Below, in pieces: positions 1 through 64,000 of a DNA stretch of 64,000 bases. This DNA comes from an uncultured Opitutales bacterium. GTDB lineage: Bacteria; Verrucomicrobiota; Verrucomicrobiia; Opitutales; Intestinicryptomonadaceae. Each line of letters opens with the position of its first letter. Within the stretch, counting starts at the first letter, position 1. The stretch spans positions 1-64,000 of the forward strand of contig CALXNZ010000012.1 of the NCBI GenBank assembly GCA_944389885.1, given 5' to 3'. Below the pieces are notes generated by a model. The model saw nothing but the letters and a program-made list of their open reading frames with translations, did no database searches and was not told where the DNA came from. The translations under genes were made by a program, and so were the position numbers.

Positions 1-1
1 T

Positions 2-88
2 TGTAGAATGCGGGGTGAAACTATGAAAGACAAATCTAAAAAATCAACCTATTCCACAACCTTTGGTGTTGACCCAACTAATTTATAG
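2..88 (+). CDS. possible C-terminal end of an unknown gene (partial)
   Basis: The reading frame is open from the left edge of the window to a TAG at 86-88 and gives 28 residues ending in FGVDPTNL. It contains internal ATGs at 8 and 23, so it could also be a stand-alone micro-ORF of 21-26 residues. It converges with the tRNA unit that is transcribed leftward. I do not recognise the sequence, and nothing shows whether it is expressed. Confidence 0.2.
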   Translation, partial: CRMRGETMKDKSKKSTYSTTFGVDPTNL

Positions 89-100
89 TCTCTTAGATGC

Positions 101-134
101 AAAAAAGCGAACCACACTGTTTAACGCGGTTCGC
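101..134 (-). terminator. intrinsic terminator of the tRNA-Ser/tRNA-Val unit
   Basis: Read leftward, a 7-bp stem (GCGAACC with GGTTCGC) is followed directly by six T residues. It lies 12 bp beyond the CCA end of tRNA-Val and closes the two-tRNA unit. Confidence 0.75.
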
Positions 135-146
135 CTCTTCGTCAAA

Positions 147-223
147 TGGTGGGGATACTCGGACTCGAACCGAGGACCCCCTGCGTGTGATGCAGGTGCT
201 CTAACCAACTGAGCTATATCCCC
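147..223 (-). tRNA. tRNA-Val (anticodon CAC)
   Basis: On the minus strand the sequence folds as a complete cloverleaf. The acceptor stem is GGGGATA/TATCCCC, the D stem GCTC/GAGC, the anticodon stem CCTGC/GCAGG with loop ATCACAC, and the T stem CTCGG/CCGAG with TTCGAGT. U33 is followed by CAC, which reads GUG valine codons. A 3' CCA is encoded in the DNA. It sits 45 bp downstream of tRNA-Ser and is probably co-transcribed with it. Confidence 0.93.
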
Positions 224-268
224 TAACTGAAATCCCAAAAATAACTTTAGGATCGCTAATTCAAATCA

Positions 269-359
269 CGGAGAGGATGAGATTCGAACTCACGGTAGGG
301 GTATTAGCCCCTACACCGGTTTAGCAAACCAGCGCGATCGGCCACTCCGCCACCTCTCC
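269..359 (-). tRNA. tRNA-Ser (anticodon GCT)
   Basis: This is a class II tRNA of about 91 nt on the minus strand. The acceptor stem is GGAGAGG/CCTCTCC with G as discriminator base. The anticodon loop is TTGCTAA (anticodon GCT, reads AGC/AGU), and there is a long variable arm built on GTAGGGG/CCCCTAC. The T loop is TTCGAAT. Unlike the neighbouring tRNA-Val, no CCA is encoded, so CCA must be added after transcription. Confidence 0.93.
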
Positions 360-734
360 AATGATTTGAAAGTTTATTAGTCAAAGAATTTGACTAATCG
401 GGGCAAGAAAAAAATTCGCATTACTTTGCTTTTAGATGTTTTTTACCCTAAAATGCAATCTTGCTTTCTAATCCATTCTTCAAGACTTTAAGAGCGTGCC
501 GCAAGATCTAAAAGAAAATACAAACAGGAAAATAAATCATATCGTAATTTTTAACACTTCGCACATATAACGCTCAATATCTCTGCCAAAATCTTTTATT
601 CCTATCGCGCCATTTGAGATAGATTATTCTAATTCTCCTACGGGAATGTCATCTGTATGCTCTCCGGCTCATGCGCGCATAACCTTGCTCTGGTGCCTTT
701 TGAAAAAAGCTTTTCAATGTCGCTGCAAAAAGAA
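360..734. other. gene-free stretch of about 375 bp
   Basis: This AT-rich stretch lies between the tRNA-Ser gene and the terminator hairpin at 735-764. It contains a perfect inverted repeat at 376-398 (10-bp arms, 3-nt spacer) just upstream of the tRNA unit. No reading frame here has a convincing start site or codon pattern, and I see no known RNA family. Confidence 0.4.
376..398. repeat. perfect inverted repeat upstream of the tRNA-Ser gene
   Basis: The arms ATTAGTCAAA and TTTGACTAAT are perfectly complementary around a 3-nt centre (GAA). The site is 17 bp upstream of the 5' end of tRNA-Ser, in the promoter region expected for the leftward tRNA unit. It may be an operator or a small hairpin; there is no T tract, so it is unlikely to be a terminator. 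Confidence 0.5.
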
Positions 735-764
735 GGCCGGTAGTGTACCCCCACACTACCGGCC
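735..764 (-). terminator. intrinsic terminator for the leftward ThuA-like operon
   Basis: A perfect 12-bp stem (GGCCGGTAGTGT with ACACTACCGGCC) encloses a 6-nt loop. Leftward it is followed by TTCTTTTTGC. It lies about 110 bp beyond the stop of the leftward ThuA-like gene, so it is probably the end of that transcript. Confidence 0.7.
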
Positions 765-872
765 AATTTATTTTCTACTTTATTTATTTACCCCATCTCC
801 TTGCGGAGAAATTGATAATCTTTATTTTCAACGACTATAATCGGAATTTTTGAGCTTATGTCAATATTTTTT

Positions 873-3365
873 TTATCTTTTTTTCAGATTTTTTTCCGCA
901 AGCTTTATTAAGTCTTTTGGAGCGCCACTTTCTCTCAGCGATTTTATCTTTGACGGGGTGGGGTTCTTTACAGATTCCGCTCTGCAAATGTCTCTATCTT
1001 GCGGACTTATGGCGTTCCTTAGCATGTAGTCCGCCGCGGCGTCGTCAAATCCCAGTCGGCTCCCGACTCCAACTAAGGCTTTTTGGGCAAGCGCCTGGCG
1101 TTTGGTATCGGGAGCCGTCGCCTTTGCAAGATCTACAAGAATCGGCATTACTTCCGGGAAACGCCACTGGGAAAATGTCCTGTAAGCCACCTGCTCAAGC
1201 TCCGTTCCAACAGCGGATTTACAAAGGTCTATTGCATTTTTAGATGTGCCGCGATTAACCATAGGCAGCAATTTTATCAGAATTGAACGCATGGAGTTGT
1301 CGGAATTCTTCCACAACTTGGAAAGTTCCGCAAACATGTCGGCGTCTATTCCGCCTTTAGCACATGTGAATATAGCCTGTATTGCGGACTTTTTTAATCC
1401 AGCGTTCTCCTCCGACCCCAAAATCTTCATAAGTCCCATAAATGCGTTCTTGTCGGCCATCGCTTCGGCGGCATTTATTGCTCCAAGCTTTGCCTCCGGC
1501 GGATTTTTTCCGTACCCGTTAAATATATCTATGCCGCTTATATCAAGATGCGATAATGCCTCATACACAGTCGCGGCGCGTTTCCCGGAAACTCCTGCAA
1601 AACTTTCGTTAAGCAGTTTTACGGCTGTCGGATTCTCTTTTGGAAAATCCTGAGGCGTTGTATATCCTTCGGGTTTTGGCGGATTCTTGGGGCAGGGGAG
1701 AGCCAAAATACAAGCCGCGAGTTGGGTTCTCTTCTTGTCGGATACCAAGTCCGACATTGAAAGTATGCGCTCTATTCCGTCCTCAGGTCCGATTTTTGCT
1801 ACGGCTCTTGCCATTGCAAGCGCGAGAGCTTCGGTTGAGACTCTCAATTTTAAGGCCGCCGATACATCGTCGCCGCGCTCCAGCATGGCGCCCAAAAGCA
1901 TTGCTTTGCCGTTCTCGTCGAGATTTTCAAAACACAGCCATTCAGGAATTTTCTGCGACGGGTTTTCGGCGAGGAATCTTATAGTGCGAATGAATTCTCT
2001 GCCGTCGCACGGAGGTTCTTTAGGCACCCTGAAAGAACGCTCTTTGAGAGCTGCGCTATTATTGGTATGGGCTATTGCATTGGAGAGGCGGCCGCGGATA
2101 CTTTCGCACTTTTCGGATTTTTCGAGCTTTTTGAAGTGCACAAGATTTCGCGAAGATTTTATGCCGGTAAACCACAATATTTCCGCCAAAAAGGCGCGAT
2201 ACTCCTCGGTTCCCACGGAATCCTCAAGTTGCTCGAGTATGAAATTCTCAAGTTCCCGACAATATGCCTTGTTCCCGTTATTGGCGCATACGCCAAATAT
2301 TATAGAATTCAATTCGGCGTCCATCTCGCCGTATTTTAGGTTGGATAAGGCCGATATCTCTTTTATAGATGGCGCCGGAAGAATCGGAATGTACGCCGAT
2401 TTCTCGGTCTTGGGAAGCGATTCTACATCGGCGTCGATGTCGCCCGTGGCAAATTGCAGAAGCCTCAGATAAAGTTCTTGAATTTTCGGATTGGAGGCGT
2501 TGCGTTCGTCGTGCAGGAACCCTCCGTAGGCTACGCGTCCCTTGCCGAATTCCTTTATCCACACCATTGGAATATCCCGGTCAGGGCGCACCTTTATATT
2601 GTTTCCTGACGCCAAGGGCATCACTGGGCTGTTGTCAACGTCTATCGACATCAGCACGCGGCAATTCTTCCGGTCAAAAGAGTCTCCCATTTGATAGATT
2701 TCATCTTCTATCTTGAATGCATTTTTATCCCAAATGCCTTTTGTAATAGGGGAATCGGCGTCGTCTATCAGCACCGTCACGGCGGGATTTGTCGAGTACC
2801 ACGGGTGCGATATGAATTGCCCGCCCAGCATGTCGGTGAATTTTTTATTCATGAACAATGGCTTGTTATAGCAGTCTACCCCTCCGTGAATGGCGAATAG
2901 ACCGCCTCCGTTTTCAACAAATTTTATCAGCTGGTTGCAGCGGGCATTTGATAATCTTTGGGCATTCTTTAACTCTTGTGGCGTCATCTTTTCAAGTTCA
3001 GCAAGAGTCGGGCCAAAGGCCATTCCGGTGGAATGGCATAAGATTACGGCGTCGTATTTTGCAAGGTTTTTGGAGGATATGTCCTTGGGGTTTTCAGATA
3101 GGTCGATTATAAACGCACCGTGCATTTCCGACATCTTTTGGAACATTATCTTGCAAGCAACTATTCCCGTATTGTGTCTCCACGTTCCGGTCTTACTGTA
3201 AAGCAAAACTCTGCGGACGCCGTTTGTGGGGGCGGCCTTAGGCGGACACGCGCTTTGTATGGCTCGAATTTGTTCGGGAGTAAATTGCGGATCTTTTGGC
3301 TGGTTTTGGGCGCAGCAGAAAGTTGCCGTCGCGGATATGAGCAATATGGTTAAAAATGTTTTCAT
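873..3365 (-). CDS. exported ThuA-domain protein with C-terminal helical repeats
   Basis: The 830-residue product starts with a signal peptide (MKTFLTILLISATATFCCA). A ThuA-like domain (trehalose-utilisation family, GATase1-like fold) follows at about residues 50-305, with VLLYSKTG near its start and the segment GGGLFAIHGGVDCY. The remaining ~480 residues are alpha-helical, probably HEAT/armadillo-like repeats. I chose ATG 3365 because a longer upstream frame overlaps the preceding gene and would hide the signal peptide. The gene lies 14 bp after the leftward Gfo/Idh/MocA gene, as in an operon. ThuA proteins act with Gfo/Idh/MocA enzymes on 3-keto sugars in some bacteria; a periplasmic role on keto-sugars is my inference. 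Confidence 0.85.
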   Translation of the reverse strand: MKTFLTILLISATATFCCAQNQPKDPQFTPEQIRAIQSACPPKAAPTNGVRRVLLYSKTGTWRHNTGIVACKIMFQKMSEMHGAFIIDLSENPKDISSKNLAKYDAVILCHSTGMAFGPTLAELEKMTPQELKNAQRLSNARCNQLIKFVENGGGLFAIHGGVDCYNKPLFMNKKFTDMLGGQFISHPWYSTNPAVTVLIDDADSPITKGIWDKNAFKIEDEIYQMGDSFDRKNCRVLMSIDVDNSPVMPLASGNNIKVRPDRDIPMVWIKEFGKGRVAYGGFLHDERNASNPKIQELYLRLLQFATGDIDADVESLPKTEKSAYIPILPAPSIKEISALSNLKYGEMDAELNSIIFGVCANNGNKAYCRELENFILEQLEDSVGTEEYRAFLAEILWFTGIKSSRNLVHFKKLEKSEKCESIRGRLSNAIAHTNNSAALKERSFRVPKEPPCDGREFIRTIRFLAENPSQKIPEWLCFENLDENGKAMLLGAMLERGDDVSAALKLRVSTEALALAMARAVAKIGPEDGIERILSMSDLVSDKKRTQLAACILALPCPKNPPKPEGYTTPQDFPKENPTAVKLLNESFAGVSGKRAATVYEALSHLDISGIDIFNGYGKNPPEAKLGAINAAEAMADKNAFMGLMKILGSEENAGLKKSAIQAIFTCAKGGIDADMFAELSKLWKNSDNSMRSILIKLLPMVNRGTSKNAIDLCKSAVGTELEQVAYRTFSQWRFPEVMPILVDLAKATAPDTKRQALAQKALVGVGSRLGFDDAAADYMLRNAISPQDRDICRAESVKNPTPSKIKSLRESGAPKDLIKLAEKNLKKR

Positions 3366-3379
3366 AGAATATCCCGTTT

Positions 3380-4723
3380 TTATATTATGTTTTTCCATTC
3401 TCCCCTGTGTTCCCGCCATAGCAGGGCGTTTGTTTTTGGGTCTCCCACAAAGCGTTTCTTGCGCCAATCCCATTCAAGATAGCGGCCAAGCTTGTGGGCT
3501 ATATTCCCGATTAGGCACATGTTGCAGCTCGACTCTCCGATTTCTACGGGGCATATTACGGGAGAACCCGTCAATATAGCCTCTATGAAATTTCCTATAT
3601 GGTTTGTATTGGACATTGGAACATCTCCTCCGGGGCGCACCTTTACGCTTCTCAAAGACGGTTTATCGGCCCAGAATATTCCTCCTCTGCTGGCGCAGGC
3701 TATGCCTTCATCGCCTATGAACGTCACCATGGCGCTTGGCTTATTGAAACCTTTTTTTTGGAGGATTGACGGGCTTCCGTAAAACACCTTGGCTCCGTTT
3801 GCGTATTCGTAGTAAATGCATTTCTTGTCGTTGGGAAACGACGGATTCTGTTTGGGATAAACATAAATGTGCTTTGGCCCTTTGCCGTCCATGCCCAATC
3901 CCCATTGGGCGATATCGAAGTGGTGGGCCCCCCAGTCGGCCTGCATTCCGTTGCCGTAATCCGAGTGCCAGCGCCACTCACCCCACGGGTAGGCGTATGC
4001 GTATTCTGGCGCGGGACGAATCAAGTCTAAGAGGTGGTGGGTAAATGAACGCATGGGCGCCGGGCCTATCCACATATCCCAATCTATGGATTGCGGAAGC
4101 ACTTCGGCGTCCCAGTTGTATATGGTCGGGAAACGCCACGGAACATTGCAGTAAACCTCGCGAACGTTTCCGAGCATTCCGGATCTCGCAAGCCATACAG
4201 CGTTTCTAAAGGCGGGTTCGCTCCTTTGTTGGGAACCTGTCTGGAATACGACTCCTGCCGATTTTACGGCTTTGGCAACCTGTTCTCCTTCAAGCACCGA
4301 AAACGTCATGGGCTTTTCGCAGTATATGTGTTTTCCGGCGCGGGCGGCAAGTATCGACATTATTGCGTGCCAATGGTCCGGGGTCACTATGAATACTGCG
4401 TCTATTGATGGGTCGGCAAGGAGCCCGCGGAAGTCTTTATATGTCTTTACTTCCACTTTCTTTCCCTGTTGGGCGTATCGTTTTTCCACGTCTTGCTTGA
4501 CGTAGTTTAGACGGGCGTCGTCAACGTCGGATATTGCAGTTAGCATACATCTAGAGTCGCTTGCCAGTTGCGGTATGTGGGCGTACGACTGCTTGCCGAG
4601 CCCTATTACGCCAACGTTTATTTTGGAATTTGCCCCGCCTTCTGCGAACAATCCTTTGGACAGCATCGCCGCGGTGAAAATTCCGGTACTCTTAATAAAA
4701 CTTCGCCTATTTATAGTTCCCAT
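3380..4723 (-). CDS. Tat-exported Gfo/Idh/MocA family oxidoreductase
   Basis: This 447-residue NAD(P)-dependent sugar dehydrogenase-like protein has a twin-arginine signal at the N-terminus (INRRSFIKS followed by a hydrophobic stretch). The Rossmann region has VGVIGLGKQS near residue 37, and the family motif EKP occurs in KHIYCEKPMTF. The segment WGAHHFDIAQWGLG resembles the region carrying the conserved histidine of GH109-like and related members. Tat export fits a protein that binds its nicotinamide cofactor before leaving the cytoplasm. It is upstream of the ThuA-like gene in the same leftward unit and divergent from a second family member. The substrate cannot be read from the sequence. 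Confidence 0.88.
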   Translation of the reverse strand: MGTINRRSFIKSTGIFTAAMLSKGLFAEGGANSKINVGVIGLGKQSYAHIPQLASDSRCMLTAISDVDDARLNYVKQDVEKRYAQQGKKVEVKTYKDFRGLLADPSIDAVFIVTPDHWHAIMSILAARAGKHIYCEKPMTFSVLEGEQVAKAVKSAGVVFQTGSQQRSEPAFRNAVWLARSGMLGNVREVYCNVPWRFPTIYNWDAEVLPQSIDWDMWIGPAPMRSFTHHLLDLIRPAPEYAYAYPWGEWRWHSDYGNGMQADWGAHHFDIAQWGLGMDGKGPKHIYVYPKQNPSFPNDKKCIYYEYANGAKVFYGSPSILQKKGFNKPSAMVTFIGDEGIACASRGGIFWADKPSLRSVKVRPGGDVPMSNTNHIGNFIEAILTGSPVICPVEIGESSCNMCLIGNIAHKLGRYLEWDWRKKRFVGDPKTNALLWREHRGEWKNII

Positions 4724-4922
4724 AAAAGTATATTCCCCAAAAATACGTTAAACAACATAAAACACGCGGAGAACTTTTACCCGCATGTCATAAGAATATT
4801 TTTGACGATTTATATCGGCGGTCAAGCTTTTATGAGACATGAAAACAATGATAAAAAGTTATGGAGTTGTAGTATTGTTCAAAAAAATGCGAATCCCGTG
4901 CAAAATGGGCACGCCTAATGTC

Positions 4923-4951
4923 TTGACTGAAATTGGATATGTGATTAGAAA
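4923..4951 (+). promoter_or_regulatory. candidate sigma70-type promoter for the rightward sugar genes
   Basis: TTGACT at 4923-4928 is followed, after 17 bp, by TAGAAA at 4946-4951. The strong ribosome-binding site AAGGAGG lies downstream, just before ATG 4996. The match is by eye only. Confidence 0.4.
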
Positions 4952-4995
4952 AATTGCGTTAATTTCTTATCTGAACAGTTGAATAAGGAGGAAAA

Positions 4996-6321
4996 ATGGA
5001 CAGGAAATCTTTTATAAAGACGTCGGCTCTCGCGGCTGCGGCGTTTGCCATGCCGCGGCATTCTTTTGGGGCCGTCGGGGGTTCTGATAAAATAAAGGTC
5101 GCCCTCGTGGGGTGCGGTTCTCGCGGTACCGGGGCGATTTCCAATATGTTCGACGCCGACAACAACATACAGATTGTGGCTCTTGGAGATTTGTTTCCTG
5201 ATGCGGTCGCCAAATGCGAGAAAGTTTTTAAGGCTCATGTTGATAAGCGCAACGCCGTAAAATCGTCGGAAGTCTGGAAGGTAAAGCCGGAGACTACTTT
5301 CTTCGGGCTCGACGCAATAGACAAAGTTCTAAATACCGACGCCGATGTTGTGGCTTTGGCGACGACTCCCGTATTCAGAACCTCGCAAATAGAAAAATGT
5401 TTGAAGGCAGGCAAACATGTGTTTGCCGAAAAGCCCATTTGCATAGATGCCACCCAGTATCGCAAAGTTGTGCGTGAATTGATACCGCTGGCGGATTCCA
5501 AAGGCTTGAACGTGCTTTGCGGGACTCAAATGCGCTATCAATCGGCGATAAGAGAGGCCGTTGACAGGGTTCGGGACGGACAGATTGGCGATATAATTTC
5601 CGGAGTGTTCTTGCGCTATGAAGGCACATATCTTACAAAATCGGGTTGGATAGAGCTTCCGCAGAATTTGCGTCCCGAGACTGTTGAGTACCAGTTGCGC
5701 AACTGGCTGGCTTTCAGGTGGACCTCCGGAGACCAGATGGTGGAGCAGTATGTCCACAATTTGGATATGGCCCTCTGGGCTTTCGGGGAACTGCCCTCCG
5801 AGGCCGTTGGCTCCGGCGGAAGACAGTCGGATATTCCGCATCCGCAGATGGGGGACAGGTATTCAAACTGCCATGTGCAATTCGATTTCCCATCAGGCAA
5901 GACTCTCACGGCGGCATGCCGACAGGAATTTTCAACTACTCCTTACGCGCCGTTTAGAGTCTATGGCACCAAGGGAGTTCTCGAGATGTCGTTCGGCAAG
6001 CAGAGAATATCGGGAGAAAAACCGTGGGAATCGGAATATCAGAAAAAGCCGGAGCTCGTATGCGAGCACGAGGCGCTCTTTGGGGCAATACGCAAAGGAG
6101 AGCATCTCAATACCATGAAGGCATGTGCGGATTCATGCTTTGCGGGAATCTTGGGCAGGGAGTCGTGTTATTCATCAAAGCGGTTGAAATGGGATTGGAT
6201 ATTGGCTAAATCAATGCAAAACTATCTTCCCCAGGCATTGTCGCTTGGAGGGGAAAAACCGATAGAGCCAGTTCCGTTCCCGGCAAAGTACAATCTCGAA
6301 AAAGGCGCAATGGAATCTTAG
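4996..6321 (+). CDS. exported Gfo/Idh/MocA family oxidoreductase
   Basis: This 441-residue protein has a Tat-like signal with one arginine of the pair replaced by lysine (DRKSFIKTSALAAAAF). The nucleotide-binding motif is ALVGCGSRGTG, and the EKP motif is in KHVFAEKPIC. EQYVHNLDMALWAFGE is the region equivalent to the conserved catalytic histidine stretch. The start is fixed by AAGGAGG placed 5 bp before the ATG. The stop is followed by the isomerase gene with a 13-bp gap, so the two are co-transcribed. Paired exported oxidoreductases plus a TIM-barrel isomerase suggest oxidation of a glycoside or polyol followed by further conversion; the substrate is unknown. Confidence 0.88.
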   Translation: MDRKSFIKTSALAAAAFAMPRHSFGAVGGSDKIKVALVGCGSRGTGAISNMFDADNNIQIVALGDLFPDAVAKCEKVFKAHVDKRNAVKSSEVWKVKPETTFFGLDAIDKVLNTDADVVALATTPVFRTSQIEKCLKAGKHVFAEKPICIDATQYRKVVRELIPLADSKGLNVLCGTQMRYQSAIREAVDRVRDGQIGDIISGVFLRYEGTYLTKSGWIELPQNLRPETVEYQLRNWLAFRWTSGDQMVEQYVHNLDMALWAFGELPSEAVGSGGRQSDIPHPQMGDRYSNCHVQFDFPSGKTLTAACRQEFSTTPYAPFRVYGTKGVLEMSFGKQRISGEKPWESEYQKKPELVCEHEALFGAIRKGEHLNTMKACADSCFAGILGRESCYSSKRLKWDWILAKSMQNYLPQALSLGGEKPIEPVPFPAKYNLEKGAMES

Positions 6322-6334
6322 AGGGGAATTGTTT

Positions 6335-7252
6335 ATGGAAAAGAAACTTTCAAGGAGATATTTTCTGTCCAACGGCATAAAGGCTGCGGCTATCGGAGCG
6401 CTATCCACAAGGTTTTTGTCGGGTTGTTGCAAGCTTTGCGGGGAAGGGAAAAAATATAAGATAGCCGTTTGCGATTGGTCGTTGGGCAATAAGTACCAGG
6501 CAAACCCCGAAGCCTTTGATTTCGCAAAATCCATAGGCTTTGACGGCGTACAGGTATCCTCAAATTTTGCGAAGGGGAAAAAAGAGTTTTTTACAAAAGA
6601 CCAAATCTCCGCCTACAAAGACAAAATGTCGAAGCTTGGTATGGAAGTCGCCTCGACCTCTCCGAGCGGCATGAGCTTTCTCAATGATGCCGATTCGGTA
6701 GAGTTCACAAAATCCGCCGTGGAGGCTTCTGCAGCTCTCGGGGGAAAGGCGATATTGCTGCCTTTCTTCGGAAAGGATAAAATGTCGGGGGAGGATTTCA
6801 AAATGCGCGAGGAGTTCTTTGCGCCTTTGGTATCGAAGCTGAAAGAGGTGTCTCCGCGCGCCGAGGAGTTGGGAATAGACATATGCCTTGAAAATACGCT
6901 TTCGTCGGAGGAAAACATACGCATTATGGAAGCTGTGGGAAGTCCGAATGTGAAAGTATATTTCGACACTATGAATATAGAGTATTACGGGCATGATGCG
7001 GTGCCGTCGATATTGAAGCTCAAGGGGCGCATTGGGGAGATTCATCTCAAAAACATAGCCCACAAACTCGACGCTTCGCAGAACAGCATGCCTAAGGATT
7101 TTGCCGGATGCCTTAAGGCCATAAGGGATATCGGCTACGAAGGCTGGCTGACTTTGGAATTGCACGCCCACAATCCCGCAAAAGACGGCTCTGTGGAATC
7201 CGTTTTAAGGCACAATGTGCAGTATTTGCGCGATTGGATTGCAAAAGTCTAA
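6335..7252 (+). CDS. Tat-exported sugar phosphate isomerase/epimerase-like TIM barrel
   Basis: The 305-residue protein belongs to the xylose isomerase-like/AP endonuclease 2 TIM-barrel superfamily. Seen motifs are ICLENTLSSEEN (metal-ligand glutamate), VKVYFDTMNIEYYG, IGEIHLKN and LTLELHA, in the order expected for the metal site. It has a canonical twin-arginine signal (LSRRYFLSNG), so it acts outside the cytoplasm, unlike ordinary family members. The start is ATG 6335 with GAGGGG upstream; a TTG two codons earlier is less likely. It is the last gene of the rightward unit and is followed by an intrinsic terminator. Exported members of this family have been linked to epimerisation or elimination steps on 3-keto sugars; that role is inferred here. 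Confidence 0.85.
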   Translation: MEKKLSRRYFLSNGIKAAAIGALSTRFLSGCCKLCGEGKKYKIAVCDWSLGNKYQANPEAFDFAKSIGFDGVQVSSNFAKGKKEFFTKDQISAYKDKMSKLGMEVASTSPSGMSFLNDADSVEFTKSAVEASAALGGKAILLPFFGKDKMSGEDFKMREEFFAPLVSKLKEVSPRAEELGIDICLENTLSSEENIRIMEAVGSPNVKVYFDTMNIEYYGHDAVPSILKLKGRIGEIHLKNIAHKLDASQNSMPKDFAGCLKAIRDIGYEGWLTLELHAHNPAKDGSVESVLRHNVQYLRDWIAKV

Positions 7253-7266
7253 GAGCCGTTATTCGC

Positions 7267-7302
7267 AAAAATCCGCCTCTTATAACAAGGCGGATTTTTT
7301 TT
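7267..7302 (+). terminator. bidirectional intrinsic terminator between the isomerase gene and prfB
   Basis: The stem AAAAATCCGCC/GGCGGATTTTT surrounds an 11-nt loop and is followed by further T residues. The A run on the left side gives a T run when read leftward, so it can also end the prfB transcript. Confidence 0.8.
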
Positions 7303-7341
7303 CGGAGAATTTTCCGGGCGGGAAAAAGTCGGATTTGGGCG

Positions 7342-8482
7342 TTAGTCTTGCTCGTCCTGAATTCTTTCGTTTCGGGATTTTGGGCAGCCCGCCCGCAGCC
7401 AAGCGTCTATGAAAAAGTCTATATCGCCGTCCATTACAGCTTGCACATTCGCCGTTTCCGCGCCAGTCCTAAGATCTTTGACCATTTGGTAGGGTTGAAA
7501 CACATAGCTGCGTATTTGGTTTCCCCAAGATATTTCGCCTTTTTCGCCATAGAACTTGTCCATTTCGGTGCGCTTTTCGTCTTGGAGCTTTTCGTATAGG
7601 CGGCTTTTTAGGTTCTTCATTGCGCTTTGCTTGTTCTTTAGCTGTGAGCGCTCGTTCTGGCAGGATACGACTATTCCGCTTGGAATATGCGTTATGCGCA
7701 CGGCGCTGTCGGTCTTATTGACGTGCTGGCCGCCCTTGCCGCTTGAACGGTAGGTGTCTATGCGCAAATCTTCCTCTTTTATGTCTATATCGACGTCCTC
7801 GACTTCGGATATGACATCTACGGAGCAGAATGTCGTATGGCGGCGTTTATTGGCGTCGAAGGGGCTTATCCTGACCAATCTATGTACGCCGCGTTCGGCT
7901 TTAGCGTATCCATAGGCGTTCACGCCTTCAATCCTAAAGGTTGCGCGGGTTATGCCGGCTTCCTCTCCGTCTTGAACGTCTTGCAATTCCACGTTGAATC
8001 CGCGGCGTTCGCACCAGCGCGTGTACATTCTCAAAAGCATAGAAGCCCAGTCGCAGCTTTCGGTTCCGCCTGCGCCGGCATGTATGGTGACTATGGCGTT
8101 GTTGCCGTCGAGTGGGCCGCTTAGAAAAGACGCAATCTCGGCGGAATCTATTTCCGCCTCGATTTTTTTTGATTCCGAAGACAATTCCGCGGATAGGGCG
8201 GGGTCGTCGTCGGATTCTTCAGCGAGCTCCTCAAGGGCGGATATGTCTTCAATCTTTTTTGATAGGGAAATAGCGGGGGCGCAGATATTTTTTAAGTGGG
8301 ACAGTTTGGATATTACTGCGTGGGCAGATTTCTGGTCGTCCCAAAATTCCGGCTTCGCCATTTCCGCCTCAAGTTCGGATATTTCGATTTTTTTGCCGTC
8401 GACGTCAAAGAAACCTCCACAGCTGCGAGATTCTCTTTCTGGAGTTTTCAATAAGGGCTTTGGTTTCTGCGTCTATTATCAT
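7342..8482 (-). CDS. prfB: peptide chain release factor 2 (programmed +1 frameshift)
   Basis: RF2 recognises UGA and UAA stops and triggers peptide release. The mature protein (about 379 residues) shows the SPF anticodon-like tripeptide in [10 protein letters not shown] and the catalytic GGQ in [11 protein letters not shown]. The gene begins at ATG 8482 in one frame, runs 24 codons to an in-frame TGA (8407-8405), and continues in the +1 frame. The slip site CTT TGA C (8410-8404) is preceded at 3 nt by an internal SD-like GGAGG (8418-8414), the arrangement known from E. coli prfB. Joined across the shift, the N-terminus reads ...[19 protein letters not shown], typical of RF2. Low RF2 activity should favour the shift and raise RF2 synthesis. 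The 1141-nt span is one base more than a multiple of three. Confidence 0.96.
8404..8418 (-). promoter_or_regulatory. prfB programmed +1 frameshift signal
   Basis: The signal is GGAGG, 3 nt, then CTT TGA C on the minus strand. The spacing of the SD-like element to the slippery codon matches the E. coli element. The zero-frame stop is UGA, the codon RF2 itself reads, giving autoregulation. Confidence 0.93.
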
Positions 8483-8530
8483 GAGTTTTAGATTTTTGAG
8501 ATATGCGGACTCTTATCAATATAAAAAAGC

Positions 8531-8560
8531 TTGAAATGAAAGTTTTTTAAGGAATACTGT
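8531..8560 (+). promoter_or_regulatory. possible promoter of the proline-rich protein gene
   Basis: TTGAAA at 8531-8536 and TACTGT at 8555-8560 are separated by 18 bp. This is a weak match by eye in the gap between divergent genes. Confidence 0.25.
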
Positions 8561-8625
8561 CTAAAGTTTTGCATTGCTCGAATGTTCAATGCCGCATAGC
8601 AACAATAAAATTTCTAAGGACTAAT

Positions 8626-9021
8626 ATGTCTGACGACGCCAATAATATCCCGCCCCAGAAACCCGAACTCCCCGAGGCTCCCGCAGCTTCGGAATTTCAA
8701 AAAGTCGAACTTCCCGAAGCCCCTAAGAAAGCGGAGCTTCCCGAAAATCCTTCGGCGCCTTCTGCCGGGATTCCCAAGGCGTCCTTCGATTTACCCAAGG
8801 CGAACTTCGAGCTTCCCAAGGCGTCTGCGCCCAATTTGGCCCCGCGCGTGAATATTCCCGCGCCTTCGGCGGCTCCGCGGGTTCGCGCGCCTTCGCCTGT
8901 GGTGTCTCCGCGCTCCGTACCAGCCGCGTCCGAAAAGCCCAATGTGCTTTCCCTTGCGATAGATGTTATTGCGGCGGCGGTGGCAATCGCATTTTCTGTG
9001 ATGATTGTCATTGATAAATAA
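8626..9021 (+). CDS. small proline/alanine-rich protein with C-terminal membrane anchor
   Basis: I do not recognise this 131-residue protein. Residues 8-105 are disordered and built from imperfect repeats of the type ELPEAPKKA and F(D/E)LPKA, then Pro/Ala/Val-rich sequence. The last ~25 residues (LAIDVIAAAVAIAFSVMIV) form one transmembrane helix with a very short tail, so the repeat region should face the cytoplasm if it inserts as a tail anchor. The start is ATG 8626 with TAAGGA upstream; a longer frame from 8569 lacks a site. It lies 37 bp before trxA on the same strand. Confidence 0.7.
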   Translation: MSDDANNIPPQKPELPEAPAASEFQKVELPEAPKKAELPENPSAPSAGIPKASFDLPKANFELPKASAPNLAPRVNIPAPSAAPRVRAPSPVVSPRSVPAASEKPNVLSLAIDVIAAAVAIAFSVMIVIDK

Positions 9022-9058
9022 AATGTTTTTCCGATAAGAACTTTGAACAGTAAAAAAT

Positions 9059-9379
9059 ATGTCAGATAAAGTTCTCCATTTAAATTCGTCAAATTTTGAC
9101 TCTACGGTATCTTCGTCGAAACTGACGCTTGTAGATTTCTGGGCTCCGTGGTGCGGACCTTGCAGAATGCTTGGCCCGACTATTGACGCCCTCGCCGAGG
9201 CGGTCGGCGACAAGGCATCGATATGCAAGCTCAACGTAGATGAGGAGCCGGGAATCGCCCAGAAATATGGGGTAAATATGATACCCACTATAATCTTCTT
9301 TAAGAAGGGCGAACGCATAGGAATGAGCGGAACGGCTACAAAAGACGCCCTATTGGCAAAAATAGAGCAGATGCTTTAG
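9059..9379 (+). CDS. trxA: thioredoxin
   Basis: This 106-residue cytoplasmic disulfide reductase has the redox motif WCGPC in LVDFWAPWCGPCRMLGP. The conserved cis-proline loop is in GVNMIPTIIFFKKGE. Length and motif spacing match standard thioredoxin, with no export signal. No SD sequence is visible before the ATG. It follows the proline-rich membrane protein gene and is closed by an intrinsic terminator. Confidence 0.95.
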   Translation: MSDKVLHLNSSNFDSTVSSSKLTLVDFWAPWCGPCRMLGPTIDALAEAVGDKASICKLNVDEEPGIAQKYGVNMIPTIIFFKKGERIGMSGTATKDALLAKIEQML

Positions 9380-9431
9380 AGCCCGCGTTAGGGTGCCGTC
9401 GTTTCAGTTTGCAAACCATAATATAATCGTT

Positions 9432-9467
9432 AACGGGGAAATAAAAACTTCCCCGTTTTGTTTTTTT
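9432..9467 (+). terminator. intrinsic terminator after trxA
   Basis: The stem AACGGGGAA/TTCCCCGTT has an 8-nt loop and is followed by TTGTTTTTTT. Confidence 0.8.
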
Positions 9468-9562
9468 AACTCAATAATATGCAAGCAGCGATAGCCGTTT
9501 GAGACCTAAAAAGCTTGATTGGACAACGGAGTTCTGGCATAAGAAAAAAATTTGTTTAAAAG

Positions 9563-10537
9563 ATGAGCAGCACCAGAAAAGTAGAAAGTCAAAAAAATCT
9601 TCAAGAATGGAGTCCTGTGGCCCGCTATGAGAACGATTTTAAAGTGAGCGGGGCGTACAGAGCCGAGTTGCCGGATATCCAGAATGCCGACAAGTCCTCC
9701 ATATTAGGGGCAAATGTACCGATAATGCAGGTGGGCATGCACAATTTCAGGCTTCCCCTAAAATTTCTTTGCAAAGATTGTAGCGTTAGGGAGCTTGAGG
9801 CGTCAGTGACGGCTACGGTGTCATTGGCGGCCGACTGCAAGGGAATAAATATGTCCCGCATAATGAGAGTGTTCTACGAGTTCTCCGACAGGGTGTTTAC
9901 CCCGTCCCTGCTCGAGGAAATACTTGCCCATACAAAGGAGGAATTAAAAACTTCCCGGGCCCGCCTTAGGATAGATTTTGACTATCCGATAATTCAAGAG
10001 AGCCTCCGCAGCGGACATAAAGCTTGGCAGTATTATAAATGCTCTTACGAGGGAACGATGGACGATTTGGATATTTTTAGGAAATTTATCCATTTCGATT
10101 TTGTGTATTCGTCGGCGTGCCCGTGTTCCGCGGAACTCTCCGAGCATGCCCGAAAGACGCGCGGGATATATTGCGTTCCCCACTCGCAGAGAAGCAAGGC
10201 GCGCATATTGGCGGAGCTGGAAAAGGACGCCCATGTGAGCGTGGAGGATATGCACGCCATGTGCCTGAGAGCCCTCCGTACCGAAACTCAAGCAATGGTT
10301 CGCAGAGAGGACGAACAGGCCTTCGCCGAACTTAACGGCGCCCACATGAAATTTATAGAGGACGCAGCCCGCCTGCTTTATGAGGAATTTGATAAGAATA
10401 GGGACATAAAGGATTTTGAAATAGCGTGCATTCATCTTGAAAGCCTGCATTCCCACGATGCAGTAAGCGTTATTTGCAAAGGGAAACCCGGTGGATTCGC
10501 GGCAAATTTCTCCGATTTTGGAGATTTAGTGTGTTAG
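9563..10537 (+). CDS. folE2: GTP cyclohydrolase FolE2 (type IB)
   Basis: The 324-residue protein matches the GCYH-IB family, which converts GTP to 7,8-dihydroneopterin for folate and other pterin or 7-deazapurine products. Typical segments are [13 protein letters not shown] near residue 90, the cysteine-containing [18 protein letters not shown], and [11 protein letters not shown]. FolE2 enzymes work with various divalent metals and often replace zinc-dependent FolE under zinc limitation; whether that applies here is not visible. It is a single-gene unit between the trxA terminator and the pseudopilin genes. Confidence 0.93.
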
Positions 10538-10656
10538 CCGTTATTTTTAGCTTAGTTCGCAACAGTATCTACTCGGAAGGAATGATGTTGTGTAAATTTA
10601 TTATTTCTTTCAATCGCAGTGTCTTGAGGCAAAGAATAATGTTTGTGTAAAAATCT

Positions 10657-10685
10657 TTGACAAGACGCCTGCGTTCATATAGGGT
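10657..10685 (+). promoter_or_regulatory. candidate promoter of the pseudopilin cassette
   Basis: A perfect -35 TTGACA (10657-10662) is followed after 17 bp by TAGGGT (10680-10685), which keeps the three most conserved -10 bases. Only about 9 bp separate it from the first ATG at 10695, so the first message would be nearly leaderless. Confidence 0.4.
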
Positions 10686-10694
10686 ATTGTCCAG

Positions 10695-11357
10695 ATGAAT
10701 TCAAATGCCCCCCTTATTTTTAAGAAGGCTCGCGGAGCCTTTACCCTAATCGAGATTCTCATAGTGATGAGTCTGATAGTGTTGCTTTTTGGCATCACAA
10801 GCCAGCTGATTACAAGTGTCGGACAGTCGCAGGGAAGGTCGAGAGCCAGAGCAGATCTGGAGCTGATAGCCTCCGGACTCGAAGCGTTTTCCGGAAAATA
10901 CGGGGGGTATCCCCGACTCAGTTGCGCGGCCAATGAAAAATTCGGAGCAGGCGAAATCTATAAGTGCCTTACCGGTAAAATGGCTATGAAATATGAGGGC
11001 GGTCAAATAGTAATGTACGAATTGAGCTTTCAAAGCACGCCGTTTGTGGATTCCACAAAACTTATGCTCGGAGATCCCAGCGACGAATATTTGACAGATG
11101 TAGACCCAGAAAAAAGCGGAGTGTATTTCGTTGATCCTTGGAGAAATCCTTATCTTTACTTCTACGATACTTCCACAACGCAAACCACTATAAATTCATC
11201 GTGGCGTTCCGCCACTTTTATCCTTTTGAGCAAAGGTCCCGACGGTAAGGAAGCCGATGTGCTATCTATGTATTCGACAGGTATAATTCCCGATTATCTC
11301 GACTATACCGGCAAACAGGAAAATGTAGACAATATAATACAGGGTAGGGACGAATAA
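10695..11357 (+). CDS. pseudopilin with class III prepilin signal (GspG-like)
   Basis: The 220-residue protein starts with a short basic leader and the prepilin peptidase site RGAFTLIEILIVMSLIVLL, cleaved before Phe with Glu at +5. The rest resembles a GspG/minor-pilin globular domain, with a periodic YGGYPRLS-type region and a C-terminal half rich in Asp/Tyr (YLTDVDPEKSGVYFVDPW). It is first of five consecutive pseudopilins transcribed rightward. It probably belongs to a type II secretion or type IV pilus-like envelope machine. Confidence 0.85.
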   Translation: MNSNAPLIFKKARGAFTLIEILIVMSLIVLLFGITSQLITSVGQSQGRSRARADLELIASGLEAFSGKYGGYPRLSCAANEKFGAGEIYKCLTGKMAMKYEGGQIVMYELSFQSTPFVDSTKLMLGDPSDEYLTDVDPEKSGVYFVDPWRNPYLYFYDTSTTQTTINSSWRSATFILLSKGPDGKEADVLSMYSTGIIPDYLDYTGKQENVDNIIQGRDE

Positions 11358-11404
11358 TTTATACAGATTTTTAATTAATAACATTTAAACAATAGGAAAA
11401 TAAA

Positions 11405-12034
11405 ATGAAAACAAACCAGAAAAAGGGATTTACGCTCGTAGAGCTGATGATAGTAATAACAATAATAGGTGTTCTTGTGGCTCTATTGACGCCTATGGTG
11501 CAGAGCGCCCAACGCAGCGCATTAAAGACAACAACAAAAGTATTGCTGACGGATATGTGCACCGCTCTTGAACGCTATAGAGATGAATACGGCTATTTCC
11601 CCTCCTTCCTGACCGCCCGCGAACGTACGAATCTCGACGACGGCAGCTATTCTGAGAACATGGTTAAAACTTTGACCGGAGCAGATCCGACGGGGTCGCA
11701 GCTTTCGCCGTCCGACAGGAGGGAATTTAACCGCAAAGCGCGCCGCTTTATGGAATTTACCCAAGATAATCTTGTTCAGAAGGGCGGCAACAAGTGGAAG
11801 ATTGTGGACAGCTTTGGCAATCCTAATATATATTTTTGCGTTGACGGAGATGGGGACGGATTTATAAAACAAGGCTTTCCGACAGTCACCGACGGCATAA
11901 ATTCTGCCGATTTGCGCGAGCTTGTTCCAAACCAGCAAACAGGCCTGCGCGCCAGGGCGATAGCGTTTACGCTCAAAAAAGACTCAAAGTCGGCAGCCGC
12001 CGACTTTAGTTCGGAAGACGTATTCAGCTGGTAA
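11405..12034 (+). CDS. pseudopilin (GspG-like)
   Basis: This 209-residue protein has the cleavage site KKGFTLVELMIVITIIGVL followed by an amphipathic helix and ERYRDEYGYFPS, a GspG-like feature. FCVDGDGDGFI could be a calcium-binding loop like that found in GspG-type major pseudopilins. The start follows an A-rich leader ending in ATAGGAAAATAAA. It is 47 bp after the first pseudopilin and 19 bp before the third. Confidence 0.88.
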   Translation: MKTNQKKGFTLVELMIVITIIGVLVALLTPMVQSAQRSALKTTTKVLLTDMCTALERYRDEYGYFPSFLTARERTNLDDGSYSENMVKTLTGADPTGSQLSPSDRREFNRKARRFMEFTQDNLVQKGGNKWKIVDSFGNPNIYFCVDGDGDGFIKQGFPTVTDGINSADLRELVPNQQTGLRARAIAFTLKKDSKSAAADFSSEDVFSW

Positions 12035-12053
12035 ACGTCAATAAATATCAATT

Positions 12054-12755
12054 ATGAAAGGCAAATCAGGATTTACTCTCATAGAGATGCTCGTGGTTTT
12101 GGGCATCATTGGATTGTTGTCGGTGGGTATAAGCATGTTGCAAAACTCAGATCCCGAACAGGCAATCTATTCCGCGCAGCGCTCTTTGATGACATCGTTC
12201 TACGAAGCCAGGCTTGCGGCGATAACCCGTCAAACAGACGTTCGCGTGATAATCTATAAAGGTCCTGACGAGACTCGCAAGCTTCGGCAGGTCGGGATAA
12301 TATATCGCGTAAAGAACGAAGACGGCCTCGATTTGGGATGGGTTGCTTTGAACAGCGGTTTTATAATGCCCCGAAATACGTTCTTTGTTCCGTCGGCGTC
12401 CGATTTTTCGAGTTTTGTCAAGGTGGGCAAGAACGTGTCGGCAAGCGAAGTATTTAAAAGCACTTTCAACAATGTTTATTCCGGAGCCTACAATATAGTA
12501 GGTATGGACACTTTTCCGAGCGTGACTCCAATTACCGTTTCGGAAGGGAACGGCGACTGGTTTGCATACCAGTTTTCATCGGACGGTATGTCCCTCAATC
12601 CCGGGGCGCAAGTCATGTTGGCGATGGGACACCTCGATGCCGACGATTATTATGTAATAGAAAATCCCTATAGCCAACTCGGATTTGTGATTCGGCGCAT
12701 AGGCAATACCGTGGCCTTCTCGGGCTACGATGTTATGGAGCAAACCCTTAAATGA
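12054..12755 (+). CDS. pseudopilin (GspH-like minor subunit)
   Basis: The 233-residue protein has the class III signal KSGFTLIEMLVVLGIIGLL and then SLMTSFYEARLAAITRQTDVR, the pattern of GspH/FimT-type minor pilins. It starts 19 bp after the second pseudopilin and stops 9 bp before the next ATG, so the cassette is translated as a unit. A role at the tip or base of a short pseudopilus is the usual family function; the exact machine is not known. Confidence 0.82.
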   Translation: MKGKSGFTLIEMLVVLGIIGLLSVGISMLQNSDPEQAIYSAQRSLMTSFYEARLAAITRQTDVRVIIYKGPDETRKLRQVGIIYRVKNEDGLDLGWVALNSGFIMPRNTFFVPSASDFSSFVKVGKNVSASEVFKSTFNNVYSGAYNIVGMDTFPSVTPITVSEGNGDWFAYQFSSDGMSLNPGAQVMLAMGHLDADDYYVIENPYSQLGFVIRRIGNTVAFSGYDVMEQTLK

Positions 12756-12764
12756 TTGCTTAAA

Positions 12765-13388
12765 ATGAAATCTTTAAAGGAAAATAAAAGAGCGTTTACG
12801 CTCATAGAGGTAATGCTTGCGGTAGGTGTCATAGCGGTGACTCTTACGGCAATGATAGGGCTTCTCGCCGCGATTACTTCAAACGTAAACCAAATACGCT
12901 ATCAGACAAAGTCCGTTGCGCTGTTGGCGAATTTGGAAACACTCCTAAAAATGAAGAGCTTTGATACGGTTTATAAATGGGTTGCGAATGCGGGAGAACC
13001 GTATGTCATTTATTTTTGGGACGAATATCAAAATCCCGAAGACGTTGACAATTCAAGCTTGGTGACATTGTGTTCCGAAATGAACGGAATGACGCCGTCC
13101 AATCCTCCGACGCAGGAGCATATTGAGAACTCCGAAGGGGAAGTGTACAGGGTTTTCCTGTCTTTGTATCAGGCCGGGCTCAAAGGCCAGAAGACAAGGA
13201 TAAACGACGAAACCGAATATAGCGGAGGTTCGCTCGACGGAGAATCTACCAGCTATGCGCTCTCTTATCTGCCAATGAAAGTACAGATAATGGTCGATCC
13301 CCGCGACGACGTCATAAACGGTACGGGCGACGAAATTATAAACGAGCAGCGTCGCGTTTACGAAGACATAATCGTGAAAATGAGATAA
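12765..13388 (+). CDS. pseudopilin (GspI-like minor subunit)
   Basis: The 207-residue protein carries the class III signal KRAFTLIEVMLAVGVIAVT with Glu at +5 and a GspI-like N-terminal helix. Its C-terminal half is not recognisable. The start is ATG 12765, preferred to a TTG at 12756 that touches the previous stop. It is separated from the GspJ-like gene by 2 bp, which implies translational coupling. Confidence 0.8.
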   Translation: MKSLKENKRAFTLIEVMLAVGVIAVTLTAMIGLLAAITSNVNQIRYQTKSVALLANLETLLKMKSFDTVYKWVANAGEPYVIYFWDEYQNPEDVDNSSLVTLCSEMNGMTPSNPPTQEHIENSEGEVYRVFLSLYQAGLKGQKTRINDETEYSGGSLDGESTSYALSYLPMKVQIMVDPRDDVINGTGDEIINEQRRVYEDIIVKMR

Positions 13389-13390
13389 CG

Positions 13391-14509
13391 ATGAAATTTA
13401 AAAATAAAAAGGGATTCACGCTTGTCGAAATAATGGCCGCGACTGCCATTATGACGATAATAGTGTTAATAGTTCTCTCGATAACTTCGCAGGTCTTGAA
13501 TACATGGAATCGCGCCAGCGGACAATTGCAGACCTACTTTGAGGCCAATAATCTCGCTTCCGTCATACAGGAGGATCTTGAGAGCATGAAAATCAAGAAG
13601 GACGGCAGGGCGTGGCTCGAGGTTCGCTATCCTGAGAATGTCGGGCTTATGACGGGAACGGAATATTTGGACTCGCTTCCAATGCGCCCGCCGGAAATAA
13701 TGTTCTACGCCCCAACTTTGTTGCGTCCCCGTTATACGAGGGAACATATGTCGGACGCAATATCCGACAATCCGTCGGGGATTGTGTCTATACCCGGAAG
13801 TATATGTGCCATAAAATATCAAGTTTCCCTAAAAAGCCCGTTCATGCTTGCAGCGGCGAGCAATGCTGAAAATGAGACGCAATACGATGCGTTCTACGGT
13901 TTCTATAGAGCCGTAATAGATCCGAAATCTACGGCGACTGAAGGTATGGGCATGATGTTGCAGGGATATTCTTCTTCAATGGATTCGGAGGATTTTCTGT
14001 ACGCGCTATCGACAAATCTTTGGGAGAAAACTTGTACTGTTATAGACGAATCCGGAGAGTATCAACCGGGAGCTAATCTTAAGACTTGGGCTTTGGCGCC
14101 GGAAAATATGCTGGTGATGAACGTTGTCGATTTTCGTATAACCTTCGGTGTTATGTATCCCAACGAAGAAGCCGAAGGAGATCCCGAGGCGGAGCCATAC
14201 AAACTTGCTTACATTCCGCCGGGCGTCGGTTTTACAGTGGGGCCGCGCATACTGTTTCACGACCAGGGGAAATATGCGTACGAGTATAGTGACGGCGGCG
14301 GAACGACCCCTGTTGACCCTCGCCTGCTGGAAAACGGGTTTCTCTCGTTTGCGGAAATTTCGATGACCATAATATCGGAAAAAGGCGCGAAAGAGATGAA
14401 GGCCTTAATGAAGAATTCGACTTTAAGTCAGGAAAAATTTAAGGAATTGATTCTTGAATACGGGAATACGATAACCCGTCGCATACAATTCCTCGCGGAG
14501 CCGATGTAA
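13391..14509 (+). CDS. large pseudopilin (GspJ-like minor subunit)
   Basis: This 372-residue protein is long for a pseudopilin. It starts with the class III signal KKGFTLVEIMAATAIMTII, followed by WNRASGQLQTYFEANN as in GspJ-type subunits. The ~300-residue globular part is otherwise unfamiliar. Four- to five-gene sets of such proteins (the Verru_Chthon cassette families) are known from Verrucomicrobiota; I infer a relationship from order and size, not from alignment. Confidence 0.8.
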   Translation: MKFKNKKGFTLVEIMAATAIMTIIVLIVLSITSQVLNTWNRASGQLQTYFEANNLASVIQEDLESMKIKKDGRAWLEVRYPENVGLMTGTEYLDSLPMRPPEIMFYAPTLLRPRYTREHMSDAISDNPSGIVSIPGSICAIKYQVSLKSPFMLAAASNAENETQYDAFYGFYRAVIDPKSTATEGMGMMLQGYSSSMDSEDFLYALSTNLWEKTCTVIDESGEYQPGANLKTWALAPENMLVMNVVDFRITFGVMYPNEEAEGDPEAEPYKLAYIPPGVGFTVGPRILFHDQGKYAYEYSDGGGTTPVDPRLLENGFLSFAEISMTIISEKGAKEMKALMKNSTLSQEKFKELILEYGNTITRRIQFLAEPM

Positions 14510-14510
14510 T

Positions 14511-14978
14511 ATGGATTTAAGCGGAGAGCAAACCGATGCCGTAAGGCAATGGATAAGGAGCGGAGCTGGTATTTCGGAAGTGCAAAAGCGTTTGGCTTCA
14601 GATTTTGGGATATCCATGACCTATATGGACGTTAGATTCCTGATAGATGACTTGGGGGAGGATTTAAAAGAGCCTGCTTCCCCGCAGCCAGAAAAGGCCC
14701 TTGCGGAGAATTCAGAGCCTGAAGAAAATCCTGGAGCGTTGCCAGATTCGGAAAATGCTGCCGGGGAGGTTAAAGTCAGCGTGAGCCCCATACAGCGCCC
14801 GGATTGCCTGGCATTCGGCGATGTAGTGTTTTCAGACGGCTCTAAAGCCGAATGGTTTTTGGACAGGGCGGGGCAGCTTGGCCTCAAGCAGGAAGACAAA
14901 TCCAAACCGATTCCGGAGGGGGATATACCTGTATTTCAGCAAAAACTTCAGGAGGAAATACGCAAACTTTTCGGGTAG
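14511..14978 (+). CDS. uncharacterised 155-residue protein at the end of the pseudopilin cassette
   Basis: I do not recognise the family. Residues 1-50 are helical and look like a small helix-turn-helix or effector-binding unit (AVRQWIRSGAGISEVQKRLA). A Glu/Pro-rich linker follows at about 55-90, then a compact C-terminal part containing FGDVVFSDGSKAEWFLDRAG. It starts 1 bp after the GspJ-like stop, so it is coupled to the cassette. There is no signal peptide or membrane segment. Confidence 0.65.
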   Translation: MDLSGEQTDAVRQWIRSGAGISEVQKRLASDFGISMTYMDVRFLIDDLGEDLKEPASPQPEKALAENSEPEENPGALPDSENAAGEVKVSVSPIQRPDCLAFGDVVFSDGSKAEWFLDRAGQLGLKQEDKSKPIPEGDIPVFQQKLQEEIRKLFG

Positions 14979-15089
14979 GGCATAAATTTTCAGTCGCGCT
15001 TTCTGGTTTTGCGCAAGCATTTTAAAAAATGCTGGACAAGAGGTATGCAATGTGTTTTTTTCACAGCTTAATTTATTTTTTTCAACGAT

Positions 15090-15332
15090 ATGGCAAATAT
15101 TAAATCATCAAAGAAGGACACGCGCAGAACGAAAACTCGTACCGCGAGAAATAAGACCATTCGCAGTCGTATCAAGACTTTGGCAAAGAAGGTGGATACA
15201 GCCGCCGACAAAGATTCGGCGAGCGCTTTGGCTTCGGCTGTCGACAAGGCGGTTAAGAGCGGCGTTGTGCACCCGAATAAAGCGGCTCGCATAAAGAGCA
15301 AGCTTGCTAAAAAAGTCTTTGCAAAAGCATAA
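15090..15332 (+). CDS. rpsT: 30S ribosomal protein S20
   Basis: The 80-residue basic protein begins MANIKSSKKDTRRTKTRTAR and is rich in Lys/Arg/Ala helices. Length and composition match S20, which binds 16S rRNA early in 30S assembly. No SD sequence is present; the upstream region is T-rich. It is followed by a strong terminator and appears to be monocistronic. Confidence 0.95.
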   Translation: MANIKSSKKDTRRTKTRTARNKTIRSRIKTLAKKVDTAADKDSASALASAVDKAVKSGVVHPNKAARIKSKLAKKVFAKA

Positions 15333-15369
15333 TATAAAACTATGACGCCGTATTCGGCGTCGTTTAGAC

Positions 15370-15401
15370 GGCGCGTTCCCGTAGGGCGCGCCATTTTTTT
15401 T
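15370..15401 (+). terminator. intrinsic terminator after rpsT
   Basis: GGCGCG pairs with CGCGCC, with an inner CCC/GGG pairing, followed by ATTTTTTTT. An additional small hairpin (ACGCCG...CGGCGT) lies just upstream. Confidence 0.8.
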
Positions 15402-15480
15402 GGGGAATCGTGCCGCTTTTGCCTCGCATATTGGGCGGATTTTATTTAATCAGAAAAATTCCGAATTTAACTTGATAGAA

Positions 15481-15918
15481 ATGAGTTCGTTGCAACAGGC
15501 AAAAATAGAAGAGGTGGCGCCGTCTCCATACGGATATGCGGTTTTTGTCTCTGCGGGAGGGAAGGTGTTCGTGATATATGTGGAACGCTCGCGCGGAGCG
15601 GCTCTACTGGCGGCCTTTCGCGGTGAAAAATCCGAACGCCCGCTCACGCATGAGTTCATAGTGCAGATCCTCGACGGATTTGGGGCAAATCTTCTTTCAA
15701 CTACAATTTACCACGAGGATTCCGGCACTTTTTTTACGAGAATGACGCTCTCTATGCGCAACGAGGTCGCGAGTAAGATTCTTGAGATAGACGGAAGGCC
15801 GAGCGATACTTTGGCGTTGGCAATGCGCACAGGCACTCCGGTTTACGTCTCCAAAGACGTGTTGGATAAAGTGGCCGATATGTCGGAAGCTTTGCGCAAA
15901 ATTAGGGGCGCGCAATAG
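15481..15918 (+). CDS. bifunctional nuclease (BFN/DUF151) family protein
   Basis: The 145-residue protein has the BFN-domain hallmark DGRPSDTLALAMRTGTPVYV near its C-terminus. Members bind or cleave nucleic acids in plants and occur widely in bacteria with unclear roles. The start is ATG 15481; a longer frame would begin inside the rpsT terminator. It is followed after 3 bp by dus and then trmH, which suggests a link to RNA metabolism, though only by neighbourhood. Confidence 0.82.
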   Translation: MSSLQQAKIEEVAPSPYGYAVFVSAGGKVFVIYVERSRGAALLAAFRGEKSERPLTHEFIVQILDGFGANLLSTTIYHEDSGTFFTRMTLSMRNEVASKILEIDGRPSDTLALAMRTGTPVYVSKDVLDKVADMSEALRKIRGAQ

Positions 15919-15921
15919 GCT

Positions 15922-16965
15922 ATGAGAAAAACGCCCTTCAAAATCCCGTCGAAGGCGTTGTTCCTTGCGCCCATGCAGGATGTCACCGATTTGCGATTCA
16001 TGCAGGCTGTGAATGCGATATCCTCGCCCGACTTTTATTGCGCGGAGTATTTTCGCATACACGAATCTTTTGAGCTTGATAGGCGCACAATGGAGGCTGT
16101 GAATTCGCAGGTTTTATCGGCGCCCGTCGTGGCTCAATTTATAGGGGGAGATGAGTCGGATATCGCAAAAGCCGCATTGGAATTGTCGAAGAGGGCACCG
16201 CGCCTCTTGTATTTGGATTTGAACATAGGGTGTCCGGTGGCAAAGATATACCGAAAGAACGCCGGAGGTGGATTGTTGCGCTTCCCGGAGAAAATAAAGT
16301 GCATAGTTAGGGTGTTGCGGGATAACTGGGAAGGCGTTTTAAGCGTAAAGATGCGGGCGGGTTTTGCGGAGTTTTCCGAATTTGAGCACCTGTTTGAATC
16401 GGTGATGGAAACGCCTCCGGACTACATAACCATTCATGCGAGGACGGTCGCCCAGCTTTACAGGGGCAAGCCTGACTATTCCATAATAAAGAGGGGCGTG
16501 GAGTTGTCCGGCGGGGTTCCAGTCGTCGCCAACGGCGACATTTCCAGCGCGCGGAAGGCTGTCGAGGTTTTTAATGAGACGGGCTGCGCAGGGGTGATGA
16601 TAGGCCGTCCGGCGGTGCGCAATCCGTGGATATTCAGGCAGATTCGCGAGTTCTTAAATGGTGAAGAGGTGTTCAATCCGCTGCTTTCCGACGTCAGGGC
16701 TTACGTTCAAAATCTTGCGGACAATATTATCTGCGGCGGAGGAAAGATTCTGCACGCGGATTCCCGCCTCAAGAAATATCTGAACTTTGTGGCGTTGGGA
16801 GTGGATCCTGAAGGAAAGTTTTTGCGGGAGATGAGACTTGCCCGCGGAATGGATTCTCTGCTCAGAGTATGCGACAAACATCTTTTGGATAATGGAAATG
16901 CGGAAAAGAAATTTTCTCTCGACGCGTATGAGGGAATCTGCGCGCGTCCAAACTGCGAATTATGA
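15922..16965 (+). CDS. dus: tRNA-dihydrouridine synthase
   Basis: This 347-residue FMN enzyme reduces specific uridines in tRNA. It shows LAPMQDVTDLRFM at the start, the catalytic-cysteine segment LDLNIGCPVAKIYRKNAGGG, VKMRAG, ITIHARTVAQLYRG (histidine of the active site), and ANGDISS with GVMIGRPAVRNPW for FMN phosphate binding. The subfamily (DusA/B/C) is not certain. Its stop overlaps the trmH start by 4 nt. Confidence 0.93.
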   Translation: MRKTPFKIPSKALFLAPMQDVTDLRFMQAVNAISSPDFYCAEYFRIHESFELDRRTMEAVNSQVLSAPVVAQFIGGDESDIAKAALELSKRAPRLLYLDLNIGCPVAKIYRKNAGGGLLRFPEKIKCIVRVLRDNWEGVLSVKMRAGFAEFSEFEHLFESVMETPPDYITIHARTVAQLYRGKPDYSIIKRGVELSGGVPVVANGDISSARKAVEVFNETGCAGVMIGRPAVRNPWIFRQIREFLNGEEVFNPLLSDVRAYVQNLADNIICGGGKILHADSRLKKYLNFVALGVDPEGKFLREMRLARGMDSLLRVCDKHLLDNGNAEKKFSLDAYEGICARPNCEL

Positions 16966-17645
16966 ATTCGGCAAAGGCACAGATAGAGTCGCTCGCGGCT
17001 GAGATAACCCCTGAAAGATATTCCAAATTACTCAGGGCTTTGGCAAACAGAACCCGTAAAATTTGCGTCGTTCTGGAGGACGTGTTTCAGTCGCACAATG
17101 CGGCGGCAGTTCTGCGAAATTGCGACGCTTTCGGAATTCAGGATATATGGTTTATTGAAAACAAATATAAAGTAAAAATAAGCGACAACGTGGATATGGG
17201 AGTCTCAAAATGGCAGACTATCCATAAGTTTACGAGCTCTTCGGCGATTTTTTGCCGGAGCGGAATGCCTAAGCCAAAAGTCCCGCAGCCGTTTGAGTCC
17301 GAAAATTCCAGAAATGCGCTGCTCGAAATAAAAAAGCGCGGTTATGCCCTTGTAGCGTCGGTCATAGATTCTTCGGCAGTATCTTTGGATTCTATTCCGG
17401 TGGACAGGCCTCTCGCCCTGATGATAGGCACGGAGCTAAGCGGCCTGAGCCCCACGGCTCTTGAATTGGCGGACTTTAAATTTACCGTGCCAATGCTCGG
17501 CTTTGCGCAAAGCTTTAATCTTTCAGTGTTTAGCGCCCTTTGCCTTTCAAACCTATGTCGTAGAATGAGGGAGCTTGGAGATTCGTGGAAACTCTCGGAA
17601 CAGGAAAGAGAAGACATTCTTTTGTCTTGGTTGTCCAAGGCTTGA
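16962..17645 (+). CDS. trmH: tRNA/rRNA 2'-O-methyltransferase, SpoU/TrmH family
   Basis: The 227-residue protein has the three SPOUT trefoil-knot motifs: HNAAAVLRNCDAFG, LALMIGTELSGLS and VPMLGFAQSFNLSV. The N-terminal extension and C-terminal helix resemble TrmH, which methylates G18 of tRNA, but a related rRNA or tRNA target cannot be excluded. It is translationally coupled to dus through an ATGA overlap. It converges with dprA with only 9 bp between stops. Confidence 0.87.
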   Translation: MNSAKAQIESLAAEITPERYSKLLRALANRTRKICVVLEDVFQSHNAAAVLRNCDAFGIQDIWFIENKYKVKISDNVDMGVSKWQTIHKFTSSSAIFCRSGMPKPKVPQPFESENSRNALLEIKKRGYALVASVIDSSAVSLDSIPVDRPLALMIGTELSGLSPTALELADFKFTVPMLGFAQSFNLSVFSALCLSNLCRRMRELGDSWKLSEQEREDILLSWLSKA

Positions 17646-17654
17646 TTATCTGAA

Positions 17655-18800
17655 TCATTTTGCCCGCCTTTGCCATGCGCCGTTTTTATTTTTGCCGGCG
17701 AGTTTTTTTATCTCCAACATCAACAGGGCCGCGAGGCACTTTTGTATAGGGAGTTTTGTCAGTTCGGATATGGCGTCGGCGGTGGCGTCGTCGAGCGCGT
17801 CCAAAGCTTTTAGTACTGAAAATTCGTCATCGCCCAGGTTCCCGGGCAGTTCGCTTTGGACAGTTGCAGAGGAAGGTGCTTTGTCTGACGGATTGCAGGT
17901 GTCTCCTAACGACAATTTCAGCTGTCCGGAGAATTGCAGGGCTTCCAATACGTCTTCAGGCGAGGCCGCAAGAGTGGCGCCGTCGCGTATCAAAGCGTGG
18001 CAGCCGCGGCTCGACGGACTGTCTATCCTGCCGGGAATCGCGAAAACGTCCCTTCCTTGTTCGGCCGCCAGACGGGCGGTTATCATGCTGCCGCCGCGCG
18101 TATCGCTTTCGACAACTATTGTGGCGAGTGATATTCCGGAAATTAGCCGGTTGCGTATAGGGAAAGTCTGCCTGTCGGCGCGCGTGCCGAGCGGAAATTC
18201 CGAAAGTACCGCGCCGTTGTCTATTATTTTTTTGTATAGGTCGATGTTTTCCGGAGGATATATTACGTCAACTCCGCAGCCGAGAATTGCGATTGTTTTT
18301 CCGCCAGCTTCCATAGCCCCTATATGCGCGGCGGTATCTATGCCCCTTGCCATTCCGCTCACGACAGTCAATCCGGCCCTGGCGAATGCGGCCGCAAATT
18401 TTCTGGCTACGCTCTGTCCATACACGGTGCATATCCGGGAGCCAACTATCGACACCATCGGGGCGTTGAGGTCGGCGTTGCCCATGCAATACAATCCCGT
18501 GGGGGAGTCTTGCAGCGAGCGCAATAGGCCCGGATAATTGTTATCTTCGATACATATGAAATTTCCCCCTATATTTGCGAGAGCGTCTTTTACGGGAGAA
18601 ATATTTATTGATTTGGAAAATTTAACTATGGATTCAGCGGCTTTTTTTCCTACCCTTTCAACTTCCATGAGGCGCTCTTTTGTGGCGGAGAATATTGCCG
18701 CCGGCGAACCAAAGTGCCTGAGAAGCCGCATGGCCGTAGTGGAGCCGATTTCGGGGATTAGCCCGAGAAGCATATAGGAATCTTTGTCTGGTTTGCACAT
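17655..18800 (-). CDS. dprA: DNA-processing protein DprA
   Basis: The 381-residue protein protects incoming single-stranded DNA and loads RecA during transformation. It has an N-terminal HhH/SAM-like part, a Rossmann-like core with VSGMARGIDTAAHIGA, FPIRNRLISGIS and VVESDTRGGSMITARLA, and a C-terminal winged-helix-like region. It is the last gene of the leftward trkA-trkH-pdxJ-acpS-nnr run, 9 bp after nnr. Confidence 0.94.
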   Translation of the reverse strand: MCKPDKDSYMLLGLIPEIGSTTAMRLLRHFGSPAAIFSATKERLMEVERVGKKAAESIVKFSKSINISPVKDALANIGGNFICIEDNNYPGLLRSLQDSPTGLYCMGNADLNAPMVSIVGSRICTVYGQSVARKFAAAFARAGLTVVSGMARGIDTAAHIGAMEAGGKTIAILGCGVDVIYPPENIDLYKKIIDNGAVLSEFPLGTRADRQTFPIRNRLISGISLATIVVESDTRGGSMITARLAAEQGRDVFAIPGRIDSPSSRGCHALIRDGATLAASPEDVLEALQFSGQLKLSLGDTCNPSDKAPSSATVQSELPGNLGDDEFSVLKALDALDDATADAISELTKLPIQKCLAALLMLEIKKLAGKNKNGAWQRRAK

Positions 18801-18809
18801 TGGTATGTT

Positions 18810-20366
18810 TTAGTCTTTGGCAAATTTAAATGCCAGGCTAAGGAACGGAATTATGTCAGATGTTGCAACGGAATTTTCCCCGTATTTGTCGAATGCAGCC
18901 TGAGCCGCGCAACCAAGCCAGAATGATGATAGGGCTAAGACATCTTTGCCGGATAGATTTAAATCCTTTCTTGAAAGCAAAGCCCCGCATATTCCCGCCA
19001 GAATGTCCCCGCTGCCGCCGCGCCCGAGGATTGGACCACCGCTTAAGTTGTATACGATGCTGTTCCCGTCGCAGATTCTGGTTATGTTTGATTTTAACGC
19101 TATCGAAGCTGAATATTTCGCGCATGCGTTCCTAAGCGAGGTGTTGGAAGCGTCTGATGCTATGCGCAATATTTCTCCTTCATGTGGCGTCATGAGAATT
19201 TGCCGCTTGCTGCGGCATGCGTGGCCTGCTATTTCCGGGCATATGGCGTCGGCGTCGAGCACGCACGGCGTGTCGGGATATTTTTTCAAAACCTCCGCCA
19301 TGAATGCGCGCGTGTCTTCAGATGCGGTTGTACCAGAACCCATCAGCAAAGCCGTTGGCCGCGCGGATTTCTTTAGCACAATGTCGAATCCTTTTATTGA
19401 GATAGAACCGCCGTCGTTTTCAGGGCAGGCGACCCATATGGCGGAAGGCTCAATCGCGGCAAAACACGGTGCCAAAGTTTCGGGTACAAACGCCGTCACT
19501 ATTCCGGTTCCCGCCCTTAGGGCCGCCCTTACATTTAACATCGCCGCTCCGGGAAAGGATTTAGAGCCGGCTATCACGAATAGATTCCCGTAGTGGCGCT
19601 TGTCGGTTTGCCATGCTCTTGGCTTCTCAAGCATGGCGAAGAATTTAGGAGATATTACGGAATCTCCGATGTTATTAAAGGAATTTTCTCCGGGCAATGC
19701 ATCGAACAATCCTATGTCTATATATCTCAACCTCCCTGTGTGGGGATTGTTGAATTTCTCAATAAGGGCGCGCTTCACGGAGGCCGTTGCGTATGTGACA
19801 TCCGCTTTAAATATAGGGTTTCCCGGATGCGATTCCGAGGCTCCAGATGGTATGTCTATTGATATGCGGTATAGTGCGGGAACTTTGTTTATGGCGTCTA
19901 TTACGGCGCAAAATTCCGGTTTTGCGGGAGGCTTGAATTTCATACCCGACAGTCCGTCTATGATGATGTCGGCCTCTAAACCTTCTGCTTGCCGTATGAG
20001 CGCTTCAAAATCTATAATGTCTGCGCGGGTATTTCCAAATGTTGCGGTTAGAGAGTCCAGGGCGGCTTTCGTATTAGGGCGCATTTGCTTTGAAAGATTT
20101 GCCGCGACGCAAATTGTGGCCCCGCATTTTTTTGCTATTTCTCCGGCTGTGATAATTGCGTCTCCGCCGTTGTGCCCGTTGCCGGCAAGAACGAGTATTT
20201 TTACTTTGGACGGAAGCCTGCTTCCGAATTCCTTAAAAAACATGTCGGCGCATTTATTGCCGACCTTCAGCATTGCTTCTGCGGATTTTGCGTCGTCGCC
20301 CCCGAATATTTTATATTCAAGAAGCTGCGCTTCGGCGCAGGATAATATAGGGTGGTATTGCTTCAT
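18810..20366 (-). CDS. nnr: bifunctional NAD(P)H-hydrate epimerase / ADP-dependent dehydratase
   Basis: This 518-residue protein repairs hydrated NAD(P)H. The N-terminal YjeF_N epimerase domain has LAGNGHNGGDAIITAGEI. The C-terminal ribokinase-like dehydratase domain has AGSKSFPGAA, LMTPHEGEILRI and the catalytic loop GGSGDILAGICGALL. The start at ATG 20366 overlaps the acpS stop by 4 nt; a longer frame would run deep into acpS. The spacing shows coupling with acpS and dprA. Confidence 0.94.
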   Translation of the reverse strand: MKQYHPILSCAEAQLLEYKIFGGDDAKSAEAMLKVGNKCADMFFKEFGSRLPSKVKILVLAGNGHNGGDAIITAGEIAKKCGATICVAANLSKQMRPNTKAALDSLTATFGNTRADIIDFEALIRQAEGLEADIIIDGLSGMKFKPPAKPEFCAVIDAINKVPALYRISIDIPSGASESHPGNPIFKADVTYATASVKRALIEKFNNPHTGRLRYIDIGLFDALPGENSFNNIGDSVISPKFFAMLEKPRAWQTDKRHYGNLFVIAGSKSFPGAAMLNVRAALRAGTGIVTAFVPETLAPCFAAIEPSAIWVACPENDGGSISIKGFDIVLKKSARPTALLMGSGTTASEDTRAFMAEVLKKYPDTPCVLDADAICPEIAGHACRSKRQILMTPHEGEILRIASDASNTSLRNACAKYSASIALKSNITRICDGNSIVYNLSGGPILGRGGSGDILAGICGALLSRKDLNLSGKDVLALSSFWLGCAAQAAFDKYGENSVATSDIIPFLSLAFKFAKD

Positions 20367-20761
20367 TTTGATAATATCGCTATTGCTTGGGCGAAGTCTT
20401 TCAAATGCGTAAGGCTTATATGCATTGTTTTCCCGTTGAGATGGTCGATTCTCGCCTTGGCCGCGGAGTCGAGTATTGCGTAAGGCGATCCGTCTTTGGC
20501 GTTTCCCACACATAGGCTCTTAAGTGTAATTTCTCCGCTAAATCCAGTTCCAAGAGCTTTAGACATGGCCTCTTTTGCCGCAAAACGCGCGGCGTAGTGA
20601 ATGGCTGGATTGCTTTTTTTCGAGCAATAGGCAATTTCTCCGTCGGAAAATGTGCGGCGAAGAAACGCTTCGCCGTACTCGTCGATGAGTTTTGCAATTC
20701 TCGCGACATCGCAGACGTCTATCCCGACGCCAGCTACGCCTTTTAGTTCAGAAGCATCCAT
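20363..20761 (-). CDS. acpS: holo-[acyl-carrier-protein] synthase
   Basis: The 132-residue protein transfers 4'-phosphopantetheine to acyl carrier protein. It shows GVGIDVCDVARI with the metal-binding Asp, and RFAAKEAMSKALGTG with the conserved Glu/Lys. The C-terminus has the typical HISLTH segment. The start overlaps the pdxJ stop by 14 nt, and the end overlaps nnr by 4 nt. The pdxJ-acpS order is common in bacteria. Confidence 0.95.
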   Translation of the reverse strand: MDASELKGVAGVGIDVCDVARIAKLIDEYGEAFLRRTFSDGEIAYCSKKSNPAIHYAARFAAKEAMSKALGTGFSGEITLKSLCVGNAKDGSPYAILDSAAKARIDHLNGKTMHISLTHLKDFAQAIAILSK

Positions 20762-21506
20762 ATTTTACTAAAAGCTCTTTCATCTCCCTTACAGCGTTTT
20801 CGATTCCGCATAACAAAGAGCGCGATATTATGGTGTGCCCTATATTTAGCTCGTTAAAATTCGCCGCTTCGAGGAGGCGGGAGACGTTGGCGTAGTTTAT
20901 GCCGTGCCCCGAATTGACCGTAAGTCCCAATTCAGCCGCGCGGGTTGCGGCCGCGGATATTCTGGAAAGTTCCGCTTTAATCTTGTCCGGATTTCCCCAA
21001 GCGTTTGCGTATGCGCCGGTATGGAGTTCCACCATTTGCGCCCCTGCGGCCGCGGCCGCCTCTATCTGCGAGGCGTCGGGATCTATGAATACGGAGCATT
21101 GTGTTCCGACTTCAGTAAGCTTGCCGACATAATAGGATATTTTTTCCAATTCCGACGCAGCGTCAAGTCCGCCTTCGGTGGTTATTTCCATTCTGTTTTC
21201 CGGAACAAGGCAAACGTAGTCGGGCTTGATTTTCAAGGCTATGTCGAGAATTTCCGGATTGCAGGCCATTTCAAGATTTAGCTTTGTGGCTATTTTTTTT
21301 CTTAGCTCGAATATATCTGAATCTTGCATATGCCGCCTATCTTCGCGCAGATGGGCGGTAATGGAGTCGGCTCCTCCGCGTTCGGCCGCGAGGGCGACAT
21401 CTATTATATTAGGTTCTACGATTATTCCCGATTCGGCTTCCAGTCCCCTATAACGGGCCTGTCTCAAGGTCGCGCTGTGATCTATATTTACCCCTAACTT
21501 TGTCAT
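20748..21506 (-). CDS. pdxJ: pyridoxine 5'-phosphate synthase
   Basis: The 252-residue TIM barrel condenses 1-deoxy-xylulose 5-phosphate with 3-amino-2-oxopropyl phosphate in DXP-dependent vitamin B6 synthesis. The N-terminus has LGVNIDHSATLRQARY, followed by ITAHLREDRRHM, VCLVPE, IDPDASQIEAA and VNSGHGINYANV, all in family order. It starts 12 bp after the trkH stop. Confidence 0.96.
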   Translation of the reverse strand: MTKLGVNIDHSATLRQARYRGLEAESGIIVEPNIIDVALAAERGGADSITAHLREDRRHMQDSDIFELRKKIATKLNLEMACNPEILDIALKIKPDYVCLVPENRMEITTEGGLDAASELEKISYYVGKLTEVGTQCSVFIDPDASQIEAAAAAGAQMVELHTGAYANAWGNPDKIKAELSRISAAATRAAELGLTVNSGHGINYANVSRLLEAANFNELNIGHTIISRSLLCGIENAVREMKELLVKYGCF

Positions 21507-21518
21507 AAATTTAAATTA

Positions 21519-23009
21519 TTATTGAAATTTTCTCCACAGGGACGGCATAAAAAGAACGAGTATTGAATAGAATTCAAGGCGTCCCATAACCATCAGGCAA
21601 CTAAGAAATATTTTCGATGCCCCATTCATGAATCCGTAGTTTTTAACGGGGCCAACTTCTGCCAGCCCGGGTCCGGCATTGCTTGTGCAGCTGACTACCG
21701 CGGATATGCATCCGCTAAAGCTCATGTCGGGTTCAAGCGCCGCCAGTACCCAGAATCCAAATATGCATATTATTGAATAAAGGCATATGTGGGACATAAT
21801 TGTGTCAGCGTCTTCCGTATCCAAAACCTTCCCGTTCAACCTAAGAGGGAGAACCAATCTCGGCCTGAATGACTTTACAATATCGCGCTTCACAAATTTG
21901 AAGGCCACTACTCCCCGCAGGACTTTGAGCCCGCCGGCAGTGGAGCCCGCGCATCCTCCTAATATCATTATGATAAATAGGGCAACATGTGTAAAGGGCA
22001 GCCATTCTTGATAGTTTGAAGTGGCGAACCCGGTAGTAGTCATTATGGATACCGTTTGAAATGCGCTTTTTGTTATTGCATTGCTCCATGTGTCTATAGT
22101 GAACAGATTTTTGTCATGCAGCAGTATAATTGCTATCGCCACCGATACCGAAGCAAGTATTGCTATATATGTTTTGAATTCAGTGTTGCGAAATACACTT
22201 TTGAAATTTCCCCTGAGGAACATTATTATGGTCATAAAGTTCACTCCGCCGAGGGTCATAAAAAATATTACCGTCCAGTCAATCAACGAATTTTTGTAAT
22301 GGGCGATGCTGTCGTTATATACGCTAAAGCCTCCCGTAGATACGGTAGCTAACATATGGCATATGCCGTCGAACCAGCCCATTCCGGTGAGCCTAAAAGC
22401 GGCAAGACATATTAACGATATTATTACATATATGGCGAGTATGCGCATTGTTGCGCTTTGTATGCGTTCGTAATCCGACACGTCTCCGGCGTGCGTTCCG
22501 GATTCTCCGCCTCCCATATATAGGGTTTTTGCTCCGGATCCGAGAAACGACATTATTGCCACAAAGAAGAGTACCACACCCAATCCTCCTATCCATTGTG
22601 ACAGCGCTCTCCAAAAGAGAAGGCTTCGCGGTATGCTTTCAACATCTCCGAAAATTGACGCCCCGGTTGTAGTGATTCCGCTTGCGGATTCAAATATGGC
22701 GTCAGGGAAAGGGCATGCGAGTATGAGAAAATATGGTACAGCCCCCAAGATGGATACGAGAATCCAGCCCACGCCGACTATGCACATGGCCTCCTTCTTC
22801 TGTATATTTGTAGGGGCGTTGCGGCTTGGAAGATAGAATGCCAGAGCGGACATCGCCGACAGCGCTATGGCGCATACCCATGAGGGCATTGCCTCCGCTT
22901 CGGACACTTCAGCCGCATAAATTTGCGACACTCCCGCGCATAGCGAAAACGCCACGGTTGTCGTCCACAACACGAGCGAAAGCATTTTGAATATTATAGG
23001 ATAGTTCAT
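21519..23009 (-). CDS. trkH: Trk-type potassium uptake protein TrkH
   Basis: This 496-residue integral membrane protein has the four-repeat KcsA-like architecture. Selectivity-filter segments are visible: SGITTTGASIF, LATVSTGGFSVY, VSIMTTTGFATSNY and SCTSNAGPGLAEVG. It forms the K+ channel and works with TrkA, whose gene ends 15 bp upstream in the same leftward unit. Confidence 0.95.
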   Translation of the reverse strand: MNYPIIFKMLSLVLWTTTVAFSLCAGVSQIYAAEVSEAEAMPSWVCAIALSAMSALAFYLPSRNAPTNIQKKEAMCIVGVGWILVSILGAVPYFLILACPFPDAIFESASGITTTGASIFGDVESIPRSLLFWRALSQWIGGLGVVLFFVAIMSFLGSGAKTLYMGGGESGTHAGDVSDYERIQSATMRILAIYVIISLICLAAFRLTGMGWFDGICHMLATVSTGGFSVYNDSIAHYKNSLIDWTVIFFMTLGGVNFMTIIMFLRGNFKSVFRNTEFKTYIAILASVSVAIAIILLHDKNLFTIDTWSNAITKSAFQTVSIMTTTGFATSNYQEWLPFTHVALFIIMILGGCAGSTAGGLKVLRGVVAFKFVKRDIVKSFRPRLVLPLRLNGKVLDTEDADTIMSHICLYSIICIFGFWVLAALEPDMSFSGCISAVVSCTSNAGPGLAEVGPVKNYGFMNGASKIFLSCLMVMGRLEFYSILVLFMPSLWRKFQ

Positions 23010-23024
23010 ATTCGCTATCGCACC

Positions 23025-24377
23025 TTACGGCAGAAACATTTGCGCAACTTCCCTGCGCTTGTCTTTCTCAAGTATCACTATTATTCTGTCTCCGGCTTTT
23101 ATTTCGTCATCGGCGTTTGGAACTTTTGCTTTTAATTCGTCGACTATTGCAGCTACTATGCATGCCGGGGGCAGTTTCAGGTCTCTCAGCTTTTTACTCA
23201 GGCATGGCGAGTTCTCGGGTATTTTAAATTCTATAAACTCGACCGTTCCTCCCTTTAATTCCCCTATGGCTATGAAATCCTTGTTTGTGATGTATTTCTT
23301 TATCTCGTTTACCGTCACCTTTCGAGGTGAGACCGCCGCCCGTATGTCGAGAAATCCGCTTATGTTTTGCAGCACTTGCTCATAGTCGGGTTTGTTGATT
23401 ACCAGTTCAACATATTTCACTCCAAGCTTTTTTGCCTGCAAACAGGTCATTACGTTTTCTTCGTCGTCTTTTGTGCAGGATATGAAATAGTCTGCGCTGC
23501 CTATCTGCTCCTCCTCCAAGAGCCGCAGGCTCGTTGCGCTTCCGTTTATTACGGTGACATTCGGGAACGCTTCGGCGATGTCTTTGCATTTTTTCAGGTC
23601 GGGTTCTATTACCCTAATTTTAAATCTGTAATTGCTTAGCCTGCGTATGACGGATATCGCGGTTTCCGTAGCGCCGTTGAGTACCACCCTTATCGTGGAC
23701 GACGAGTCTTCGTTCGTAAATAATTTGCGGTTTGCCAATAACAGTTCGGGAGTCCCTATTACAGTTATCTTATCCCCCGCTTCAAGTACCGTATCGGCAG
23801 TCGGAACAGCAAGTGTTTCGCCCCTCACAAGGTATCCGATTTTAAGGGAAGAGGGCAAGCGTATTTCTTTGAGGGGCTTTCCAAGCGCTTTTGCCGAAGG
23901 GCTCGTGACTATTTCTTGTAGCTCTATTTGGCCGCGGGCAAAGTCCTCCACCGCCATGCGCTCCGGGTTCCTAACGTGCTTGGCGAGCTCTATGGCAGTC
24001 AGCGCTTCCGGATTTATCAAAGTGTCTATATGAAAATATTCCTGGAAGTTTACGCGTTTATTGTCGGAAAATATGAGGTCGTGGACCCTGGCAATGGTAT
24101 ATTTTGCGCCGAGCTTTCGGGCTATAGAACAGGCTACTATATTGAGCTGGTCGTGGGCGGTCATAGCAATGAAGAAGTCGCACGACGACACCCCCGCCTT
24201 TTCAAGGCATCTGGCCGAGGCCCCGTTGCCCCTTATTACGCGGGCGTCCAAGCTGCTTTCGGCTTCGTCGGCTATTGCGTCTTGTTCTTCTATCATTGTC
24301 ACGGCGTGGCCGTCTTCGCTTAGAACTTGGCACAAAAAGAATCCGACATCTCCCGCGCCTGCTATTATTATTTTCAT
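23025..24377 (-). CDS. trkA: Trk system potassium transport regulatory protein TrkA
   Basis: The 450-residue cytoplasmic protein gates TrkH. It has two tandem RCK units, each a Rossmann nucleotide-binding domain (KIIIAGAGDVGFFL at residue 2; a second one beginning near VVLNGATETAISVI) followed by a TrkA_C domain. TrkA_C domains of related systems bind c-di-AMP in some bacteria, which matters because a predicted diadenylate cyclase lies at 43661-45067. It is first gene of the leftward six-gene run. Confidence 0.95.
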   Translation of the reverse strand: MKIIIAGAGDVGFFLCQVLSEDGHAVTMIEEQDAIADEAESSLDARVIRGNGASARCLEKAGVSSCDFFIAMTAHDQLNIVACSIARKLGAKYTIARVHDLIFSDNKRVNFQEYFHIDTLINPEALTAIELAKHVRNPERMAVEDFARGQIELQEIVTSPSAKALGKPLKEIRLPSSLKIGYLVRGETLAVPTADTVLEAGDKITVIGTPELLLANRKLFTNEDSSSTIRVVLNGATETAISVIRRLSNYRFKIRVIEPDLKKCKDIAEAFPNVTVINGSATSLRLLEEEQIGSADYFISCTKDDEENVMTCLQAKKLGVKYVELVINKPDYEQVLQNISGFLDIRAAVSPRKVTVNEIKKYITNKDFIAIGELKGGTVEFIEFKIPENSPCLSKKLRDLKLPPACIVAAIVDELKAKVPNADDEIKAGDRIIVILEKDKRREVAQMFLP

Positions 24378-24434
24378 ATTGCTTTAAATTTAACGGTTTT
24401 TATCCAAATAAAAAGCTTTTTCAAGTTGCTTTCG

Positions 24435-26813
24435 TCAATGAGTTTTTAGGATTTTGAATTCCAAGTCGTCTATAAATACAGTTTCACCGTCTTTCATATA
24501 CGATGCGAATACCGCCGCGTTTACGCTCGCGGAATCGGGGGGTGCGGCCTCCATTAGAAGAAATTTTGAGAAATTCTCGGAAGATGGAAATAAAATGAGA
24601 GTTTTTCTGCCGATGATATTTCCCTCGGCATTTTTAAAAGTGAGATTTGCGTAGATATTTGTTCCGGGGGAGAAATCTCCCTTTGCGTATCCGGAAAACG
24701 CGCAAATTTCTCCCGCTTTCGCGGAGAAATTCTGGGCGATTGCGCTCGTCTCGCAATTCGATAAAAGCAGGCCGTATTTTCCGCTTCGCGCGGCCGATTC
24801 CGATACCGCAAATCTTCTGCCTTGGCAATCTGTATCTATCGTTGTCCAAGGACTCTTATTTACTGGATATCGGCAATCGAACATGTATTTTTCAAATCCG
24901 CCGTCCAATATCAGATTTTGCGCGTTTGGCGATGATTCCGCATAGCGCTTTGCATTCTCGAACACCCGTATTCCCACCAAACTCTTAAGCTTTTCCATCT
25001 GTTCAGGCGAAGGGTTTGAACTCATAATGATTGCCGCGGCGGCGTCTATTGGAGCGCACATTTCTTCGCGCTTCCATATGCCCGTTGGCGGCCGCGGATA
25101 GACGGATTTAAGCTCAAGCTCTCTTAGGGATTCCATGCGCCGTTTCTCGGCGGCTTTTAATTTTTGAATAGAGTTAAAAATCTTATCGGTGTCTGGGGAA
25201 TTTCTAACGAGCTCCGAAAGCTCGACTTTTGCCAGGTAGGAGTAAATCGAATCCTTTGTGAAATTAAATGCGAGGCGCACCTGCGCTATGCGGAGGGCGA
25301 CTTTCCCCGATCTTTCCGCGCGCTCTGCCTCAGCGAGAGCCGACTCCATTTTGCCTATGGTATCGCCGGAAAATATGAGAGCCTGGGACTCGGAGCGCAT
25401 TAGCGATAGCCAGCGCGGAGCCGCTTTGCGCGAATCCCAAGCTTGTCGGGCAATCTCGAAAAATTCGAGCATAGGCGCGGCCGCCTTATGGTAAAATTTG
25501 TCGAAAAACAATTTTTGCAATTCTTCAAATTCTCTGCCGTCACCATTGAGTTTTGTTGCCATTATCCATGACTTTTGCGTGTCGAATGCCCAGAATGGGA
25601 CTGCTTCTCCAAAGTATGCGACGGCGTTTGCTTGCGTTGCGGCATTTAGCGCCTTAAACGAATGTTTTTCCACGGGATTCGGTATAAAATATCCTTCCCC
25701 GTCGAGATAGTCCCATATCATTAGAAATCGCGAAATCTTTCCCCATGCCGCAATTCTTTCGGCGTCGAGTTTTGCGTATTCCGCGTCTCTCCATTCCGCC
25801 TTGTCGCTCGAATAGGCCACAATAACATTCTTTTCGAGAGGGAAGGGCGGAGGGGATATCGTTCCCCTATACGCATGTTGGAATATGAATTTCTTGGGGA
25901 ATCGTTTTGCAACGGCGTTGGTAAATCTAAATACTTGCGGGGAAAAGTTTCGGAGGCCGTCTCCGTATCCGTCGGAGTTCGCGAGGCTTTCCGGGGTTTC
26001 GGAATAAAGGTCGTTGTCTTTCACTCCCAGGCTTGCCCCTTCTTTCGCAGGATTGGCAATCAGGAAACGCGCTATGTAATCCGACGCAAATTCTTCGCAT
26101 TCCTTGTTTAGAAAGTCAATTTGGGCATTGCGATTGTGCCGCAACTTGCCGTTTTTTACTCTGAGCTTGCCGAACAAATTTGGATTTTTCTCGAAAGCAT
26201 GTCCGTCGAAAATTTTTTCCGTGTTGTGCGCCGGAAATCCCAGCATATTTGACGCTCCCTTGCGATTAAACCAAGAAGTTCCAGGGGCGTAAAACTTATA
26301 GCATATAAAAGGGCGCGTGTATTCGGCGTCTGCGTCTGGAATTTCGAGATGCTTTTTTCTCTCATATTCTTCGCCGAGAGCGCCCGGAGCCATATTGTAA
26401 AATCCGCAGAATTTCTCCAGAAATATGTCGGCGGCGGCGTGCGCGCTGTCGGAATTTGGATATTCTATTAAAGCCTTATTTTTGGAAACATCTATGCGTA
26501 TTCTTTTTAGCGCGCCTATATGGGAATCGTCGGAATTTGGATTTAAAGGGGGAATTCCAAGATTTCTCATCTCTATGTTGAAAGCCCCATCGCGCGGTTT
26601 TGCCCCGAACCATTCCACGTTTACAATCCCGTTGTCGGCGAGTTTTGCGAGACTCTTAGCCATTAGATTCGCGGCGTCTGCGTCGGCGATTCTAATATCT
26701 TGCGGAAGCATTATTTGGGCGTCTATGCGGCCGTCCGAAACAAGCGTGGCTCCGATAGCGCAGGGCGGAGTCAAAGCCAAAGACAAAATTGCGACTATGT
26801 TGTGCTGATTCAA
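24435..26813 (-). CDS. exported DUF4838 protein (glycoside hydrolase-like)
   Basis: This 792-residue protein has a signal peptide (IVAILSLALTPPCAIGA). The middle contains DUF4838-like features such as YLDGEGYFIPN, VAYFGEAVPFWAFDTQKSW and KLFFDKFYHKAAAPMLEFF. DUF4838 proteins are related to alpha-glucuronidases and are common in polysaccharide-degrading Verrucomicrobiota and Planctomycetota. The C-terminal ~150 residues look like a beta-sandwich carbohydrate-binding module. The start is TTG, with AGGA 7 nt upstream. It lies 9 bp after the membrane-protein gene. Substrate unknown. Confidence 0.82.
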   Translation of the reverse strand: MNQHNIVAILSLALTPPCAIGATLVSDGRIDAQIMLPQDIRIADADAANLMAKSLAKLADNGIVNVEWFGAKPRDGAFNIEMRNLGIPPLNPNSDDSHIGALKRIRIDVSKNKALIEYPNSDSAHAAADIFLEKFCGFYNMAPGALGEEYERKKHLEIPDADAEYTRPFICYKFYAPGTSWFNRKGASNMLGFPAHNTEKIFDGHAFEKNPNLFGKLRVKNGKLRHNRNAQIDFLNKECEEFASDYIARFLIANPAKEGASLGVKDNDLYSETPESLANSDGYGDGLRNFSPQVFRFTNAVAKRFPKKFIFQHAYRGTISPPPFPLEKNVIVAYSSDKAEWRDAEYAKLDAERIAAWGKISRFLMIWDYLDGEGYFIPNPVEKHSFKALNAATQANAVAYFGEAVPFWAFDTQKSWIMATKLNGDGREFEELQKLFFDKFYHKAAAPMLEFFEIARQAWDSRKAAPRWLSLMRSESQALIFSGDTIGKMESALAEAERAERSGKVALRIAQVRLAFNFTKDSIYSYLAKVELSELVRNSPDTDKIFNSIQKLKAAEKRRMESLRELELKSVYPRPPTGIWKREEMCAPIDAAAAIIMSSNPSPEQMEKLKSLVGIRVFENAKRYAESSPNAQNLILDGGFEKYMFDCRYPVNKSPWTTIDTDCQGRRFAVSESAARSGKYGLLLSNCETSAIAQNFSAKAGEICAFSGYAKGDFSPGTNIYANLTFKNAEGNIIGRKTLILFPSSENFSKFLLMEAAPPDSASVNAAVFASYMKDGETVFIDDLEFKILKTH

Positions 26814-26822
26814 ATATGTGTC

Positions 26823-27698
26823 CTATCTGGCCATAAATGGAAAGTAATTTATTAGAATCATATCTTTCCATATATTGTATTTTCCTTCTTCTGTAAAATA
26901 TTCATCGGAATTTATATCGGCGCTTACAAGCCCTATCTTGCGGTTGTATTCCTCGATTTCACGCATCGTATCGGCGGAATCTTCCATTGGGTCGGAAAGT
27001 ATTTCCGACATGGAATCCTTTCGGGCCTTAACGCGTTTTGTATGGATTTTTACTATCTTTAACGGGTTCTCAATCATGGGAAATCTCGATACCTTGAACT
27101 TCTTTGGGTATCTCAATCCAAACGCCAATGGAATTGCTTCTGTGTACAAGATGTCGCCGTTCTCTGTTTTAGAATATGCGCTTGAAGCGGTGATCCAAAC
27201 TCCTCCGTGCAATATGAAAGCCACGCTCAATCTCGTCTTGCGGTCTGAGGAGTCAAAACAGGTCTGGTATATCACAGGAGTCCCGTCTATCTTCGACACC
27301 ATTGCGGCTTCTTGCGTAAACCCCAATGAAAATATTTTTTCTTTCAGCTTTATAAATCTTCTTTCGGGGCGCCATGCGTTGTCGATGCTCTCATATTGGC
27401 GCGGTCTTGCGCATTCTGAAACGCTGGCGGCGTTTATGTTTATCCAGTAGAGCAGGGTCTCAAAAAAAATATAAATTAACAAACCGCAAAATAGCATGTA
27501 ATTTACGGGTTTTTCGGGCAATAAGGCCGACAGCAGCAGTCCTATCGCTATTGAGAAAAACACACACCTGAGCCATCTCTTCAATAAAAACAGCTTTGGC
27601 GATGCAAAAAAACGCGCATTCAAAAAATCCACCGCAATCATCGCGGCAAAGCACGCCGCAATGGCTATATGGAGCGGATTTGAAAATATATTCTGCAT
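26823..27698 (-). CDS. uncharacterised membrane protein
   Basis: I do not recognise this 291-residue protein. It has three hydrophobic segments in the first ~90 residues (AIAACFAAMIAVDFLNA; a second near VFFSIAIGLLLSALLP; a third near YMLFCGLLIYIFFETLL). A soluble domain of about 200 residues follows, rich in charged and aromatic residues. ATG 27698 is preferred to a TTG two codons earlier. It lies 82 bp downstream of dnaN and 9 bp upstream of the DUF4838 gene. Confidence 0.7.
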   Translation of the reverse strand: MQNIFSNPLHIAIAACFAAMIAVDFLNARFFASPKLFLLKRWLRCVFFSIAIGLLLSALLPEKPVNYMLFCGLLIYIFFETLLYWININAASVSECARPRQYESIDNAWRPERRFIKLKEKIFSLGFTQEAAMVSKIDGTPVIYQTCFDSSDRKTRLSVAFILHGGVWITASSAYSKTENGDILYTEAIPLAFGLRYPKKFKVSRFPMIENPLKIVKIHTKRVKARKDSMSEILSDPMEDSADTMREIEEYNRKIGLVSADINSDEYFTEEGKYNIWKDMILINYFPFMAR

Positions 27699-27780
27699 GC
27701 GCAAACTCGCACCGCGTCACGCCGAAGGCGTCCGCATTTTTCACTTCCGCCCAAAGGGCGGAGAAAGTTGCAAACGGAAG

Positions 27781-28917
27781 CTATCCGTTAATTCTAAGCG
27801 GCATTACCACACAGAGGAAATTGTCGAGAGTCTTGAATACTCCGGGACTCATTTCGTCTTTAAACTCGAAAAATATTTCGTCTTTGGTGAGGTTGCGCAG
27901 CGGGCTCAGCAGAAATTCCGGGTTGAATCCTATCTGAACGTCGGGACCCGAATAATCGACTTCGATAGGCTCTTTAGCCTCGCCGAGTTCCGCGCTCTGC
28001 CCCGATATTTCGAGACAATTATCGGCAATCCTAAGCTTTACGGAATTTTGCTTGTCCGTTGTCATCAATGCCACGCGTTGGACTGTTTCGAGCATGAGCT
28101 CGCGTTCCACCTTTATGCGCTGTTCGGATTCTTTGGGAATCACCTGTTTGTAATTGGGATAATTTCCCTCGACAATCTTGGACACGAGGTAAATTGAATC
28201 CACAAGGCCGTTGTTGCCCGAATCTTCATTTATTTCTATGTCAAAGGCGACTTGGCGCTCGCTAAAGCTTATTTGGACGTTTTTGCCCTGAGCGAGCAGT
28301 TTTTCCAGTTCCGATACGGTTTTGGCGGGTAGTATTATGCTGCCTTCGTCTTCTTTTTCGACTTTCATGTCGCGCGATATGAGGGCGAGCCTTCTGCCGT
28401 CCGTAGCAACCAAGGTGAGTTTTCCCTCTGAAAAGTTAAAAAACACGCTGTTCAATATATAGCGATTTTCGTCAGTACTTTGGGCGTATGACACAGAGCG
28501 GAGCATGGACAGTAATTCCTGCGAGCCGACCTCGTATGTATGCTGGTTTACAAAGCTTGGAAGGGGAGGGAATCCGTCGGCCTTCAATCCGTTGAAGCGC
28601 TGGAAGTCTGAACGCCCGGAGCGTATTCTCGCGGTTTGGCCGTCTTTGCTCTCAAAAGTTATCTCTTGTTGCGGCATCGAATTTATTATGGCCGACAGTT
28701 TCTTTACGGGCAGCGTAATTTCCCCGTCTGTTTCCACCTCGGCTTTTATTGCGCATCTTATCCCAAGATCGAGATTGGTGGTAGTCAGCATCACTTTTCC
28801 GTTCTCGGCTTTTATGAGGACGTTGTTAAGCACTGCTTGTTGGGGCTTGCTGCCCACCACATTTGCCACCTGTTTAAGTCCTGTTGCGAAGTGTTCCTTG
28901 TTGATTTTAAATTTCAT
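27781..28917 (-). CDS. dnaN: DNA polymerase III beta sliding clamp
   Basis: The 378-residue protein forms the processivity clamp. It begins [21 protein letters not shown], has the three-domain clamp layout with [14 protein letters not shown] at the middle domain, and ends VMPLRING, close to the canonical clamp C-terminus. It is transcribed away from dnaA and lies about 8 kb from it, so the usual dnaA-dnaN operon is broken here. Confidence 0.96.
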
Positions 28918-29044
28918 TGTCGCTTTCCGTTAATTTTTAAAGGAAATTATATCCGCATAAGAATTGACGTTTTTTATCTCATTTGAGTCCGAAAATCCAG
29001 ACTTTTTTTCTTTGCGTTGCCAATGTGAACCGATTTTGTTGCGC

Positions 29045-29476
29045 TTATTGCGCTCCGGGGAGGAATTCGAGCCCATCGGACTTGCCGTCCTTAATTTTTA
29101 TTCTCCTGTAATAGCAGCCGTATCGGGCTATGCCGTCCTTGTTCTTTGTGTGGCACGACCCTTTTCCCTGGGGGGTGACCTTGTACACTATTGAATTTTG
29201 CTCGCAATTCACTAAAACATCGTCGAGCTTTAAAAAATCTCCGCTGGTCTTGCCCTTTATCCACAACTCGTTGCGCGAAGTGCTCCAAAATGTGGCCATG
29301 CCAAGCTTTAACGCCGTTTCGAGCGCGAGTTTATTTGCGTATCCGACTATCAACACTTCTCCGGTTTTCGAGCATTGCGCAATGGCGGGAATTACGTCTT
29401 CAGCGCATGCGGCTATCTTCTTTAGCTTCTTGAAGTCGAGATTCAGTTCCAAACCTTCTTCTATTTCTTTACTCAT
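29045..29476 (-). CDS. hisI: phosphoribosyl-AMP cyclohydrolase-like protein (HisI)
   Basis: The 143-residue protein matches PRA-CH, which opens the adenine ring in histidine synthesis. Seen are VIPAIAQCSKTGEVLIVGY, FWSTSRNELWIKGKTSG and SCHTKNKDGIARYGCYYRR, with two zinc-ligand cysteines. The canonical DCDxD magnesium motif is NCEQN here, and there is a short insertion between the cysteines. It may be a HisI subfamily with altered metal binding. No other his gene is nearby. ATG 29476 is preferred to a TTG at 29512. Confidence 0.8.
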   Translation of the reverse strand: MSKEIEEGLELNLDFKKLKKIAACAEDVIPAIAQCSKTGEVLIVGYANKLALETALKLGMATFWSTSRNELWIKGKTSGDFLKLDDVLVNCEQNSIVYKVTPQGKGSCHTKNKDGIARYGCYYRRIKIKDGKSDGLEFLPGAQ

Positions 29477-29563
29477 GCCGATTAATAGTGCGCTACTGCG
29501 CGATACTTTCAACTTTTTTCTGAAATATCTGCGATATTTATTCGGTTTTATTTTTCAAAATGC

Positions 29564-29597
29564 AAAAAGCGCAAGGGGCAATCCTTGCGCTTTTTTT
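29564..29597 (-). terminator. intrinsic terminator after the PEP-CTERM gene
   Basis: The stem AAAAAGCGCAAGG/CCTTGCGCTTTTT has a 6-nt loop and a T run when read leftward. It separates the PEP-CTERM gene from hisI and could also work rightward. Confidence 0.8.
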
Positions 29598-29612
29598 CAA
29601 TGTGTGCTTCCT

Positions 29613-30710
29613 TTATCTTGAGCGTCTGCGATAAGCCATAAACAGGGCCATTGCTCCAATCAGCGCGGCGTACGAAGCCGGTTCCGGAATGAGATTTACC
29701 GAATACGAATAGTAATTTTTCCCATCGTAGAGTTCTTGAGTGACTATAATATCGTCTCCGGAAAGCCCGTTTATAGTCAGTAGGGAAAGCGTGGAATCGT
29801 CTATTTCTTTGGAAAAATATATTTTATCCCCGACGCCAACATTTATAAAATCCAGAGAGAAGTCTTCCTTTGGATAGTTCGCATTGAACCCTATAGTGCC
29901 GGTGGATATAAATATGCTTGCGCTATCTCCCGTCATATCAACCGTAAGGCTTCCGCATTGCGAAGCGCTGTCTGGATTGAAATCAATACTGCCGGTCGTC
30001 AAGGTGTGGCCGTTCATCATTACAGTCCCTATAAGGTTGTTGGCGGGATTTGAAACAGATGAACGCGGCGCCAGTTGGAGTGTCCTTACATTTGTTTCAA
30101 GATTTAAAACGGATCCGTAGAATATATGGGTATATTTTCCCAGATAAACCGTTCCGGACGGATTGTCAGTGTTGCGAACAGTGAAATTTATAGAAGTCAG
30201 TATAAGTTCGGAATCCGTCATGTTTGAATCGGAGTTGATTATTGAACCGGATACTGCATTCAATATTACGTTGCCGATTGTGTCTTGTATTTTCCCTCCG
30301 AATCTTAGGCGCGTGTTATTTGCGGCATTCTTTACTGTTATGCCGTTTTGGAATGTGAGAGTTGAAGCGTTTAGAACTTGTGTGCTGATGACGTGGTTCC
30401 CGGCTGTTGTGGCAGTGCAATCAAGTACTACGGGCCCGCTAAAAACATAGTTCGCATAGGCGTTGATATAAGAGTTATCCGCAGAAGGGTTGAAATCTGT
30501 TGTAGCGGTTGTCCTCTGTACGGTTATGAGGCCAGATGAGGAATTTCCCATATAGCCGTCGGTTCCGGTTTCTATTGTAATTTGGTCGTAAACTCCGGAA
30601 ATATCGGCGGTGTCCATTTCGCTGCCTCCGCCAACGAGCGTTAATGAGGCGGCATGAGCGGCAGCCGCAAGAGCTATGCATGGAATGAAAGCAATAATTT
30701 TAGTTTTCAT
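29613..30710 (-). CDS. PEP-CTERM sorting-domain surface protein
   Basis: This 365-residue exported protein has a signal peptide (IIAFIPCIALAAAAHAA) and a C-terminal PEP-CTERM signal: PEPASYAALIGAMALFMAYR followed by RRSR. The body is a Gly/Thr/Asn/Ser-rich beta-repeat domain, perhaps a parallel beta-helix, with many N-rich turns. PEP-CTERM proteins are processed by exosortase and linked to envelope or exopolysaccharide; no exosortase gene occurs in this window. The body has no sequence I can assign. Confidence 0.85.
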   Translation of the reverse strand: MKTKIIAFIPCIALAAAAHAASLTLVGGGSEMDTADISGVYDQITIETGTDGYMGNSSSGLITVQRTTATTDFNPSADNSYINAYANYVFSGPVVLDCTATTAGNHVISTQVLNASTLTFQNGITVKNAANNTRLRFGGKIQDTIGNVILNAVSGSIINSDSNMTDSELILTSINFTVRNTDNPSGTVYLGKYTHIFYGSVLNLETNVRTLQLAPRSSVSNPANNLIGTVMMNGHTLTTGSIDFNPDSASQCGSLTVDMTGDSASIFISTGTIGFNANYPKEDFSLDFINVGVGDKIYFSKEIDDSTLSLLTINGLSGDDIIVTQELYDGKNYYSYSVNLIPEPASYAALIGAMALFMAYRRRSR

Positions 30711-30725
30711 AATCTACTTGTTATC

Positions 30726-30755
30726 TATATAATTTATAAAGTTTAAAGTTGTCAA
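30726..30755 (-). promoter_or_regulatory. promoter of the PEP-CTERM gene
   Basis: On the minus strand a perfect TTGACA (30755-30750) is followed after 18 bp by TATATA (30731-30726). It lies 16 bp before the start codon, in an AT-rich divergent region. Confidence 0.55.
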
Positions 30756-30814
30756 CAAGATTTCACATATGCCATTTTTTATATTGGAAAAGCAGTCGTA
30801 GATAAAATTAAGTG

Positions 30815-30842
30815 TTTACAATATGTGTTTTGCGGCTAAATT
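30815..30842 (+). promoter_or_regulatory. candidate promoter of the NSS transporter genes
   Basis: TTTACA at 30815-30820 and TAAATT at 30837-30842 are 16 bp apart, 12 bp before ATG 30855. It is a plausible but imperfect match. Confidence 0.35.
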
Positions 30843-30854
30843 AACGCCGCATTG

Positions 30855-32609
30855 ATGAATGCGGAAAGTTGGAGTTCGAGAATCGGCGTAATCCTTGCCG
30901 TTTCGGGAAGCGCCGTTGGTTTGGGAAACTTTTTGAAGTTTCCCGGACAAGTGGCTCTCTACGGAGGCGCCGCATTTATGATTGCGTATGTGATTTCTTT
31001 CTTTGCACTTGGTCTGCCAATATCGATAATCGAATTTACAGTGGGCAGGCATGGCGGAGCAAACGGTTATAACTCTCCGAGCGGCATCTTAGGTTTTTTT
31101 TGCAAATCTAAGAAAATGGCGTACTTCGGCGTTTTGGGCTCTTTGCTCACACTAATGATATTCTGCTATTATGTGTATATAGAATCTTGGTGTTTAGGTT
31201 ATGCGTACAATTTTGCCGTAGGAACTTTAAAACTCGATTCGGTAGAGGCGTCGTCGGCGTTTTTCGCAGACTTTATAGGGGCGGATTCGGACGGTTCCGC
31301 ATTCGGACTCGGCTTGGATAAGGTGCTGGTATTCCTGATATTCTCATTCTTCCTCAATTTTTGGATGATATACAGGGGGGTGTCGCGCGGCATTGAATTT
31401 TTTTGCAAGTATGCAATGCCGACCCTCGTTCTATTGGCTATAGTCATCGTAATTAGAATGATGACTGTATCAGGCCTCTCTCCCGACCACCCTGAGCGCA
31501 CAATAAATCAAGGCCTGGGATTCATGTGGAATCCCGTAAAAGTTGTATTGCAAGAAAATGTGGGAAACGCCCAAAATCCAAAATGGGTAGATGCTCGCAG
31601 ACTCGTCGGAGAGTCGGATATGTCGGAGGCAAAAAAAATAGTGGCGGAAGCCCCGACCATTTCAGGCTCCCCGTCTATGCGGATACACAGCATATCGGTG
31701 TTTAGGCAACTTCAGAACCCTTCCATTTGGATTGCCGCGGCCGGACAAGTGTTTTTCAGCCTTACCGTGGGATTCGGCTGTATCATGACATATGCGAGCT
31801 ACTTGAGACGCAAAGACGATATCGTCTTAAGCTCGATTACATCGTGTAGCGCGAACGAATTTTGCGAAGTTTGCCTTGGCGGCATGATTACTGTGCCTGC
31901 CGCCGTTGCCCTATTTGGTGTGTCGGGAGTTCTTGGCGCGGGATTGAGCCTTTTCGACTTGGGCTTTAAGGTGTTGCCGCTTTTCTTCCTCTCAATGCCC
32001 CTCGGTGAATTTTTCGGATTCCTGTTTTTCTTTCTGCTGTTTTTGGCCGCCGTCACAAGTTCGCTCTCAATGCTGCAGCCGAGCATGGCGTTTATCGAGG
32101 AAGCCACCGGATTGAAGCGAAGATTTTCAACATCTCTATTGTGCCTCATAACATTTTTCATATCGGGTTTCGTTGCGTATTTCTCCAAAGATTTGAAGGC
32201 TATGGACACATTTGATTTTTGGATGGGGCAAGTGGCTGTTTATATTTTTGCAATGGTATTGGTGACGGCGTTCTCATGGTATTTCGGGGTAGAGCGCGGC
32301 ATGAAACTCGCCAATTACGGTTCTATAATAAAACTTCCGCACTGGTTTGGCTTTCTGGCAAGATACATAACGCCAACCGTTCTGCTTCTTGTATTTGTGG
32401 TCTGGATAGGTCAGGATATATTGGGTGTTATAGGCGACGGGAAGCTCTCGCCCTATATACGCGATCTCGTTGGGGGCGAAGATTCGCCCCCGAATAAAGT
32501 TGCGTGGAAGTCCGTGGCAATAATGGTTATGGTCGGAGCTTTTTACTCGCTGATAGTCTTGCGCTCAGGACGTTATTCGGATTTGAAATCTTTAAAGAGG
32601 AGGAAATGA
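30855..32609 (+). CDS. sodium-dependent transporter (NSS/SNF family)
   Basis: The 584-residue membrane protein has the LeuT-type start SRIGVILAVSGSAVGLGNFLKFP, the sodium- and substrate-site region of TM1. About 11-12 hydrophobic segments follow. Members import amino acids or related solutes with Na+. A small gene for a MetS-like subunit overlaps its stop by 4 nt (ATGA), as in the methionine/alanine importer MetPS. The substrate is not readable, but methionine or alanine are the best-known cargoes of such pairs. Confidence 0.92.
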   Translation: MNAESWSSRIGVILAVSGSAVGLGNFLKFPGQVALYGGAAFMIAYVISFFALGLPISIIEFTVGRHGGANGYNSPSGILGFFCKSKKMAYFGVLGSLLTLMIFCYYVYIESWCLGYAYNFAVGTLKLDSVEASSAFFADFIGADSDGSAFGLGLDKVLVFLIFSFFLNFWMIYRGVSRGIEFFCKYAMPTLVLLAIVIVIRMMTVSGLSPDHPERTINQGLGFMWNPVKVVLQENVGNAQNPKWVDARRLVGESDMSEAKKIVAEAPTISGSPSMRIHSISVFRQLQNPSIWIAAAGQVFFSLTVGFGCIMTYASYLRRKDDIVLSSITSCSANEFCEVCLGGMITVPAAVALFGVSGVLGAGLSLFDLGFKVLPLFFLSMPLGEFFGFLFFFLLFLAAVTSSLSMLQPSMAFIEEATGLKRRFSTSLLCLITFFISGFVAYFSKDLKAMDTFDFWMGQVAVYIFAMVLVTAFSWYFGVERGMKLANYGSIIKLPHWFGFLARYITPTVLLLVFVVWIGQDILGVIGDGKLSPYIRDLVGGEDSPPNKVAWKSVAIMVMVGAFYSLIVLRSGRYSDLKSLKRRK

Positions 32610-32758
32610 CTATGACGCTCGGCGGCTGGATAACATTCCTATTTTCGACAGTCTCTTTTACGTCGCTCTTTGCGTGGTGTCTCTATAAGGTGCTGACCAC
32701 GCCGCGCGCCGATGAATCCGCCCTGCACGGAACTTTTGACATAGATGACGACGATTAA
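32606..32758 (+). CDS. small subunit of NSS transporter (MetS-like)
   Basis: The 50-residue protein is one transmembrane helix (WITFLFSTVSFTSLFAWCLY) with an acidic tail ending in IDDDD. It has the strong ribosome-binding site AGAGGAGG and overlaps the transporter stop codon. Size, position and topology match the MetS/MaAIMP small-subunit family that is needed for transport by its NSS partner. Confidence 0.82.
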   Translation: MTMTLGGWITFLFSTVSFTSLFAWCLYKVLTTPRADESALHGTFDIDDDD

Positions 32759-32901
32759 CCCCCTCTTCCTTCACTATTTTACAATAAACGGGTTTTATGT
32801 CAATTCTTGGCGCGATTTGTTTCATGTGCTAAAAACTTTCTGGCGCGACTAATTGTTGCCAATCATAAAAAAGGGCAGAATTGAACGGATATAAATAAAA
32901 T

Positions 32902-32921
32902 AAGGCGCCTTGCGGCGCCTT
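32902..32921 (-). terminator. hairpin terminator after the zinc alcohol dehydrogenase gene
   Basis: An 8-bp perfect stem (AAGGCGCC/GGCGCCTT) with loop of 4 nt is followed leftward by TATTTTATTTAT. It lies 21 bp beyond the dehydrogenase stop. Confidence 0.6.
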
Positions 32922-32942
32922 CCTTTAATATTTCCGTAAGAT

Positions 32943-34043
32943 TTACATAACGAGGGCTATCTTTATGCCCTTCATTGAGACGTTTGTTTCGAGAGCCTCG
33001 CTTACTTTCTCCAAGGGGAACTTGTGGGTCACCAATCCTTCTATGGGAAGGCCTATGCCAACGGCCCGCTTTAAATAATCGAATGTAGTAGGATAGTCTT
33101 GCGGAGTGTAAACCCACGAGCCCACAAGCGATATCTCCTTGTTGCAGATGTCAAAATGGTGGTTTATGGAACATTCGCCGCCGTCCATGAAGAATCCGAC
33201 TTCACACATTCCGCCGCCGCGCTTTACGTATTTCCACGCGTTTGCGGCGGCTTTTGCAGAACCTGTGCATTGAAATACAAAATCCGCTCCAGCTCCGCCT
33301 TTTGTGGAATCTTTTACTTCTTTCAGCAGGGATTGAAAATCGGGATATTTTGTAAAGTTGAAAGTCTTTGACGCTCCCATGTTCTTTGCAATCTCCAAAC
33401 GCGAATCGTTTCCGTCCACGGCGGTAATATTTTCTATGCCCATAGCCCTCAGCACGGAAATTACGAGCAAGCCTATCGGCCCGGTACCCTGTACCAAAAC
33501 GCCGGTATCGAACTTCAAAAGCCCTGTCGTCTTTGCCCTCTCAACCGCGTGAACCGCTACGGCCGCAGGTTCTACAAGTATGCGCATATCGAGCGAGAGG
33601 TCGCTTACATTGAAAAATGTGGAGTTCTTGCGGATAACTATATATTCCCCAAAATAGCCGTTCAGATGTATGTCGTCGTCGGGCATAAGTCCGTATATGC
33701 CGCAGTTCTGGCAAAGGTTTGTTCTCGAGGGGCTCATCTTGCAGACCTCGCATTCCCCGCAGGGTATTATGCAAGTCACTATCTTATCGCCAAGTTTTAC
33801 GGGCTTTCCCGAAAAGTCGCGCTTTACGTTCTTGCCTATTTTTACTATTTCTCCCGTGCCTTCGTGCCCCAATACCACCGGGCATAAACCAAAGGGATCG
33901 CGCATGTATTCATGCCCGTCCGTGCCGCATATTCCGCACGACTCCACTTTTACAAGCATTTCGTCGTCGCCAATTTCGGGAATTTCGTATTCGCGTATCT
34001 CAAATTTCTTTGGCTCTACAAGCACTGCCGTCTTCGATTTCAT
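32943..34043 (-). CDS. zinc-dependent alcohol/polyol dehydrogenase (MDR family)
   Basis: This 366-residue enzyme has the catalytic zinc residues in ESCGICGTDGHEYM and VVLGHEGTGEIV, and the structural-zinc cysteines in CGECEVCKMSPSRTNLC. The nucleotide-binding motif is GTGPIGLL. The fold matches sorbitol/threonine/alcohol dehydrogenases; substrate uncertain. The start has an AGAAAGGA ribosome-binding site. A 16-bp palindrome lies about 44 bp upstream. Confidence 0.9.
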   Translation of the reverse strand: MKSKTAVLVEPKKFEIREYEIPEIGDDEMLVKVESCGICGTDGHEYMRDPFGLCPVVLGHEGTGEIVKIGKNVKRDFSGKPVKLGDKIVTCIIPCGECEVCKMSPSRTNLCQNCGIYGLMPDDDIHLNGYFGEYIVIRKNSTFFNVSDLSLDMRILVEPAAVAVHAVERAKTTGLLKFDTGVLVQGTGPIGLLVISVLRAMGIENITAVDGNDSRLEIAKNMGASKTFNFTKYPDFQSLLKEVKDSTKGGAGADFVFQCTGSAKAAANAWKYVKRGGGMCEVGFFMDGGECSINHHFDICNKEISLVGSWVYTPQDYPTTFDYLKRAVGIGLPIEGLVTHKFPLEKVSEALETNVSMKGIKIALVM

Positions 34044-34086
34044 TTCTTTCCTTTCTGTTGTATTGTCTTGTTTTTATCATCATGCG

Positions 34087-34102
34087 ATTCTTTGTAAAGA
34101 AT
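34087..34102. repeat. perfect palindrome upstream of the dehydrogenase gene
   Basis: ATTCTTT and AAAGAAT are inverted around a GT centre. The site lies 44-59 bp upstream of the leftward dehydrogenase start, where an operator would be expected. No regulator gene is adjacent. Confidence 0.4.
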
Positions 34103-34177
34103 AAAAATCAAAACAAAACCAATAAAATCCAATATAAATTTATGTTCCGTATGCCAAAAGCAATAATTGAAAAAAAA

Positions 34178-34963
34178 TCAATCTCGATGCGGCATAGTTT
34201 TGGAATTCTTTGAGTAGAAAACCTTGTCCAGAAAAAGTCCCTTTGCCGGAGCGGCTTGGAAAAGTGTGCCGCGCTTCCGGCTCTCCAGAGCTTCGAGAAG
34301 GTCGCACGTGCTGAGTTTCCCAAGTCCAACGCTTACAAGCGCCCCAACTATAAAACGCACCATTTTGTAAAGAAAACCGTCGCCTTCCACTGTTATAGAA
34401 ATATTCCGGCCGCGCTTTTTTACGTCCAAGCGCGTCAAAGTCTTGAATGTGTCTTCATCGGGTTTGCCGCGGTTTGCCGAGAGCGCAGTGAAATCGTGCC
34501 TGCCCAAGAGAAGTTTTGCCGCCTCGAGCATCTTGCCGACATCGGGAACCCTATTCCCCAAGGACCAGCGATATCGCGTAAGCTCCGGAGGGGCGTATCC
34601 GAGCATAAGTTTATAGACATAGCGTTTCCCGGAGGCGCTAAAGCGGGCGTGGAAATTTTGCGGAACCTTTAAAACCGATTTTATGAGAATATCGTCGGGA
34701 TAACCGCATCTTAGGGCCGAAAAGAGGGTGCGAGAACCGTGTTTCCACTCGGCGTCGAAGTGGAAGACCTGATTGTTTGCGTGCACTCCGGCGTCTGTTC
34801 TCCCGCTCCCGTGTATGCGGGTTTTTTGCCCAAGTATTTCGGCGAGGCGCCTCTCTATGAAATCTTGCACTCCGAGGCCGTTAGGCTGGCTCTGCCAACC
34901 GGAAAACATAGTTCCGTCATAGGCGCAGACGCATTTGTAGCGTTGTGTTTTTCTATCGGGCAT
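34178..34963 (-). CDS. truA: tRNA pseudouridine(38-40) synthase
   Basis: The 261-residue enzyme has the catalytic-aspartate motif HGSGRTDAGVHANNQ, the N-terminal YDGTMFSGWQSQP, FTALSANRG and FLYKMVRFIVGALVSVG. The start is ATG 34963, which overlaps the ruvX stop by 11 nt; a TTG at 34993 is less likely. It forms an operon with ruvX. Confidence 0.95.
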   Translation of the reverse strand: MPDRKTQRYKCVCAYDGTMFSGWQSQPNGLGVQDFIERRLAEILGQKTRIHGSGRTDAGVHANNQVFHFDAEWKHGSRTLFSALRCGYPDDILIKSVLKVPQNFHARFSASGKRYVYKLMLGYAPPELTRYRWSLGNRVPDVGKMLEAAKLLLGRHDFTALSANRGKPDEDTFKTLTRLDVKKRGRNISITVEGDGFLYKMVRFIVGALVSVGLGKLSTCDLLEALESRKRGTLFQAAPAKGLFLDKVFYSKNSKTMPHRD

Positions 34964-35396
34964 TGGAAGTATCGAGATATTCCTGCAAAACAATGGCTAT
35001 AGCGCGGGAATCAATATCTCCGCTGCGCCTATATTTGCGGCGTTCGGCAAGGCTTTTTTTAGATTTGAAATTGAATGCGGCGGCGTCCTGTTCTGCTTGA
35101 AAAGAACTCAGCCTTTCGTCGGCGCGCTCCACCGGCAGACCAAATCTGTCTTCGAGGATTTTTATATAATCGTCAACCTCGCGCGCCTTATATCCCACGC
35201 TGCCGTCCATATTAAACGGATAACCTATTACAATTTTATCTATCCGCCTCGCGGAAATCTCGCGCCCTATATGCGACAGCCTGTCCTCATGGGCGGATTC
35301 AACCGCCGCAGGTATCGGAACCGCCACGCCGATGTCGGTATCCGCATATGCGAGCCCCACGCGCTTGTGCCCGTAATCTATTCCGAGTATGTTCAT
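34953..35396 (-). CDS. ruvX: Holliday junction resolvase-like / pre-16S rRNA nuclease
   Basis: The 147-residue RNase H-fold protein (YqgF family) shows GIDYGHKRVGLAYAD, VIGYPFNMDG and ADERLSSFQAEQ. The family processes the 5' end of 16S rRNA precursor in E. coli and was predicted to resolve Holliday junctions. It is the first gene of the leftward ruvX-truA unit and divergent from the zinc-ribbon gene. Confidence 0.93.
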   Translation of the reverse strand: MNILGIDYGHKRVGLAYADTDIGVAVPIPAAVESAHEDRLSHIGREISARRIDKIVIGYPFNMDGSVGYKAREVDDYIKILEDRFGLPVERADERLSSFQAEQDAAAFNFKSKKSLAERRKYRRSGDIDSRAIAIVLQEYLDTSNAR

Positions 35397-35484
35397 AAAA
35401 ACCGCGCATACTTTAGAAAATTTTTTCTATAAGCCAATGCAAAAAAACGCTTTTGGATATAACAATAGAATTGAAAAAGTCACA

Positions 35485-36210
35485 ATGCGAGCTAACTTTC
35501 CAATCGTGAACAAGCACATTGAATCTTTGCTTAACGTGCAGGAGAAGGATTCTGCATACTCGACATTGAAAGATATGCTGGTCAAGTTTCCTGCCAGACT
35601 TGAAGCCGTGGACGCCCGCATGGCGGCTGTTGAAAAACGCTACGATTCCGCTTTTGAAAAGCTCTCGAGCCTTGAAGCCAAGCGGGCGGATATGCGTCTC
35701 AGCCGCAGGGCAATCGAGGAGAAAATTACAAAGTATAAAATCCAGCTCGCAGAGATAAAGAAAAACGACGACTATATCGCGGTCAACGCCGAGATTGAGA
35801 GGTTGTCAGGCGAAGTCTCGAAAATGGAGGAGGCGGAACTCGAAGTCATGTTCTCGATAGACTCCTTGAAAGCCTCCCTTGCCTCAGTGAGAGCCGATTG
35901 CGACGCGGAGATTGCCGAACTGAAACGGCAGGCCGACGAACTTAAAATCGAAGGCAATCGCATAGAGTCGGAGTGCGCGGCGGCCCGGAGGGAATTGGAC
36001 GCGGCTTTTGCCCTGGCTCCCGCCCCCGCGGTGGAACTCTACAAAAAAATAAGGGGTATGGGGAGAAAATTGCCCATAGTGGTTCAGGTTAAAGCCGACG
36101 CCCTATGCGGCGGATGCCATCTAAAAGTTTCGTCGGAGCAACTCTCCAAGCTCTCAAATTCGGACTTTCCGGTTTTGTGTGAGCATTGCGGCCGCATTTT
36201 ATGGTCTTGA
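35485..36210 (+). CDS. zinc-ribbon protein with long coiled coil (DUF164-like)
   Basis: The 241-residue protein is mostly a helical coiled-coil hairpin at residues 10-175 (AVEKRYDSAFEKLSSLEAKR and similar). A C4-type zinc ribbon follows at the end: ALCGGCHLKVSSEQ and LCEHCGRILWS. This matches the bacterial zf-RING_7/DUF164 family, suggested to bind nucleic acid. The start at 35485 is chosen over upstream ATGs for lack of SD at either; length would grow by 16 residues otherwise. Confidence 0.85.
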   Translation: MRANFPIVNKHIESLLNVQEKDSAYSTLKDMLVKFPARLEAVDARMAAVEKRYDSAFEKLSSLEAKRADMRLSRRAIEEKITKYKIQLAEIKKNDDYIAVNAEIERLSGEVSKMEEAELEVMFSIDSLKASLASVRADCDAEIAELKRQADELKIEGNRIESECAAARRELDAAFALAPAPAVELYKKIRGMGRKLPIVVQVKADALCGGCHLKVSSEQLSKLSNSDFPVLCEHCGRILWS

Positions 36211-36715
36211 GGGAATTTTCAAGGCCCGTAAACTTGCTGCCAATGAGACTTGGGGGAATAGCCCATTTTGCGGTTGACCTGTTTTAGTGTGTGAGAAGGG
36301 GGTAATTCAAAAGATTTTTTTGTTTTCTTCCCTAAAAATACAGTTTGGAGCCGGAAAAGTTTTTTGAGCCGCATGGCAAGGATTTTATTCAAAAATTTTT
36401 TCACATTTGAAATGTTGATAACTTGTCGAAAAGTTCTTCTTGAAACTTTTCAGAATATAATAAAGATACATTCCGAAAAAAACGGAATAACCCGTTGGAA
36501 TCTTTCGAAATTCTTAATTCTTCATGCGGGATATCGAGGGAGGTTATAAGGCTAATGCCTTATAAATAAACAATTTACAATCAAGATGACTTTTATTTTC
36601 AACAGTTTTGCGGAGTTTATTGCGGATTCGGAAATCGGGTCGGCCGATGTAGAATCCGGCAAATTCCACACAAATGCCAAATCGGCGTTCCGTTGTGAAT
36701 AAATGGTCGTTCACT
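36211..36715. promoter_or_regulatory. dnaA upstream region with DnaA-box-like sites; candidate replication origin
   Basis: This 505-bp AT-rich stretch holds no convincing gene. It contains DnaA-box-like 9-mers: TTTTTCACA at 36397-36405 (+), TTATCAACA at 36413-36421 (-, one mismatch), TTTTCAACA at 36596-36604 (+, one mismatch) and a perfect TTATTCACA at 36694-36702 (-) just before the dnaA start. The last may mediate autoregulation. Four sites in 300 bp with AT-rich flanks could be an oriC, but I cannot measure GC skew. Confidence 0.4.
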
Positions 36716-38116
36716 ATGGATATGGCTGATATTTTCACAACAGGAAGCAATGTCGAAATTTGGCAAAAAGCGAAGGCCGAATTGGCCAACTCTATAGCCA
36801 GAGATACATACGAGTCGTGGTTTAAAGACATTCAGTTTGAGGGCGGGGACGAATCTTGCATAAAACTCTCCGCAGAGGGGGAGTTTGCGACAATCTGGAT
36901 ACGCGACAATTATATGGACATTTTGTCGTCCCATGTGTCCATGGCCGCGGGTAGGTCCTTAGCCGTTGAACTAATTTCGCGCGAGGAGCCGTCGCCCTCC
37001 CCAAAAGAGCCGACAAACCCTGATTCCGAAAGGGTTATTTCTTTTAAGGCGGAACCGGCGCCTCTGCCCAAGTCCATAAATCCGCGCAACACTTTTGAGA
37101 ATTTCGTAGTGGGAGAGAGCAATCGCTTTGCCCATGCGGCCGCTATGGCCGTGGCCCAGAATGTGGGGGTGGCTTATAATCCGCTTCTAATATACGGGGC
37201 AACAGGATTGGGTAAAACACATTTAATGCATGCGATAGCCCACTTTGTATTGCGCAATAATCCTTCCGCAAAAATTGCGTATATATCCTCGGAAGCTTTT
37301 GTCAATGAGTATGTTGATGCTATTTTAAAGAAAAGTCTTGTGAATTTTAGGCGCCGCTATCGCAATACCGACGTGCTGCTTATCGACGATGTCCAGTTCT
37401 TTGCCGGCAAAGAGGGGTGCCAAGAGGAATTCTTCCATACATTTAACGAGCTCTTTAATTCTGGGAAACAGATAGTTCTTTCTTGCGATAAATCGGTAAA
37501 TGAAGTTCCGGACATAGAGCCGCGCTTGGTCACCCGCATAGGCTGGGGGGTTTCGGTGGATATTCAGAGCCCGGATTATGAGACAAGATTGGCCATACTG
37601 CGCAAAAAGCTCGCAGAAAGGGGCGAGGGGGTTAATGTCGATCCTGCGGTTCTCGAATTCTTGGCCCGCAGATTTACAAAGAATGTCCGCCGCATGGAGG
37701 GCGCCCTAAATAATATTGTGAGCTACGCAATTCTCGTCAACGCCCATACTCCCTCTGCATCCCAACCGATATCCGTAGAAAAAGCTCAGGAAATTCTCGC
37801 AAACTCTCTCGGCGCCGCCGACGACAATAAGCTTGTTGATATAGAACTCATACAGAGAAAGACCGCTGAGTACTATAAAATATCTGTCAACGATATTGTC
37901 GGGAAATGCCGCACTTCGCATATAGCCTTGGCGAGGCAGGTGGCAATGTATTTATCCCGCCATCTGACATCGCATTCTTTAAAGGAGATAGGCGCAAGGT
38001 TCGGAGGCAGAGATCACGCTACGGTCATTCATGCTCTGCATTCCATAGAGGATTTAATGGTTGTTCGCGAGGAATTGAAGCACTCCGTGGATTTGCTCAC
38101 AAAGAGCGTATTATAA
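36716..38116 (+). CDS. dnaA: chromosomal replication initiator DnaA
   Basis: The 466-residue initiator binds DnaA boxes and opens the origin. Domain III shows the Walker A motif GATGLGKTHLMHAIA, Walker B LLIDDVQFF and sensor regions. Domain IV has the DnaA signature GGRDHATVIHALHSIEDL. Domain I is at the N-terminus. ATG 36716 is chosen because an upstream ATG at 36674 would place a perfect DnaA box within the coding region and lacks a site. dnaN is not next to it. Confidence 0.96.
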   Translation: MDMADIFTTGSNVEIWQKAKAELANSIARDTYESWFKDIQFEGGDESCIKLSAEGEFATIWIRDNYMDILSSHVSMAAGRSLAVELISREEPSPSPKEPTNPDSERVISFKAEPAPLPKSINPRNTFENFVVGESNRFAHAAAMAVAQNVGVAYNPLLIYGATGLGKTHLMHAIAHFVLRNNPSAKIAYISSEAFVNEYVDAILKKSLVNFRRRYRNTDVLLIDDVQFFAGKEGCQEEFFHTFNELFNSGKQIVLSCDKSVNEVPDIEPRLVTRIGWGVSVDIQSPDYETRLAILRKKLAERGEGVNVDPAVLEFLARRFTKNVRRMEGALNNIVSYAILVNAHTPSASQPISVEKAQEILANSLGAADDNKLVDIELIQRKTAEYYKISVNDIVGKCRTSHIALARQVAMYLSRHLTSHSLKEIGARFGGRDHATVIHALHSIEDLMVVREELKHSVDLLTKSVL

Positions 38117-38282
38117 GCTCCGCGCTCTATCCTTTTTTAAGGCGCTTTGGAAAAAATTTTTTTTGCTCGCGGCGGAATTTTTTCTGGGGCGGGGATTCGG
38201 GGTTTTTTGCGACGCTTAACGGGCGTTTGCCGGAGTGCGCATATATCTGGGAGCGCCGCGGAGAAATGGATATGAGGCTATC

Positions 38283-41096
38283 TCAACCTTCGGATATTAT
38301 ATATCCGCCGCCTTCTCCGCCGACTGGGCCGAGTTCCATCTTATAATCGGCGTATTTTATAAAATCCGGGTGGTGTTCTATCACTATTATGGTGTTTCCG
38401 GCGTCGCGCAGCTCAAATAGCAATTTTAAAAGTTTATCTACATCATCCCAGTGGAGGCCGGTGGTGGGTTCGTCGAGTATGTATAGCCCCTTTCCGTTCG
38501 TCCTGCGCGAGAGCTCAAAGGCAAGTTTTATGCGCTGGGCCTCTCCGCCCGACAAAGTGTTTGAAGCCTGGCCCAATTTAATGTAATCAAGCCCGACGTC
38601 GTGCAAGGTTTGAAGCTTGTGCATTATCGCCGGTTGGGCGGAGAACACGTCCATGGCTTCGGCTACGCTGAGGTCGAGGGCATCGGCTATATTCAGGCCC
38701 TTGTATCGGACTTCGAGCGTTTCGCGGTTGTAGCGTTTGCCTCCGCATGCAGGACAAGTGACATATACGTCGCCGAGAAATTGCATATCGAGTTTTATCG
38801 AGCCGTCGCCTGCGCAGTGTTCGCAGCGCCCTCCCTTGACGTTGAAACTGAATCGCCCGGCTTTGTATCCGCGCAGCTTTGCGAGGGGGCATTGCGAATA
38901 AATATCGCGCAAAGCATCAAAGATTTTTGTATAAGTGGCAGGGTTTGAACGCGGGCTTTTCCCTATTGGCGATTGGTCAACCCGCACGCACGTCTTGAAA
39001 TTTTCCAATCCCTTTATTCCGGAATGTGCGCATCCGGTTTCTTTTGCGCCGTTCAATATGTGCGCGGCCGCGGCCGCGAGCGTGTCTATGACCAGTGTGC
39101 TCTTTCCGGACCCCGATACTCCGCAAACCACCGTAAAAAGTCCAACGGGAAACTTGGCGTTTACATTCTTTAGATTGTTGCCGCGGGCGTTTCTGACTTC
39201 GAGCCAGCCTTTGCTCGGGGCAAGTTTCGGGGCGTGCCGGGGTACGGATAATTTTCCTGAAAGGTAGAGCCCCGTGCGGCAATTAGTGTCTTTTATGCAG
39301 TCGTCCACGGTTCCGTTGAACGTTATCTCGCCCCCGCGCGCGCCGGCGCCAGGGCCCAATTCCACAATCCAGTCTGCGGAGCGTATGGCAGCCTCGTCGT
39401 GTTCGACCATTATTATCGAATTTCCGCGTTCCCTAAGTTTTTTCAGGGCGGCGAACAGGCGGGCATCGTCGGACGGGTGCAAGCCTATTGTGGGTTCGTC
39501 CAATACGTATGTGACGCCGCTCAAATTCATTCCAAGTTGGGTCGCCAAACGCGCCCGTTGCGCCTCTCCGCCGGACAATGTCGAGGCTTCACGATTCAAT
39601 CCCAAGTAGGAAAGTCCAACTTCGTCGAGAAAATCGAGGCGTTGGACGAGCCCTATTACCGCGTCTTTGACGGAATCGTATCTTTTATCGGATAAAAGTT
39701 TTTCGGCGAATTTGCGGGCGTCGGAGACGCACATCGCGCAGAATGCGTCGTAGGATATTCCTCCGACAAGCACGTTGCGGGAGCGCTTTGAAAGCCTCGC
39801 CCCGCCGCATTCCGGGCATGTCTTAGAGACCATAAATTGGGCGAGCCTCGCCCTCAGGCCGTCGCTTGGGGTTTCTTTGTAGGTGCGCTCCACGTCCGCA
39901 AGGACGCCGCCGAATATACACGGTTCGGGCTTGCTGTTCCCACGTTTCAATTTGAAGAAAAATGGGCGTTCCGCATCCCCGTATAGGATTGTTTCGCGGG
40001 TTTCCTCGGGAAGCTCGCGCCACGGAACGGTTGGGTCGAAAGGTATCTGTTCGGATAGCTGGCGCAGTATGGCATTGCGCTTTATAATCATGTTCTTAGC
40101 GCCCATTCTCCACGCTTTTATCGCGCCCTTGCGCACGCTTTTTGTTGTATCGGGAACGGCGAGATTTTCGGCGGCCGCCATAACGCGTCCTATTCCGCCG
40201 CACGTCGGACAAGCTCCGTCCGGGTGGTTGAATGAAAAACTGCGCACCGATAAATCGCCGTAGGTCTTTCCGCATTTCTGGCATGCGAATTTCGTGCTCA
40301 ATATAATCTCGCGGGATTCCCCCCCGCTTTGATAAAGGGCGACCGCTGAATCAGAACCTTCGCGCATTGCCAATTCCAATGAATCCGCAATTCTGCCGCG
40401 CGAAACCGACGACAGCGGAAAGCGGTCTATTACAAGCTCCACTTTGGCGGTTTTTGACTTTAACTCCGAAAAAACCTCTTTTTCTTGCGATGGATCGTCC
40501 AACTCGATTATGCGGCCGTTTACGCGCGCCCGCGCCCACGCGTTTTGGCGCATGTCCCGGAGGGCCTCTTTAGCTCCGGCCGGTCGGCCTTCAAAGCGTT
40601 GTACGAGCAAGTATATCTTTGAGTCGGGAGGAAGCTCCATTATTGCGTCGACACATTCGTCGGTGGTTCGGCGCATTATTCTGCCGCCGTCGTCCGGGCA
40701 GAACTGTTCTCCGGCAAGGGACCATAGCAGCCTCGCGTAATCGGCTATTTCGGTGAATGTAGCAAGGGTGCTGCGCGGATTCGATCCGAGAGATTTCGCC
40801 TGCTCTATGGCTATTACAGGAGTAAGGCCGTCTATGGAGTCCACGGCGGGCTTGTCTATCTGGCTTATGAGGCGCCTGGCGTCGGCCGAAAGGCTCTCCA
40901 TGTATTTGCGATAACCTTCGGCGTATATTGTGTCGAAGGCCAGGGACGACTTTCCGGAACCGCTCTTGCCCGTGAATACTACGGTTTTGCCGCGCGGTAT
41001 CTCAAGGTCGAAACCCTTTAGGTTGTGCTGTCTGGCCCCCTTTATCTTTATAGAGCCGTTTTCAAAGAGTTTTGAATCCTTAGAATTTGTTTGCAT
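38283..41096 (-). CDS. uvrA: excinuclease ABC subunit A
   Basis: The 937-residue damage-recognition ATPase of nucleotide excision repair carries two ABC cassettes: VFTGKSGSGKSSLAFDTIYAE and CGVSGSGKSTLVIDTL for Walker A, each followed by LSGGEAQR. Zinc-finger cysteines occur in CQKCGKTYGD, CPTCGG, CPECGGAR, CEHCAGDG and CPACGG. It is convergent with dnaA and divergent from the AI-2E gene with only 31 bp between start codons. Confidence 0.97.
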   Translation of the reverse strand: MQTNSKDSKLFENGSIKIKGARQHNLKGFDLEIPRGKTVVFTGKSGSGKSSLAFDTIYAEGYRKYMESLSADARRLISQIDKPAVDSIDGLTPVIAIEQAKSLGSNPRSTLATFTEIADYARLLWSLAGEQFCPDDGGRIMRRTTDECVDAIMELPPDSKIYLLVQRFEGRPAGAKEALRDMRQNAWARARVNGRIIELDDPSQEKEVFSELKSKTAKVELVIDRFPLSSVSRGRIADSLELAMREGSDSAVALYQSGGESREIILSTKFACQKCGKTYGDLSVRSFSFNHPDGACPTCGGIGRVMAAAENLAVPDTTKSVRKGAIKAWRMGAKNMIIKRNAILRQLSEQIPFDPTVPWRELPEETRETILYGDAERPFFFKLKRGNSKPEPCIFGGVLADVERTYKETPSDGLRARLAQFMVSKTCPECGGARLSKRSRNVLVGGISYDAFCAMCVSDARKFAEKLLSDKRYDSVKDAVIGLVQRLDFLDEVGLSYLGLNREASTLSGGEAQRARLATQLGMNLSGVTYVLDEPTIGLHPSDDARLFAALKKLRERGNSIIMVEHDEAAIRSADWIVELGPGAGARGGEITFNGTVDDCIKDTNCRTGLYLSGKLSVPRHAPKLAPSKGWLEVRNARGNNLKNVNAKFPVGLFTVVCGVSGSGKSTLVIDTLAAAAAHILNGAKETGCAHSGIKGLENFKTCVRVDQSPIGKSPRSNPATYTKIFDALRDIYSQCPLAKLRGYKAGRFSFNVKGGRCEHCAGDGSIKLDMQFLGDVYVTCPACGGKRYNRETLEVRYKGLNIADALDLSVAEAMDVFSAQPAIMHKLQTLHDVGLDYIKLGQASNTLSGGEAQRIKLAFELSRRTNGKGLYILDEPTTGLHWDDVDKLLKLLFELRDAGNTIIVIEHHPDFIKYADYKMELGPVGGEGGGYIISEG

Positions 41097-41127
41097 CTTG
41101 AAATCTTATGCGGTTATCTTTTTACAA

Positions 41128-42249
41128 ATGTTGGGAGCTTTCCAGAAAAAAGTTGCGGCCATCGCCATAACGTGCCTTTCAATATGCGTAATTTGCGCAT
41201 TTGTCGTCTTGGCTTTTTCGCTGTTTGGCGCGTTCCTCGACAAGTTCGGCACGGTGATATGGCCGCTGGCCGTGGCGGTAATCGCCTCTTTTATTCTCAA
41301 GCCGGCGGCGGTTTTTTTATCGGATAAACTCAGGATTCCCCCGTCAATGTCCTGCCTTTTGATATTTGTGATAGCTGTCGGGCTCCTGACTGCCGTCGTG
41401 ATTTTTGTGTTGCCGGCTTTCATAGCGGATATAACGCAAATGGCTTCTCTGTTCCCAAACGCCCTCCATGATTTTGCGGTTCGCATGGCAGAAAAATTCC
41501 CGGCCATAAAAGACGTTATAATGGAAAAGGTTGCCGCAATAAAGTCCGATTTGGCCGGAAATATATCGGCAGACGCCATATGGAAAGGCGCTGTGGAAAC
41601 TTTGAAAACTCTCAAGACGGCAACGGGAGGCGCGGTCGCCTTTTGCTCTTTTTGCGCGGCATTTGCGGTGGCCCCAATATATCTCTACTACCTGCTCGTC
41701 TCTAATTTTGACTTTACGGATTTTGTCGAGAAAAAGCTCGATTTTGTCGGCGACGGCGCGAAGTCGGACATCGTATTTTTCATGCGGAGATTCTCCGACA
41801 TAATGTCTGCGTTTTTCAGGGGGCAGATTGCGGTGGCTCTAATCATGGCTCTACTCTTGGGAACGGGGTTCGCTGTATGCGGGATAAAATTCGGGTTTAT
41901 ATTGGGATTTTGCGCGGGAATGATAAATATAATTCCGTATGTGGGCACAGTTGTAGGATTGGGCACCGTATTGCCGGTGGCGTTTTTTCAGGACGGCGGC
42001 GGCATTTGGCTTGCGGTGGCGGCCCTCGGAGTGTTCTGCGCGGTTCAACTCCTCGAAGGCTATGTTCTAACCCCGCGCATAATGGGAAGCCGCACGGGGC
42101 TGCATCCTGCCGTTATAATATTTTCGGTGTTCTTTTGGGGCATAGCTTTGAACGGAATAATAGGCATGATTTTGGCCATACCCCTAACGGCACTCATAGC
42201 CGCGGGTTGGGATAGAATATCCGCCAGAATAAGGCAGTTGACCCTTTGA
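41128..42249 (+). CDS. AI-2E family transporter (PerM-like)
   Basis: This 373-residue integral membrane protein has 7-8 hydrophobic segments. The layout fits the AI-2E/PerM/YdbT exporter family: paired N-terminal helices, a central amphipathic region and C-terminal segments with INIIPYVGTVVGLGT and PRIMGSRTGLHPAVI. Members export autoinducer-2 or other small molecules, so the substrate is unknown. No SD precedes ATG 41128. Confidence 0.85.
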   Translation: MLGAFQKKVAAIAITCLSICVICAFVVLAFSLFGAFLDKFGTVIWPLAVAVIASFILKPAAVFLSDKLRIPPSMSCLLIFVIAVGLLTAVVIFVLPAFIADITQMASLFPNALHDFAVRMAEKFPAIKDVIMEKVAAIKSDLAGNISADAIWKGAVETLKTLKTATGGAVAFCSFCAAFAVAPIYLYYLLVSNFDFTDFVEKKLDFVGDGAKSDIVFFMRRFSDIMSAFFRGQIAVALIMALLLGTGFAVCGIKFGFILGFCAGMINIIPYVGTVVGLGTVLPVAFFQDGGGIWLAVAALGVFCAVQLLEGYVLTPRIMGSRTGLHPAVIIFSVFFWGIALNGIIGMILAIPLTALIAAGWDRISARIRQLTL

Positions 42250-42251
42250 AA

Positions 42252-42479
42252 ATGTTTCGGCGCAATAAACAGTTGAGACTTGCAGCAAACGCAAAGAGCG
42301 TTCAGCCGAAGGATCCTCTCTACGCTTTTAAAAGCGACTCCCAAAAAAAAGAAACCGGTAGATTTGAGGTTCGCGGGGAGATATGGAAACAAGTAAAAAA
42401 ATTGCTGTACGTTGCGGGAATTCTTATAGCCTTGTGGTTTGTAGTTGAGTGCTATGACGCATGGAATTTTTTTCAATGA
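42252..42479 (+). CDS. small uncharacterised membrane protein
   Basis: The 75-residue protein is basic for ~45 residues, then has one transmembrane helix (LLYVAGILIALWFVVECY) and a short tail. ATG 42252 lies 2 bp after the AI-2E stop. I do not recognise it; it may be a partner of the transporter by position alone. Confidence 0.55.
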   Translation: MFRRNKQLRLAANAKSVQPKDPLYAFKSDSQKKETGRFEVRGEIWKQVKKLLYVAGILIALWFVVECYDAWNFFQ

Positions 42480-42610
42480 ATTTTTGTATTGGCGATGATT
42501 CGCTGTAATACTTTGCCTTAAATGGCGAAAATCCAATGCGCCGCAACTTATGGGAAGCGTTATTTCCCGCCGCGGACTGCTTTTCCCTATATGGGCCTCT
42601 ATGCGGGAAT

Positions 42611-43648
42611 TCAGGATTTCTTTAAACTTTTCTTGGCGGCTATTGACGATGCAAGGGAAGCCAATATGAAAGCCATGCCCAATCCCCCGGTGATTATTTC
42701 CGGAACCTCGCATATCGTTGATATAAACATTATGGCGGCTAAAGAACCTATCGCCCAATAGGCTCCATTAGTGAGGTAAAGAGCCTTGCTAAGCGTCTTC
42801 TTCTCGACGAGTATTACAGTGATAGAGCGCACGAAAAATGCCCCTACGGCAAGGCCTATTGTTATTATCACCACATCTTTAGTAAGCGCAAATGCCCCGA
42901 GCACCCCGTCGAGCGAGAACGACGCATCTATAAGTTCAAGATATATGAAAGCTCCCAGACCAGCATGCTTCAACGCAAATGCGTTTTCCTTCTTTGCCAG
43001 GCTGTCGAGTTTTGCGCTTGCCCCGTGTATTGCAAGGTGCACGAATATCCCTGCCGTTCCTGATATTATGGAGATGATTCTATCGTCGCTATCCAAAAAT
43101 ATTTGTGTGATTAGGAGAAGTACAAACGTTAGGAGAGTTGGTATGAACGGTATCTTTCCGGCGGCCTTCATCTTCAGCTCGATAAAAGGCAGCCAATGTA
43201 CGTTCTTTTTTCTGTCGAACATGAACTCGCAGAAAAGCATCATGAGGAACGCCCCACCGAACGACGATATTCCAACATTTGATTCGGATAAATGGCGGGC
43301 GTATGAATCGGGATCGTGAAGGGCAAGGTCAAACACCGCGCGCATTGAAAGCCCCGAAAATAGAGATACAATAAGAATCGGGAATACAAATCTCATGCCG
43401 AACACGGCTATGGCGATGCCCCATGTCAAAAATCTCCGCCTCCATATTGGGGCCATATGCTCCAACTTTTGCGCGTTTATTACGGCATTGTCAAAAGATA
43501 GGCTTATTTCAAGGACGCTTATTATCAAGGCGGGAATTAGAAAAGAAAATCCGTGTCCGGGAAATACGCTTTCTCCGCGCCAAAACGCCAAAGACAAACC
43601 AACGACAAGTACCGCAATCGACCATTCAAAATATTTAAGTGTGTGCAT
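42611..43648 (-). CDS. DUF475 / TerC-like integral membrane protein
   Basis: The 345-residue protein has about nine hydrophobic segments. The TerC/DUF475 hallmark acidic motifs SLSFDNAVINAQKLEH and DASFSLDGVLGAFALT lie in transmembrane context. Relatives are linked to metal or tellurite homeostasis, including manganese efflux. It is 12 bp downstream of the EIIA/DAC fusion gene, which suggests a shared transcript; the function is not readable. Confidence 0.87.
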   Translation of the reverse strand: MHTLKYFEWSIAVLVVGLSLAFWRGESVFPGHGFSFLIPALIISVLEISLSFDNAVINAQKLEHMAPIWRRRFLTWGIAIAVFGMRFVFPILIVSLFSGLSMRAVFDLALHDPDSYARHLSESNVGISSFGGAFLMMLFCEFMFDRKKNVHWLPFIELKMKAAGKIPFIPTLLTFVLLLITQIFLDSDDRIISIISGTAGIFVHLAIHGASAKLDSLAKKENAFALKHAGLGAFIYLELIDASFSLDGVLGAFALTKDVVIITIGLAVGAFFVRSITVILVEKKTLSKALYLTNGAYWAIGSLAAIMFISTICEVPEIITGGLGMAFILASLASSIAAKKSLKKS

Positions 43649-43660
43649 TTCGGGAAAATT

Positions 43661-45067
43661 TTATGATTTTTTCTTTTCGTTGAGAGGAAGCATTTGGCCT
43701 TTTCTGAATATCGTGATTTGTCCCGTACTTGAAGATACGACAAGCGAAATGCAGTCCGACATCAGCGATATCGCGTATGCGGCTGCGTGGCGGGCGCCAA
43801 GCCCACCCGGCAGCTGCAATTTGAAGTCGGGGGTATGTATCAAGGCCCCGGCGGCTTCGAGTATTCCGCTTCCGTCTATTATAAAGGCCCCGTCTATCAG
43901 AGAATATTCCTTGACGGTCTCGTCCATGAAAGGATTGAGAACGTTTCTGTCCTCGGGATTGTATCCGTAGAAGGGATTTAATATGAGCTGTTTCAGGTGT
44001 GGCTTTAGGTTTTCCACATTCCCTATGACGAATATGCAGCCTACGGGCTTGCCTTCGCGCCCCTCCACGGAAAGCTCAGTGGCTATGTCTATCACGCGCT
44101 CTATGACCTCTGGCTTGACGCCTTCCGGAAGCATGTCGCGCTGTATAAAAAGTTCGGAGAATTCCTTCGCGATATCCAATACTACTATCGTGTCTATTTG
44201 GTTGCTGTCGCGCACGCCGCCTATGCAGCATATTTTATCTCTCGGGCTGAATATGCCGCGCGTCAATCCTATCATTATTGCGCTTCTCAGCTGCGAGAAA
44301 CGCATCTTAGAAAAACTGCGAACATTTATTACGTCCCAACGCGGCAGCTTTATTGACGGATTTTTTTCCGTCACCATGACAACGTTAAAATCCCCGAAAT
44401 ACTGCGACAGTTCTGGCAGGCTTTGAAAGGAATCGGCTTGAAGCAGTATTGTTGAACACTTTGCGACTTTTGCTATCTTAACCGCGCTCCGGGCTATTAG
44501 GGCGTTTATTTTATCTCCCCTCGTAGTCTGCAGGATTGTCGGATTTACAGCCTCGCCTATGCGCTCTAAAGGGGACTTTTTCACTGCTCGGCTCGGCGAA
44601 GTTCCGGCTCCGTCGAGTATAGACATCACTGCGTCCTTGAAATTATGGAGTTCCGCTGCGGCAAGTAATTTAGATATGTTTTTTGCGTCGGAGAACACAC
44701 GCGCAAGCTTTGATAGGACTTGCAAATAGGAATCAACTTCGGAATCGGCCAAGAGCAGGAAAAGTATGCGGGTGTCCTCATAATCTTCCGCCCCGTTGAA
44801 TTTTATGCCGTTGGGACATTTACCGACTGCGAATACATATTTTTGTTTTAGTCCCACAACTCTCGTATGGGGCATGCATATCCCGTTGCCCAAATATGTT
44901 GAAATGGCTTTCTCGCGGTTTACGAGATCCGCTACTACGGTGTTTCTGTCGGCCCCGGAAAGAACCGAGTCCGGAATGGTTTTCAAAAGCTCGCCTACCG
45001 CCTTTGCAAAATCTGTATCGGCGACGTCCGTGATTCTTGACTTTGATAGGAACCTTATGAGCTTCAT
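43661..45067 (-). CDS. fusion: PTS EIIA domain, PK_C-like domain and DisA-type diadenylate cyclase (DAC)
   Basis: The 468-residue soluble protein has three parts. Residues 1-150 match type-2 PTS EIIA, with the phosphorylatable histidine at H67 in NGICMPHTRV. Residues ~180-330 look like the pyruvate-kinase C-terminal-like domain that precedes DAC in archaeal DacZ/CdaZ. Residues ~380-455 are DisA_N-like: IDGAFIIDGSG carries DGA (392-394), and GARHAAAYAIS carries only RH of the usual RHR (426-428, R428A-like). DAC enzymes make c-di-AMP. The missing second Arg may reduce or alter activity. It lies 17 bp after nuoA. Confidence 0.75.
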   Translation of the reverse strand: MKLIRFLSKSRITDVADTDFAKAVGELLKTIPDSVLSGADRNTVVADLVNREKAISTYLGNGICMPHTRVVGLKQKYVFAVGKCPNGIKFNGAEDYEDTRILFLLLADSEVDSYLQVLSKLARVFSDAKNISKLLAAAELHNFKDAVMSILDGAGTSPSRAVKKSPLERIGEAVNPTILQTTRGDKINALIARSAVKIAKVAKCSTILLQADSFQSLPELSQYFGDFNVVMVTEKNPSIKLPRWDVINVRSFSKMRFSQLRSAIMIGLTRGIFSPRDKICCIGGVRDSNQIDTIVVLDIAKEFSELFIQRDMLPEGVKPEVIERVIDIATELSVEGREGKPVGCIFVIGNVENLKPHLKQLILNPFYGYNPEDRNVLNPFMDETVKEYSLIDGAFIIDGSGILEAAGALIHTPDFKLQLPGGLGARHAAAYAISLMSDCISLVVSSSTGQITIFRKGQMLPLNEKKKS

Positions 45068-45084
45068 CTTTTATGTGAAACGAG

Positions 45085-45471
45085 CTAATTTGATTTCGGA
45101 ATATTCCAGTTTAAAACGTCCTTTTTTATTTCGTAGATTATGCCTGCCGCCGCAGCGGCGATGAATACAAAAGCCGGGATAACTATGGCTACGCCGTCGG
45201 CGAGGAGGTCGGAGTACGCCATCGCCAATGGCAGCATAAAGACTATTTCTATATCGAATATCACAAAGAGCATTGCAACCAGATAGAATCTGGCTCCAAA
45301 CCGCGGGTGGGGGGCCCCTTCCGGAACAATGCCGCATTCGTAGGCGGAGTCTTTTATTTTATTTTTTGGAGATCTCTGGCCGAAGATGTGGCTTGCCGCA
45401 ACTATTGCGACGCCGAGCCCGACGGCGACAATTATCTGAACCAATAGGGGAATGTAAGAAGACAATTCCAT
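45085..45471 (-). CDS. nuoA: NADH-quinone oxidoreductase subunit A (solitary)
   Basis: The 128-residue membrane subunit of complex I has three hydrophobic segments and the diagnostic loop YECGIVPEGAPHPRFGARFY, followed by FDIEIVFMLPLA. ATG 45471 is the start that gives a normal N-terminus. No other nuo gene is adjacent, and the next gene downstream is the EIIA/DAC fusion. It is divergent from dnaE. Confidence 0.93.
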   Translation of the reverse strand: MELSSYIPLLVQIIVAVGLGVAIVAASHIFGQRSPKNKIKDSAYECGIVPEGAPHPRFGARFYLVAMLFVIFDIEIVFMLPLAMAYSDLLADGVAIVIPAFVFIAAAAAGIIYEIKKDVLNWNIPKSN

Positions 45472-45558
45472 ATTAGACAGCAGTTTTTCAGTTTTTTGAC
45501 GCTTTGCAACTTTTTTTATGGGTTGACAGGGCATTGCGTCTGTCCGATTTATTGTCGC

Positions 45559-48500
45559 ATGCCCAATTTTGTCCACCTGCATGTACATACGGACCACAGC
45601 TTTCTCGACGGTTGCGCAAAAATAAACACTTTGCTCGCCCGCGTTGGAGAGTTGGAAATGCCCGCCATAGCTATGACCGACCACGGCAATATGTGCGGGG
45701 CCATAGATTTTTACCACGCTGCAAACGCGGTCGGAATAAAGCCTATTATCGGCATAGAGGCGTATTTCGTTTACGACCAGAAAATGTCCGACAAATTTAA
45801 ATGCGATAGGGAAAAATCCGAGGACATAGGCGGCACTGACGACGCCGCAAATTTAAGCCCCGCAAACCACCCCAAGTATCAGATAAACCACAAGACTCTC
45901 TTAGCCAAAAACTATAAGGGATTTCTCAACCTGTCCAAGCTCACAAGCGAGTCCTACGAGCGCGGATTTTACCGCAAACCGCGCATAGACATGGAAACTC
46001 TCGCGGCGCATTCTGAGGGAGTAATAGCCCTCAGTGGCTGTCTTAACGGCGTTGCCTCGCAGTATCTCCTGTATTCGGATTATGACAAGGCTCGCAAGGC
46101 AACGGGAGAATTTTTGGATATATTCGGGCGCGAAAATTATTTTATAGAAATTCAAAATCATTTTCTTCCCGAACAGAAAAAAATAATGCCCGGATTGGTA
46201 AAGTTGGCCCGCGAGTTCGGGATACGCCTCGTCGCCACAAACGATACCCACTATGTGCGCAAGGAAGACGCCCGGGCTCATGAGGCCATGCTCTGCGTCC
46301 AGACAATGACAACTCTTTCCGACCCGGACCATTGGAAATATCCTTGCGACGAATTTTATATCAAGAGCAGGGCGGAAATGGAAATTGCGTTTCCGGATTT
46401 GCCGGAAGCTCTCGACAGCACTCTCGATATTGCCGAAATGGTGGATATAAAAATACCGTTTGGAAATAACCATTATCCCAGGTACGAACTGCCGGTGGAC
46501 GTCGATTTCAAACCCGACGAAGTGGATTTTAACCGCATTTTGGATCTCTATATAAAAAAGAAAAACGAGGTTTTGGCGCAGAACGGCAAACCTGCGGATT
46601 TCAATTTGACTCCAGATGAGCGTCGGGGATTGATGAAGAACGGGCTCTTCCTCTTTGATTTGGCCAAAAAGGGACTGAAGAAACGCTATGGGGTGGATTA
46701 TGAAAATCCCGAAGCCTACGTCCCCAAAAAGGGCGAAGCTCCCGATAGGGCAAAAATGCTTTGCGACAAACTCGATTATGAGTTGTCTATAATTGTCGGC
46801 GCGGGATTTGTGGACTATTTCTTGATAGTGTACGATTTTATAAATTGGGCCCGCAGCCACGGCATTCCCGTGGGGCCGGGCCGCGGCAGCGGAGCAGGCT
46901 GTATGGTGGCGTACCTTATAAAAATAACCGATATTGAACCAATAAGGTTCGGACTCCTGTTCGAGCGTATGCTGTCATTGGAACGCGTATCTCCTCCCGA
47001 CTTTGACGTCGATTTCTGCCAGAGGCGGCGCGACGAAGTCATAGATTATGTGCGGGCAAAATACGGCGAAGACAGGGTCGCAAATATAGTCACTTTTGGC
47101 AAGTTGGGGGCAAAGCAGGTCGTCAGAGACGTCGCCCGCATACTCGACGTCAGTTTTGACCGCTCTAACGAAATCGCCAAAAAGGTCCCAGACGATCTCA
47201 AAATGACTTTGGCAAAGGCCCTTGAAATATCTTCCGAGTTGCGCGAGGAGTACGAAAGGGATCCCGTTGTTAAGGAAATATTCAAAATAGGCTCCGTTCT
47301 CGAGGGCATGATACGCCAGACCGGAAAGCACGCGTGCGGAATAATTATCGGCGATCAGCGGCTCGACAATCTCGTTCCCATGATGATTCAAGAAAGGGCT
47401 CTCACCACCCAGTTTCCCAAAACTCCCGTGGAGGAACTCGGCCTTTTAAAAGCCGATTTCTTGGGCTTGAAAACACTCACCGTCATATCCGACGCCCAAG
47501 ACAATGTGCGCCGCACTCGAGAAATGCCGGGCTTCGACATAGAGGAAGTGTCTCTTGACGATCCGGCCACCTATAAACTTTTAAATTCCGGTGTCACAAT
47601 AGGCGTGTTTCAACTTGAAAGCGAGGGCATGCAGAACCTTTGTCGGCGCATAAGCCTGAGCTCATTCGAGGAAATCATAGCTTTGATAGCCCTATATCGC
47701 CCGGGGCCCATGCAGTTTATAGACCAATTTATCGAGGCTAAGAAAGACCCATCAAAACTTCAAGTTCCGCATCCGCTGCTAAAAGATCTGGTACAGGAGA
47801 CTTACGGTGTGCTCGTCTATCAAGAGCAGGTTATGATGGCCGCCAGAATAATATCCGGATATACTCTCGGTGAAGCTGATATATTGCGCAGGGCAATGGG
47901 TAAAAAGAAACCGGAGGTCATGGCCAAACAGGAGGCTATATTCGTCCGAAAAGCCAAAGAGCACAATAACATAGGAGAAAAAGAGGCTTCGGAAATATTT
48001 GCGGTTTTGAAAAAATTTGCTGAGTACGGATTTAATAAATCGCATTCCGCCGCGTATGCCATGTTGAGTTATCGAACCGCGTATTTAAAGGCCAATCATC
48101 CGGTCGAATTTATGGCTGCTCTTCTTTCCAGCGAATTGGGAAATCTCGACAAAGTCGCAAAGTTCATAGAAGCGGCCGAACAGATAAACATAAAAGTTCT
48201 CGGCCCCGACATAAATATTTCCCGAGAGGGCTTTACTCCCATTATAGACAAATCGTGGAAACCGGATATGAAAGGATTTATATTCTCCAAGTCGGCAGGT
48301 TCCATACGTTTCGGCCTCGCCGCAATAAAGGGGATAGGGGAAGCCGCCGCCGCGGCAATAGTGTCTGAGCGCGACGCAAACGGCGAATTTAAGGACATAT
48401 TCGATTTCTTGGGCAGAGTGGGATCCAAAAAACTAAACCGCCGCGTTGTCGAAAATTTAACCCTCTCCGGCGCTTTCGACAGGTTTGGCATAGACAGGGG

Positions 48501-49380
48501 ACATATCATGGCCAGCCTCGACGCCGTCCTAAACCATTCCCAGGAATTGGAACGCGACATGAGCAGCGGCCAGACAAATATGTTCGACTTGTTCGATATA
48601 GGCGCGTCTTCAAGTTCCGAAGATTCCCACGGCGGAATAATAGATACGTCGGGACCGATTATGCCTTTGGCCCAAAAATTGTTTTCCGAAAAAGAGCTTT
48701 TGCGCTTCTATATATCGGGACACCCCATGAACGATTACGCAGGTTTCGACGACGCCATGGACGAAGTCCCCGACGCCGCCGCGGTTCGCTCGGCCGGGAG
48801 GCTTAGATTTAGGGCATGCGGAGTCGTCTCAAACAAGACTAAGCGCATAACTAAAAAAGATAATAAACAGTGGTGCTTCTTTACTTTGTCCGGCCGCGAC
48901 AGCTCAAAGACCTGGCAGATAAATTTCTTTCCTTCCGCATATGAAAAATACGCAGCGGATATAAACGACGGCGATTGCGTGTGCGTCATAGGGGAGTGCA
49001 GGGCGGACCAATCGGGAGAAATTAAAATGAACGGAGAGTCCATCGAGAGCATGCCGTACGCGGTCCAGCGCTTTGCCGAATCCGCGGAATGGCTCGTTGA
49101 CAATTCCGATGCTACCGGAAGATTCGCTAAACTTCTCTCGCATTGCGTCCACGACGATTCTTCGCGGGGTATGGAAATATCGCATAAGGTTCGCATAAAA
49201 ATCGGGGAGCGCGATTATGTAGAGATGGACGGGGCGTCTATTACAAGCCGCTTTGAGCCCCGCATATTCAGACAGATGAGAAGCGATCCCTGCGTTTTGC
49301 GCTTTAGGGCTAAGGCGCGTCCTATTCCCGAGCCCGAACGCAAATTTTATTCAAACCAAAAAAGTGCGTATCGCAGATAA
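45559..49380 (+). CDS. dnaE: DNA polymerase III alpha subunit
   Basis: The 1273-residue replicative polymerase starts with a PHP domain ([18 protein letters not shown]). The active-site region is [20 protein letters not shown], and DFDVDF supplies catalytic aspartates. The finger and tandem HhH regions follow, with an OB fold near residue 1100. ATG 45559 gives the canonical N-terminus. No SD is visible. A lipoprotein gene follows after 3 bp. Confidence 0.97.
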
Positions 49381-49383
49381 AAA

Positions 49384-51162
49384 ATGCCAAAAAAAACATT
49401 CATTTCGATTTCCATTTTCATCTTATTTATATTGTCGGCTTGTTCGCGCCACGACGACCGGAGCGATGTGGATATCGTTCTCGATTCGCAGTCCTATCTC
49501 ATCGACGGAAATTTGGCGGGCGTTGAGGAGTCTCTTGAAATACTGCGCGACAGGGGGTCCGAGTGCGCGGATTTATTGGAAGCGGATCTGCATCTGGCCC
49601 GCGGAGACTTGGCGCGCGCGGAGCTATCTCTCAAGAATGTCCGCGGGCAAACTCTTCCCGAAATGAAAGCCGCGCGCAATATTACGGCCATAAGTATTGC
49701 CTTTGCAAAGTCTGAGAACCCTTCATCGGATTCCTACGATTCCCTTCGCAGGGCCGATCCCCGGCAAACTAAAAGAATTGCGGGGCTTTTGCGGGCGGCG
49801 TTGGAAAAATCTGACTTTGATAGCGCGTATAGGCTCGGCATGGAAGTCGTGGACGACTCCTCGTGTTCGGCTATGCTTGCAGAAGTATTATTGCAGGCTT
49901 TGGAGCGCAAACGTCCGGACGTGATATCGTCGTACTGCGACAGGTTTGCCCTATCGAAAAATCCGGATTCGGAAGCGGGTAATTTTGCGAAAGCCATCGC
50001 GGAATTTTATCGCAAGAGGTACGGATTGGCGGCCAAATTTTTTTCTAAAAGCGGGAAATTGGTTTTGAGTCCAAAGGCGGCGCGGCTTTGCTTTATGTCG
50101 TATAAGGAGGCTGGGGAATTTTCCGCGGCTGCGGACTTCGGCGAGTTGCTTGCTAAATCCGGGGACAAATTTAAGGAGTCGTCCGTAATTGTTGCGGACA
50201 CCGCATTGTCGGCGATAGAAGCGGGAAATATTGGCGTTGCAAGGAGCCTGTTTGTTGTCGCCCAGAATATGGGATTATCGGACGCCCTCGTCATGAAAAT
50301 GAATCTCGACCTAAAATTGCTTGATTTTGCGTCTGCCGAAAAGGCGTCAAATTTAATTCTAAAAAAAGATCCTTTGAACTTCGACGCCAACATTGCGCGG
50401 GCCCAGATTATTTATGCTAAATCCGGGGCTAAGGCTGTTGAGGCGGAGTTCGGGGGGCGCAAGGACATCGCCGCTCTTATCGTATTGGCTCGCCTCTCCG
50501 AAGCTCCAGATTTGAAGGCTAAATATTATTCTATGGCCATTGAAACTTCCAATTATGCCCCTTATGTGCTCGACGAGGCTCTCTATGCGCTTGTGGATCT
50601 GGAGGCTTCCGAGAAGCTCGAGCCTGTAATAAAAGAGCTCGCGAATATAAAGGAAAATAAGGAGGCGTATGCTTTGGGGCTTGCGTGTACGGCGAAAATA
50701 GACATGCATGTCGGAAATTTTGATTCGGCCGGAATGCGGGTTGAAGACGTCACGAAAATGATGCCTAATTTGGCGCGCATGTACGTTTATTCCGCGGAGC
50801 TTTTGGAAATGAGGGTGGGGCTTGATGTTGCAGAATCCCTGTGCAGGCACGCCATGGCGATAATAGGCAGGAATTCTCCGATTATTGCCATGGAAAATGT
50901 GAGGCTGCTGCTGAAAAAAGCCGAAAATTCCAAAGATTCGCGGGCTGATAACCTGGGCGCGGCTGTTAAGATTCTCGATAAGCTTTTGCTGTCGGATCCG
51001 AACAATTTAAATTTCTTGAGAATGCGCCTGAAATTGACGGACGAAGGCAGCCCGGAATATAAAAATCTTGAGGCTAAGATAGAGACTCTTTCGCAGTCTC
51101 CGGAAAAGAGGGCGTACGATAAACTCTCAAAACCCGAATCATTTAGCGACGGCGATTTATAA
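49384..51162 (+). CDS. TPR-like repeat lipoprotein
   Basis: The 592-residue exported protein has a lipoprotein signal (ISIFILFILSAC) with the lipobox cysteine at about residue 20. The mature part is built of helical hairpins resembling TPR/SEL repeats, rich in Ala/Glu/Leu/Lys, without a catalytic motif. It starts 3 bp after dnaE, an unexpected partner for a replicative polymerase. Such lipoproteins commonly scaffold envelope complexes; the partner is unknown. Confidence 0.75.
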   Translation: MPKKTFISISIFILFILSACSRHDDRSDVDIVLDSQSYLIDGNLAGVEESLEILRDRGSECADLLEADLHLARGDLARAELSLKNVRGQTLPEMKAARNITAISIAFAKSENPSSDSYDSLRRADPRQTKRIAGLLRAALEKSDFDSAYRLGMEVVDDSSCSAMLAEVLLQALERKRPDVISSYCDRFALSKNPDSEAGNFAKAIAEFYRKRYGLAAKFFSKSGKLVLSPKAARLCFMSYKEAGEFSAAADFGELLAKSGDKFKESSVIVADTALSAIEAGNIGVARSLFVVAQNMGLSDALVMKMNLDLKLLDFASAEKASNLILKKDPLNFDANIARAQIIYAKSGAKAVEAEFGGRKDIAALIVLARLSEAPDLKAKYYSMAIETSNYAPYVLDEALYALVDLEASEKLEPVIKELANIKENKEAYALGLACTAKIDMHVGNFDSAGMRVEDVTKMMPNLARMYVYSAELLEMRVGLDVAESLCRHAMAIIGRNSPIIAMENVRLLLKKAENSKDSRADNLGAAVKILDKLLLSDPNNLNFLRMRLKLTDEGSPEYKNLEAKIETLSQSPEKRAYDKLSKPESFSDGDL

Positions 51163-51212
51163 GCCGACTTTTGGTTTTTCGGCGCGGTTCGTCCATCGTA
51201 AAAAAGCTGCAA

Positions 51213-51247
51213 AAAAAAGCGGCGGAAAACATTTCCGTCGCTTTTTT
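51213..51247. terminator. bidirectional terminator between the lipoprotein gene and the Gfo/Idh/MocA gene
   Basis: AAAAAAGCGGCGGAAA pairs with TTTCCGTCGCTTTTTT with one mismatch and a 3-nt loop. T runs exist on both sides. It can end the rightward dnaE/lipoprotein unit and the leftward oxidoreductase unit. Confidence 0.7.
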
Positions 51248-51281
51248 ACAGAAAAATTGCCGTGGAGAAATGGCAATGGCT

Positions 51282-52637
51282 TTATACCATAAATTCCTTG
51301 CGGTAGTCGTAGAGGGAACGCACATATTTGTTGGCTTCCGGGCAGTCCAAGAATTCCATGCTCTCCGATACGTACGAGAGTTCCCTGTCGGGCTGGGTAA
51401 TTGCAATCATACCCAGTAGGGCCATTTCCGTAAACGGAGCCGCATACGAGAAATTGCCCATGGGCTGCTTCCCGTCTATGCACGCCAAAGCCCACTCCCT
51501 GTGCGGATTGCCGGGGGCTGTCGAGCGCGGTATGGTCTTGCCGGGAAGCGATTTCGATTTCATCGCGGCGACCATTTTTTCGCGCGGGAACAACATTGTG
51601 CCTATTCCGTATTCATTGGTATATACGGTTTCCTTAGTGCCGACAATGAAGGTGCAGTTGTTGTTGCGCGGATCTTTCAGGAAGGAATCCGGAACGCGTT
51701 CTATCTCTTTAGGTTTGCGGCCGCCGTCGTACCAATGCAGGCGTATTATTCCATTGTCGCCGTATTTGGTGCTGCGGAAAGTCATAACAGTCGAGGCTTC
51801 TTTCGGCCAACTATAGTCGTTGAACTTGGAAGAATTCCCGACAATCTTGAATGGGCATCCGAGTCCGAAAGCCGAATAGGGGACGTCGAGGAAGTGGCAG
51901 GCCATATCTCCGGCCGCTCCGGTTCCGTAATTGCGCATGCCCCTCCACTTGAAAGGAATCACGCTCTTTGAATATGGCTGGTATGGAGCCACTCCGAGCC
52001 ATAGGTCGTAGTCGAGAGTAGATGGAATTTTTTCTCCCTTTGGAATTTCAAGGTCTCCCTGCGGCCATATCGGGCGATTGGTCCATATATAAATATCTTT
52101 TACTTTGCCGATTACATCTGAATCGGCCCATTCCTTGACGATGCGCCAGCCTTCATTAGTGTGCCCCTGGTTGCCCATTTGGGTAAACACCCCGGCTTTG
52201 TCGGCCAGTCTGCGCATTTCCCGCGTTTCCCATATTGTGCGGGCGAGAGGCTTTTCGCAATAGACATGTTTTCCCTTGGCCATGGCCCATGCGGCTATCG
52301 GGTAGTGCATGTGGTCCGGAGTGGAAATTGCGACACCGTCTATAAATGATCCTGCCTTGTCCAGCATTACGCGGAAATCGCGAAAACGCTGCACATTGGG
52401 ATATTTTTTGTAAAAGCCCGCGGCCCTATCGTCGTCAACATCGCAAAAGGCTGCTACGTTGACTTCGGGGGATTCCATGAAAGCTTTCACTGCCGACCCT
52501 CCTCTGCCGCCTACCCCTATAATGGCAACATTAAACTTTGAATTTGGGCCTTTGCCTTTTCCGGCAGCCCATGCCGGCAAAAGCATTAATCCGCTTGCCG
52601 CTGCTGCACTTTTTATGAAGTTTCTGCGATTTATCAT
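51282..52637 (-). CDS. Tat-exported Gfo/Idh/MocA family oxidoreductase
   Basis: The 451-residue protein has a twin-arginine signal (MINRRNFIKSAAAASG), the nucleotide-binding motif VAIIGVGGRGGSAV, and EKP in KHVYCEKPLARTI. The conserved region DMACHFLDVPYSAFGLG is equivalent to the catalytic-histidine stretch. It is the third such protein in this window and is transcribed alone leftward, far from the first two. Substrate unknown. Confidence 0.87.
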   Translation of the reverse strand: MINRRNFIKSAAAASGLMLLPAWAAGKGKGPNSKFNVAIIGVGGRGGSAVKAFMESPEVNVAAFCDVDDDRAAGFYKKYPNVQRFRDFRVMLDKAGSFIDGVAISTPDHMHYPIAAWAMAKGKHVYCEKPLARTIWETREMRRLADKAGVFTQMGNQGHTNEGWRIVKEWADSDVIGKVKDIYIWTNRPIWPQGDLEIPKGEKIPSTLDYDLWLGVAPYQPYSKSVIPFKWRGMRNYGTGAAGDMACHFLDVPYSAFGLGCPFKIVGNSSKFNDYSWPKEASTVMTFRSTKYGDNGIIRLHWYDGGRKPKEIERVPDSFLKDPRNNNCTFIVGTKETVYTNEYGIGTMLFPREKMVAAMKSKSLPGKTIPRSTAPGNPHREWALACIDGKQPMGNFSYAAPFTEMALLGMIAITQPDRELSYVSESMEFLDCPEANKYVRSLYDYRKEFMV

Positions 52638-52857
52638 GTCTTATATTCTATTTTTATGTATTTTATTGGTATAAAACAACTAAACACATTCCCTTTCCAT
52701 CTTCGGCACTTATGCCTCCAAGTGGCGGTATACGTTTCTTGTTTGAACACCATATTGTTATAGATTGCATATTTGTCAAGCAGTTTGGAGAATATGGGAA
52801 ATTCGCCAGTCTCATGAGAAAGCTTGCCTTTTTTCGCCCGGGCCAAAAAATAAGGGC

Positions 52858-53166
52858 ATGTCTAATGTAATCGTGGTTTTTACAAGCTTTCCGGATTCCG
52901 ATTGCGCGAAATCGGTGGGAATTGCTATGGTCGAGGAAAAATTGGCGGCTTGCGCGCAAATTGGCGCAAGCATTGAATCATTCTATGAGTGGAACGGAGA
53001 ATTTTGCCGCACTCCCGAAATCTCCGTCACTTTTAAAATTTCCCCGCAAAAAATAGTCGCGGCAAAAAAACGCTTTATGGAGCTTCACCCTTATGAATGT
53101 CCGGAGTGGGTCGAACTTTCGGCGGAGGCGTCGCAAAAATATGCGGAATGGGTGAATAAAGTGTAA
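52858..53166 (+). CDS. cutA: divalent cation tolerance protein CutA
   Basis: The 102-residue protein has the CutA layout: VVFTSFPDSDCAKSVG, LAACAQIGASIESFYEWNGE and HPYECPEWVEL. It forms a trimeric ferredoxin-like fold; its role in copper tolerance is disputed. The start follows TAAGGGC. It lies alone, divergent from the oxidoreductase gene. Confidence 0.93.
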   Translation: MSNVIVVFTSFPDSDCAKSVGIAMVEEKLAACAQIGASIESFYEWNGEFCRTPEISVTFKISPQKIVAAKKRFMELHPYECPEWVELSAEASQKYAEWVNKV

Positions 53167-53332
53167 ATAAATTTTAGGCCGCCTGTTCTCCTTTGCTTCC
53201 TTAAAAATATCGCAAAAATATGCTTTTGCGGGAAAAAATCGTCTCGCCGCAAAGAAAGAAAGTAAAAATATGAAAAATTTGGTTGCTTTTGGAGAGCAGA
53301 GAAATAAAGTTCACGCCTTTTTAAATGTCGAA

Positions 53333-53363
53333 GTGTCGGAAAAATAAACCGACACAATGTCGG
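53333..53363 (+). promoter_or_regulatory. competing inverted repeats in the rplY leader
   Basis: GTGTCGG (53333-53339) can pair with CCGACAC (53349-53355), and the same CCGACA can instead pair with TGTCGG (53358-53363). The two hairpins exclude each other. They lie 34-64 bp upstream of the L25 start and could be an attenuator or a triple operator site. Confidence 0.4.
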
Positions 53364-53396
53364 CGTGGAGAATTTTAAATATATTAGCAAGAGACA

Positions 53397-54074
53397 ATGA
53401 AACAGATAAATCTAAAGACAACAAGCAGAACGCAGGTTGGCGGCAATTCCGCAAAACGATATAGAAAAAGCGGCCAAGTTCCCGCCGTAATATACGGGGA
53501 AAGCGGAGAAAAAAATCTGCTGATAGACGCCAAAGAGCTGTCTGTTGCCCTTAAAAGCGTAATTGGTAAAGCCGTTCTCATAGATATGTCGTTCTCCGAC
53601 GGAACGGAATCGCGCTATGCAATGGTAAAAGCGGTGGACAGGCATCCAATCACAGACCAGCCAATCCATGTGGATTTTGTAGAAGTGGTTCGCGGAAAGC
53701 CAATGCACGCGGTTCTTCCCCTTCACTTTAAAGGAGAGGCAGAAGCCTATGGGGTCAAGAATGAAAACGGCGTCATAGAGATCCACGAGCGCGAAGTTCG
53801 CGTGCGCTGCCGCCCGCGTGACCTGCCGGAAATGATAGAAATAGACGTCACCTCCCTGAAAGTTGGCGAGGCCTTGCACTTGAAAGACGTGGTTCCTCCC
53901 ACCGGCGTCGAATTTACCGAAAATCCGGATACGCTTTTGGTCACTTGCGACCTCGTAAAAGAAGAGGTGCCCGAAACGCCCGCTCCCGAAGCTGAAGCGG
54001 CCGAAGGCGCTGCGGCTCCCGCCGCCGCCGCGAAAGCCGCGGCTCCGGCTGCCGAGGAAAAGAAGTCTAAATAG
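53397..54074 (+). CDS. rplY: 50S ribosomal protein L25 (Ctc/general stress form)
   Basis: The 225-residue protein has an N-terminal L25 domain (GKAVLIDMSFSDG; PAVIYGESGEK) that binds 5S rRNA, a TL5/Ctc beta-barrel domain, and an Ala/Pro/Glu-rich tail typical of the Ctc form. It starts the rplY-pth-rpsF-ssb-rplI run. An atypical pair of competing hairpins precedes it. Confidence 0.93.
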   Translation: MKQINLKTTSRTQVGGNSAKRYRKSGQVPAVIYGESGEKNLLIDAKELSVALKSVIGKAVLIDMSFSDGTESRYAMVKAVDRHPITDQPIHVDFVEVVRGKPMHAVLPLHFKGEAEAYGVKNENGVIEIHEREVRVRCRPRDLPEMIEIDVTSLKVGEALHLKDVVPPTGVEFTENPDTLLVTCDLVKEEVPETPAPEAEAAEGAAAPAAAAKAAAPAAEEKKSK

Positions 54075-54254
54075 AGATTTGCTCCTCTTGCCGCAAATCT
54101 TCTATACGGCAGAAACGTTCTTTTATAACACTTTAAATTAGGCGCGAAAAGCTGCGGAATGCTTTCGATTGTTCCGCCCCTGTGCTATCCACGTTCTGTG
54201 GGACGGCGCGGAAGCGGGGCAAATTTTTGCGGAAGCGTTCCTCGGAGGGCTTAA
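54075..54254. other. 180-bp spacer between rplY and pth
   Basis: It holds a stem (AGATTTGC/GCAAATCT, 54075-54100, no T tract) and the 9-mer GCGGAAGCG repeated at 54208-54216 and 54229-54237. No known RNA was recognised. Confidence 0.35.
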
Positions 54255-54848
54255 ATGTCTATAAAACTGGTATTGGGACTCGGCAATTCTGGCGCGGCAT
54301 ATGTGGATACAAGGCATAATGCGGGCGTAATATTGCTGAAAAAGGCGGCGGATTGCTACGGGGCAAGTTTTGCCTACAACAAATATTGCGCAGCCTATAC
54401 CGCCTGCGCAAAAATTGCGGGCAGGCCGGTTCTATTGGCGTTTGCCGACGGATTCATGAACGAGAGCGGAGTCGGATTGGGAAAAATACTCAAATTTGCA
54501 AAACTCTCGATATCTGAAACGGCTGTGATTCACGACGACATAAATCTCGATATCGGGCGGCTTAAAATTTCCTGCGGCGGGTCGTCTGGCGGACACAACG
54601 GAGTGGCCGATATAATATCGAGATTCGGAGGCGGATTCGCGAGGTTGAGAGCCGGGATAGGCGCAAAGCCCGATAAGCGCATGGATCTCGCCGACTATGT
54701 ATTGGGCCGCATGGCGGAGTCCGAACGCGCGAAGCTGCTCGAAATAGACGTGGCCGGGTGCCTTGAAACGCTTGTCGTAAAGGGAGTATCTGAAGCCCAA
54801 AACGTCTATAATAGGGCGGGGGCGTCCCAAACAAAGAAAGAAATTTAA
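54255..54848 (+). CDS. pth: peptidyl-tRNA hydrolase
   Basis: The 197-residue enzyme releases tRNA from stalled peptidyl-tRNA. It keeps the catalytic histidine in TRHNAG, the Asn in FMNESG and the Asp in HDDINLDIGRL, then SSGGHNGVADI. The first motif reads GLGNSG instead of the usual GLGNPG, a conservative oddity. GGAGGG precedes the ATG. Confidence 0.93.
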   Translation: MSIKLVLGLGNSGAAYVDTRHNAGVILLKKAADCYGASFAYNKYCAAYTACAKIAGRPVLLAFADGFMNESGVGLGKILKFAKLSISETAVIHDDINLDIGRLKISCGGSSGGHNGVADIISRFGGGFARLRAGIGAKPDKRMDLADYVLGRMAESERAKLLEIDVAGCLETLVVKGVSEAQNVYNRAGASQTKKEI

Positions 54849-54868
54849 CAACTCACATATCAGATAAT

Positions 54869-55162
54869 ATGAACAACAAGAAATATACAGCAACCTTCAT
54901 TCTCGACACGAGGGGATACAACGACCCCGTGGAAACACTCATTGAAAAATTGAAGGGCGTGATAGAATCGGCGGAATGCAAGATATCCGATGTCCGGAAT
55001 TTGGGGCAGAAGACTTTTGCGCGCACGGCGGATAGAAAATTTCCCGCCGGGATTTATGTTGAATTTAAATACGAAGGGCCCAGTACGGCAAACTCCGTCA
55101 TAAGAGAAAAACTTCGTTTGGACAAAACCGTAAACAGAATTCTCGTCATATCCGAGAAATAA
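54869..55162 (+). CDS. rpsF: 30S ribosomal protein S6
   Basis: The 97-residue protein matches S6, which with S18 binds the 16S rRNA central domain. The start has no SD (TATCAGATAATATG). It precedes ssb as in many bacteria. Confidence 0.92.
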   Translation: MNNKKYTATFILDTRGYNDPVETLIEKLKGVIESAECKISDVRNLGQKTFARTADRKFPAGIYVEFKYEGPSTANSVIREKLRLDKTVNRILVISEK

Positions 55163-55212
55163 TCGGAACATTCGGGCTTTCGGCGGATAAGCAAGATTGA
55201 GAGGACACCGCA

Positions 55213-55665
55213 ATGGCATCTTTCAACAAAGTCATCATAATGGGGAACATCACTCGTGATCCCGAACTTATGCAGACTAAAAACGGGACGAGCATATGCC
55301 GTTTTTCCGTGGCGGTGAATCGTTCCTACAATTCCCAGGACGGATCCACCAGAGACGAGACATGTTTTGTGGAGGTGGACAGTTTCGGACGCACGGCCGA
55401 GAATATAGCAAAGTTCTTCAATAAGGGGAAACCGATACTTATAGAGGGGCGTCTGCGCCAGGATTCTTGGGAGGATAAGCAGACCGGTCAAAAGCGCAGC
55501 AAGCTTTTGGTGGTTTTGGAACGTTTTGAATTTGTGGGCGGCCGCGACAACGGTTCGTCGTTTGGCGGCGACTATGAGCGTTCGGCCCCGTCGCCGAGAC
55601 AAAACGGGGCTGCGGGCCCGCAAAGAGTAGTGGACGATATGGACGACGACGACGTTCCATTCTGA
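55213..55665 (+). CDS. ssb: single-stranded DNA-binding protein
   Basis: The 150-residue protein has the OB fold beginning FNKVIIMGNITRDPELMQTK, a Gly/Ser-rich linker and the acidic C-terminal tail ending DDDVPF, the protein-interaction tip. It sits between rpsF and rplI. The gene rpsR, normally next to them, is absent. Confidence 0.95.
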   Translation: MASFNKVIIMGNITRDPELMQTKNGTSICRFSVAVNRSYNSQDGSTRDETCFVEVDSFGRTAENIAKFFNKGKPILIEGRLRQDSWEDKQTGQKRSKLLVVLERFEFVGGRDNGSSFGGDYERSAPSPRQNGAAGPQRVVDDMDDDDVPF

Positions 55666-55712
55666 TATAAATCCGGAAACAAACACTGTAATTTTTAAAT
55701 CAACTAACAATT

Positions 55713-56204
55713 ATGGCAACAAGCAATGTATTACTCCTAAAGCCCGTGGAAGATTTGGGCGGTGAAGGCGATCAGGTCACAGTGAAGGCGGGATACGCCC
55801 GCAATTTTCTTTTCCCAAAGAAGCTGGCGATTCCTTTGACAATGGCCAACAAAAAGCAGATAGAGGCCCTGCAAAAGGCGCGTGCAATCCGCGAGGCTAA
55901 AGAGCTTGAAAATGCCCAGGCCCTGCAAAAGGTAATAGCGGAAATGTCTATAGCATTTGCGGTGAAAACCGGCGAGGGCGGCAAGCTTTTCGGCTCCGTT
56001 ACTGCAGCTGACATAACGGCTAAAATCAAGGAGGGCGGCATAGAACTTCCGAAAAAAGCCGTGCGCATGGACGCTCCAATCAAGGAGCTCGGCAAACACT
56101 CTGTTCACGTCAAACTCCACAACGATGTGAAGTTTGATATTGAAGTAGAGGTGGTCTCTGAAAATCCGATAGAAAAATCTGCCGAGGAATCCAAGTCGGA
56201 ATAA
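55713..56204 (+). CDS. rplI: 50S ribosomal protein L9
   Basis: The 163-residue protein has the L9 N-terminal segment LLKPVEDLGGEGDQVTVKAG and ARNFLFPKKLA, then a long helix and a C-terminal domain. It lacks an SD sequence and ends the run. A terminator follows. Confidence 0.95.
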   Translation: MATSNVLLLKPVEDLGGEGDQVTVKAGYARNFLFPKKLAIPLTMANKKQIEALQKARAIREAKELENAQALQKVIAEMSIAFAVKTGEGGKLFGSVTAADITAKIKEGGIELPKKAVRMDAPIKELGKHSVHVKLHNDVKFDIEVEVVSENPIEKSAEESKSE

Positions 56205-56231
56205 TTCGGCGCGGGAATTCGGAACTCTTTT

Positions 56232-56266
56232 ACGGCGAAATGCTCGAGGCACTTCGCCGTTTTTTC
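56232..56266 (+). terminator. intrinsic terminator after rplI
   Basis: ACGGCGAA pairs with TTCGCCGT, with an inner TGC/GCA pairing, and is followed by TTTTTT. Confidence 0.8.
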
Positions 56267-56354
56267 TATTTAGGACTTATGTGGTTTCTTGTGCAAAAAT
56301 AGGCTCGCAAAAACTTTGCGCGGCGTTTTTGTAATCGTAAAAATCCGCTTAAAC

Positions 56355-57032
56355 ATGGGAAATTCCATAATAAAAATTCGTGATTTGCGCCATTCGTACG
56401 CAGAAGGCGACGGCGTAAAAGAAGTTTTACACGGAATAAATCTCGATTTTGAGGCCGGTGAAATCGTTATAATAATGGGCCCTTCAGGGTCGGGGAAATC
56501 GACGTTGTTGAAGCTTATCGGGGCCCAACTGACGCTTCAACACGGGGACATAATTATAAACGGGCAGAGCCTCAGCGGAGCAAGCCCTTCAAAACTGCGC
56601 GACATAAGGCGCAAAATGGGCTTTATATTTCAGAGCCACCATTTGATAAATTCGATTCGCGTAGTGCAAAATGTTCAGCTGCCGTTGGCCTTTGATGAAG
56701 AAGCTACGGCAGAGTCTTCAAAAGCGGTAGCGCTTGATGTTTTGCGAACTGTGGGAATAGAAGACCAGTCGCGGAAATATCCGGCGCACTTGTCCGGCGG
56801 TCAGCGCCAGAGAGTGGCGATTGCGAGGGCGTTGATACGCAAGCCGCACATAGTTTTGGCAGATGAGCCCACCGCGTCTCTCGACGAAAAAAGCGGTAGA
56901 GAAATAGTGGAAATAATAAAAAAGATGGCCTGCGATTTGGGAGTGACGGTAGTGCTGGTGACCCACGACAACCGCATTTTGGATATAGCCGACCGCATTA
57001 TAAAGCTTAGCGACGGCCGCATTATAAGTTGA
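56355..57032 (+). CDS. ABC transporter ATP-binding protein (LolD/MacB-like)
   Basis: The 225-residue ATPase has Walker A MGPSGSGKSTLL, the signature LSGGQRQRVAIARAL, Walker B with LADEPTAS, and a His loop in VTHD. It resembles LolD/DevA/MacB-type ATPases that serve envelope-facing permeases, but no permease gene is near. ATG 56355 follows AAACATGGG; an upstream frame from 56289 lacks support. Confidence 0.87.
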   Translation: MGNSIIKIRDLRHSYAEGDGVKEVLHGINLDFEAGEIVIIMGPSGSGKSTLLKLIGAQLTLQHGDIIINGQSLSGASPSKLRDIRRKMGFIFQSHHLINSIRVVQNVQLPLAFDEEATAESSKAVALDVLRTVGIEDQSRKYPAHLSGGQRQRVAIARALIRKPHIVLADEPTASLDEKSGREIVEIIKKMACDLGVTVVLVTHDNRILDIADRIIKLSDGRIIS

Positions 57033-57136
57033 CAATCCGGTTTTATGCGCCTGTTCAGGCAGGTCGCGCTAAATTAAGAGTATGCGGCCGCAAAAAAAGC
57101 TTGAAGGGGAGAACGTGGAGTGTTTATATTTAAAGC

Positions 57137-57811
57137 ATGAATGCGATAAAACCCCTTTTGATATTACTTTTCTTAGCTTTAGTGCCAACCTTGGCGTCGG
57201 CAAAAGACGATGATCCGATAATAATTTCCGGAGCGATAAAGTTCGATAAGATAAACGCCTCGGACATAATGAAATCGTCCGGCACATGGAATAAAGTAGA
57301 AGTTCCGATACAGGCAAAATTTAATCCCGATGACGGGAGCAAATCTAATTGGGTGAGAAACGTTGGGGTGACTCTTACTCTTGTCTATCAAGATGAGAAG
57401 GCTGTCGATAAGAAATCGCCATCGAGCTTTATCGTTTTGCAGGCGGAGGCAAAAATATTTGCGATTGAGGTCGGAAAGAAGATACCGGTTGTGTTTTATA
57501 TTCCATGGGAGGCCTACAAAGTTTACAGGCTTTCCGGGGAAGCTTACGCATGGAGTGTAGAGCTTTCGGCAAACGGGTCGAAAATTCCGCTGACGAAAAA
57601 GAACCTGAAGACAATGCTCTCCAAGACAATATTGACTTCAAGCGATCCGCGGAAGGCTTATGAAGCGTACAATAAGCTTGTGGAAGGTGCGGTGAAAGCA
57701 AATAAGGGAGTTCTCATGCCCCTGAATCAATGCCCGTTCAATGTTCAGTACTATGAATATTACACCAAGGGCGGAAGCAATTTGCCAATTCCAACTTACA
57801 TAAACGATTAA
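57137..57811 (+). CDS. exported uncharacterised protein, Amuc_1102-like by position
   Basis: The 224-residue protein has a signal peptide (IKPLLILLFLALVPTLASA). The rest appears beta-rich with a C-terminal basic segment and no motif I know. It stands directly before the PilM-like gene, the position occupied by Amuc_1102 in Akkermansia muciniphila, a protein reported to have an immunoglobulin-like fold. Assignment rests on order, size and export, not on sequence alignment. Confidence 0.6.
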   Translation: MNAIKPLLILLFLALVPTLASAKDDDPIIISGAIKFDKINASDIMKSSGTWNKVEVPIQAKFNPDDGSKSNWVRNVGVTLTLVYQDEKAVDKKSPSSFIVLQAEAKIFAIEVGKKIPVVFYIPWEAYKVYRLSGEAYAWSVELSANGSKIPLTKKNLKTMLSKTILTSSDPRKAYEAYNKLVEGAVKANKGVLMPLNQCPFNVQYYEYYTKGGSNLPIPTYIND

Positions 57812-57823
57812 ATTTTATGCAGG

Positions 57824-57857
57824 GCTGGCGCTATACCGTAAAGCGCCGGCTCTTTTT
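57824..57857 (+). terminator. intrinsic terminator after the Amuc_1102-like gene
   Basis: GCTGGCGCT pairs with AGCGCCGGC, followed by TCTTTTT. It separates this gene from the PilM-PilN fusion 170 bp later, so the two probably have different transcripts or partial read-through. Confidence 0.65.
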
Positions 57858-58027
57858 GCGGCAAAAAATTATGCCGAAAAACAAAATTTTAAAATTTGTC
57901 ATTCTGCGGAAAATTGCATATTTTTGGAAATCGGCGTAAAAAAATCTTTACTAAATGAAATATATGGGCAATACTTTAAGGGTTTATCGGATACGCCTTT
58001 ATTGATACCCCTAATCAATCTCCGAAA

Positions 58028-59668
58028 ATGAGTTCAAAAAATAAGTTGATAATAAATTGCGGAACAACCCATGTAAGCGCGGCGGAATTTAGTGTGTCGT
58101 CAGGACGCCTCCTGCTGGAAGACTTTAAAGTTCAGGAGCTTAATTACGATTACACTTCGCAGGCTGAGTGGCTTTCCGAACTTTCCACGTCGTTGAAATT
58201 GTTAAGGGTTTCAGGCAAGGCAACTCTCATAGCGCCTTCACACCTGCTTCTTACGAAGACAATAAAAGTTCCGCATGTTGAAGGCAACAGGCAAGACGAA
58301 GTAATACGTTTTGAAGCGGAAAAAAATATACCGTACGATTTGAAGGATGTCACCTGGGGATATCAGGTAATATCCGATGACGGTGTGGAAAAAGAAATAT
58401 TGCTAATTTCCATGAAGGCCTCGGCCGCAGACGAATTCTGCGCCGCCGTTCAGTCGGCGGGCGTTGTGCCGGAATCCATAGAGGCGTCTTCAATTTTGGA
58501 ATACAATACTTGGAAGTATTGCGGACTCGAAAACGACGTTATGATATTAAACGTAGGGGCCCGATTCTCCAATCTTACAATCGCCCGCGAAGGAGGGCTT
58601 TTTGTGAGAAGCTTCCCGGTTGGAGGAAATACCCTGACCCAGGCCATAGCCGATTCGATGGGGCAGACCTTCCACAAGGCGGAAGAGCTGAAAATAAGAT
58701 TTTTTAACAGCGAGGCTCTAAATTCAAACTCGACCGGAGCGGAACATTTTACAAATAGCGCCCAAGGCGTAATGCGCAGAATCGGAGTTGAACTGACGCG
58801 CTCGATAGTCAATTATAGAAGGTCCGGCAGGGTTGAAACTCCGCACAAAATTTATTTGTCCGGAAGGGCGTCGCTCCTGCCGGGATTCGCTGAATTTCTC
58901 GCCGAAAATCAAAAGATGGACGTCGAATACCTCGACGCGCTTTCAAATATTTCCGTTTCACCAAAAGTAAACCAATCCCTGCTCAACGACAATGCCTCCA
59001 TATTTGGAGAGCTCGTGGGAGAGGCTGCCTGCATGGTGCTTCCCGATGCGAAGAGCGTCAATCTTTTGCCGCAGCACATAGTAAAAGATGCCGAATTTTC
59101 AAGAAAGCGTCCGCTGGTGGTAATCAGCGCGGCGATACTCGCGGCGGCGATAGTTCCGCCTTACTTGTATCTCAGCGAGGCCATAAAAGAAAAGAAATCG
59201 GCGACTGTCGAGTTCAACAAACTTGTGCAGCCATTGGTGCAAAGATATGAGACTTTAAAGGCGAACGAAGCTAAAGTGAAGTCGCTGACGACTAAAATAT
59301 CTGGCTTGGAGGGGCTGGCCGAATCTAAGTCGAATTGGATAAACCTATTTATAGACCTGGAAAAGCGCCTGATGGAGCAAAAGGACGTATGGCTCGACAA
59401 TCTGCGAGTGGTGCGCAGCAATCCGGAGAAAGGCGCGCCGGAATATAAGCTTGAGCTTACGGGAAGGCTTCTTTTGCGCGAAGTAAATCCGGACGATCCC
59501 GCCACATACGACAATACTGCGGCTTCGGAAAGAATACAAAAATTGCTGACGTCTTTTACGGATTCAGAATTTATAAAGTCGTTTGAAAACATTACAACCG
59601 ACCCGTCCAATCCAAGAATATTGAAGTTCGACTTCACTTTGGTAGTGAATCCGGACAAACCGATATAG
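58028..59668 (+). CDS. PilM-PilN-like fusion protein (Amuc_1101-like)
   Basis: The 546-residue protein begins with a PilM actin-like ATPase domain (residues 1-340; LIINCGTTHVSAAEF, NVGARFSNLTIAREGG, SFPVGGNTLTQAI, IYLSGRASLLPGF). A single transmembrane helix at about 360-385 and a coiled-coil/ferredoxin-like tail resemble PilN. In most type IV pilus systems PilM and PilN are separate. It heads the secretin locus. The role is inner-membrane alignment of the machine. Confidence 0.8.
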   Translation: MSSKNKLIINCGTTHVSAAEFSVSSGRLLLEDFKVQELNYDYTSQAEWLSELSTSLKLLRVSGKATLIAPSHLLLTKTIKVPHVEGNRQDEVIRFEAEKNIPYDLKDVTWGYQVISDDGVEKEILLISMKASAADEFCAAVQSAGVVPESIEASSILEYNTWKYCGLENDVMILNVGARFSNLTIAREGGLFVRSFPVGGNTLTQAIADSMGQTFHKAEELKIRFFNSEALNSNSTGAEHFTNSAQGVMRRIGVELTRSIVNYRRSGRVETPHKIYLSGRASLLPGFAEFLAENQKMDVEYLDALSNISVSPKVNQSLLNDNASIFGELVGEAACMVLPDAKSVNLLPQHIVKDAEFSRKRPLVVISAAILAAAIVPPYLYLSEAIKEKKSATVEFNKLVQPLVQRYETLKANEAKVKSLTTKISGLEGLAESKSNWINLFIDLEKRLMEQKDVWLDNLRVVRSNPEKGAPEYKLELTGRLLLREVNPDDPATYDNTAASERIQKLLTSFTDSEFIKSFENITTDPSNPRILKFDFTLVVNPDKPI

Positions 59669-59707
59669 TTTTGAGTTCGGCAAACATTTAAATCCGGAGA
59701 AAAATTG

Positions 59708-60883
59708 ATGAAATATCTTAAGAAATATCCGTTATTTTTCACAATAGTGTCGCTTTTGTGTCTGGTATTTGTGGCCGGAGCGGTTTATGATGTCTATTTG
59801 GAAAGCGTCAGGCTGAAATCCAGCGCAAAGCTCGACAGCTCTATGCGCGCTTATAGCAAGGCGTTGTCGGAGGATCCCACGCAGAAAGCAATAGACGCCT
59901 CGGCCGCAAATATTAAAAAACTTGAAGGGCGCCTTGAATTTCTCGTGAAGGACTTGACGCGAGCCGGGGCCGATATCTTTAAGCCGCTTACGGCTAAGGA
60001 AGGTTATCAGCTTGTGGAACAGTTGCGCGGAATGGTAAACAAATGGCGCAGGGACGCAAAAAATCTGGGAATATTTGTTCCCGACGATATGGATTTCTCC
60101 TTCAAAAAATATGTTGCGCCGAATTCGGTGCCTCCTCGCGTGGAAGCAATTCCCGCGATTTGGAAGCAAGCGTGCGTGCTCGATTATATAATGAAAAAGC
60201 TGTATATGTGCAAATCGGAGGAGTCTCCGATGGTTATATTATGGGTGCAGCGTGAGGTTCTAAAAGAGGAGGGAGTAAAATCGACTACCGGCAGAAAAAA
60301 TGTTGTGACCCGAAGGCGTAAAAGCCAAAGTGTGGGCGGGGATAACTTTGAAATAGACAAGGCCATAACTGCGCGCAAGGAGGGAAGCCTGAATACATTG
60401 GCTTACAGGTTCGTATTTGCAGGGCATACCGATGTGCTGAGGAGATTCCTCAACCAGTTAAAGGATTTTGACGCGATGCTCGTAGTGCGCAGCATAGACG
60501 TGCGTCCGGCGGATAATTCGGCTCTTTCGGTTCTAATGTCTCCGACTGTTGACGAAGGCGGCGAAGATATGGAAACTTCTTCCGACGCGGCAGCTTCAGC
60601 TCTGTTTGGAGGGGAAAATGCGGACGGCGGTAATGCTTCGGGAACCGACGACGGATCCGGGGGAGATGCGGCGTCTGGAGACGGATCGGGAGCGGCGGCT
60701 GCCGACGGAGGCGTGACCGTAGAGAACCGCACTCCGGTTGTGACCGACAATATTTCGGAATTTACGGTTGTTATTGAATATGTAGATGTGGTAATGGATT
60801 CTGACAAGCCTGCGGCTGAAGATAAGGAAGGCGCGGCAAAGGAGGACGACGCATCAAAGGACAACTCTAAAAATGCGAAATAA
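59708..60883 (+). CDS. inner-membrane anchored PilO-like protein (Amuc_1100-like)
   Basis: The 391-residue protein has an N-terminal transmembrane helix (YPLFFTIVSLLCLVFVAGAV), a coiled coil, and a ferredoxin-like periplasmic part typical of PilO/Amuc_1100. Between the last strands it carries a ~65-residue acidic Gly/Ala/Asp-rich loop (about 280-345) and a charged tail. Amuc_1100 is known to signal through host TLR2; no such activity can be claimed here. It ends 11 nt inside the next gene. Confidence 0.72.
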   Translation: MKYLKKYPLFFTIVSLLCLVFVAGAVYDVYLESVRLKSSAKLDSSMRAYSKALSEDPTQKAIDASAANIKKLEGRLEFLVKDLTRAGADIFKPLTAKEGYQLVEQLRGMVNKWRRDAKNLGIFVPDDMDFSFKKYVAPNSVPPRVEAIPAIWKQACVLDYIMKKLYMCKSEESPMVILWVQREVLKEEGVKSTTGRKNVVTRRRKSQSVGGDNFEIDKAITARKEGSLNTLAYRFVFAGHTDVLRRFLNQLKDFDAMLVVRSIDVRPADNSALSVLMSPTVDEGGEDMETSSDAAASALFGGENADGGNASGTDDGSGGDAASGDGSGAAAADGGVTVENRTPVVTDNISEFTVVIEYVDVVMDSDKPAAEDKEGAAKEDDASKDNSKNAK

Positions 60884-61766
60884 CGGAGTTATGAAATATT
60901 ACGATAAAATATTTTTTCTGGTTGCGCTGGTTGTGATAGGGGCGTCATGTGCTTTCTATTTTGTCAAGAAGCCCAATATAGCGCAAGAAGAGGAACGCGT
61001 CCAAAAGCTTTTGAGCGAGAAGCCTAAAGGCGTTGTGTGGAAAGAAATCGCAGTTCCGGAAATGAAAATAACCATGATAGAATGGCCGGAAGTCCGTCCC
61101 CAGGACGAGGAGGGCAAATGGTTCTTTCAAGTATTTACGCCGCCCCAGATCTGGGTGGATAAAGACGGGAACTTCATGACGGAGTCGCCGTATATGAAAG
61201 AAAAGGCGCGACAATCGTTTGAATTCAAATATACCGGTGTTTCAAACGAACCTTACCCGATTCACTACAAAGGTTATATCGGCGATATAAAAAATCCAAT
61301 AATACAATTGGAGAATGTAAACACCAAAGAGATGTTTAACGGCAAGCTGAATCAAGAAATAGTTTTGCCTAAGACATCGGTATCCGCTGAACGCAATCTT
61401 GGCTTGACGGTGAAGTCTTTCGATATGAAGCGCATTAAAATGCCCGACAATACAATAACCTCGGTGTCAACTTTGGTGATTTTCGACCGCAAGCTCGGCA
61501 AGGATATAACGATAGTGTCTAATAAGGAGACCGTGCTTTTAGATCAGCGCAGAATAACCCTTACGGCAAACGACGGAACGCCGTGGCATATAAAAGCGGT
61601 AGGAGAAACCACAAATACTAAAGGTGCTAAATACGTGGTGAAAGGACTGGATTTCGACGCGGGCAAAGTCACGGTGGAAATGATACCCAACGATAAATCC
61701 ATAGAACCCCAAGTTATGGAATTGTCAGAATCGGGCATTGAACCGCTCGGAAAACAAAAAAAATAA
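60873..61766 (+). CDS. inner-membrane anchored PilP-like protein (Amuc_1099-like)
   Basis: The 297-residue protein has an N-terminal helix (YYDKIFFLVALVVIGASCAF) and a large soluble part of beta-sandwich type, without a recognised motif. It sits between the Amuc_1100-like gene and the secretin, as in A. muciniphila. ATG 60873 overlaps the previous gene; ATG 60891 with a nearby GGAG is an alternative. Confidence 0.65.
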   Translation: MRNNGVMKYYDKIFFLVALVVIGASCAFYFVKKPNIAQEEERVQKLLSEKPKGVVWKEIAVPEMKITMIEWPEVRPQDEEGKWFFQVFTPPQIWVDKDGNFMTESPYMKEKARQSFEFKYTGVSNEPYPIHYKGYIGDIKNPIIQLENVNTKEMFNGKLNQEIVLPKTSVSAERNLGLTVKSFDMKRIKMPDNTITSVSTLVIFDRKLGKDITIVSNKETVLLDQRRITLTANDGTPWHIKAVGETTNTKGAKYVVKGLDFDAGKVTVEMIPNDKSIEPQVMELSESGIEPLGKQKK

Positions 61767-61834
61767 AAATAAGCTTTAAATTTTAAAAATAACAGCTAAC
61801 TTTAACTTAAAACAACTACATTACGGCGAATTAT

Positions 61835-64000
61835 ATGAAAAGAGACAGACTCCAAAAAAGAGTTGCCACGCTTGCGGCGTTCTTGGCTTGCCTCTCGTTT
61901 GCGGGCCTCGGCTACGCAGACCAAGACAAAACCCAGGAGAAAATCCGCTTGATGGTGACTGCGGTTCAAGCACGCGATAGCGGCGACCTCAATACATCTA
62001 AGCAGGCTCTTGAAAATCTGCTTAAGATTGCCCCCAACGATGAAGGCGTCCAAAGACTTTTGTCGGATGTCAATAAAGACATAGAACGCCAGAGCAAAGG
62101 AGAATCTCCCATTCTGGTAAGCGCTCCGGCTCCGAAAGAAGTTGCCGAGGCTGTCGAAGTGAAAGAACAAGCAAAACCAGAGGGCCAATCTGAAACAGCA
62201 AAAGTTTCGGTGGCCGTCGCCGATGCTAAAGGAGCAGAAGCAGTCCCCGTAGATGCCGCTACTGCCGAAGCTATACGCAAGGAGCAGCTTCAAATAATAG
62301 CCGCTTACGATCTTATTGACGAGGCTTATGATTTGATGGACGAAGGCAATTGGAATGCCGCGAGTCAAAAACTTGCTCAGGCTACTTCCAGACTTCCCGC
62401 TGAACAATACTCGCCGATGAGTGACGATGCCCGCGCCGAACTGAAGCGTGCAAAAGCCGTTATGGCAAAGGAACGCGCTCAACTGGCAATGGCCGATAAG
62501 AACCTCACCGAAGCCAAAAACTTCGCGGCCGAGTATGCCTCAAACGAGGAATCCCCGGAAAAGGGCGAGATGTTCGTTGCCGAGGTTGCAAAATTTGAGG
62601 AAAATCCTTATAACCACGTAATCGAAGATACAAATCCCGATTATGCAATCCGCCAGAAAAAGGTACATGTTCTCTTAGAAAAAGGTCGCCGCCAGTATCT
62701 CTACGGCGATTACCAGGGGGCGCGTTCCACATTCCGTCAGATTGAAACTCTCGATGCCGATAATATACAGGCAAAAGCTTACCAGAGGTTGATTTCGGAA
62801 AAGCTTGCCGATAGCGGCAGACTAACATACTTGGCAACCCGCGAAGCAATGTTGGACGAAGTCAATAAGTCCTGGCAGCGTCCGCAGGTTTATACCGGAA
62901 CTACAACCGGCATAGACGGACAGCAGACTGATTCCATAGTGGACGCAAAACTGCGCGAAATAATAATACCAAATGTAAGCTTCCCCGATCCCGGAGTTCC
63001 GCTTGCGCACGCAATCAATACTTTGTCGGTACTCTCAGTAGATTACGATAAGTCAACCGAAGGTAAAAAAGGTGTAAATATAGTCCTTTTCGATTCGGGA
63101 ACTGAGACAAAGAATGTCACTCTGACTCTCCGCGATCTCTCTCTCGGACAAATATTGGACTGGGTGACCCAGCAGGCAGGTTATCAGTATGACATTGAAA
63201 AAGATACTATCGTAGTCCGCAAGGCTGCCGATAACACCACGGCGTCGATGGATACCCTCGACTTCCCCTTGCCGAGCTCTACTGTCACGCGTATGATAGG
63301 CTTTAAAGCCTCTGGCGGCGGCGGCGACGGCGGCGATCCCTTTGGTGGCGGCGGTGCTGCAGCTGCAGGCGGTGACAACCAAGAAGAGCAAATCAAGAAC
63401 TTCTTCGTAAAAGCCGGTGTGGAATTTGGTCCCGGAGCGAGCATAGCGTTCGACGGTACAAAATTGTGGGTGACAAATTCGCGCCGCAATCTTGACAAAA
63501 TCCGCAATATACTCTTGCGCTATAACGAGGTTCGCCAAGTTGAAATCGAAGCCAAATTTATGGAAGTCAACCAGGGCGCCCTCAAAGAATTGGGCTTCAA
63601 CTGGAATATAGCAAAAGGCGACAATACTTTGTTCTCCACCTATAACGGTTCAGTGTACAACAATAGGCCTTTGAATGATACCGGTTCGGCAATTTCAGCC
63701 GGCAGTGTTCCGATAACAATACTTGGAGGTACTTTCACAGAGCCTTATAAAGTAAGTCAGCTTCCGCCAGATTTGCCGTCAACTATCAACCTTGCAAGCA
63801 CTGCCGTAAAGACTACCAATACAGTATTAGGAGCTCTTAATGGTTATGAGGTAAGCATGGTGGTAAACGCTCTCGAACAGAAGCAAGGGTCGGATTTGCT
63901 GTGCGCGCCTAAGGTCACTGTGATTTCCGGCAGCACGGCTTCCATCACGGTTTCGCAACAGATGCGTTATCCGGAATCCTGGGGTGATGTACAGTCAAAC
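61835..64000 (+). CDS. secretin (GspD/PilQ-like), truncated by the window
   Basis: This open frame of 722 codons reaches the window end without a stop. It begins with a signal peptide (LAAFLACLSFAGLGYADQ). A helical, TPR-like region extends to about residue 330, followed by an STN/N0-like domain from about residue 370 (VNIVLFDSG; LTLRDLSLGQILDWV), a Gly-rich loop near 492-513, and the secretin core (VEIEAKFMEVNQGALKELG and LLCAPKVTVISG). It should form the outer-membrane pore. It is the last recognised gene of the Amuc-like locus. Confidence 0.88.
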   Translation, partial: MKRDRLQKRVATLAAFLACLSFAGLGYADQDKTQEKIRLMVTAVQARDSGDLNTSKQALENLLKIAPNDEGVQRLLSDVNKDIERQSKGESPILVSAPAPKEVAEAVEVKEQAKPEGQSETAKVSVAVADAKGAEAVPVDAATAEAIRKEQLQIIAAYDLIDEAYDLMDEGNWNAASQKLAQATSRLPAEQYSPMSDDARAELKRAKAVMAKERAQLAMADKNLTEAKNFAAEYASNEESPEKGEMFVAEVAKFEENPYNHVIEDTNPDYAIRQKKVHVLLEKGRRQYLYGDYQGARSTFRQIETLDADNIQAKAYQRLISEKLADSGRLTYLATREAMLDEVNKSWQRPQVYTGTTTGIDGQQTDSIVDAKLREIIIPNVSFPDPGVPLAHAINTLSVLSVDYDKSTEGKKGVNIVLFDSGTETKNVTLTLRDLSLGQILDWVTQQAGYQYDIEKDTIVVRKAADNTTASMDTLDFPLPSSTVTRMIGFKASGGGGDGGDPFGGGGAAAAGGDNQEEQIKNFFVKAGVEFGPGASIAFDGTKLWVTNSRRNLDKIRNILLRYNEVRQVEIEAKFMEVNQGALKELGFNWNIAKGDNTLFSTYNGSVYNNRPLNDTGSAISAGSVPITILGGTFTEPYKVSQLPPDLPSTINLASTAVKTTNTVLGALNGYEVSMVVNALEQKQGSDLLCAPKVTVISGSTASITVSQQMRYPESWGDVQSN

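What the first reader, a model, noticed from the sequence alone, without database searches (positions are those of the whole stretch)
43661..45067. Predicted diadenylate cyclase fused to a PTS EIIA domain with a changed RHR motif
One protein joins EIIA (H67), a PK_C-like domain and a DAC domain that keeps DGA but has RHA instead of RHR. Sugar-uptake phosphorylation could control c-di-AMP synthesis, or the domain could be a degenerate sensor. The neighbouring region contains TrkA/TrkH, whose relatives are c-di-AMP targets.
Basis: partly seen in the sequence, partly recalled or inferred. Interest (0 to 1): 0.7.

Follow-up and report, generated by a model that had tools for sequence, protein, structure and literature searches.

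The report
PTS-EIIA–fused diadenylate cyclase of Opitutales
A single bacterial protein joins the receiving end of a sugar-uptake phosphate relay to an enzyme domain that makes the signal molecule c-di-AMP; it is the only such enzyme and the only such receiver found in this genome, which suggests, but does not prove, that fuel status sets the level of this signal.

Summary
In detail: window 43661-45067, minus strand, encodes a 468-aa EIIA (H67) / pyruvate-kinase-C-like / DAC protein with DGA and RHA. The fusion is old: full length in 59 of 63 Opitutales genomes scanned and, more divergent, in six genomes elsewhere in Verrucomicrobiota. RHA is a family trait (80 of 81 aligned proteins), not decay: DacZ-type relatives carry R, T, A, N, I or L at this position and haloarchaeal DacZ carries H, while R and H stay. 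The DAC domain is the most constrained part (44 invariant columns of 155). In this 96% complete genome it is the only DAC and only EIIA-2 domain found, beside one EI, one HPr and one HPr kinase; no EIIC (PF02378) or EIIA-man was found. Best reading: an active DacZ-kind cyclase controlled by a PTS phosphorelay that here seems to work without sugar transport. Activity and control are inferred. Against strict control: H67 is lost in at least three lineages that keep the DAC, and EI/HPr presence does not track the fusion. TrkA/TrkH lie 20 kb away; the conserved neighbour is nuoA (70 of 80). The main domain-architecture review (Galperin 2023) could not be read, so prior mention is open.

The parts
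43661..45067 (-). EIIA / PK_C-like / DAC fusion protein, 468 aa
   Evidence: relatives
44603..45067 (-). EIIA domain (residues 1-155), PtsN-like fold
   Evidence: Pfam PF00359 E 2.7e-21; VIA Z 18.4 to EIIA-Ntr 4gqx, rmsd 2.4, 148 aligned
44867..44869 (-). His67, predicted phospho-acceptor (PHTR)
   Evidence: kept in 80 of 81 aligned proteins
44138..44521 (-). PK_C-like / DacZ_P sensor domain (residues 183-310)
   Evidence: Pfam PF21755; VIA Z 13.9 to pyruvate kinase C-terminal domain
43673..44137 (-). DAC domain (residues 311-465)
   Evidence: Pfam PF02457 E 2.3e-18; VIA Z 16.4 to CdaA-AMP 8c4n, rmsd 2.6, 131 aligned
43886..43894 (-). DGA motif (392-394)
   Evidence: invariant in 81 sequences
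43784..43792 (-). RHA motif (426-428), position of RHR
   Evidence: R and H invariant, A in 80 of 81
45085..45717 (-). nuoA-like ORF 17 bp upstream (true start probably downstream of the listed GTG); conserved upstream neighbour
   Evidence: Pfam PF00507; NuoA upstream on the same strand in 70 of 80 relatives
42611..43648 (-). DUF475/TerC-family membrane protein 12 bp downstream
   Evidence: near the fusion in 7 relatives besides the window, directly downstream on the same strand in 6 of them

Best explanation
It is a DacZ-kind diadenylate cyclase that makes c-di-AMP from ATP as a dimer or higher oligomer, with two N-terminal sensor modules. The EIIA module is phosphorylated on H67 by PEP through EI and HPr (HPr itself tunable by HPr kinase), so its phosphorylation reports the PEP/pyruvate state; the pyruvate-kinase-C-like module may bind a metabolite. 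Together they set cyclase activity, and c-di-AMP is expected to act on K+ transport (e.g. TrkA RCK_C domains). Shown here: domains, motif conservation, presence of EI/HPr/HPrK, no second DAC or EIIA-2 found. Inferred: enzyme activity, phosphorylation of H67, the sign of the regulation, the downstream targets.
For: Only DAC and only EIIA-2 domain found in a 95.9% complete genome; one HPr with GIHARPA and KSIM sites, one EI over its equivalog-domain cut-off, HPr kinase over its cut-off. DAC most constrained domain: mean pairwise identity 0.73 against 0.49 for EIIA, 44 invariant columns of 155. E52 invariant; H67, R51, T57, R69 nearly so. DAC model superposes on CdaA-AMP and on DisA chains crystallised with c-di-AMP. 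The third RHx residue varies in DacZ-type relatives, including Haladaptatus DacZ (RHH) that passes the DacZ equivalog cut-off; the H. volcanii member of that class makes c-di-AMP (PMC6741144). A DHH-DHHA1 protein of NrnA type that could remove c-di-AMP/pApA is present.
Against: H67 is replaced in L003 (Y), L130/G367 (Y) and L127-L129 (S or C) while the DAC motifs stay, and G367, G149, G176, G305 still have EI and HPr. G102, G299 and G385 have EI and HPr but no match to the fusion, so the relay has other uses. In the window's own genus G410 lacks EI and HPr and G403 lacks EI; whether they keep the fusion could not be tested. No c-di-AMP riboswitch found in the genome. The haloarchaeal DacZ copies with RHH are plasmid-borne and untested themselves; I know of no activity data for any EIIA fusion.
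Confidence: 0.55

Rival explanations
1. The cyclase is active, but the EIIA module works as a docking/interaction domain (as E. coli EIIA-Ntr does with TrkA, from general knowledge) rather than as a phosphorylation switch of the cyclase; phosphorylation, if any, controls binding to a transporter or another partner.
For: EIIA fold closest to PtsN; H67 lost in several lineages that keep the whole fusion; TrkA present in the genome.
Against: H67 and the surrounding R51/E52/T57/R69 are kept in nearly all of 81 aligned proteins, and EI, HPr and HPrK are present.
Confidence: 0.22
2. Catalytically dead DAC used as an ATP or c-di-AMP sensor.
For: RHR changed to RHA; mutation of RHR to AAA abolishes activity in M. 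tuberculosis DacA and B. thuringiensis CdaS (PMC3328451, PMC4568413). The position of CdaA's SEE is SSS here.
Against: Those mutants lost R and H as well; here both are invariant. The third residue is not conserved among DacZ-type enzymes. No other DAC was found in the genome, so there would be no c-di-AMP maker to feed a sensor. [quoted passage not shown]
Confidence: 0.08
3. Active cyclase governed mainly by the pyruvate-kinase-C-like domain (a metabolite), the EIIA part being vestigial or of secondary importance.
For: PK_C-like fold confirmed; DacZ relatives without EIIA exist (L123, L124, L126); EIIA domain decays in some lineages.
Against: EIIA kept in 59 of 63 Opitutales genomes, with its histidine in nearly all proteins aligned.
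Confidence: 0.12

Closest known systems
DacZ / CdaZ-type diadenylate cyclases of archaea (H. volcanii DacZ, M. jannaschii CdaZ)
   Same: PK_C-like domain followed by a C-terminal DAC domain; best NCBIfam hit is NF041371 DacZ (99.5 bits); DGA kept; a haloarchaeal example with RHH shows the same loose third position. Braun et al. already reported bacterial members of this kind (PMC6741144).
   Different: Far below the DacZ equivalog cut-off (430 bits); N-terminal EIIA domain added; RHA motif; Pfam N-terminal model is DacZ_P, not DACZ_N.
CdaA (DacA), DisA, CdaM diadenylate cyclases
   Same: DAC fold (VIA Z 14-17), DGA and RH kept.
   Different: Soluble EIIA and PK_C-like modules in place of the membrane helices of CdaA/CdaM or the C-terminal domains of DisA; RHA instead of RHR.
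PtsN (EIIA-Ntr) and fructose/mannitol EIIA
   Same: EIIA fold and phospho-acceptor histidine in PH-R context.
   Different: Joined to a cyclase; the second histidine of PtsN-type domains aligns with an invariant tyrosine (Y114) here.
Transport-free ('incomplete') PTS with EI, HPr, HPr kinase and a regulatory EIIA (general knowledge)
   Same: EI, HPr, HPrK present, no EIIC of PF02378 found.
   Different: The only EIIA found is part of a diadenylate cyclase.

Membership tests
DAC domain (PF02457) | Score above Pfam cut-off | tested here: met
   66.4 bits against 27
DAC domain (PF02457) | DGA motif | tested here: met
   residues 392-394, invariant in 81
DAC domain (PF02457) | RHR motif in full | tested here: not met
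   RHA; but the third position is R, A, T, N, I, L or H among DacZ-type relatives, so it does not define this kind
Diadenylate cyclase (function) | c-di-AMP made from ATP | not testable with these tools
   needs a biochemical assay
DacZ equivalog (NF041371) | Score above the equivalog cut-off of 430 bits | tested here: not met
   99.5 bits
DacZ/CdaZ kind in the broad sense | PK_C-like domain directly before the DAC domain | tested here: met
   PF21755 above cut-off; pyruvate kinase C-terminal fold Z 13.9
PTS EIIA-2 (PF00359) | Score above cut-off and phospho-acceptor histidine | tested here: met
   76.5 bits against 27; H67
PTS EIIA-2 (PF00359) | Phosphorylated by HPr-His-P | not testable with these tools
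   EI and HPr are encoded in the genome
PtsN equivalog (TIGR01419) | Score above 138.7 bits | tested here: not met
   52.1 bits

The most novel reading that the evidence does not exclude
In Opitutales the PTS has been turned from sugar import to second-messenger control: a PEP-EI-HPr phosphorelay whose only EIIA in the cell is the regulatory domain of the only diadenylate cyclase, so that glycolytic PEP/pyruvate status directly sets c-di-AMP and hence K+/osmotic balance.
Probability: 0.4. Interest if true: 0.78.

Novelty: new variant of a known kind. Interest (0 to 1): 0.6.

Why it matters
What controls diadenylate cyclases is poorly understood for most classes. A cyclase with a built-in PTS phospho-acceptor gives a concrete, testable input: EI, HPr and the fusion can be purified and the c-di-AMP rate measured with and without PEP. 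It would link carbon flux to c-di-AMP, and so to K+ and turgor, in a whole bacterial order, including cultured genera such as Coraliomargarita, Cerasicoccus and Pelagicoccus. It also suggests that the 'RHR' rule for active DAC domains needs restating as R-H-x for DacZ-type enzymes.

Tried and rejected
Degenerate-motif reading of RHA: rejected as the main reading after aligning 81 proteins and DacZ-type outgroups. TrkA/TrkH linkage: not among the recurrent neighbours in relatives, 19-22 kb apart in the window. c-di-AMP riboswitch RF00379: none found. Attempt to tie loss of H67 to loss of EI/HPr: not supported, since G149, G176, G305 and G367 lost H67 but keep EI and HPr. PDB sequence search with the middle domain gave nothing useful; the fold search did. 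Galperin 2023 'All DACs in a row', He et al. 2020 and Rosenberg et al. 2015 are not held; literature searches turned up no held paper that describes an EIIA-DAC fusion. Tree of DacZ parts: the Opitutales fusions form one supported group; whether the fusions of other classes share the same fusion event is unresolved.

Full report
OBSERVATION. Pfam finds PTS_EIIA_2 (39-141, E 2.7e-21), the DacZ_P 'probable sensor domain' (193-303, 4.2e-7) and DAC (333-458, 2.3e-18); the classical PK_C model is only a sub-threshold hit (0.017). The AlphaFold2 model from 46 aligned sequences has mean pLDDT 87.5. Its EIIA part matches EIIA-Ntr (Z 18.4, rmsd 2.4, 148 aligned) and its DAC part CdaA-AMP (Z 16.4, rmsd 2.6, 131 aligned) and DisA crystallised with c-di-AMP (Z 15.7, rmsd 2.6, 130 aligned). 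Folded alone, the middle domain (pLDDT 87.2) matches the C-terminal domain of pyruvate kinases: all 50 listed matches are pyruvate kinases (best Z 13.9, rmsd 2.8, 118 aligned). So the 'PK_C-like' label is right at the level of fold.

DISTRIBUTION. One scan of species genomes found 243 relatives; the best 80 cover the query essentially end to end, and all but one of their record titles name Verrucomicrobiota, Opitutales or related groups (the exception, L024, is titled Pseudomonadales). Among 388 Verrucomicrobiota genomes, my count from the table is 59 of 63 of the window's order with a full-length match, none in other orders of the class at a score that would indicate this kind of DAC, and six more divergent full-length fusions in other classes (440-472 aa open frames, 301-338 bits). 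EIIA-less DacZ proteins exist in the phylum (L123, L124, L126). In a tree of the DacZ parts the Opitutales fusions form one supported group; the deeper order is unresolved.

THE RHA MOTIF. In 81 aligned proteins (relatives 44-69% identical to the window) D392, G393, A394, R426 and H427 are invariant and position 428 is Ala in 80 and Gly in 1. In distant fusions and EIIA-less relatives the same position is T, R, A, N, I or L, and in two Haladaptatus DacZ proteins H; one EIIA-less relative (L126) has DGG for DGA. The two Haladaptatus proteins pass the DacZ equivalog cut-off, and the class representative of H. volcanii makes c-di-AMP with Mn2+ (PMC6741144). Published loss-of-function mutants changed all three RHR residues to alanine (PMC3328451, PMC4568413), so they do not show that the third arginine is needed. 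The DAC domain is the most constrained part of the protein. I therefore take the domain to be active; this is inference, not proof.

THE RELAY. In the window's genome (2.2 Mb, 95.9% complete) searches found one DAC and one EIIA-2 domain, both in this protein, one HPr with its His and Ser sites visible (GIHARPA, NGKSIMSL), one EI of 591 aa beside a second, 928-aa PEP-utilising frame that is probably PPDK, and one HPr kinase. No EIIA-man and no PF02378 permease were found. Absence calls carry a caveat: the HPr kinase search did not ring in the B. subtilis control, which is known to have the gene, so such a search can miss members; other EIIA and EIIC families were not searched. H67 sits in the PH-R context and R51, E52, T57 and R69 are kept or nearly so; the second histidine of PtsN-type domains aligns with an invariant tyrosine, Y114.

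COUNTER-EVIDENCE. H67 is Tyr in L003 and in L130 (G367), and Ser or Cys in L127-L129 (G149, G176, G305), with the DAC motifs intact; the four named G genomes keep EI and HPr, and G149, G176 and G367 each show a second match to the fusion profile beside the fusion, perhaps another EIIA. G102, G299 and G385 have EI and HPr and no fusion. EI and HPr thus have other partners in the order, and phospho-control is not universal. In the window's own genus G410 lacks both and G403 lacks EI; I had no searches left to see whether the fusion is there.

SURROUNDINGS. NuoA lies upstream on the same strand in 70 of 80 relatives, within 180 bp in all but one of them, and 17 bp upstream in the window; DUF475/TerC follows 12 bp downstream in the window and lies near the fusion in seven relatives, directly downstream on the same strand in six of them. 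TrkH and TrkA are at 21519-24377, with no sign of conserved linkage. TrkA proteins bind c-di-AMP in other bacteria (S. mitis TrkA, PMC12453120; M. bovis TrkA, PMC13022847), so TrkA is a reasonable but untested target.

VERDICT. Best explanation: PTS-controlled DacZ-kind cyclase (0.55). Novelty: new variant of a known kind, with the reservation that the 2023 survey of DAC architectures could not be read and may list it.

Noticed in passing
window 45085-45717 and 70 of 80 relatives: nuoA lies upstream of the fusion gene on the same strand across the order; none of the recurrent gene clusters next to the fusion was recognised as another nuo gene. A respiratory subunit paired with a c-di-AMP gene is unexplained.
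   Followed up: partly
L118:3-5309: A distant fusion sits near an amino-acid permease with a C-terminal EIIA and a zinc-ribbon protein with EIIA: an EIIA-rich locus.
   Followed up: partly
L127, L128, L129: In one family of the order the EIIA domain has lost its histidine (and in L127 falls below the Pfam cut-off) while the DAC domain is intact.
   Followed up: partly
L126:4058-4957: G173 carries a second, EIIA-less DacZ with DGG instead of DGA; its DAC domain also weakly matches NCBIfam NF053872, an anti-phage protein (2.4e-6).
   Followed up: no
G403, G410 (same genus as the window): G410, a single-contig genome, shows neither HPr nor EI, and G403 no EI.
   Followed up: no
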